Virus record (IMG/VR): IMGVR_UViG_3300003322_000790
Location: 1-29,357 of that record
Reading direction: 5' to 3' (one strand)
DNA length: 29,357 bases
DNA from: a virus
Below are positions 1 to 29,357 of the stretch, piece after piece. Each line of letters opens with the position of its first letter. Position 1 is the stretch's first letter. Under the pieces are notes generated by a model. That model saw nothing but the letters and a program-made list of their open reading frames with translations, did not search any database and was not told the DNA's origin. Position numbers and translations under genes: made by a program.

Positions 1-13
1 ATTTTAAATTATA

Positions 14-40
14 TAATTCCTATAGTAATAATAGGAATTA
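14..40 (-). terminator. Hairpin after the portal gene (weak terminator candidate)
   Basis: A perfect 10-bp inverted repeat (arms 14-23 and 31-40, 7-nt loop) lies about 40 nt beyond the portal stop codon, in an 81-nt AT-rich non-coding gap. Read leftward, the stem is followed by an A/U-rich tail with no clean U-run, and it has only two G-C pairs. It could be a weak terminator, an mRNA processing or stability hairpin, or an operator before the next leftward gene, which lies outside the window. Confidence 0.4.
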
Positions 41-81
41 AAATCAAATTTATATTATTAATTTATATTTCAAAAAAAAAG

Positions 82-2427
82 TTATATAGACTTGTTGACG
101 GAAGTCGCCAGCTTGGCATTAGCATCTATCTGGTGACCAAAAACTTTCGCTTGAGCTTGAATACTTGCAGAATCATTATCTCCTTGCTTCTTCATTGCTT
201 CTATCATGTACTGACCCTGCAACTGTACTTGCAATCTTTCCATTTCTAACTGATGCTGAAGTTGCAAAGTCTGTTGTTTAGCTTGTTCTGTGGCTTGGGC
301 TACCTGCATGTTTCCCATGTTTTGCTGTTGCACGAGCTCCATTTGCCTTTGATGCGCTAATTCCTGGCCTTTCTTTACTTTGTAATCAAGCAGAATCATC
401 GCCTGTTTCATGTTTTGGCAGGATTCTATTTGTATTCTGTCTGCTATGCTTAGTATCCCTTGTGAATCTTTAAGGTTTATCTGCTGGTATAGTTCTTGTT
501 TTTGTTCGGCGGTCATTACATCTTGCCAGTAAATACCAAACTCATGCAATGATACATCAGGATTGATACTTAAAAACTGAAGGCTATCTCTACCCAATGC
601 TTTCACATATCCTTCTATGCGTTTCCCTTCTTTATTAGCTATTTTGACTGATATTTGAAGTTTTAGAATCAAAGCATCCGCTAATCTTACCTGTAATGCT
701 TTATCAGCATTGCTCACCAAAAAAATAGCATTATTTGTTGATTCGTTTGCAAGTTGTAATCCTGTAGTCAACATTTTAGGATCGGGTGAATTTGCTGTTG
801 CCTGATTAAGGCCAGATATTTCGTACATCATTTGTACGCAATTAAGAAGGTCTTGATACAGTTGAGGGAAAGCCGCAAGTTGGCCTGTTGCCTCTATCCA
901 TCCCGGTTTGTAATTAGGGTTGTTTGAAATACCACCGGAACTACGATAAGCTAAAACGCCATCAGTAAACATAAAATCAATTAATTCTTTTGCCGTCATC
1001 CCTAAACCGCTTTTACCTAAAGCAGCGCTATCCATAGCATCTAAATCAAGATAGATAAGGTAAGGCAAAAGTTTCTTTTTTAAGTCCTGTAGTTTTAACC
1101 ATGTTTGTTGATAAGCATCTGCAATTGGTATTAATCTTTTGGTCAAGCCAACATATTTCATTTCATAGAAATTCCATGCCTGTAAATGATAACTTAGTTT
1201 AGTATCTCTCCAATTTGAATTTTTCCTGCCCATATTTTGGGCAAGACCATAATCATACATGTAATCGCTGTTAACTATCCACTTAGTTTTATAGATAACT
1301 TTTCTGGTAAGATCTTTATACTTTGGAGTAGCTTCTCCTTTGTCTTCTTCTGGCACTGATGGCAGTTGTTCTACACTACCATCGGGTAAAACATAAGTGT
1401 TGCTTTTTTGCAGGAACTGTATGTTTTTATAATCTGATTTTAAAAATCTGTTATTGCCTCTTTTGTCTATCTCGTTTTTATATACAGTAGTGTTCCATGA
1501 AAAAAATTCAAAGTCTAATACTTGTACCCTAAATAGTTTCCAGTTGGTTCCGGGAGACATATAAGGATAGTAATCTCTCGGGTTACCCCACTGATTTCTT
1601 GTTTTTTTACATATCTCATCTATCTGTAATGGAGTAAAATATTTTGCGATATCAGCAAGCATTACCAATTGTAATTCTCCAATGTGTTGAGCATCTGAAA
1701 AGTCTGATTTTAAACAAAAAGAAGTAACTAAATTTTTAGCAATGACTTCCCTAAATCTTACTTCACCATTTTCATCAATCCATTCTTTATATCCACCCAG
1801 ACCTGCATCTACAAGCTCTTCGATTGTTCTTAATCTTAGAGCATCCATGTTATTTCTTTCCTGAATTAATTTTAACCCTAATTCGGCCTCCATTGCCAAA
1901 ATATGCTTATACCCAAAATCCATTTGCATCTGAAGCGCATCCATGTCTTCAGGTTCGCCGGGATTAGCTGCAAGTATGGGTGAATTTGCCAAAGGAGAAC
2001 CTGCCTGTTGAAGCATTTGACGCATCATTATTTTAATTTTCATTTCATTAAAATACTTATCTTCTTCACTTTTTGCTAAGGGGTCAACGGCTTGCGCTTC
2101 TAAGGTGATTTGTCTTTGAAATAATTTTGAAATCATTATTTCCCTGAACTTAGGAAGTATAGCTAAAGGAGTAAAATCTTTATTTAAATTAGTAGTATCT
2201 GTAATGTCTGTTTTTAAAGGGGTTTCTTTGTACTTATCAATAGATTGTTCTGCACGGGCATAATCTTTAATAACATTATAGTCTCTTACACCACGCCAAT
2301 AAAACCCAAGTGGCGTATTACCATTCGCATCAGACCAAGCAGCCTTTATGTACTGCAATATAAATTCATATCCTTTATTTTTAGGATCTATCTGATGTGA
2401 TGGATAGCCAACTATTCCTTCTGACAT
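82..2427 (-). CDS. Portal protein, crAss-like podovirus type
   Basis: This is the dodecameric head vertex ring through which DNA is packaged and ejected. The 781-aa length fits large podovirus portals. The central part (about residues 90-600) has the mixed alpha/beta, Trp/Tyr-rich pattern of portal wing and stem regions, including a stretch of the type NSPDPKMLTTGLQLANEST followed by an amphipathic helix. The C-terminal 130 residues are very rich in Gln and Met and predicted coiled coil, as in portals with a helical barrel. It directly follows the large terminase (18-nt gap), the classic terL-portal order. The start is chosen at 2427, preceded by an A/T-rich leader typical of Bacteroidota. 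The call rests on family resemblance and position; there is no diagnostic short motif. Confidence 0.85.
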   Translation of the reverse strand: MSEGIVGYPSHQIDPKNKGYEFILQYIKAAWSDANGNTPLGFYWRGVRDYNVIKDYARAEQSIDKYKETPLKTDITDTTNLNKDFTPLAILPKFREIMISKLFQRQITLEAQAVDPLAKSEEDKYFNEMKIKIMMRQMLQQAGSPLANSPILAANPGEPEDMDALQMQMDFGYKHILAMEAELGLKLIQERNNMDALRLRTIEELVDAGLGGYKEWIDENGEVRFREVIAKNLVTSFCLKSDFSDAQHIGELQLVMLADIAKYFTPLQIDEICKKTRNQWGNPRDYYPYMSPGTNWKLFRVQVLDFEFFSWNTTVYKNEIDKRGNNRFLKSDYKNIQFLQKSNTYVLPDGSVEQLPSVPEEDKGEATPKYKDLTRKVIYKTKWIVNSDYMYDYGLAQNMGRKNSNWRDTKLSYHLQAWNFYEMKYVGLTKRLIPIADAYQQTWLKLQDLKKKLLPYLIYLDLDAMDSAALGKSGLGMTAKELIDFMFTDGVLAYRSSGGISNNPNYKPGWIEATGQLAAFPQLYQDLLNCVQMMYEISGLNQATANSPDPKMLTTGLQLANESTNNAIFLVSNADKALQVRLADALILKLQISVKIANKEGKRIEGYVKALGRDSLQFLSINPDVSLHEFGIYWQDVMTAEQKQELYQQINLKDSQGILSIADRIQIESCQNMKQAMILLDYKVKKGQELAHQRQMELVQQQNMGNMQVAQATEQAKQQTLQLQHQLEMERLQVQLQGQYMIEAMKKQGDNDSASIQAQAKVFGHQIDANAKLATSVNKSI

Positions 2428-2445
2428 ATAATATTTTTTATATAG

Positions 2446-4563
2446 TTAAGAAGCTCTTTGATTCCTTTTGTTACCAAAATAGGTTGTAATATCTACAAGT
2501 TGACCAACCTTTCTTTTTTTCTTTGCCTTTGCTTGAATTAATGTTAACCCAGCAGCCATAGGCTCGTCAAATTTCGTATGATCTTCTACCTTAAACCCTA
2601 ACCATCCAGTATCTTTTCTAAGTAAACTTTTAAACATTACTCTTCGAATAAATTGATTTATATATGCTTCTGTTTCTTTACAAATGTTTTGAATTGTATC
2701 ATCTCCTGTATGTATTCCGGGTTCAACTTCACCATAGATCCAAGTTAAAAATTTAGCACATCCTTCGTCAGTAAAATATTTCTTCCAATGGTTTACATTC
2801 CTTTCAAATAACCCTTCACAACCGCACCACCAACACATCATTAGAATATCTTCATTGGCTAAATCTGTGCTTTCTTCTCTAAAAGCATACTTCAAACAGA
2901 ACATATCATCATAATCTTCATCTGGACTTAATTCATTCGCTATCTGATATGCAAAGGCAGCGCAATTTGATCTTCTTTTTTCTTTTGTTTTATCATATTT
3001 GAAAGGGTCACATCCTATTGAAATAGCATCATTATTATTTGGAACAAACGACAGCCCATTGAAAAATACCTTGTTAGGTTCTTTTGGCTCCCACCCAACT
3101 ACTCTTTCAAATTTACCATTTGGATTTGAAACCCATTTAACTTTACTTGGTGCATACTCAATTCTCCCATCATGTAATTTTTTCTCTATTTTAATCCTTA
3201 CCCCATTTTCCCATTCTAAATTACCTCTTTCAGTTAAATGATTGTTCCATGAAATTTCATCAAGCTGATTATTCAATAATTCAGGATTATATAAAGCTGT
3301 TTCACCGTCTGCTGAAAAAGCTTGTTTAAATGTCTGCGGATTTTTTCTTTTAAAAGAACTTAACCCACGCAAATCATTTTTATTCTCATAGTCCTTAATC
3401 TTATTGGCTAAAAATATCTTTGCCTTTACTTCATCTGGTCTCCCATATTTATCAAAAAACATTCCCCTATACGCTGGAAGAAAATAGGTATAAAGTCCAG
3501 AAGTAGTCATCCCATTGTCATCTCTTTCTAATGGATTACTATCTGCTGTTAATTCCTGAAATTCATAATTTTCTTCTTCCCCTTTATCCGGTTCTACCGT
3601 GGTTGTGTACCAATGCTTTCCTTTTAACTCACCATCTATTTCAGTACAATACCTTACTACATTTTGCCTTTCTTTTATAGAAACAGGACGCTTCGTTTTT
3701 CCTGCTTCATCACTTATATAAGTATGCAGTTCAGGGCCGTCATACGCTGATTCAGTAGAAGGTGCTGTATCAAAAAAACTTTCTAGTGGCTCTTCATTTT
3801 CATTATCATCCTCATCAATTTTACTTCCCCTACGAGCAGTTGCGAAAAGCCTTAATTCATTGGGCTCTTCTCCTTTCATTTTATCGTAACGTGGCCTAAA
3901 GAAATCTGGAAGTTTTTGCCACGGCTGGATGACAGCTTTAAAAAACATCTTTTCTACATCATCATCGCTTTTAGATTGAGCGCCAGCATGATGGTTTTTC
4001 ATCCGTGAAAATCTCTCATACGCCCAACAGCCAACACGAGCCGTTTTACCATTTTTTCTTTTAGTTAATTCATTTAGACCTAAACACAAGGGATCTTCCA
4101 TACAATAAGCTACTACATAAAATAAATCCCTGTCAGGCTCACGATAATCCATGAATTTACCCTGAAACTTCCAATATGTTATGTACACATAATGCAAGCC
4201 TGTTATATAGGTAAGTTCACTTTTTTTTAGTACAGGATTGTAATTCCAAAACCAAACACCGCGAAATCTTCTGCGCCATTCTCTTACTCTTATCTTTTCC
4301 AAATAAGGATCAACATAAGTTTTATCAAGTAGTTGAACTTCTTTTTCCTTCTTTCTTCTTTGGTTGTAATCCCATTCAAGCTTTGGCCTCTCCCAATATT
4401 GCTCCTCAGGTATATCGGATCGTTTAAGTATATCAGCTTCTTGTATTTTGCCATTAGCAGAGTTGAACCCATATCCATACGGAGGAACCCAACAGCGATA
4501 GGTAAACCCAAATGCGTTATCAGGTATCTCAAATAAAATCCCATTTTCTATTTCATTAAACAT
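2446..4563 (-). CDS. terL: Terminase large subunit (packaging ATPase and nuclease)
   Basis: This motor protein pumps DNA into the prohead and cuts the concatemer. The N-terminal ATPase shows a Walker A-like loop (TKRKNGKT, near residue 170), a Walker B with catalytic Glu (TYISDEAG, near 286) and a coupling motif (WYTTTVE, near 320). The C-terminal RNase H-like nuclease starts with a conserved Asp (SIGCDPFKYD, near 519), has an acidic position around ERNVN, and ends with an acidic residue in FDEPMAAGLT (near 667). At 705 aa it is at the upper end for terminases, with a roughly 110-aa N-terminal extension rich in Trp and Tyr. It overlaps the preceding small coiled-coil gene by 8 nt, which suggests translational coupling, and is followed by the portal. 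Confidence 0.93.
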   Translation of the reverse strand: MFNEIENGILFEIPDNAFGFTYRCWVPPYGYGFNSANGKIQEADILKRSDIPEEQYWERPKLEWDYNQRRKKEKEVQLLDKTYVDPYLEKIRVREWRRRFRGVWFWNYNPVLKKSELTYITGLHYVYITYWKFQGKFMDYREPDRDLFYVVAYCMEDPLCLGLNELTKRKNGKTARVGCWAYERFSRMKNHHAGAQSKSDDDVEKMFFKAVIQPWQKLPDFFRPRYDKMKGEEPNELRLFATARRGSKIDEDDNENEEPLESFFDTAPSTESAYDGPELHTYISDEAGKTKRPVSIKERQNVVRYCTEIDGELKGKHWYTTTVEPDKGEEENYEFQELTADSNPLERDDNGMTTSGLYTYFLPAYRGMFFDKYGRPDEVKAKIFLANKIKDYENKNDLRGLSSFKRKNPQTFKQAFSADGETALYNPELLNNQLDEISWNNHLTERGNLEWENGVRIKIEKKLHDGRIEYAPSKVKWVSNPNGKFERVVGWEPKEPNKVFFNGLSFVPNNNDAISIGCDPFKYDKTKEKRRSNCAAFAYQIANELSPDEDYDDMFCLKYAFREESTDLANEDILMMCWWCGCEGLFERNVNHWKKYFTDEGCAKFLTWIYGEVEPGIHTGDDTIQNICKETEAYINQFIRRVMFKSLLRKDTGWLGFKVEDHTKFDEPMAAGLTLIQAKAKKKRKVGQLVDITTYFGNKRNQRAS

Positions 4564-4894
4564 CTCCGTCTGTTATTGAACTTGCAGAAATTGGTCTATA
4601 CTCTTGCTTTACTTTATCCCCTTCTATCTTCAATTCTACCTTTAAAGCATTTACTGATTGAATCATTTTGGTCAATCCTTCCCATAATCCTTTAGCTCTC
4701 TCGTATTCGTTCATTTTGCCTTTGTCTTCGGTAGAAATGTTATTCTTAATTTTAAATTCTTTTAAATATTCGTTTTGCTGTTTTAATATATTTACCAATA
4801 CCAAATAGCCTTCTTTAGCAGGATCTTCTTCACCTATCCCCATTCTTTCTTTTAGCTCCTTTATTTCATTTTCAAGTTGAGTAATCCTATCCAT
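4556..4894 (-). CDS. Small coiled-coil protein, possible small terminase subunit
   Basis: This 112-aa acidic and basic protein opens with a heptad-like coiled coil (DRITQLENEIKELKERMG) and is largely helical. I do not recognise a family. The case for a small terminase role is positional: it lies immediately upstream of terL and overlaps it by 8 nt, the usual place for terS, and small terminases are helical oligomers of about this size. I cannot see a clear DNA-binding helix-turn-helix, so a packaging accessory or virion protein is equally possible. Confidence 0.4.
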   Translation of the reverse strand: MDRITQLENEIKELKERMGIGEEDPAKEGYLVLVNILKQQNEYLKEFKIKNNISTEDKGKMNEYERAKGLWEGLTKMIQSVNALKVELKIEGDKVKQEYRPISASSITDGDV

Positions 4895-4916
4895 AATTTA
4901 TTCTTCATTTTCGTTA

Positions 4917-7900
4917 TTAGCGTCTCTTATTTGCTCTTTTTAAGAGATCTGCTTGTTTTTCTTTCTTTAATTGAACTGCTTGGGGGACTGGGAACATTTC
5001 TTTTTTTGTTTCTTCAGTAGCCTTTCTTTTTACTGCTGATGTAGCTTCTACTTTTTGTTCTCTGGTTAGATCTTTCCATTGTTTTTTTACTACAGTGTAA
5101 TCTTGTATCACGTTGTATCCTTCCTTATAAAGTTTTTCAATACCTGCTTTTATTTTAGCGTCTCTTTTTTCGGCATATTCTTCAAATTCCTTATCGGTAA
5201 TTGGTTCTTCCTGACCATTGACATATTTTTTAATTTTTGACTTATCAAGTTCATCTGAATTAGTGTTTCTGTGAATAGTTGCTTGTAAATTTTCTTCACC
5301 AGCCTTTTCAGGATAATTTGCATATCCTATACCTAAAAGCGAAGGCAGTAATGTTGTAGCCATTGATAATGCCCCCTGCTGTTCCCAGCTATCAATAACA
5401 TCCGGAACATACATCGGGTAAAGCTGTACGATTTCATACGGGTTGAAATCCTGACCTAATGTATTTTTACCATACCACCAGTTTAGCCCGTAGGAAGTAT
5501 TAGGTGCAAGTTTATTTCTAAAAAAGGTACCTACATTTGTGCCTGCTTTATCTGTAGCTTTATTAGCCTCATATTTAGTAGCAGACGCTCTTTCAAATGC
5601 TGCTCGTGTTAATCTGGTATACAACTTTACATAAGTTCCTAAACCGCCAGTTATATCATAAACATTATTACCAGCCCTTACCTTTAAAAAATCCGCATCA
5701 TCAGGGTCAAGACCTACTTTAGCACCTGCTGCTTTTGCTGCTAACCCCGTTAATACCATAACGCCAACAGTAGAAGCTATATCACCTAATGCTTGCTTCC
5801 TAACTTCTGATGGCATTCGTGTATAATAATATGGATTAAGTAAATTAAATCTTGAAGCCATCAATCTTGCACCATAAAAAGTACTTCCTAAAATCTGTTG
5901 TAATCCACCAGCTTGCTCTAACGATTTTATCATAGAGCCTCTACCAGTCATATTCATTGTCCATTTGGCTGCGTGTTCAAATGCTTTTGGATCAGTTTCT
6001 CTTGTAAGTCCCTGTCTTTCTAAATTGCCAACCATTTTTGTGTATAATTCCATTCTGGCAGTATTTAAAAAAGAATCTGCTGCCCTATTAGAAGCTTTAA
6101 ATGGTTCACTTACCCACGGTATTTTATAAAAGAAACTTTTCTGAAAATCCTCGTTATGTTTTAATGGGTCAGGATTTTTTAAATCATTAAAATGAACCCC
6201 ATCTTTTAAAGCATTTGTATATTCAGGATTACTCTCAATATCAAACATGATTCTATCAAAGTTCTTTTGACTAAACACACTTTTTAACTGCGAACTCATT
6301 GATTTACCAAAAACATCCCATTGCCTCGGATTTAAAGCTAAAGTAACACCTTGTCTAAATGATACCGATAAATCAATTGCTGTTTGTATAAGTCTCCTTA
6401 GTCCTAAAATCTGTTGTGCCTTATCCCACCTTTTTCGCCATTTAGACATTCTTTCATACTCATCTTTAGCCAGTTCAAGTCTTCTTTGTCTTTCCAGCTT
6501 AATGTACTTATCCTGTAATTCTTGTGTTTTCTTATCTAAGACTAACTTAGGTCGTTTAACTAGCTCTTTCGCGTAGTTTTTATTTTTTAAATCGATTTGT
6601 AATTGCTGTATCTTTTTTTGAATATTTGCTTGCCTTGTTTTGTTTTTATCGGAATCAGTTTTAGCGCCAGCTTCATCAGGCGCTTCTTCTGCATCTTTTT
6701 CTTTTTGCTGTTTTTTAATGTCTTTTAACTGCTGTTCAAGTTCTGCGATACGCCTTGTCTTCTCATTTTTTTGTGTGCTTGTTTTAGCATTTTCTTCACC
6801 TTTCCGTGCGGCTTCAATAGCATTTAATAATTTGGCCTCTTTTTGTAGAAGCCGTAAAGCAGCAGCTTTTTCGTTTCTTGTCCCCTCTTTTTCTTTAGGG
6901 TAATCACCGGCTAAAATATCTCTTATCTGATTTTTCGTTACATCAACATCTCCTTTTATCTCATCATGAATTTTAGTTATTATATCGTCTAACTTTGAAA
7001 TACCTTCTTCCAAATAACTTCCTGCCAACTTAACAATGTCAGGAGCAATATCAATTAACTCTTTTGCAAACGGAATAGGTGTAGCGCTTAATTGGCCTCT
7101 TGACTTTTTTAATTTTTCACGGATATTATTTACAATCTCTTTACGCTCTTTTATAAACTGTTCAGATGATTTTTTTTGATTAGGCTCTTTGCTTTTAGAC
7201 GCTTCTTTTTTAACTGTTTCTTCTGCGGCTTTCGTATTCTGTTCATTCTTTAATCTTTCCATTTCAACCTGCAAAGATTCATGCGCTTCTTTGAGGTCTG
7301 CATATTTTTTTTGTTCTTCTTTTATCTGTTCAAAATTCAGTTTATCAATGCCTACGGCACGTTGTTTATCTAAAACAAATTGACCAAAACTATCTTCACT
7401 GATTCTACCTTGTTTTCTGCTTACTAAGCTACGTGCAACTTCGCTACCAGCTTTATCACTTAAATGTACCGCACGGTTAAAACGAGCTAAATTATCCTCA
7501 GTAGGGTTATTTGATAATTCTTTGTCTAAGGCAGACACATACCTATCTAATATTCTTTGTTCAATCTTATCCGGTAATCCTCCTTTTTCTATTTTAGAAA
7601 GCAACTTGTCAATAGGATAGCCCTTTTTAATTCTTTTATATGCTTCAATATCCCATTCATCACTTTTTTCAGGTGTGCGTTCATATTCTGGTAAGCCATG
7701 TTTTAAACGTAACTCTGATGTATCAGCATGACGAATACCTCCACTTCTGCCCTCATCACTAAAAGGCAACTCATCTGCGGGAACAGATGGTGGCGGTTCA
7801 GTAGGTGTAGTTGTTTCTTTTATAGGTTCAGTAGAAATCTCAATTGTTTGCGGACGCTTAATTTCATCCGGCATTATTACTGCTGCTTTTGTTGTTTTTT

Positions 7901-10679
7901 CTGTTGATTGGTCAACTTGATTAGTTGTTTCAGTTGAAGTGCTTTCTTCTTCTGCGGACTTAATATTTTCATTTCTTTTTGTTTCATTTTGTATCTCTGA
8001 TAGTCTGTCATTGATTGCTTTTAATTCCCCTTTTGCTTTTATTCTATCTTTGTCGGATAAAACATTTTCACCTTTGTCATTTTTTTCTTCAAGTTGTTTT
8101 TCAAGTTGCTCTTTCTTTGTCTGTAATTGCTTTTCTGTCTTATCTTCGTAGATAATATTATTTGCTGCGTCAGCCTGCGCTATTGCTTGTTCTACTTTTT
8201 CTTTTTGCTGCTCCGGTATATTTTTACTTAATTCAATAGCTTTTTGCTTTTGAAGATTATTATATAGCCATGATACTTGCTGTTCGGGCGTAAGAGGATT
8301 TTCTCTTGCATTTAATTCAGGAACTAACTGTCTTAATCCTGCGACCTGTTCTACTATGGATATTTTTTTGTTGGCTTCTTCTTGTGTAATATTCCCTTTT
8401 TTTACTTCATCATTTATTTTTTCTATTGTTAGTTGTGGGTTATCCCCTAGTTGATAAATGCGATATTTTTGAGGAAGTGATACATCTTTAAAGTTAGAAA
8501 TAGCATTAATCCCAAACAATGCCAATGAGTTTATTGTTACGTCTTTAACTGATTCTACTGCATTATCTAAAATTTCTTTCCCGCTTAATGGTTTATTAAA
8601 AGCAAACTTATCAGCTAGATCGCTTGCTATAGAAGTGCCGGCTCCATAGATAGCAGCCATTTTTGATGCTTCTTTAGTTACTGAAGTAACTGAGTTCTTT
8701 ATTTTGGTAGCCCATGATTTATTCCCATCAATAACACTTTGCCATGTTTTTTCATCTACCCCTGCAAGTATCTTACCGGCCGTTGTGTTTATACCTAATG
8801 CTCTTTTAGCAATATTTAAATCAGGGTTTATCAAAGCAGCAGAAGCTAAAATAGCTGCATGGACATTCGCATAAGCCATTGGATTAGCTTCGCCATTCTC
8901 CACTGCTTTTTTATAAAAATCATCCTGCATTGAAAGAAACATAGGTACTGAATTACTAAGTGCAGATTGTATTTTTGTTGCCTTTCCAAATAAACCCATT
9001 TCTCCACCCATCGCAAGCCCAATAATATCTCCTAAAGTAGCTGCATTATTAAATAAAGTAGCTTTACTTAAAAGGTTAGCTCTTTGCCCGGCATCTTTAT
9101 TTTCTACTAACTGTATTTTATCTTTGTTGTCTTTTATCAGTTGTGCTGTCTGTTTATATTTTTCTTCGTCTGATAAGTTTCTGTTTTGAATAGCAGCAGC
9201 CTTATCTTGCAACTCTTGTGAAAATTGCCAAATTTCATTTGATTTTACTGATTTTAATTCTTCCGGCACGTAGTCATACGGATTGGTAGCATCTCCTTTT
9301 TTTGAAACCTTGATAAAATTAATATCGGCATCTGATCCGAATATGTTTGTGACTATATTATTTAATGATTCAATAGGATTACCTATAAAAGAATTAGCAG
9401 CATGTGTCACTAAATTACCAAATCCACTTTTACCATAGGCAGGATTATATCCCATCATTTCTTTCATTTGTTCATCCGCTTCTACAGCTTCCAGTAATGG
9501 GAACTTTTTTACTCTTATATTTACATCGGTAAGTTGTGAACTTATATCATCGAATTGTGATTTTAATAACTGAAGCTGTTCAGGAGTAGCGTTATTAGCT
9601 TGCTGATTAATATCAGCTAACCTTTCGTTCATAAATGACTGAAGATTATTAACCCCTATATTTTGAAGTTGCTGATGCATTTCTTCAATACCTTTCCGAT
9701 AATTGAAATCGCTAAACTTTACATTCCGGTCATTTACAATAGCGTCTTCATATTGTTTTGCAAGTTCTGGTTTTAATAATTGTAAGGTTCTTAATCCTGC
9801 ATATTCGTACTCATTTAAATCATTTTTATATGGATTTACTTCAGGGTTGAAATAGTCATTTAGAAGTTTTTTGTTAGATGTATTAATTAAGGGAGCCTTA
9901 TTAGCTGCAAGCAAATTAAGCTTATCATCAAGCTCTTTGCCTGAATAATATTGCTTTAATAAATCCTGCTGTTGTTTTGTCTTACCTATTAGGTCGTCAA
10001 TATCATCTGCATTATCGGTCTGAAGTTCATTAAACTGGTTAGCTACATGAACCCCCACATCTTTAGCAAGACCATATTGAATATTTGATATAGCAGATAG
10101 CCGTTGATATTGAGAAGGATTTACTTGTTTTAATTCAGTGTATTCCTTTAACTTATCCGCATTATCAACCAGCGGATTTTGAGACATTACGGATTTTATC
10201 TCTTCCGGTTTTTGTCCCCATAAATCAGCAAGTGATTTTACTTTTGAATTTAATTCATTATTTACCATCCCTGCCGCCTGATTATCTTTGTCCTGTTGTT
10301 CTTTTGATACAAAAGAATAGCCTCCCGGAACTTGTGAAGATGAGACTTGATTTAATTTAGACGCAGCAGTCAATGTTGACTGTTGATCCTGAAGACTTCT
10401 TATTGATTTAATATCCTCATCCTGACTTATGTTTCCATGAGAAACTGTTTCTTTTGAAACATTTTTTATTTCTTCGCTGTCATATCCTAATGGTTTTGCA
10501 TTTGGGAATTGTTTTAAAAAATCAGAGGTATCAGTAATAGGAATATCATAAGTATCCTTATCTATTTTATAAGACTGAACCTCTACTGCATCAGGAAAAT
10601 CTTTTAAAAATGAGGCACTTTCGTTATCAGGGATAGTATAAACTCCGCTTTTTGTTTTATATGTCTTATCCTTTGGCAT
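4917..10679 (-). CDS. Giant 1920-aa virion/ejection protein (T7 gp16-like position)
   Basis: Probably a virion protein injected into the host with the DNA. Visible parts: two N-terminal repeats (about residues 10-31 and 43-66) sharing the pattern Y-x-IP-x(6)-FLK-x-FP-x-A; a predominantly helical region to about 560; an Ala-rich segment (560-640) that may interact with membrane; long Lys/Glu/Gln coiled coils (about 820-940 and 1110-1400); a Thr/Pro linker near 955-985; and a C-terminal region (about 1410-1800) rich in aromatic residues with a hydrophobic Ala/Gly stretch (GVMVLTGLAAKAAGAK, near 1643). The C-terminal block resembles domains seen in large multi-domain phage ejection proteins. I see no lysozyme or transglycosylase motif. 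It is the last of four cassette genes and starts in a TAATG overlap with the 519-aa gene. The functional call is mainly from size and synteny. Confidence 0.65.
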   Translation of the reverse strand: MPKDKTYKTKSGVYTIPDNESASFLKDFPDAVEVQSYKIDKDTYDIPITDTSDFLKQFPNAKPLGYDSEEIKNVSKETVSHGNISQDEDIKSIRSLQDQQSTLTAASKLNQVSSSQVPGGYSFVSKEQQDKDNQAAGMVNNELNSKVKSLADLWGQKPEEIKSVMSQNPLVDNADKLKEYTELKQVNPSQYQRLSAISNIQYGLAKDVGVHVANQFNELQTDNADDIDDLIGKTKQQQDLLKQYYSGKELDDKLNLLAANKAPLINTSNKKLLNDYFNPEVNPYKNDLNEYEYAGLRTLQLLKPELAKQYEDAIVNDRNVKFSDFNYRKGIEEMHQQLQNIGVNNLQSFMNERLADINQQANNATPEQLQLLKSQFDDISSQLTDVNIRVKKFPLLEAVEADEQMKEMMGYNPAYGKSGFGNLVTHAANSFIGNPIESLNNIVTNIFGSDADINFIKVSKKGDATNPYDYVPEELKSVKSNEIWQFSQELQDKAAAIQNRNLSDEEKYKQTAQLIKDNKDKIQLVENKDAGQRANLLSKATLFNNAATLGDIIGLAMGGEMGLFGKATKIQSALSNSVPMFLSMQDDFYKKAVENGEANPMAYANVHAAILASAALINPDLNIAKRALGINTTAGKILAGVDEKTWQSVIDGNKSWATKIKNSVTSVTKEASKMAAIYGAGTSIASDLADKFAFNKPLSGKEILDNAVESVKDVTINSLALFGINAISNFKDVSLPQKYRIYQLGDNPQLTIEKINDEVKKGNITQEEANKKISIVEQVAGLRQLVPELNARENPLTPEQQVSWLYNNLQKQKAIELSKNIPEQQKEKVEQAIAQADAANNIIYEDKTEKQLQTKKEQLEKQLEEKNDKGENVLSDKDRIKAKGELKAINDRLSEIQNETKRNENIKSAEEESTSTETTNQVDQSTEKTTKAAVIMPDEIKRPQTIEISTEPIKETTTPTEPPPSVPADELPFSDEGRSGGIRHADTSELRLKHGLPEYERTPEKSDEWDIEAYKRIKKGYPIDKLLSKIEKGGLPDKIEQRILDRYVSALDKELSNNPTEDNLARFNRAVHLSDKAGSEVARSLVSRKQGRISEDSFGQFVLDKQRAVGIDKLNFEQIKEEQKKYADLKEAHESLQVEMERLKNEQNTKAAEETVKKEASKSKEPNQKKSSEQFIKERKEIVNNIREKLKKSRGQLSATPIPFAKELIDIAPDIVKLAGSYLEEGISKLDDIITKIHDEIKGDVDVTKNQIRDILAGDYPKEKEGTRNEKAAALRLLQKEAKLLNAIEAARKGEENAKTSTQKNEKTRRIAELEQQLKDIKKQQKEKDAEEAPDEAGAKTDSDKNKTRQANIQKKIQQLQIDLKNKNYAKELVKRPKLVLDKKTQELQDKYIKLERQRRLELAKDEYERMSKWRKRWDKAQQILGLRRLIQTAIDLSVSFRQGVTLALNPRQWDVFGKSMSSQLKSVFSQKNFDRIMFDIESNPEYTNALKDGVHFNDLKNPDPLKHNEDFQKSFFYKIPWVSEPFKASNRAADSFLNTARMELYTKMVGNLERQGLTRETDPKAFEHAAKWTMNMTGRGSMIKSLEQAGGLQQILGSTFYGARLMASRFNLLNPYYYTRMPSEVRKQALGDIASTVGVMVLTGLAAKAAGAKVGLDPDDADFLKVRAGNNVYDITGGLGTYVKLYTRLTRAAFERASATKYEANKATDKAGTNVGTFFRNKLAPNTSYGLNWWYGKNTLGQDFNPYEIVQLYPMYVPDVIDSWEQQGALSMATTLLPSLLGIGYANYPEKAGEENLQATIHRNTNSDELDKSKIKKYVNGQEEPITDKEFEEYAEKRDAKIKAGIEKLYKEGYNVIQDYTVVKKQWKDLTREQKVEATSAVKRKATEETKKEMFPVPQAVQLKKEKQADLLKRANKRR

Positions 10680-12238
10680 TAATGTCTTTTGAATTTATCC
10701 CATTTGTTTGTTGATGGAGTTTTAGACGTAGGTATTATCTGCGGAGCAATAGATGATTGCGTACCTCCTGCTTTTTCTTTATAGAAAGGAACTTTTTCTG
10801 CCTTAGTATCGCTTCCTGTTATTTGTTGATAAATACCTATTAGCTTTTCTTCCAAATAAGGGTCATCAATATTTATTCTTTGAAAAGTATTTGTATCGTC
10901 TCCTGCGTTTTGAGGATCATGTTTTATGGTATAGTTAATTTGTATCTGATCCTTATCCGAATCTCCTTGCCCTTTCGGTACTAAGAAAACATCATTATAT
11001 TTATTATTAGTGTTCCCACTAAACAAATAAGAAGCAACTCTCTTTATATTCTCTTGATCTGTATATCCTTTCCCGCGGTCTTGATTAGCAGCTATTTTCA
11101 TATCCGTTGCCCATTGCGCTCCCTGATTAACTTTTTGGCTGCCCCCACTACTTGGAGGATAGCCTAATTGTATTCTTGTTAATACAGGGGCATTCTGTTG
11201 CTTATCTAAAGTCTTAAAATCTTTTGGAATTATATTACCATTTTCTAAAAGGTTATATGCAAAATTTCTTTGAAGGTAGTCTTCCGTTATAGGGTCGATT
11301 GGCCTTCCTGTTTGTTGTTGGTATTTACCCTCTATGTTGCCTTTCGCATCCTGCCATAATCTGTAAAAAGAAGCTTTTGCATCTGGCTTAGATAAAATAA
11401 GATTCATTTGGTCTACAGGCAATAGCTTCATTTGAATAGGTTGCCCATTAGCATCCTGCCCAATTGTTTTAGCTTCATTTACCACTTCTACGCCTGTAGG
11501 CTTACCACTTTCATCAACTGTTTTATCAATAAATGGATTCGTACTGTATGAATATTTTAATTCATGCCTTACTCCTTTTTTATCAGTATAGCTATCTTCC
11601 TGAAAATCAGATTTCCCTTTTGTAGCAATCTCCTGAATGTGTTTTGCAAATGGACTAACATCATCTGTTAAAGAGCCTAAAACATTTGGATCATTTAACA
11701 TTTGCGAGTAATCAGTTGGATTTATCGGCTGCGTAGGTGTGATTACTCCATTTTTATCCTCTGTTAAATAATCTGAAGCGAACTTATTCATTAACAAACC
11801 AGTAGCTTTAGAAATGTTTACATTCGGGTATGTTTTATTTAAATCTTGTATTGTAATGCCTAATTGCCCGTAAGCAGTCTTAGCAGACTGATCCCATTGA
11901 GCTAACTTACTAAGTTTTTGGTTTAATAAATACTGAACTTCTGCGGGTGGTCTATTTACATAATTAGCCAAAGCGTCATCCTTAATATCCTTTAACTGCT
12001 TTAGGGTGTAATTATCAAGTTGCTGCTGGCCTATCTTATATTGGTCAAAGGCAGTAGCTTTGTCAATCTGGTTGAGATTGGTTATTTGATTTTGTTCTGC
12101 TTCTTTTTGAAGCCTTAACCCTCTTTCATAATCTCTTTCTTCCCTGCGTTCCTTTAATTGAGTAGCCTGGGCTAACGCTTGCCCCGGTGAGGCAAAAAAA
12201 TTTGGGAGTACTATACCTTGCAAGCCTGAATCTGCCAT
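10679..12238 (-). CDS. Probable internal virion/ejection protein (T7 gp15-like position)
   Basis: This 519-aa protein is rich in Gln, Asn and Lys, with an N-terminal helical region (residues 20-110) full of charged coiled-coil sequence and a more mixed C-terminal half. No catalytic motif or signal peptide is visible. It lies between a small Ala/Gly/Asn-rich protein and the 1920-aa protein, corresponding to gp15 in the T7 order gp13-gp14-gp15-gp16. By that parallel it would be part of the internal core or ejected channel. Its stop overlaps the next start (TAATG), so the two are probably translated in a fixed ratio. Confidence 0.55.
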   Translation of the reverse strand: MADSGLQGIVLPNFFASPGQALAQATQLKERREERDYERGLRLQKEAEQNQITNLNQIDKATAFDQYKIGQQQLDNYTLKQLKDIKDDALANYVNRPPAEVQYLLNQKLSKLAQWDQSAKTAYGQLGITIQDLNKTYPNVNISKATGLLMNKFASDYLTEDKNGVITPTQPINPTDYSQMLNDPNVLGSLTDDVSPFAKHIQEIATKGKSDFQEDSYTDKKGVRHELKYSYSTNPFIDKTVDESGKPTGVEVVNEAKTIGQDANGQPIQMKLLPVDQMNLILSKPDAKASFYRLWQDAKGNIEGKYQQQTGRPIDPITEDYLQRNFAYNLLENGNIIPKDFKTLDKQQNAPVLTRIQLGYPPSSGGSQKVNQGAQWATDMKIAANQDRGKGYTDQENIKRVASYLFSGNTNNKYNDVFLVPKGQGDSDKDQIQINYTIKHDPQNAGDDTNTFQRINIDDPYLEEKLIGIYQQITGSDTKAEKVPFYKEKAGGTQSSIAPQIIPTSKTPSTNKWDKFKRH

Positions 12239-12240
12239 TG

Positions 12241-12798
12241 TTACCTGTTTTTATCGTAATATGAACCAGCCTGAATTAAACCACCACCAATATCCCCTAT
12301 AGCACCAAATAAGTTTTGATACCCGGCATTTTTTAACTGGTTTTTTTGATTGGTATCAATCATGTATTTATTTAGCCTGTCCTGATAAACTTTGTAACTT
12401 TCATTATTCATTACATTATAGGCGGCATTTAAATTATTTAAAAGGCTGTATTGGTTTTGTTTTTCAGTAATCGCAAGGTTATTCAACTCTTTATTTGTTT
12501 GTTCCTCTCCCAATGCAGATAAGGCAATAGCCTGCGAGCCACTTGTAGCATTTCTTCCGACATTATAATTAAAGTTGGCATTGTTTGCCATTATGTTTTT
12601 CTCCAAATCAGCCGCACCGAACATTCGACCATTGTATAGCTGCTGCGCCATACCTAATTGCATCTTAGCATAAGGACTTGTTTGATAATAATCATAAATG
12701 GGGTTTATTTTATTGGCTTCGGATATTTGGTTCGCGCCAAAAATACCTTTGCCTATAGCACCTACTGCGCCTATAGCTGCACCAACTCCTACTGGCAT
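12241..12798 (-). CDS. Probable internal virion protein (T7 gp14-like)
   Basis: This 185-aa protein begins with a Gly/Ala/Val-rich hydrophobic segment (VGVGAAIGAVGAIGKGIFGA) that could insert in a membrane. Asn/Gln/Ala-rich helices follow, and a second Gly/Ile-rich segment (LFGAIGDIGGGLIQAG) closes it. Small proteins with this composition sit next to giant ejection proteins in podoviruses, and T7 gp14 (196 aa, outer-membrane channel during ejection) is similar in size and position. It overlaps the upstream GNAT-like gene by 10 nt. The role is inferred from composition and synteny. Confidence 0.6.
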   Translation of the reverse strand: MPVGVGAAIGAVGAIGKGIFGANQISEANKINPIYDYYQTSPYAKMQLGMAQQLYNGRMFGAADLEKNIMANNANFNYNVGRNATSGSQAIALSALGEEQTNKELNNLAITEKQNQYSLLNNLNAAYNVMNNESYKVYQDRLNKYMIDTNQKNQLKNAGYQNLFGAIGDIGGGLIQAGSYYDKNR

Positions 12799-13238
12799 AA
12801 ATTTTTATTTGAGAGTACTACAATATTATTACTGATACCAGCTATCTCAAATCCCAATTTTTGAAGGCATTTGATAGCTCTTTTATTATTATCCTGTAAT
12901 GTGCAATAAAATTCAGTGAAAAAAAACTGTCTTATTTTATCCGCCCATTCATATAATACATTTTTATTTCTGAACTTTTTTGCAATAGCAAACGAAAATA
13001 TAAGATGATCTGCGATAATTAAATATCCTGCGTCTTCTCCAAAAACTTTCATTTTTAAACACACAGTTGGCTGTACTGTCTGCTCACATTCATCAAGCCT
13101 TTTATAAAAATCAAGTATTAATTGTTCTTTACTATTTACTTCAAAATGATAATTTTTTAAAACATAGTCATCATTCTCCATACAAAGTTCAAGTAGCCTC
13201 CAAAGTTCTTTTTTATGTATAACTTCAAAATTTATCAT
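12789..13238 (-). CDS. Degenerate GNAT-fold virion protein (T7 gp13-like position)
   Basis: This 149-aa protein has the outline of a GNAT acetyltransferase fold: a central beta strand (SFAIAKKF, residues 82-89), a helix after it, and the C-terminal signature NNKRAIKCLQKLGFEIAG (117-134), a typical GNAT motif B ending. The acetyl-CoA pyrophosphate loop, normally Q/R-x-x-G-x-G/A, is replaced by FRNKNVLYEWA (89-99) with no glycine, so catalysis is doubtful. T7 gp13, a virion assembly protein of similar size, also belongs to a family with GNAT similarity. Its start overlaps the end of the stabilization gene (ATGA), and its TAG stop lies within the start of the next gene. A structural role is the most likely reading. 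Confidence 0.6.
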   Translation of the reverse strand: MINFEVIHKKELWRLLELCMENDDYVLKNYHFEVNSKEQLILDFYKRLDECEQTVQPTVCLKMKVFGEDAGYLIIADHLIFSFAIAKKFRNKNVLYEWADKIRQFFFTEFYCTLQDNNKRAIKCLQKLGFEIAGISNNIVVLSNKNLCQ

Positions 13239-16200
13239 ACTGATTGTAATAACTGTAACTGCCCTCTTGATATTTCAAATCCTGTGTTTATAAAATTAAT
13301 AATTAATTCTGTATTATATTCCTGAAATTCTACCATGATCATTGCGATAGATGATGTTACTATATCCCCTTCCATCATTTTTTGCTCAACAGAACCGCTA
13401 ATATTTGGGGAAAGCCTGTCCTTAAAAAAAGAAGCATACATAACCCCCTCTAAATTACCCCATTTTGGTGTACCATCAGAATTTACATCATTAAAAGCTA
13501 GGTCAGTTATTTGCTCATAAGGGTATTTGGAATACAAAACCGTGTATTTCGGTATAACCCCGTTCCCTTCTATACTTATATCTAACATGTCTTTTATTGC
13601 TGATGGATTATTTGCATTTACAAAAAAGCAAAATCTTTGTGGGTATTGCACCCCATAAATCGTGTTGTATGAGGTTGTACTCTCATTGTGCAGGTATAAG
13701 ACTCCATTTTTAAATGCATAAAATTTACTTCCTAAATATTCCATTCCTTCGGGCATCCATTGGACTGCTTCTTTCCATGTGTTTTCAATCGTTTTATAAA
13801 CCATTGTCTTAGCCAGTCCATCATAAATATCAAACCTATTTTGTATGGATGAAGCATAAGATGGGACTATATTATTATAAGAAGGGAGATTTTGTGCTGC
13901 ATTTTCGACTTGGGGTAGTGATATTAATAACTCATCGGTAGAGGCATCTATACCTGTATGAATGGGGTTATCAAGTCTTTGGAATCCACCATTTATATAC
14001 CTTTTACAATACCTGTCAAAAAATCGCTGCATTTTAAAGTCACTTATGGGATCTACGCCATTTACTGAATATTGACATACTATTCCATTGGGTGTGCTTA
14101 CCCACCAAACCAGCCCATTGTATTCTATAACGCTCTCAGGATTAAGGGTGCCATATCCATTTCTTAATGGATTAATCGTACCTACAAAGTCATCTGTTTG
14201 CACAATAGCATCATTTTGTGCCGCAGCTAAAAGTTGTACTTCTTGCAAGTAAGCAGATAATGGTGCTTGTTCTGCCAAAATAAGCATCACATTACCGTCT
14301 TCCTGCTGCTTATTGGTTAATTGTAATTTTTGAATAGAGCCTGATGAATTACCAATGTCTTTCTCATTTAAAGCCTGAAATTTATTAAGTCCATTTGTTT
14401 TTGATCCATTAATAAATGTATCACTCCATTTAAAATTAGTATCTAATAATTGTTGGCCTATATTGTCAATAACATTAGGCCACCCCAAATCTCTTTCCCA
14501 ATCTTTCCATACCGCATCATTAGGGGACATGACTTCAACTACATAGCTACCTGTTCCTAATGGTCTTGTCAAAGTATAAGCATCTCCTTTGATAAACCCG
14601 GTTAAGGTGGAATATACTCTTGTATTTAGTGTTGGATTAGTAATGTTATAAACAGGTGAGGCCTCATAATATTTTTCTGATTCTGAAGATTGATAAGGTG
14701 TGTATATTTCAAACTTTCTATAAGCTCCGGCACGGCCAAAATATAAAGTGCCAGATATTACTTCCATATTCATTCCTGCGCTACCAAATTGAATTATAAA
14801 TAACTTCGTATATGGATTAGGGATAGCCACAACAGCGTTTATTGTAAAGGTGTAAGTCGTTCCTGCGACTGCTCCATCTTTTCTTGCCAGTTCTACCCTT
14901 TGATAGCCTGAAGGGTTTGCCGGATCAGTGACAAATGTTTCAAGTATTAATTGACCATTTGTATTTGTTTTAATAACATATTCACCTGTTATATTAAAAG
15001 TTCTTGTAACTCCATCTGTAGTGTTGATAGCCCAATTTGAATTAGGTGGTAAACTTAAAGCAGGTGGTGCTGCTTGCGAAGCAACAGATTTAGCAGACAT
15101 GCCGGGTTCTGAATATGGGTTGGCTAAATCAATGCCTATAAAATCAAAATTGCCTATGGCTCCGGGTACTACATCAAATTTCAACCCACTAACCAATATA
15201 CCTAAGTCAACAGGTTGAGCTAAAACAAAATTCCCCTCCTGTCCCAATATTCTTAAAGAGTGGAAGCCACCTGCCTGATCATACACATCAATATAATCGC
15301 CATCACTAAAAGTGTAACCTAACCCATAAGTTACAATATCACTTATGTTTATTCCTATGGCATAAACACTTGTTGAAAATTGGTTTATACTGTAGTCAAA
15401 AGTCCCGTCATCGTTCTTTTTAACATAGACTACATTTTGAGTTAATCCCTGAATGAAAAATGATTTTGCCAGATTTTTAGTCCATAATATTTGATAATAA
15501 TATGCCCAATCAGGAATCTCATTCAAAGCTCCTGTATTGCTGAGTGTCCATGTAAACCCTTTTGGTAATGATGTGCCTGCATAGTCTCTATCGTTCGTAT
15601 AAATGAATAATCCATTTCTTACTACTCCGCATTTTCTTCTGAAACGATCATAAAATGCAATAGATACTCCCCAAAAGCTTCCTGTTTTTAACACATAATC
15701 GAAGGGGGCATCCATATTAACAGTAGCAGTCAAACTGCTTACAGAGGGAGTATTATAGCCACTTAAATAGTTGCCAAGTATCAGTCTGTTCTTTGCTATT
15801 TCTAAAGTAAGCGCCTTTAGAGGAACATTATCAAAAGGAGTATTGGCAGTTATATCATCTACTGGTATAACACTTTGATTATCATAAAAATGATATTCCA
15901 ATTGTGTTACTCCGCTATTGTGAGCTATTATTTGGTTTAATTCAATAGGGTTATCCTTACTCCAACTTTTAATTATAACTGTTTTTCCTGTGTTGCCGTA
16001 TCTAACTACTAAATCAACACTTAATACATAATCATCTACATGTTCCGCAAATGGTATTTTTATTCGTACATAATTTACATCTTCATTATTTATGTTGATT
16101 GGCACAAATGTCCATGCGCTTATTACTGACTTTTGATAATTTTTGTACTGATACATATAGCCTACCTGATAGGCATTCTTCCAAACAAAATTTGGGGTAA

Positions 16201-16774
16201 AAGAAACATCACCTATTTTAGTTGCATCTACATTGTAAATCGGAGGTCTTTTTATTAAAGTAGTTGTAGTGTACGGTATGGGCGTTGCATAGGGCTGCAC
16301 ATTTGTTACATATCCCGGCTGGTTTAGCTTTATTCCTGCTTCAATACTGATACAGTATGGTTCCCCAAAATAATCAGTGAAGAATAGTAAGTCACCCTGT
16401 ATTCTTAGATTTTTATCCGGCCTGAATCTATTTGATAATGCGAGTCCTAATTGCATTTGACTTGACTGAAGAACAATATAAGTCGTATTTGCAACCAAGT
16501 CATAAGTGTATATAGTATGGTTACCCGCATTGTCGTAAACTATCCATAATACCCTTTGCCTTGAATAATCTATACAACTGCCTATTCTCAATTTATTTGC
16601 ACCGGGGTTAAATAAAGAAGTAGTTGAAGGTATATTCCGGATTGCCAGTGATTTTCCGTCCTGACTTACACCAATACGGATATTTTCAGCATTAAGGTAT
16701 TCTCCCTGCTTAAGCATGTGAGTGTCATCATCTGCATTTAACCTTATGAATTGACCTATCTTGCTGGTAATCAT
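13235..16774 (-). CDS. Large tail stabilization / hub-like structural protein
   Basis: This 1179-aa protein begins with a signature like that of crAss-like and P22 gp10-like stabilization proteins: an N-terminus facing the connector with LKQGEYLNAENIRIG (about residues 21-35), followed by beta-rich, Asn/Thr/Tyr-rich repeats consistent with beta-propeller or beta-sandwich domains. No signal peptide or membrane segment is visible. It lies after three connector-like proteins and before the ejection cassette, where a protein closing the neck and anchoring tail spikes or fibres would be expected. Much of the middle (residues 540-800) looks like carbohydrate-binding beta-sandwich sequence, so a role in receptor contact is possible. 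Confidence 0.7.
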   Translation of the reverse strand: MITSKIGQFIRLNADDDTHMLKQGEYLNAENIRIGVSQDGKSLAIRNIPSTTSLFNPGANKLRIGSCIDYSRQRVLWIVYDNAGNHTIYTYDLVANTTYIVLQSSQMQLGLALSNRFRPDKNLRIQGDLLFFTDYFGEPYCISIEAGIKLNQPGYVTNVQPYATPIPYTTTTLIKRPPIYNVDATKIGDVSFTPNFVWKNAYQVGYMYQYKNYQKSVISAWTFVPININNEDVNYVRIKIPFAEHVDDYVLSVDLVVRYGNTGKTVIIKSWSKDNPIELNQIIAHNSGVTQLEYHFYDNQSVIPVDDITANTPFDNVPLKALTLEIAKNRLILGNYLSGYNTPSVSSLTATVNMDAPFDYVLKTGSFWGVSIAFYDRFRRKCGVVRNGLFIYTNDRDYAGTSLPKGFTWTLSNTGALNEIPDWAYYYQILWTKNLAKSFFIQGLTQNVVYVKKNDDGTFDYSINQFSTSVYAIGINISDIVTYGLGYTFSDGDYIDVYDQAGGFHSLRILGQEGNFVLAQPVDLGILVSGLKFDVVPGAIGNFDFIGIDLANPYSEPGMSAKSVASQAAPPALSLPPNSNWAINTTDGVTRTFNITGEYVIKTNTNGQLILETFVTDPANPSGYQRVELARKDGAVAGTTYTFTINAVVAIPNPYTKLFIIQFGSAGMNMEVISGTLYFGRAGAYRKFEIYTPYQSSESEKYYEASPVYNITNPTLNTRVYSTLTGFIKGDAYTLTRPLGTGSYVVEVMSPNDAVWKDWERDLGWPNVIDNIGQQLLDTNFKWSDTFINGSKTNGLNKFQALNEKDIGNSSGSIQKLQLTNKQQEDGNVMLILAEQAPLSAYLQEVQLLAAAQNDAIVQTDDFVGTINPLRNGYGTLNPESVIEYNGLVWWVSTPNGIVCQYSVNGVDPISDFKMQRFFDRYCKRYINGGFQRLDNPIHTGIDASTDELLISLPQVENAAQNLPSYNNIVPSYASSIQNRFDIYDGLAKTMVYKTIENTWKEAVQWMPEGMEYLGSKFYAFKNGVLYLHNESTTSYNTIYGVQYPQRFCFFVNANNPSAIKDMLDISIEGNGVIPKYTVLYSKYPYEQITDLAFNDVNSDGTPKWGNLEGVMYASFFKDRLSPNISGSVEQKMMEGDIVTSSIAMIMVEFQEYNTELIINFINTGFEISRGQLQLLQSV

Positions 16775-16781
16775 AATTCCA

Positions 16782-17555
16782 TCATTTATTATACCCGTTT
16801 TGGATTGACCTTTTGATCCCCGGAATAGTTACATCACTTTTTCTACCTCTTAATATTTTTCTTTCGTGTAAATACCATTGTTTTTCCGCTTCTGCATTTG
16901 CGTAATTCCTGTTAGTATCTTTGCATTGCCATTCAATATATGCCTCTATGGTGGCTATTGCATAAGGATGTATTTTAGTTGCAGAGTCACAACAACTTCC
17001 ATCCCCAATAAAATCAAGAGATATTTGTTTTGAAATAAAAGATTCGTTTAGCTGTATGATACACCTTTCCCAAATTACTTTGTATGTATCATTACCAATT
17101 GATCTGAACCCATACAACCTGCCTAAATTTTCGCCGAAATTATCATAAGTGGGAAATTCATAATTCCATCCACCGTATGTTTCCCATGTGTTAAGGTTTT
17201 CTATACCAAGAAGGGCATTTTGCCTAGGGTCGGGATTATTATTTTGTTGGTAATAGGGAACTATTTCTCCTTTGGAATTTATATTAGGTAAGTTGGTAAT
17301 TCGGTCATCCTGTACCAAAGGTCTTATGTACTGACCAACAGGCATACCTATTTTAACTAGGTCTGCGAATCCTTGGGGGAAAGGGATAGCCCCATAGCTA
17401 TTAACGGTAACCAAAACACTTTCAATAACATGCAAATCATCAAACATTAGTTCCCGCAGGCAATTTCTTGCAAAAACAAGAAAAGACAAATACCAGTGAA
17501 TAGGATAACCCTTTTTCAAAAGAACCCCTTTTACTATAGTATCTAAACTAATCAT
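16782..17555 (-). CDS. Connector / neck structural protein, crAss-like type
   Basis: This 257-aa protein has a helical N-terminus (LDTIVKGVLLKKGYPIHW), a segment LVFARNCLRELMFDDL, and the pattern VNSYGAIPFPQGFADLVKIG followed by GQYIRPL. The same order (helix, RELxFD, beta strand, P-x-D/G-F-x-D-x-V-x-I-G) is familiar from neck proteins of crAss-like and Cellulophaga podoviruses. It starts in an ATGA overlap with the upstream 217-aa gene and is followed 7 nt later by the stabilization gene. It is probably a head-tail connector or ring component; which ring cannot be told from sequence. Confidence 0.65.
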   Translation of the reverse strand: MISLDTIVKGVLLKKGYPIHWYLSFLVFARNCLRELMFDDLHVIESVLVTVNSYGAIPFPQGFADLVKIGMPVGQYIRPLVQDDRITNLPNINSKGEIVPYYQQNNNPDPRQNALLGIENLNTWETYGGWNYEFPTYDNFGENLGRLYGFRSIGNDTYKVIWERCIIQLNESFISKQISLDFIGDGSCCDSATKIHPYAIATIEAYIEWQCKDTNRNYANAEAEKQWYLHERKILRGRKSDVTIPGIKRSIQNGYNK

Positions 17556-18205
17556 GGTTTAACTGGTTGATTTGATTGATAGTTATCTGAAACTCTTTCT
17601 TCTGGTTGCACTGGTAAAAACGATTTAAACACATCATCAATAACAGCATATTCCATATCCGCAGGAATAGGAAGCATTGTATAGTCATCAACACTATGCA
17701 GATCTGCTACTATTTCTCTTATCGTAACTGAATCCAAGTCATTGGAAAGGTCTTTGAAAAACCTAATTCTATTGCCAAAACATTCATACCCTACCTGACC
17801 CAAAAGGTCTGATATTAATGGTTGCCCTTGTAATAAGTTGTATTGACCTAATGCAAGAGGAATAAATTCAAGCTGTTTGCATCTATCATTGTCCTTATAT
17901 TCGGGAATTATTTGATACACGCCCATATTTCTAGGTAAAGAAACCGGCATCACAGGTAATACACATTCGGATTTTTTGTTAACTGTAGATAGTTTAACTC
18001 CTTCATAAGTGAATATTGTTAGGTTATTAGGTATTGTCTCCCCACTTGGGAAAGTTACATTAAACTGCTCTGACTTATAAGATATATTCAATCTTTGATT
18101 TATAGCAAAGCGAATATCTTCTATTCTTATTGAATTAGATATAGCAGGATAACCACCTGACAATTTTAATTTCACCTGTTCAGCAATAGTATATCTTGTA
18201 GCCAT
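17552..18205 (-). CDS. Connector / neck-associated structural protein
   Basis: This 217-aa protein opens with TIAEQVKLKLSGGYP, a helix plus SGG turn typical of phage neck proteins whose N-terminal helices pack against the portal or ring, followed by a helical segment (IRIEDIRFAINQRLN) and a beta-rich remainder. The C-terminus is Pro/Gln-rich (VQPEERVSDNYQSNQPVKP). It is one of three adjacent similarly sized connector-like genes, joined by a zero-gap junction upstream and an ATGA overlap downstream. I infer a structural role in the head-tail interface; no enzyme motif is present. Confidence 0.55.
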   Translation of the reverse strand: MATRYTIAEQVKLKLSGGYPAISNSIRIEDIRFAINQRLNISYKSEQFNVTFPSGETIPNNLTIFTYEGVKLSTVNKKSECVLPVMPVSLPRNMGVYQIIPEYKDNDRCKQLEFIPLALGQYNLLQGQPLISDLLGQVGYECFGNRIRFFKDLSNDLDSVTIREIVADLHSVDDYTMLPIPADMEYAVIDDVFKSFLPVQPEERVSDNYQSNQPVKP

Positions 18206-18859
18206 TTATGCAGCTTCTTTGTCTTTTAATTCAGCGTATTGAACTATTTTATCATCACTCAAAAATACACCGCTGTATGAAAGTATTTTTGCTATTACTT
18301 TTGAAATGTATGAGTCTTTAAACTCAATATCCTGACTATTAGCGGAATCGTATGTTATTACCCTGCCGCTTAATGTATAAGCATATTTTGGTGTCTTTGG
18401 CTGTCGTAAATACCTTATTTCGCCAGCCATAGGTACATTTGGGAAAAGCTCTATTTTATTAGAACCATCAATTCCTATAGGATTAGTAGGATTTACAGGC
18501 CGAATTTGACTGTTTAGCGCATCATTTAATTCTGATTCATTATACATGTAAATATTTCTTTTTATTTGACCTCTTTTATTATCAAATAAAAAAACAGTGG
18601 AAAGAAGACCGTGTGCATAATCAGAAGGGGTTTGGATTATCCCATCCCCACTTGTACTGTTGGAAAAGGTAAATTTTGACTTAAAAATAGATATAGCGTC
18701 ATGAATATTCTGATTAGCACCATACAATTCAAAGTAATATTCAAAAACTTCAAGGACGGCCCTTTGAGCCGCCCTATTGAAGTCGTCTATCGAAAGAAAG
18801 CCATTTCTAACTTTTCTCAGAATGAAAACAACCGTATTGTATGTGTCATCTATGCGCAT
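18206..18859 (-). CDS. Head-tail connector (ring) protein, crAss-like type
   Basis: This 217-aa protein starts with helices containing NGFLSIDDFNRAAQRAVLEV and EVFEYYFELYGANQN, the pattern G-[FY]-[IL]-S-x-D-x-FN-x-A-x(3)-A-x(3)-[LV]-F characteristic of ring proteins below the portal in crAss-like phages. A beta region follows (LPSDY-like segment TPSDYAHGLLS, then IRYLRQPKTPKYAY), ending in a helix. It begins in a TAATG overlap with the upstream 169-aa gene. I consider it the clearest of the three connector candidates. Confidence 0.65.
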   Translation of the reverse strand: MRIDDTYNTVVFILRKVRNGFLSIDDFNRAAQRAVLEVFEYYFELYGANQNIHDAISIFKSKFTFSNSTSGDGIIQTPSDYAHGLLSTVFLFDNKRGQIKRNIYMYNESELNDALNSQIRPVNPTNPIGIDGSNKIELFPNVPMAGEIRYLRQPKTPKYAYTLSGRVITYDSANSQDIEFKDSYISKVIAKILSYSGVFLSDDKIVQYAELKDKEAA

Positions 18860-19368
18860 TACTTTTTCTTGGTTGCTTTTTCTTCTTTTTCTGGTTCATC
18901 AGTTACAGTAATATCATACGCTTTATCTCCCTTGTAAATATCCCAATCTTCGGCATGTTTGGTGCCATCCCACGGAGATACTTGATTTAGCTGGTAATGA
19001 AAACCTTTGGGAGCCTCTACATGAGTCATAGACACGCTTTCCAAAGTCACTACCTGATCTATACCGCCATGATGAACTACTACCTGTTTACCGAGATACT
19101 TAGCCGCTTCTTCATGGTCTTTAAATGGTTTTGCTTTTTTTATTTCCTTACCATCCGTTCTTTTATGCCGGTATTGATCATCATTACCATCTGTAACGGC
19201 ATCCCTTTTGATTGCTTCTGAATTTGGATTTAGGTTTGGCTGATTGTAATCTGTTGTTCGATTATCGGTCAAAATGTTCGCAGGTTCTTTGTATTCAGGC
19301 TGCGCTTGTTTCTCATCGGTTAAAACTGACTGTTCTACAGTAGTTTCTTTTTCTTTTTTTGTTGACAT
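18859..19368 (-). CDS. Charged hypothetical protein at the start of the virion module
   Basis: This 169-aa protein is highly charged. Residues 1-75 are low-complexity, hydrophilic and probably disordered. Residues 78-155 look like a small folded domain (KPFKDHEEAAKYLGKQVVVH, then GGIDQVVTLESVSMTHVEAP), and the tail is a Lys/Glu-rich run. I do not recognise a family. Placement directly before the connector genes, with a TAATG junction, suggests a virion, decoration or assembly role. Confidence 0.5.
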   Translation of the reverse strand: MSTKKEKETTVEQSVLTDEKQAQPEYKEPANILTDNRTTDYNQPNLNPNSEAIKRDAVTDGNDDQYRHKRTDGKEIKKAKPFKDHEEAAKYLGKQVVVHHGGIDQVVTLESVSMTHVEAPKGFHYQLNQVSPWDGTKHAEDWDIYKGDKAYDITVTDEPEKEEKATKKK

Positions 19369-19393
19369 GACTTTAAACTTTTTTAATTAAAAA

Positions 19394-20257
19394 TTATTTG
19401 AGCCAAATTCCATTGACCCTGTTTTTTTTAATCAATATCCGTTCCACACCAAATATATTATACTTTTCACAATATTTGGGTTCAAAACTTATAATATCTC
19501 CTTTTTTTAGTCCTAAATCTTCCCCGCCACTTAAAACGGTTGCCCTATCAAATAATGTACCTTGTAATGACATATCAGGTAATGAAACGCCATTTATGAT
19601 GTTATAGCTTTGGGTTAAATCTATTACTATTTTTTGACAAATGATACGGTCGCTGACTGTTTTTATTTGTCCGTCTTCTTTTTTAGCAAAAATGTCTGTT
19701 ATTTTAGCCTTCCAGAACGTTTGACTGCCTATCTCTATCAGATTTTTATACCGGAAAGATTGAGCATCACCAAATTTAAACTGGGAGAACCAACTACTTA
19801 CTTTTTCTTCTGTGTCCTGAATGCCGTCAATTCTTTCACCATTTTTAGTTGTTAATAACCCAATCCAAGTAAGACCACCTGATGTTTTTGGGAGAGCTTG
19901 TTTTCTTAATACCAATCCTTTTGCATTGGTAAATTCCTGATAATAATCATTACCCTCTGTTACTGGATGAAAATTATCTGCAATGTTTGGGTATTCTTTT
20001 GCGGAGCAAACATGATAAGAAAAAGCGACTTCATCACCCACTTCTATATCGTTGTACCATTCAGGTTTATATTTTACAACTGCGTTGGTAGTCACATGAA
20101 ATTCAGGATTCCAAGTTGGATCTATATAAAGAAAGTCGCCATTGCTCATGATAACTTTATCTTGCAATGGCGCATCCATTTGTAGTATTACTTTGTCTAT
20201 TGGTTTCAAATGATTATATTTTATATTAACGTTCACTAATACACATAAATGACTCAT
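19394..20257 (-). CDS. Tandem GroES-like (co-chaperonin-like) protein
   Basis: This 287-aa protein appears to contain two GroES-type beta-barrels. The first (about 15-95) has KPIDKVILQMDAP, the strand-loop SNGDFLYIDPTWNPEF and IEVGDEVAFSYHV. The second (about 195-285) has VSDRIICQKI, NGVSLPD as a mobile-loop equivalent, then ATVLSGGEDLGLKKGDIISF, and ends FGVERILIKKNRVNGIW, the GroES order of DR-V, I-x-L-P, GxV-x-x-GG, GD-x-x-F and E-x-x-I-x-x-x-D-I-x-G. A linker domain (95-195) with WFSQFKFGDAQ and FWKAKITDIFAKK joins them. GroES proteins act as the lid of the GroEL folding chamber, so this may adapt the host chaperonin to a phage substrate. It overlaps the preceding 81-aa gene by 32 nt; a GTG at codon 8 is an alternative start. 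Assignment is by motif order alone. Confidence 0.6.
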   Translation of the reverse strand: MSHLCVLVNVNIKYNHLKPIDKVILQMDAPLQDKVIMSNGDFLYIDPTWNPEFHVTTNAVVKYKPEWYNDIEVGDEVAFSYHVCSAKEYPNIADNFHPVTEGNDYYQEFTNAKGLVLRKQALPKTSGGLTWIGLLTTKNGERIDGIQDTEEKVSSWFSQFKFGDAQSFRYKNLIEIGSQTFWKAKITDIFAKKEDGQIKTVSDRIICQKIVIDLTQSYNIINGVSLPDMSLQGTLFDRATVLSGGEDLGLKKGDIISFEPKYCEKYNIFGVERILIKKNRVNGIWLK

Positions 20258-20471
20258 GTATATTATCCAAGTTTATTCCACCAGAAAACCTTAAATGGTC
20301 TTTATATTTTTGAGAATAATCAATACAAAATTGATAAAAATCGTCATGGAAAGTATCAATTATTATACAGGTTTTATCTCCCTGCGTAGAATCGACAATT
20401 TTATCAAAGTGGAACTCAATGTTTATTGATTTTAACTCATCACAAAATTGTTGTAAGTGTTTGTTTAACAT
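20226..20471 (-). CDS. Hypothetical protein between two GroES-like genes
   Basis: This 81-aa protein is of unknown family, with a predicted alpha/beta pattern: helix (LNKHLQQFCDELKSIN), strands (IEFHFDKIV and KTCIIID), and a second helix (FYQFCIDYSQKYK). There is no signal peptide or membrane segment. Its ATG lies 4 nt after the TAG stop of the single-domain GroES gene, and its last 32 nt overlap the tandem GroES-like gene, so the three are very likely co-translated. Context suggests a link to the chaperonin proteins, but nothing in the sequence proves it. Confidence 0.6.
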   Translation of the reverse strand: MLNKHLQQFCDELKSINIEFHFDKIVDSTQGDKTCIIIDTFHDDFYQFCIDYSQKYKDHLRFSGGINLDNIHESFMCISER

Positions 20472-20475
20472 AAAA

Positions 20476-20748
20476 CTATATTATCATAATAATATTGGGC
20501 TGCGTTATAAGTAAATATTCTTTTTTATTTATTTCAATAATAGGATAAACTGTACGGTCAAAAAGGATCTCATCTTCTTCTGATATTATTTCACTACATT
20601 TATCTCCCTTCTTGAAAACTTTTCCTTTTAATGGCCTTGATGAGATTGTTTGTTCAGCAAGAACAATCCCCCCTTCTGATTTCTCTTCGTCATCATACTT
20701 TTCTACTAATAACCTTTCTCCTAATGGTTGGTATTTGTTTGTACTCAC
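20476..20748 (-). CDS. Phage GroES-like co-chaperonin
   Basis: A 90-aa single-domain GroES family protein (cellular GroES is about 97 aa). It begins with YQPLGERLLVEK, has the mobile loop with EGGIVL at residues 25-30 (the tripeptide IVL is the GroEL-contacting motif of bacterial GroES), then LKGKVFKKGDK, EDEILFDRTV and a C-terminal strand IEINKKEYLLITQPNI. The T4 Gp31 precedent is a phage GroES that lets host GroEL fold the major capsid protein. The gene sits just upstream of the virion genes, consistent with capsid folding. It ends with TAG, showing that TAG serves as a stop in this genome. Confidence 0.85.
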   Translation of the reverse strand: MSTNKYQPLGERLLVEKYDDEEKSEGGIVLAEQTISSRPLKGKVFKKGDKCSEIISEEDEILFDRTVYPIIEINKKEYLLITQPNIIMII

Positions 20749-20771
20749 ATTTATATTTTTTAGTTTTAAAA

Positions 20772-21101
20772 TTAAGACTCTTCTGTAGGCGGAGGCGGAT
20801 TGAATTTGAATTTTATTGCGGTCACAGGAATGATATAGCTTTCAACCAAGTTGCCAGTAGATACTCCGGTTCCATCTGTATCATCAGATATAAAATAAAC
20901 ACTGGTTGCATCGTAAGCAACAATATCATCTACTGCATAGGTAACTCCTGAAGATGCTATTTTATTGACTTTACCCCACGTTAGAAATAAGGATTGAATG
21001 CTTTTTTTAATACTAAAAGTCATTACTGATTTATCATAGTCATCAGTGACAGCAGTTACACTTAAAAGTCCGGTTGATAATTCACAATTTTCAAGATACA
21101 T
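20772..21101 (-). CDS. Small beta-rich hypothetical protein, possible virion protein
   Basis: This 109-aa protein is rich in Thr, Ser and Val, with alternating hydrophobic strands (LLSVTAVTDDYDKSVMTFSI, VTYAVDDIVAYDATSVYFI) and a Pro-rich acidic tail (KFNPPPPTEES). No catalytic motif is seen. The beta-sandwich-like composition and the position before the chaperonin and virion genes fit a small decoration or minor structural protein, but this is a weak inference. It overlaps the upstream 87-aa gene by 11 nt. Confidence 0.55.
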   Translation of the reverse strand: MYLENCELSTGLLSVTAVTDDYDKSVMTFSIKKSIQSLFLTWGKVNKIASSGVTYAVDDIVAYDATSVYFISDDTDGTGVSTGNLVESYIIPVTAIKFKFNPPPPTEES

Positions 21102-21354
21102 TCTTAGTTTTTATTTTATAAGTGCGGAGATAAAAAACAAAAGATAGCTCTTTATATTTTTCTGTTTCTGATAATTGAAAAGGGACATTGGATCGCTGTA
21201 TGCCAGACAAAATAGTATTGAAAGGTTTACTTGGAATTATGAACCATACACTATTGCTATATCCTATGTAGTCAAGTTCCTCATTAAATTTAGTTATTTC
21301 TCCTTTTTCAAGAAAGAAAAGCATGTGCTTTGGTATAATCTTTAAATACTCCAA
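21091..21354 (-). CDS. Hypothetical small protein
   Basis: This 87-aa protein is rich in Phe, Lys and Ile with no recognised motif. The order looks like strand (EYLKIIPKHMLFFLE), helix (EITKFNEELDYIGY), strand (SVWFIIPSK) and a basic end (YLRTYKIKTK). It is not a membrane protein. It is packed 4 nt after the 103-aa membrane-anchored gene and overlaps the next gene by 11 nt, so it belongs to the same transcript. Function unknown. Confidence 0.5.
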   Translation of the reverse strand: MEYLKIIPKHMLFFLEKGEITKFNEELDYIGYSNSVWFIIPSKPFNTILSGIQRSNVPFQLSETEKYKELSFVFYLRTYKIKTKNVS

Positions 21355-21358
21355 ATTT

Positions 21359-21670
21359 TTATTTCGTCAGTTTGTGTTTTTTGATTCCTTCTTCAAAATT
21401 TTTATTTGCTTTAAAAAGAGAATCGTAATCAAGAGTTTTAAGCATGTTATTTATTGTTTCTTCTGAAAGTTGTAATATTCTTCCATTTTCTATTATCTGT
21501 TCTATTAAGATGTTGTATTTATAATTAAAGTTATCATTTTTTTCTGCAAGTTCTACTACTTCCTTTTTTAGACCATGATATTTTATATGAAGCCAAAAAC
21601 CATAAGCCCATCCTGATACAGCAGAAAAAAGACAAATAATAATAACAAGTATATCTGTTTTAGAAGTCAT
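21359..21670 (-). CDS. Membrane-anchored coiled-coil protein (spanin-like candidate)
   Basis: This 103-aa protein has an N-terminal membrane segment at about residues 6-29 (DILVIIICLFSAVSGWAYGF), then a charged helical region (KKEVVELAEKNDNFNYKYN onward) predicted as coiled coil to the C-terminus. One N-terminal anchor plus a long periplasmic helix is the layout of inner-membrane spanins (Rz-like), but no lipoprotein partner or endolysin is visible nearby. An injected or virion-associated membrane protein is an alternative. It overlaps the NinG-like gene by 4 nt (ATGA). Confidence 0.45.
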   Translation of the reverse strand: MTSKTDILVIIICLFSAVSGWAYGFWLHIKYHGLKKEVVELAEKNDNFNYKYNILIEQIIENGRILQLSEETINNMLKTLDYDSLFKANKNFEEGIKKHKLTK

Positions 21671-22209
21671 TTTAATTGTTTAAGTAGTTCATTTACTTTT
21701 TGATGGTAGTTAAGTATCATTTGTTTTAGTTCTTCATGGGTTGGTTTGTAAACAATTCTGCTTTCTTCTAGAAGGTATTCAGTTATACCGGGGTTTTCTT
21801 GTTCTAATTTAGCAGCGTAAACAGGTATGTTACCATGTTTACCGCAATTTTCGTATTCGGTTTGTGGACGGCAGTTTCGTTCATCCCAGCGGGTAAAAAA
21901 ATTACTCCTTGAAATGAAATGGCCGCACTGCATTTCTGTCCAATGTTTTTTAACTCTTGATGTATAACATTCTACCATTCCTTTTTCATCAGCATATTTT
22001 AAACGAATGTATTTTGAAAATATTGCGTCAAGTCTGTGAACTAATTCAGATAACGTTTCATCTTGCTCAACTTCTTTTTCTTCTTTGGCTAAAACACTCT
22101 GAATAGTGGCGCATTGCTGACAACGACCTTTAGAGAAAATCCGAGAAGGTTTCCCACACGATATACATGGTTTAATTTTTAATTTAATAGTGGAGTTATA
22201 TGCATACAT
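21667..22209 (-). CDS. ninG: NinG/Rap-like recombination nuclease with a degraded zinc site
   Basis: This 180-aa protein resembles the lambda NinG (Rap) family, HNH-type structure-selective endonucleases of phage recombination. Visible features are an N-terminal zinc finger (C15-x2-C18 and C30-x2-C33), the family segment LDAIFSKYIRLKYAD (60-74), a core with CGHF (95-98), SRSNFFTRWDERN (100-112) and a C-terminal helix. The core zinc ligands are damaged: C81-Y-T-S84 replaces C-x2-C, and Q116-T-E-Y-E-N-C122 replaces QC-x2-CN. The fold may persist while metal binding and activity are altered. It starts in a TAATG overlap with the RepL-like gene. Confidence 0.75.
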   Translation of the reverse strand: MYAYNSTIKLKIKPCISCGKPSRIFSKGRCQQCATIQSVLAKEEKEVEQDETLSELVHRLDAIFSKYIRLKYADEKGMVECYTSRVKKHWTEMQCGHFISRSNFFTRWDERNCRPQTEYENCGKHGNIPVYAAKLEQENPGITEYLLEESRIVYKPTHEELKQMILNYHQKVNELLKQLK

Positions 22210-22676
22210 TATTCTTGGCGATTTGGGTTATATGAGATTAGGTTACCATCTTTTATTTCATCCTTAATAAAATTTAAGCGTTCATTCTTTTCATCCCGCC
22301 AAAATATATGAGGATTGAAATAATAATGCCCCTTGCCTACCTGAGTTATAGCTTTCGCATTTTTAAGTTCTGAAATGCAATTAAGGAATGTGCGGTAAGT
22401 TACTTCCATATTTGCATCCTTTCTGCCTAAGAATGAATTAAATGATTCAAAAAGGTGCTTAGAACTTACAAATCCGTTTTGCTTATTTATACTGTTCTTT
22501 AGGAGCCAGAATAAAAGTTTATAAGTAGTAACGGAATTTATACTGTCTGAAATTTCATTTATACAATCGTATATCTGCGTAAAATCAGTATCAACTTCAA
22601 TCCAACCTTGACGATTTTTAATTGTAGTTTCCTCAAATTGAAAGTATATCCTTCTCGGCATATCATGTATTTGCAT
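22209..22676 (-). CDS. RepL-like winged-helix replication/regulatory protein
   Basis: This 155-aa protein has a winged-helix region at about residues 45-130: SVTTYKLLFWLLKNSINKQNG, recognition-helix candidate MEVTYRTFLNCISELKNAKA and a wing ending ITQVGKGHYYFNPHIFW. The combination of late helix, KA-I-x-x-V-G-K-G-x-Y-x-FNP and W-R is typical of RepL-type plasmid and phage replication proteins. DNA binding is therefore likely, for replication or for control of the downstream block. Start choice: ATG at 22676 sits 2 nt from a TATATTTG box (22679-22686); if that box is the -7 promoter element, transcription would begin inside the codons after this ATG, and the in-frame ATG at 22661 (codon 6) becomes the better start. 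Confidence 0.6.
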   Translation of the reverse strand: MQIHDMPRRIYFQFEETTIKNRQGWIEVDTDFTQIYDCINEISDSINSVTTYKLLFWLLKNSINKQNGFVSSKHLFESFNSFLGRKDANMEVTYRTFLNCISELKNAKAITQVGKGHYYFNPHIFWRDEKNERLNFIKDEIKDGNLISYNPNRQE

Positions 22677-22678
22677 AA

Positions 22679-22686
22679 CAAATATA
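22679..22686 (-). promoter_or_regulatory. Candidate Bacteroidota -7 promoter box
   Basis: On the minus strand the sequence TATATTTG matches the Bacteroidota -7 consensus TAnnTTTG exactly. It ends 2 nt before the first ATG of the RepL-like gene, in the only sizeable gap of the leftward array. No clear -33 TTG element is present about 19 nt upstream, so the match may be chance in AT-rich DNA. If active it would drive the NinG, GroES and virion block and give a very short or absent leader. Confidence 0.4.
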
Positions 22687-22727
22687 CTTTAAAATGAATT
22701 TAATTTCATTAAATATTTTCAGTTAAA

Positions 22728-22766
22728 GTGAAATAAAACATACGTATTAGTGAACTGTTATTTCAC
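22728..22766. repeat. Inverted repeat in the 223-nt gap (operator candidate)
   Basis: The 223-nt gap 22677-22899 holds no convincing gene. It contains GTGAAATAA at 22728-22736 and its exact reverse complement TTATTTCAC at 22758-22766, separated by 21 nt centred near TACGTA. A smaller inverted element (AATGAA / TTCATT) lies close to the RepL-like gene start around 22693-22710. Paired sites about three helical turns apart beside a promoter candidate suggest an operator bound by a dimer or pair of dimers, perhaps the RepL-like protein or the repressor at 27.4 kb. There is no T-run, so a terminator is unlikely. Confidence 0.45.
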
Positions 22767-22899
22767 CAAAATATTTTAAAAGCCTTATTGTGATTGTATT
22801 TTTCATGATTATTGCTATTTATATTATGAAACAACGATTATTTCGCTTATATAAAGTTGAATAATATTCCGAACGTACAAGTGAGTGACACAACAGGAG

Positions 22900-23190
22900 C
22901 TAAATAGTAGCACTGTTTTTGATAACCAAATAAATTTCCTCTTTATTTCGGTCTGATGTTACAACTACCGGATAATCTTTAAGTATCTCTCTTACTTTAT
23001 GTTCGTATTCATCAATTAAAATACCGGCGCAAAAGAAAGAAAGGCCTGTTATTGTTTCTTTTGTTTTTATTAACCATAAGTCTTTGCGATCATAATAACT
23101 ACGATGTGGCTTAAATTGTTTATGAACTTCTTTTACAGCATATATCTCATGCTCTTTAAGAATGTTTATTATTTCATCGTAAGTTGTCAT
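22900..23190 (-). CDS. Hypothetical accessory protein
   Basis: This 96-aa protein is of unknown family. A helix (TYDEIINILKEHEIYAVKEV) is followed by strands LWLIKTKETITGLSFFCAG, a helix ILIDEYEHKVREILKDYPV and strands PVVVTSDRNKEEIYLVI, suggesting a small alpha/beta domain. It starts in an ATGA overlap with a small membrane gene and ends with TAG before the 223-nt gap. It is the last gene of the accessory block. Confidence 0.6.
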   Translation of the reverse strand: MTTYDEIINILKEHEIYAVKEVHKQFKPHRSYYDRKDLWLIKTKETITGLSFFCAGILIDEYEHKVREILKDYPVVVTSDRNKEEIYLVIKNSATI

Positions 23191-23351
23191 GAAGCTTTAA
23201 CTATAAGATATAAAAGAAATAAAGCATCAATAAATGTTATTGCTGCCATAAAATAAAAAAAATAGCTTGAAACAAAATGAGAAATAAAAAGTACTATACT
23301 GCTTAATGGAAGTAAGTACGCGGTCATTTTAATTGTTCTGTCAAAACTCAT
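23187..23351 (-). CDS. Small two-helix membrane protein
   Basis: A 54-residue ORF running from ATG at 23351 to TGA at 23187. After a short basic start (MSFDRTIKM) there are two hydrophobic stretches, about residues 9-27 and 31-52, so a hairpin membrane protein is likely. Its TGA overlaps the next ATG (ATGA), and its start is preceded by the sequence also found before the 96-aa gene at 23664 (AACGTATTACAG on the plus strand). That coupling and leader support it as a real gene. A holin-like or superinfection-exclusion role is possible but unsupported. Confidence 0.65.
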   Translation of the reverse strand: MSFDRTIKMTAYLLPLSSIVLFISHFVSSYFFYFMAAITFIDALFLLYLIVKAS

Positions 23352-23360
23352 AATTTATTA

Positions 23361-23372
23361 AACGTATTACAG
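23361..23372 (-). promoter_or_regulatory. Half copy of the repeated upstream element
   Basis: AACGTATTACAG (plus-strand reading) lies 9 nt before the start codon of the 54-aa membrane gene and is identical to the proximal part of the full element at 23674-23701. The distal box TATTGTGT is missing here, since the corresponding position falls in the 3' end of the upstream gene. Confidence 0.45.
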
Positions 23373-23373
23373 A

Positions 23374-23664
23374 TTAAAGAATTTCAATTTCAAAATCGTC
23401 ATAATCACGCCCCACAATAACACCAGAGTATAATTCATGGTCTTTTTTTTGCCCATTATACCCAACGTAACCAATTCCTTCAATCAAACCATAATGCCCT
23501 TCCTTTACTACATGGTATGCTATCTGTTTTAGCATATCGTATTGGTCGGCTTCAGGATAGATAGCTTTTTTATATGCTTCTAAAGATTCTTTAAACTCTT
23601 TTGAGTCTGAATCGTAATCAAGTGTCACAGTTGTAGTTAATTCTAATGTTATTTGTTGTTGCAT
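23374..23664 (-). CDS. Hypothetical accessory protein
   Basis: This 96-aa acidic protein is of unknown family. Its N-terminus alternates hydrophobic residues (QITLELTTTVTLDYD), then a helix (EFKESLEAYKKAIYPEADQY), a helix (DMLKQIAYHVVKEGHYGLI) and a final acidic strand region (VGRDYDDFEIEIL). The layout resembles small host-takeover or inhibitor proteins, but this is not diagnostic. Its start is preceded by a full copy of the bipartite element, so it may have its own promoter. Confidence 0.6.
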   Translation of the reverse strand: MQQQITLELTTTVTLDYDSDSKEFKESLEAYKKAIYPEADQYDMLKQIAYHVVKEGHYGLIEGIGYVGYNGQKKDHELYSGVIVGRDYDDFEIEIL

Positions 23665-23673
23665 AATTTAAAA

Positions 23674-23701
23674 AACGTATTACAGTGAATGTATATTGTG
23701 T
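23674..23701 (-). promoter_or_regulatory. Bipartite upstream element, copy 1
   Basis: Plus-strand reading AACGTATT-N12-TATTGTGT, placed 9 nt before the start codon at 23664. Read in the direction of the gene this is ACACAATA-N12-AATACGTT. The same two boxes with the same 12-nt spacing occur at 24550-24577 and 26133-26160, each 8-10 nt before a start codon. It could be a promoter recognised by a phage-specific factor or a shared regulator site. Confidence 0.6.
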
Positions 23702-23718
23702 CGAATGATCAATATTTT

Positions 23719-23991
23719 TTACCAGCAAGAATAAACAGATGCTTCAAGGTCAAATTCATTTTTAACAGCATGGTAAATGGCATCGCATAAATTGTAACAT
23801 TCTGGCGCTGCTTCTTCAATTAATATAAATACCTCATTCTCATCTTCAAACTTTTTTACTTCGATGCATCTTATACTTCCCCAATTTACCGGGTCATTGG
23901 CTACTCCTGCTTCAACTCTTAATTCGGGATGTTCTACCAAATTATCTAAATATTTATTTACGTATTCTTTTATTTGCTCTTTTAAATTCAT
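23719..23991 (-). CDS. Hypothetical accessory protein
   Basis: This 90-aa acidic protein is of unknown family: a helix (LKEQIKEYVNKYLDNLVEHP), a strand region around WGSIRCIEVKKFEDENEVFI and a final helix (CYNLCDAIYHAVKNEFDLEA) with several Cys residues. No membrane segment. Its start is preceded by TATTGTGT at 24001-24008, the distal box of the repeated element, but without the proximal box. Confidence 0.6.
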   Translation of the reverse strand: MNLKEQIKEYVNKYLDNLVEHPELRVEAGVANDPVNWGSIRCIEVKKFEDENEVFILIEEAAPECYNLCDAIYHAVKNEFDLEASVYSCW

Positions 23992-24000
23992 ATTAAGCTA

Positions 24001-24008
24001 TATTGTGT
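24001..24008 (-). promoter_or_regulatory. Single TATTGTGT box before the 90-aa gene
   Basis: The octamer lies 9 nt from the start codon and is directly joined to the stop codon of the upstream gene. The 16 nt TATTGTGTTTATTTAA are identical here and at 24570, so the two gene junctions may share ancestry. Confidence 0.35.
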
Positions 24009-24539
24009 TTATTTAAAATATTTTTCAAATTCAGGATGAAGAAAACCTATACCTTGCTTACCTAATGACTTCCCATTAAAAAAATATCTAATCGGATGTA
24101 TTCTAATGACATTATCAAAAAGAAGACACCATTGTTTTTTGATGACATTTTTCCCGCTAACTTCAAATTCTCTTTCCCCCGCATACTTAACAAAGCATTT
24201 TTGTTCATCTACTTCAGACATGGGATAAAATTTAATTAAATCTCCATATCCTAATAAGGTTTCGTCCATGTTTTTAGTTACATCATTTTTTAGGATCGAC
24301 TTTATATTACTTGCTATTTCATTACCGCACCATTCAATAAGTGTTTTATTATCACACCATTTTCTTGTGGTATAAAAAGCATATCTCCCTAATGGGAAAG
24401 GGGGCTTTCTTCCTTTCATAACCCATCTCGTTTCTATTTTCCCATGAAACATTAATGACCCAAATGGTTGATAAAATCCAAGAGTTCTTATTGCATCTTT
24501 CATGTTTGTTGTTTCTGTATTACCAAAAAGGTCTGTCAT
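24009..24539 (-). CDS. ASCH/PUA-like domain protein
   Basis: This 176-aa protein resembles the ASCH family (PUA-like fold, RNA or nucleotide binding). Residues 19-60 show the order L-x-x-Y-Q-P-x-x-S-L-x-x-x-G-x-I-x-x-R followed by LGRYAFYTTRK, matching the ASCH opening (P-W/F-x-x-L-I/M-x-x-G-x-K-x-x-E-x-R, then G-x-x-x-I-H/Y-x-S). A full bipartite element precedes it. Phage ASCH proteins have been proposed to act on modified RNA or in translation control; here the role is unknown. Confidence 0.6.
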   Translation of the reverse strand: MTDLFGNTETTNMKDAIRTLGFYQPFGSLMFHGKIETRWVMKGRKPPFPLGRYAFYTTRKWCDNKTLIEWCGNEIASNIKSILKNDVTKNMDETLLGYGDLIKFYPMSEVDEQKCFVKYAGEREFEVSGKNVIKKQWCLLFDNVIRIHPIRYFFNGKSLGKQGIGFLHPEFEKYFK

Positions 24540-24549
24540 ATTTTTATTA

Positions 24550-24577
24550 AACGTTATTAATGGGTAGTTTATTGTGT
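24550..24577 (-). promoter_or_regulatory. Bipartite upstream element, copy 2
   Basis: AACGTTAT-N12-TATTGTGT in plus-strand reading, 10 nt before the start codon of the ASCH-like gene. It exactly fills the gap between this start codon and the stop codon of the upstream 131-aa gene. Confidence 0.6.
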
Positions 24578-24973
24578 TTATTTAATGTTTCCAGCAGGGA
24601 TAAAAGAAAGAATAAATGGCCTTTCAATATATTTATCTAATGGAATTTTATAATCATCAAATTCAAAACAAGTTACGGTTCCCCATTCGGTAGTTTCTAC
24701 TTCAAAATGTTGTGAAACGTCAAGTGCTTTCATGAATTTAATCCAATGTTCTCTTTCATGTGAAAATGGCGGGTGATTCATTCTTTCACATCTTTCAATA
24801 TAATCCTTTACCTCTTGAGAAAGTTGTTGTTTTTGTTGGTCTGTTAATCGTGAATAGTAATTGATAATTATATCATCTGGTAAGGTAGCGCAAGCGATTG
24901 ATTGACGGCCTAAAGCATATCTTAAAGCCATCCATAAAAGATTCCATTCAAAATCGGAAAGTGGTTGTATCAT
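24578..24973 (-). CDS. Conserved phage protein of unknown function
   Basis: This 131-aa protein begins with LSDFEWNLLWMALRYALGRQ, continues CATLPDDIIINYYSRLTDQQK and a charged helix (QEVKDYIERCERM), and ends in a compact region with YKIPLDKYIERPF. I recall this W-x-x-x-RYALGRQ pattern from uncharacterised proteins of Bacteroidota phages and mobile elements. The Trp/Arg-rich start and absence of membrane segments suggest a soluble binding protein. It starts in an ATGA overlap with the 86-aa gene. Confidence 0.55.
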   Translation of the reverse strand: MIQPLSDFEWNLLWMALRYALGRQSIACATLPDDIIINYYSRLTDQQKQQLSQEVKDYIERCERMNHPPFSHEREHWIKFMKALDVSQHFEVETTEWGTVTCFEFDDYKIPLDKYIERPFILSFIPAGNIK

Positions 24974-25230
24974 ATTATTTCACTTAATACTTTTTCATTA
25001 ACAAGTTCTGTTTCATCTAAGTCTGATAAAGGAATAAAGTGTTTTATTTTGTATCTACAATACAAAGGGCGCTCTTCTAAGATGTATGCTTTATCGGTAA
25101 GATTGAAAGCAGAATATACCTCATCCAATACCGTATAAGTTTCTCCAAAATAAACACCTAATTCTGGTAGTATTTTAGTTACACTGCCATTAAACCCATG
25201 ATTTGCAGTCTGAATGCAAAGGACTTTCAT
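24970..25230 (-). CDS. Conserved hypothetical protein, beta-rich
   Basis: This 86-aa protein starts MKVLCIQTANHGFNG, continues LGVYFGETYTVLDEV and AYILEERPLYCRYKIKHFIP, and ends with LSDLDETELVNEKVLSEI. The pattern (strand, GETYTV, YxLEE, FIPLSDLDE) is familiar from small uncharacterised Bacteroidota phage and plasmid proteins, probably a small SH3-like barrel. ATGA overlap with the next gene. Function unknown. Confidence 0.6.
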   Translation of the reverse strand: MKVLCIQTANHGFNGSVTKILPELGVYFGETYTVLDEVYSAFNLTDKAYILEERPLYCRYKIKHFIPLSDLDETELVNEKVLSEII

Positions 25231-25244
25231 AAAAAATGTTTTTA

Positions 25245-25433
25245 TTAAGCAATTTCTTTGCCGGTTATAGTTTCATATATACTGCAAAACATTCTTATTA
25301 CGACCATTAAAGGCCAAAATACACCCCATAACACATTACTACAAGAGTACCAAATATCATCGCTATCCCAAAAGTAAAAAGCTATGAAAACCAATGTAAT
25401 TGTTATTCCTATATAAATACCCAAGTAGATCAT
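25245..25433 (-). CDS. Small two-helix membrane protein
   Basis: This 62-aa protein has two hydrophobic segments: residues 2-22 (IYLGIYIGITITLVFIAFYF) and about 31-50 (CSNVLWGVFWPLMVVIRMFC), joined by an acidic turn (WDSDDIWYS). The C-terminus is short and polar. The start is in an ATGA overlap with a 51-residue gene. A small hairpin membrane protein could be a holin-like or superinfection protein; no motif decides it. Confidence 0.6.
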   Translation of the reverse strand: MIYLGIYIGITITLVFIAFYFWDSDDIWYSCSNVLWGVFWPLMVVIRMFCSIYETITGKEIA

Positions 25434-25585
25434 TGTTCATTATTTTTAATAAGGGAAAATATTACTTTAAGTTCACTAATTGAAAAGGAAACAAATAAAA
25501 AATCTTCATCTTCACTTTTATAAAAATCAATTGAATTATTAATTTTATTGATAACGCTATCTACTTCTTCTTTAGTGTATGGCAT
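25430..25585 (-). CDS. Small hypothetical protein (51 aa)
   Basis: A 51-residue ORF from ATG at 25585 to TGA at 25430. It begins MPYTKEEVDSVINKINNSID and ends VSFSISELKVIFSLIKNNEQ, so two helices are likely. Its TGA overlaps the next ATG (ATGA), and its start overlaps the end of the 63-aa gene by 14 nt, both typical of this array. The first 15 nt of the gene (25571-25585) recur at 25772-25786. Function unknown. Confidence 0.65.
   Translation of the reverse strand: MPYTKEEVDSVINKINNSIDFYKSEDEDFLFVSFSISELKVIFSLIKNNEQ
25571..25585. repeat. 15-nt repeat copy A (start of the 51-aa gene)
   Basis: TTTAGTGTATGGCAT occurs here and at 25772-25786. In leftward reading it encodes the start MPYTK of the 51-aa gene. 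Confidence 0.7.
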
Positions 25586-25763
25586 CATAAATATTTTTAA
25601 ATTTCAGAATAGTCATATTCTTTCTTCTATGGTCATAAGGTGTTAATTCTACTCCTAATGGGGAAACATGAGTTACTTTATACTTAATGCCATTCAAGGT
25701 TATATCTTCCCCCAATAGTAATTTAAAAGCATAATCTTCTCTTGTATCTACTTTGCATTTCAT
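25572..25763 (-). CDS. Hypothetical protein (63 aa)
   Basis: This 63-aa protein has a basic start (MKCKVDTREDYAFKLLLGED), then a beta-rich stretch (ITLNGIKYKVTHVSPLGVEL) and a C-terminal segment NMTILKFKNIYDAIH. It is probably a small beta-barrel-like domain of unknown role. Its ATG overlaps the stop of an 8-codon ORF (25760-25786), a possible translational coupling signal. Confidence 0.55.
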   Translation of the reverse strand: MKCKVDTREDYAFKLLLGEDITLNGIKYKVTHVSPLGVELTPYDHRRKNMTILKFKNIYDAIH

Positions 25764-25786
25764 AAAATTATTTTAGTGTATGGCAT
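25760..25786 (-). other. 8-codon mini-ORF carrying repeat copy B
   Basis: Leftward ATG at 25786 opens MPYTKIIL and stops at a TGA that overlaps the ATG of the 63-aa gene (ATGA). The first 15 nt are copy B (25772-25786) of the repeat at 25571-25585. It is either a leader peptide used for translational coupling or the remnant of a duplicated gene start. No independent evidence of translation is available. Confidence 0.35.
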
Positions 25787-25794
25787 GAGATAAA

Positions 25795-26124
25795 TCATTT
25801 ACTAAATGATTCAAGTCCTATTGCACGTTTAAATACATCTGACTTTTCATTGCTTTTTAAAAAGTTTTCAAAAGCCTCTCCACTAGTATCGCCCCCGCCA
25901 AAAGGTATTTTATTGTTTTTACAAAAACATTCAAGAGAAGCACCAAAAGGAGCATTCTGGTATCTTTTCTGATTCTCTTCCGGCATTATGTATGCTAATA
26001 CATATTTGTAAAAACCACCCATTCCTCTCTTTTTATGACCAGCGCCACCTTCAATATGCAAATAATGATAAAACCAAAAACCATTAACAGCACTTTTAGT
26101 CATTAAATAATTTGGAATATTCAT
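25795..26124 (-). CDS. Hypothetical accessory protein
   Basis: This 109-aa protein is rich in Gly and aromatic residues. Notable stretches are VNGFWFYHYLHIEGGAGHKK, GMGGFYKYVLAYIMPEENQK and KIPFGGGDTSGEAFENFLKS. It is not a membrane protein and I do not recognise a family. A full bipartite element precedes its start codon. It ends with TGA. Confidence 0.6.
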   Translation of the reverse strand: MNIPNYLMTKSAVNGFWFYHYLHIEGGAGHKKRGMGGFYKYVLAYIMPEENQKRYQNAPFGASLECFCKNNKIPFGGGDTSGEAFENFLKSNEKSDVFKRAIGLESFSK

Positions 26125-26132
26125 AATTAATA

Positions 26133-26160
26133 AACGTTATGAGTTATTTTACTATTGTGT
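26133..26160 (-). promoter_or_regulatory. Bipartite upstream element, copy 3
   Basis: AACGTTAT-N12-TATTGTGT in plus-strand reading, 8 nt before the start codon of the 109-aa gene. The eight-base boxes equal those of copy 2 and the spacing is identical, while the 12-nt spacers differ. Confidence 0.6.
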
Positions 26161-26170
26161 AAGGGTATAA

Positions 26171-26416
26171 TTAGTTAGTTGAATCTTCTTTTTCTGGCAG
26201 GGAGGACTTTATATTTTTATCAAACCATGAAATAGGGTAACGATTACCAGAAAGTGCATTTTGCATCATTTCCATCTTAACATCAGTAAGAATTTTACCC
26301 AATGTGTTGTTAACTTCTTTAACTACTAATGGCTTTCTCTTGCCTGTTAAAAGACCATGCAAGTTTTCATTCAATGCTTTTCTCATATCAAATGAGTTAG
26401 TTACTTCTGTTATCAT
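26171..26416 (-). CDS. Small conserved phage protein
   Basis: This 81-aa helical protein contains the pattern MRKALNENLHGLLTGKRKPL, VKEVNNTLGKILTDVKMEM and ALSGNRYPISWF. This layout (short helix pair with L-x-G-x-x-x-P-x-x-x-x-x-x-x-N-x-x-G-K-I) is seen in small uncharacterised phage proteins, often near regulators or replication genes. It overlaps the end of the upstream 127-aa gene by 20 nt. Function unknown. Confidence 0.55.
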   Translation of the reverse strand: MITEVTNSFDMRKALNENLHGLLTGKRKPLVVKEVNNTLGKILTDVKMEMMQNALSGNRYPISWFDKNIKSSLPEKEDSTN

Positions 26417-26780
26417 ATTTTTTAAGTTGTCTTTTTATTATTAAAAATTTTCTGTGTATGTTTATAAGTTCCTTATTCACAATATCCTTTGAGATAACAC
26501 CACGCTTTGTCATACAATAGGTTATATAATTATCGCTCATGCTTATTATTTCGCCCCGTAAATATTCATTAGTTCTAACTCGACTTACTTCAAAAGAAGT
26601 AGATGTTTTTCGTTTTTCATAGTCTTTTTTTGACACTTCTTTATTTAATCTCCTTTTCTTTGACCATTCTCTCATATAAGAACGTAATTTATCTCTGTTT
26701 TTTTCTCGCCATTTTTTCATGTATGGCGTTGCAGTCCTTTTTTGGTATTCTGATTTCTTTTCTTTATTTACGTATGGCAT
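26397..26780 (-). CDS. Basic protein with nuclease-associated repeat motif
   Basis: This 127-aa very basic protein has an N-terminal Tyr/Lys/Arg-rich repeat region (YQKR, YMKKWREKNRDKLR, YMREWSKKRR), a pattern common in proteins linked to phage HNH enzymes and DNA binding. Its C-terminal half, SMSDNYITYCMTKRGVISKD and NKELINIHRKFLIIKRQLKK, resembles the [LM]SD-x-Y-[IV] ... IP/IV-x-x-x-EL-x-x-x-[KR] tail of many Bacteroidota phage proteins. A nucleic-acid-binding role is plausible. Confidence 0.55.
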   Translation of the reverse strand: MPYVNKEKKSEYQKRTATPYMKKWREKNRDKLRSYMREWSKKRRLNKEVSKKDYEKRKTSTSFEVSRVRTNEYLRGEIISMSDNYITYCMTKRGVISKDIVNKELINIHRKFLIIKRQLKKYDNRSN

Positions 26781-26828
26781 TAAAAAAATATTTTTTAAAG
26801 AAGTTAATTGTAATTAATGGGTTAGTTA

Positions 26829-27257
26829 TTAATAGTCGCCTGATGCACCGGAGGAGCTTGTATCAAATGAACTACCTGAATCAAAACTTGTAGAATCACT
26901 TCCAAACTAAGAACTACTTGAATCAAAAAAATTACTGGAACTATCAAAGCTTGAAGATGTATCTAAAGAAGAATGATATGAAGAATTATCAAATGAAGAA
27001 GTGTCGTGGTGTGATGGATAAGAATAATCATTTGAAGATGATTCTAAATTTTGCTGCATCATTGTATTGTAAATATTACCGGGCATATAAAAATATTTTG
27101 GGTCTGTTATTATATTGTCCGGTTCACTACTTGGTGTATCATACATTTTACTACTATTTTCTCCAAAACGCAGGTCACGTTTATTATCATTCCTTGAAAT
27201 ATTTCTAATTTCAGTTGTCTTATTTTTTCTACCAAAAAGCCATTTAAATAATCCCAT
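26829..27257 (-). CDS. Ser/Asp-rich protein interrupted by an in-frame TAG
   Basis: A 116-codon ORF (start 27257, TAG at 26907-26909) begins with a basic aromatic segment (MGLFKWLFGRKNKTTEIR) and becomes Ser/Asp/Phe/Tyr-rich with repeats such as FDSSS. Past the TAG the same frame stays open for 25 more codons with the same composition (FGSDSTSFDSGSSFDTSSSG and then ASGDY) before two TAA stops at 26829-26826. Small Bacteroidota and phage proteins with this N-terminus and a Ser/Gly-rich tail commonly end in G-A-S-G-x-[WYF], so the true C-terminus probably lies beyond the TAG. Possible explanations are a nonsense mutation, sequencing error or programmed readthrough. It is the first gene of the leftward array; function unknown. 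Confidence 0.6.
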
Positions 27258-27383
27258 AAATAAAATTTTTAAATTAAAAAAGTGAAGAAAAAAATGATAC
27301 AGCGAAGTAATAAAATAAAAATGATAAATAAAAATTTTTTTATTAAATTTGAGTAATTATTTTTGATTATAAATTTTTAGTAA
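27258..27383. other. Divergent intergenic region between the two arms
   Basis: These 126 nt are extremely A/T-rich and separate the leftward array from the rightward operon. The gap must hold start signals for both directions, but only the rightward -7 box (27358-27365) is recognisable. I see no clear leftward TAnnTTTG. The region would also suit binding by the small repressor encoded immediately to the right. Confidence 0.5.
27358..27365 (+). promoter_or_regulatory. Candidate promoter for the rightward operon
   Basis: TATTTTTG matches the Bacteroidota -7 consensus TAnnTTTG and ends 18 nt before the ATG of the repressor gene, a sensible distance for a short leader. The -33 region about 19-21 nt upstream is a T-run (TTTTTTT) without a clear TTTG. 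Confidence 0.5.
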
Positions 27384-27599
27384 ATGGAACTTGTAAGAGA
27401 CACAATTAAGGCCGAATTAAAGAATCAGGGACGGTCAAATCGCTACTTGATAAAAAAGTTAAAAGAGGACTACAATATTAAGCTAAATGACGCACAAATA
27501 TCAAACAGATTAAATGGAAGTAGAGAATTTACAGTAGATGAAGTCGCTGCTTGCTGTGCAATTTTGAGTATTGAGCCAAACAAAATATTAAGTGTATGA
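27384..27599 (+). CDS. Small XRE/Cro-like helix-turn-helix regulator
   Basis: This 71-aa protein is entirely helical, with a likely helix-turn-helix at about residues 20-45 (RYLIKKLKEDYNIKLNDAQI then SNRLNG) followed by VDEVAACCAILSIEPNKIL. The ending A-x-[IL]-L-x-[IV]-x-P-x-x-[IL]-L is typical of XRE family repressors. Position at the strand switch, next to the promoter region, suggests it controls one or both arms. Its TGA overlaps the ATG of the GIY-YIG gene. Confidence 0.7.
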   Translation: MELVRDTIKAELKNQGRSNRYLIKKLKEDYNIKLNDAQISNRLNGSREFTVDEVAACCAILSIEPNKILSV

Positions 27600-28006
27600 A
27601 CCAAATAACTACTGTAAATTTTATAGGATTAGATTGGTATAGAATACCTTTTCAATCCATAAACAAGATTAAATTTCCTATTACATACGCTGTTTACATG
27701 TTTGTTTTAGATTCAAATTGTAACCGTAACAATGAGATATTATATTGTGGGTCAACTAACTCAATTAGTGGAAGATTTAATTCCCATCATGTACTTGCGG
27801 ACATAAAAAATAAAAACAGGTCGCAAGCGAATATATTTTTATATTTTAGAGATAATAAATTGGACTGGAAAATTGAAAGTAAGCTAATTCACAAATATCA
27901 TCCTATTTATAATCGGCACAGTCATAGATATTCTCAGTTAAGAATTGATAATTTCTGGGATGAAGTATCTAAAACAACTATATTATACCACGATGTTTTA
28001 ATTTAG
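27596..28006 (+). CDS. GIY-YIG nuclease
   Basis: This 136-aa protein has the GIY-YIG layout: AVY at residues 32-34 and YCG at 50-52 as the two short motifs, catalytic-type Arg at 60 in SGRF, His64 nearby, metal-binding Glu94 (WKIESKLIHKYHP) and Asn106 in IYNRH. The two signature tripeptides deviate from GIY and YIG only modestly. It lacks extra DNA-binding domains, so it may be a free-standing homing or host-DNA nuclease, or belong to DNA processing. ATGA overlap with the upstream repressor gene; an intrinsic terminator begins at its TAG stop. Confidence 0.75.
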   Translation: MNQITTVNFIGLDWYRIPFQSINKIKFPITYAVYMFVLDSNCNRNNEILYCGSTNSISGRFNSHHVLADIKNKNRSQANIFLYFRDNKLDWKIESKLIHKYHPIYNRHSHRYSQLRIDNFWDEVSKTTILYHDVLI

Positions 28007-28037
28007 GCACCAGCTTTAAACTGTAGTGCCTCTTTTT
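28005..28037 (+). terminator. Intrinsic terminator after the GIY-YIG gene
   Basis: Stem AGGCAC (28005-28010) pairs with GTGCCT (28026-28031), with an inner CAG/CTG extension across a small bulge, followed by T5 at 28033-28037. The stem is much more GC-rich than its surroundings and includes the last bases of the TAG stop. It would end transcription of the repressor and GIY-YIG pair, or attenuate it before the HNH gene. Confidence 0.75.
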
Positions 28038-28062
28038 ATTTATAGATGTAACATACTCAAAT

Positions 28063-28611
28063 ATGCCAGAGCGTATACCCCTGTCTAAAAAACTAAGATT
28101 TGATATATTTAAAAGGGATGCATTTACTTGCCAATACTGTGGGAATACCCCACCTCAAGTCATTCTTGAGATTGATCATATTATACCTGTTTCAAAAAAA
28201 GGAACTAATCAAATTGATAATTTAATCACTTCTTGTTTTGAATGCAACAGAGGTAAGAGCAATTTTGAATTATCAATTCTACCCAAAACAACTATTGAGA
28301 AAAAAGAATTATTAATTGAAAAAGAAACTCAATATAAGGAATATCAAAAATTACTTATAAAAGTAGATAAACGAATAAGACAAGACATTCAATTAATTGA
28401 TGATACTTTTCAGAGACATTTCCCCGATAGAGAAACTACTAAATCTTTTAAACATTCATCTATAAGAAAATTTATAGAAAAATTAGGTTTTATTGAAGTT
28501 AATAATGCAATGGAAGCAGCTTGCTCCAAAATGATAGATTCTGGACAAGCATTGAAATATTTCTGTGGAATTTGTTGGACTATAATCAAAAGAAAAAATA
28601 ATAATGAGTAA
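28063..28611 (+). CDS. HNH endonuclease with C-terminal extra domain
   Basis: A complete zinc-bound HNH nuclease: C23-Q-Y-C26, E-I-D38-H39 (the catalytic His in EIDHIIPVS), Asn in DNLI and the second pair C58-x2-C61 in SCFECNRGKSN. All four zinc ligands are intact, unlike the NinG-like protein on the other arm. Residues about 80-182 form a separate, mostly helical domain ending KYFCGICWTIIKRK, which is often found with HNH or replication proteins in phages of Gram-positive and Bacteroidota hosts. It may be involved in DNA processing during replication or be a free-standing mobile nuclease. Overlaps the next gene by 8 nt. Confidence 0.8.
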   Translation: MPERIPLSKKLRFDIFKRDAFTCQYCGNTPPQVILEIDHIIPVSKKGTNQIDNLITSCFECNRGKSNFELSILPKTTIEKKELLIEKETQYKEYQKLLIKVDKRIRQDIQLIDDTFQRHFPDRETTKSFKHSSIRKFIEKLGFIEVNNAMEAACSKMIDSGQALKYFCGICWTIIKRKNNNE

Positions 28612-29125
28612 GAGATTCACAGATACAGATATTTGGGATCAGGATTGGTATGTAGAACTCCCAAACAAATATAAGTTACTTTGGAATTATATTAAAGATA
28701 AATGTGATGACTCAGGCGTTTGGCGACCCAATAAATCAATTATCCAAAAAATTATTGGTGAACCTCTTCAATTAAATGATTTTTTAGAATTTGTAAATGA
28801 TGGAAAGACCCGAATAATGCCTTTGCCAAATGGTAGATGGTTTATAAGAGAGTTTTTTGTTTTCCAATATGGAGAAAATTTTAATCCGATGAGTATGATT
28901 CACAAAGGAATCCTGAAAAGATTATTGGCTAATAGTATAAACATCAAAGAAATTCCAAAAATAAATATCGGAATTTTAAAAGATGTTGATAATCAAACAA
29001 TTGAGCAAATAGCCTATTTAAAGGATAATAAACCGCTATTGATAGGACTTGGATATTCTATTAATAGTCTGAAAGATAAGGATAAGGAAAAGGATCAGGA
29101 TAAGGATAAGGATAAGGAAATATAA
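28604..29125 (+). CDS. Replication-initiation-like protein with low-complexity tail
   Basis: This 173-aa protein begins with RFTDTDIWDQDWYVELPNKY and KLLWNYIKDKCDDSGVW, the typical opening of phage replisome-organiser-like N-terminal domains (winged helix). WFIREFFVFQYGENF near residue 85 continues that pattern. The C-terminal 20 residues are a Lys/Asp/Glu repeat encoded by GATAAG-type hexamers. A role in bringing the replisome to the origin is likely from family resemblance and from the neighbouring replication-like gene. Confidence 0.65.
   Translation: MSKRFTDTDIWDQDWYVELPNKYKLLWNYIKDKCDDSGVWRPNKSIIQKIIGEPLQLNDFLEFVNDGKTRIMPLPNGRWFIREFFVFQYGENFNPMSMIHKGILKRLLANSINIKEIPKINIGILKDVDNQTIEQIAYLKDNKPLLIGLGYSINSLKDKDKEKDQDKDKDKEI
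29075..29116 (+). repeat. GATAAG hexanucleotide tract in the gene end
   Basis: Seven contiguous 6-nt units, five exact GATAAG and two variants (GAAAAG, GATCAG), encode the Lys-Asp tail of the replication-like protein. Tandem short repeats inside a replication gene could serve as iterons, as in origins embedded in initiator genes (lambda O), or may simply be a slippage-prone low-complexity tail. Confidence 0.6.
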
Positions 29126-29162
29126 TTAAGATCTTAAACTTTTAAAAGGTTAGAAATTTATT

Positions 29163-29186
29163 AGGTATTTACTATCGTAAATACCT
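29163..29186. repeat. Perfect 10-bp hairpin between replication genes
   Basis: AGGTATTTAC (29163-29172), a 4-nt loop TATC, then GTAAATACCT (29177-29186). A T6 run follows at 29192-29197 after five bases (GCAAG). In DNA it could be a dimer operator or origin element; in RNA, a weak rightward terminator. The five-base gap before the T-run makes a terminator less certain. Confidence 0.55.
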
Positions 29187-29212
29187 GCAAGTTTTTTCAA
29201 ATAAAAAATTTT

Positions 29213-29357
29213 ATGGCAAAAACAAAAAAAGAACCTGAACCATTTTGGTCTGATTTTGTAGAAACTTTTTTTAATTTTTATCAAAAAAAATTTTTTGACG
29301 AAAAGCCAAGTTTTGATGGTTCTGCGCCGCGCGATCTTTTAGGAATTATAGTTGCCC
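29213..29357 (+). CDS. Start of a probable replication-related gene (truncated by window)
   Basis: An ORF begins with ATG at 29213 and stays open to the window end: 48 codons, with two aromatic-rich helices and the sequence FDGSAPRDLLGII. I recall the block F-W-x-D-x-x-x-x-x-F-x-F and FDGSAPRDLK from uncharacterised replication-region proteins of Bacteroidota phages, which usually follow a replisome-organiser-like gene as here. Only the N-terminus is visible, so function remains tentative. Confidence 0.55.
   Translation, partial: MAKTKKEPEPFWSDFVETFFNFYQKKFFDEKPSFDGSAPRDLLGIIVA

Follow-up and report, generated by a model that had tools for sequence, protein, structure and literature searches.

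Leftward accessory genes of what is probably a genome fragment of an uncultured phage are headed by a repeated bipartite element which, in the coding direction of the minus strand, reads ACACAATA-N12-A(TA/AT)ACGTTT and is then followed by an ATG. The repeat and its spacing are real and beyond chance, and on balance the element seems to represent a class of promoters with altered specificity, which would start each block of accessory genes and give rise to nearly leaderless mRNAs. The analysed stretch, referred to below as the window, is the complete viral record of 29,357 bases. Its terminase shares 54-67% identity with those of ten IMG/VR contigs, the longest of which reach 69-72 kb, and about 27% with those of Flavobacterium and Cellulophaga phages; this kinship makes a host within Bacteroidota likely. 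The gene order of the structural genes is kept in these relatives. The accessory run at 22.9-27.3 kb has no homologues in the ten contigs, and those of its genes that were queried one by one against viral contigs and a phage collection returned no relatives.

Three full and two half copies of the element are found in the window, together with the genes that the full copies precede:

26133..26160, minus strand: copy 3, full; ACACAATA-N12-ATAACGTT, an exact match; ATG at 26124, 8 nt on
24550..24577, minus strand: copy 2, full; ACACAATA-N12-ATAACGTT, an exact match; ATG at 24539, 10 nt on; the copy adjoins the stop codon of gene 24578-24973
23674..23701, minus strand: copy 1, full; ACACAATA-N12-AATACGTT, with 2 mismatches to the first pattern; ATG at 23664, 9 nt on
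24001..24008, minus strand: half copy, box 1 only (ACACAATA); ATG at 23991, 9 nt on
23361..23368, minus strand: half copy, box 2 only (AATACGTT); ATG at 23351, 9 nt on
25795..26124, minus strand: first gene of the copy 3 block (genes 26124 to 24578), 109 aa, no relatives found
24009..24539, minus strand: first gene of the copy 2 block, 176 aa, no relatives found
23374..23664, minus strand: gene that follows copy 1, 96 aa, only a weak match to phrog_19384

All five positions given in the original prediction proved correct on re-checking, and so did its description of the three full copies as sharing the same boxes around a 12-nt gap (3/3), with unrelated spacers, 8-10 nt ahead of leftward ATGs. 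That distance is counted from the end of the 8-nt box as originally drawn; from the end of the octamer WACGTTTW it is 6-8 nt. The variant box assigned to copy 1 (23674-23701) is likewise present, AACGTATT replacing AACGTTAT. In the coding direction the copies starting at 26160 and 24577 read ACACAATA-N12-ATAACGTTT and the one starting at 23701 reads ACACAATA-N12-AATACGTTT, so that the sole difference between their boxes is ATA or AAT ahead of ACGTTT. At the half copy 23361-23368 the sequence CTGTAATACGTTTnnTAAATTATG agrees with copy 1 at 22 of 24 nt (92%), and the position of box 1 falls inside the coding end of 23374-23664, without ACACAATA; the half copy at 24001-24008 is identical to the 24577 copy over 16 nt (TTAAATAAACACAATA). 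Within the window ACACAATA occurs four times, always on the minus strand and each time directly ahead of a leftward start, and four of the seven occurrences of WACGTTT lie at the element-bearing starts.

The full copies occupy the three widest gaps of the leftward accessory run between 22.9 and 26.4 kb, namely those of 54, 38 and 46 nt that precede 23664, 24539 and 26124, respectively, and therefore head its gene blocks. Every other start in the run either overlaps the preceding gene or follows a gap of 14-31 nt. Hitting the three widest gaps at random among about 11 starts would have a probability of 1 in 165, though this figure is tied to the room available: a full copy requires some 36-38 nt and therefore fits only into gaps of sufficient width.

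A scan of the window in which gaps of 8-17 nt were allowed returned no full copy beyond these three, all with a gap of 12. With up to 3 mismatches, 4 matches were observed against 0.65 expected from shuffles, of which the fourth, at 25553 with 3 mismatches, is intragenic. In order to correct for a motif chosen post hoc, any gapped word common to three of the 39 upstream regions was scored by its information content: an 8+6 word of the observed content arose in 0 of 2,000 order-2 Markov simulations, and a 6+6 word in 3 of 2,000. A first 6+6 dyad test based on counts only was not significant, because A/T-rich words swamped the counts, and the information-content weighting was picked after that result had been seen. 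Simple scans for E. coli sigma-70 promoters and terminators gave nothing above shuffles.

The search for the gapped motif, proposed as a check, showed no copy elsewhere in the window. None of the ten relatives carries the exact element, hence there is no phylogenetic conservation; up to 3 mismatches yielded 1 match against 5 for a reversed control, and de novo dyads in nine relatives included no counterpart. An exact scan of viral contigs with two longer forms of the pattern gave 0 matches. A shorter form was found at 43 viral loci and in at least 81 genome matches in the 80 loci listed; an ATG that opens a frame of no fewer than 40 aa lay 4-13 nt downstream in 0 of the 43 viral loci and in 3 of the 81 genome matches listed (raw counts), and the shorter-form matches were therefore treated as chance. 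The most similar among the matches listed, from a Chitinophaga MAG (L142), overlaps a longer ORF and was rejected. The 43 viral and 81 listed genome matches give no indication that the exact sequence marks a widespread host regulon. On present data, the exact motif appears to be private to this phage.

The original prediction also held that the element matches the Bacteroidota -33/-7 consensus poorly. In the -7 element of F. johnsoniae, TAHHTTTG, six bases are nearly invariant and G is virtually absent at -10 and -9 (PMC6847099). None of the box 2 copies (TACGTTTA, TACGTTTT, AACGTTTA and AACGTTTA) conforms to it: WACGTTTW keeps the A at -11 and the TTT, yet the T at -12 is broken in two of four copies, a G stands at -9 in all four and the G at -5 is missing from all four. 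Nor does TTTG occur where a -33 element would lie, some 20 nt ahead of -7; ACACAATA stands there in the three full copies, and the half copy ahead of 23351 has TTG 18 nt upstream. By contrast, the same phage carries a consensus site of the host type:

22679..22686, minus strand: consensus host-type -7 element TATATTTG, 2 nt ahead of the ATG at 22676

The gene at 22676 opens the gene run that continues into the structural genes. With this site, two promoter types would coexist in this phage. The relatives have comparable near-leaderless sites of the host type 3-4 nt ahead of ATGs, TTTG-N20-TACGTTTG (twice in G002) and TTTG-N20-TACGTTTA (G005), as well as TTTG-N20-TAACGTTG directly ahead of an ATG in G006; TATATTTG ahead of an ATG also occurs in G009 and G006. 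When the element is aligned to these sites on ACGTT, box 2 falls on the -7 element and ACACAATA within 2 nt of the TTTG at -33. This positional match is the strongest evidence for what may be a promoter layout of the element. The claim of a poor match is mostly right, but not if taken to mean that the element is unrelated to host promoters.

These data bear directly on the idea that the copies are ordinary weak promoters of the host primary sigma, with WACGTTTW as -7 and box 1 either coincidental or a UP-like AT-rich element. The retained A at -11 and TTT of TAnnTTTG agree with such a reading, as do the relatives' use of TACGTTTG and TACGTTTA together with a TTTG at -33, the weakness of the -33 element in F. 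johnsoniae and the half copy ahead of 23351, which has TACGTTTA without ACACAATA. We nevertheless regard it as quite improbable, given the departures at -5, -9 and -12 from a nearly invariant consensus and the fact that a primary sigma does not require eight bases to be kept unchanged at a set distance. The closeness and constant distance of the start codon, within dense same-strand genes that are probably co-transcribed, could instead point to an RNA-level element, that is, the binding site of a translational regulator in an mRNA leader or a read-through mRNA; this has very little likelihood, since the copies have no stable or shared fold (z of 1.4, 0.6 and -0.4) and an arrangement of two boxes around an unconstrained 12-nt spacer is not usual among RNA operators. 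Barely credible, finally, is a trace of modular gene shuffling, in which intergenic cassettes would be copied along with inserted genes and have no regulatory role of their own. The extended flanks common to pairs of copies (22/24 nt and 16 nt) are in line with it, but the retention of both boxes and the exact gap in 3/3 full copies, between unrelated spacers, is not expected from neutral decay.

A phage repressor could also bind box 2, and perhaps box 1, and thereby cover a weak host promoter and silence the accessory genes. A candidate regulator is encoded in the window:

27384..27599, plus strand: DNA-binding protein of the XRE/Cro-CI-like type, 71 aa, divergently oriented relative to the accessory run; pLDDT 88.7

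The model of this protein resembles C.Esp1396I and P22 c2 (TM about 0.7, with Foldseek E above 0.1), and it has homologues in G002 and G008. In G002, G005 and G006, genes for small basic proteins (66-81 aa, mutually homologous) have a promoter-like site overlapped by ACGT motifs in tandem, 5-8 nt apart, which suggests autoregulation, and in G002 the promoter-like site of a second gene is overlapped in this way as well. Taken with the XRE-like model of the window, these sites make a repressor site overlapping a weak -7 possible, and ACGT is over-represented between the genes of the window: 6 of the 25 sites fall in intergenic stretches that make up 4.9% of the sequence. In the window, however, ACGTT is single rather than tandem, and the two boxes are neither direct repeats nor inverted repeats of each other, unlike usual XRE operators and the half-sites of a dimeric operator. 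In addition, the region ahead of the window's regulator gene at 27384 contains neither box; the small proteins of the relatives are ribbon-helix-helix-like by eye only, with no Pfam match and a model pLDDT of 56, and none of them is encoded in the fragment. An operator is thus rather unlikely, and single non-symmetric ACGTT boxes with a constant ACACAATA at a fixed distance would speak for recognition by a sigma factor or activator over a repressor.

In the promoter-class reading, box 2 (WACGTTTW) would be the melted -7/-10 region and box 1 (ACACAATA) would lie at -33/-35, where its reader would not be the host primary sigma by itself. Transcripts would begin some 6-9 nt past box 2, a few nt from the ATG, and the mRNAs would therefore be nearly leaderless. 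Points against this reading are that there are only three full copies, that phylogenetic conservation is lacking and that in Bacteroidota 5' UTRs shorter than 10 nt and leaderless mRNAs form a minority (3.7% in B. thetaiotaomicron and 5.5% in F. psychrophilum).

The reader may be an alternative sigma factor of the ECF type, encoded by phage or host, acting on ACACAATA-N16-CGT. This arrangement is present in 3/3 full copies. A 16-nt spacing is usual for ECF promoters and an AAC-type -35 is usual for ECF sigmas; ACACAATA is not of that type. The likeness to an ECF promoter, with CGT at -10 and a -35 box some 16 nt upstream, is one of CGT and spacing. Alternatively, a phage activator could take the place of sigma region 4, in the manner of MotA in T4; here the spacing of an activator box about 12 bp upstream of the -10 fits, and the strength of the -10 does not. 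No sigma factor, polymerase or activator was identified in the fragment. No full sigma was found in G001, G002 or G009, which are among the closest relatives (G009 spans 69 kb); G006 encodes a Bacteroidota-type ECF sigma of 210 aa (TIGR02985, E 9e-23), and G005 has a match to sigma region 2 only. A sigma region 4 match in G001 was set aside, as it lies in a 236-aa ORF without a region 2 match. The original prediction had envisaged a protein-bound site such as a promoter for a phage-altered polymerase or sigma factor. This idea is partly supported: a protein-bound, promoter-like site is indeed the best-supported reading. As to a polymerase, a search of ten records for a single-subunit RNA polymerase (PF00940), run without a positive control, gave no match.

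We would put forward, tentatively, a dedicated phage transcription programme in Bacteroidota: nearly leaderless accessory mRNAs would be made from ACACAATA-N12-AWWACGTTT, with either a phage ECF-type sigma, as in G006, or a MotA-like activator as the reader. In a limited literature search we found no account of how Bacteroidota phages time their genes given promoters unlike those of E. coli. A phage-specific promoter class beside host-type promoters in one genome would offer a testable case of gene timing and would single out accessory genes with a shared stage of action. It would also provide a further promoter, one that stays silent where its dedicated reader is missing.

With regard to known systems, the element is like Bacteroidota primary-sigma promoters in its layout, its A at -11 and its TTT, and the relatives have host-type sites at the same place before the ATG; it differs from them in having no TTTG at -33, no G at -5 and a G at -9. 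The late promoters of phage 7-11, GTAAtg-16-aCTA, depend on the phage sigma SaPh711_gp47 for recognition; transcription from them begins 6-9 bp from the motif, and they were missed by motif search alone (PMC8948821). They too are bipartite, with fixed spacing, and unlike the promoters of relatives, and they employ the host core polymerase. Their sequences and host phylum are other than those considered here, and they were mapped and tested in vitro with the sigma gene known, whereas none was found in this fragment. In the middle promoters of T4, a MotA box lies 12 +/-1 bp from the -10 and replaces the -35 (PMC2988021). The likeness is that of a phage box in place of the -35 region, with a sigma element some 12 bp downstream, although T4 middle promoters demand an excellent -10 and box 2 is a poor host -7. 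In F. psychrophilum, one ECF promoter class (SM6) is marked by a CGT box at -10 (PMC9723704). The present element shares the CGT in its -10 region, 16 nt from ACACAATA, and is likened to SM6 by the CGT and by a spacing usual for ECF promoters; SM6 is a chromosomal regulon, whereas the element described here belongs to a phage.

In the window and its relatives, elements resembling the -7 box of Bacteroidota host-type promoters end only 2-4 nt before an ATG, twice in each of the related viral contigs G002 and G006, and also in G005, in G009 and before the leftward gene starting at 22676 in the window. This recurrence suggests that the phage group may make a habit of leaderless transcripts. Upstream of the 22676 gene, about 50 nt before its host-type -7 element, lies an inverted repeat that is a possible operator; its 9-nt arms are separated by 21 nt and flank TACGTATTA. 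The features considered here include the following.

22728-22766 (window): inverted repeat, arms GTGAAATAA and TTATTTCAC
20476-20748 (window), minus strand: phage-encoded GroES-like co-chaperonin (Cpn10) gene (PF00166, E 7e-12)
27596-28611 (window), plus strand: tandem GIY-YIG and HNH endonuclease genes
L041:1123-1755 (G006): full-length ECF sigma factor gene, Bacteroidota-type

The co-chaperonin gene is placed among genes adjoining the structural module, and G002 has a weak homologue of it. The tandem endonuclease genes, possibly encoding homing endonucleases, adjoin the XRE-like regulator gene.

In G006, a phage contig of the window's group, the ECF sigma gene has a 166-aa ORF upstream. G009, among the closest relatives, has a start-proximal repeated sequence of its own (L029, 63.8-68.4 kb), with approximate TCACTTTTAAAAACT close upstream of the ATG in several small leftward genes and two occurrences of GAAAGTTGAAAGTTGATTTATnTTTG. 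In G007 (4485-4944, L030), three small genes each follow a hairpin leader; these leaders resemble one another and are of the GCCGCTTAGGTGGCGCAAA type.
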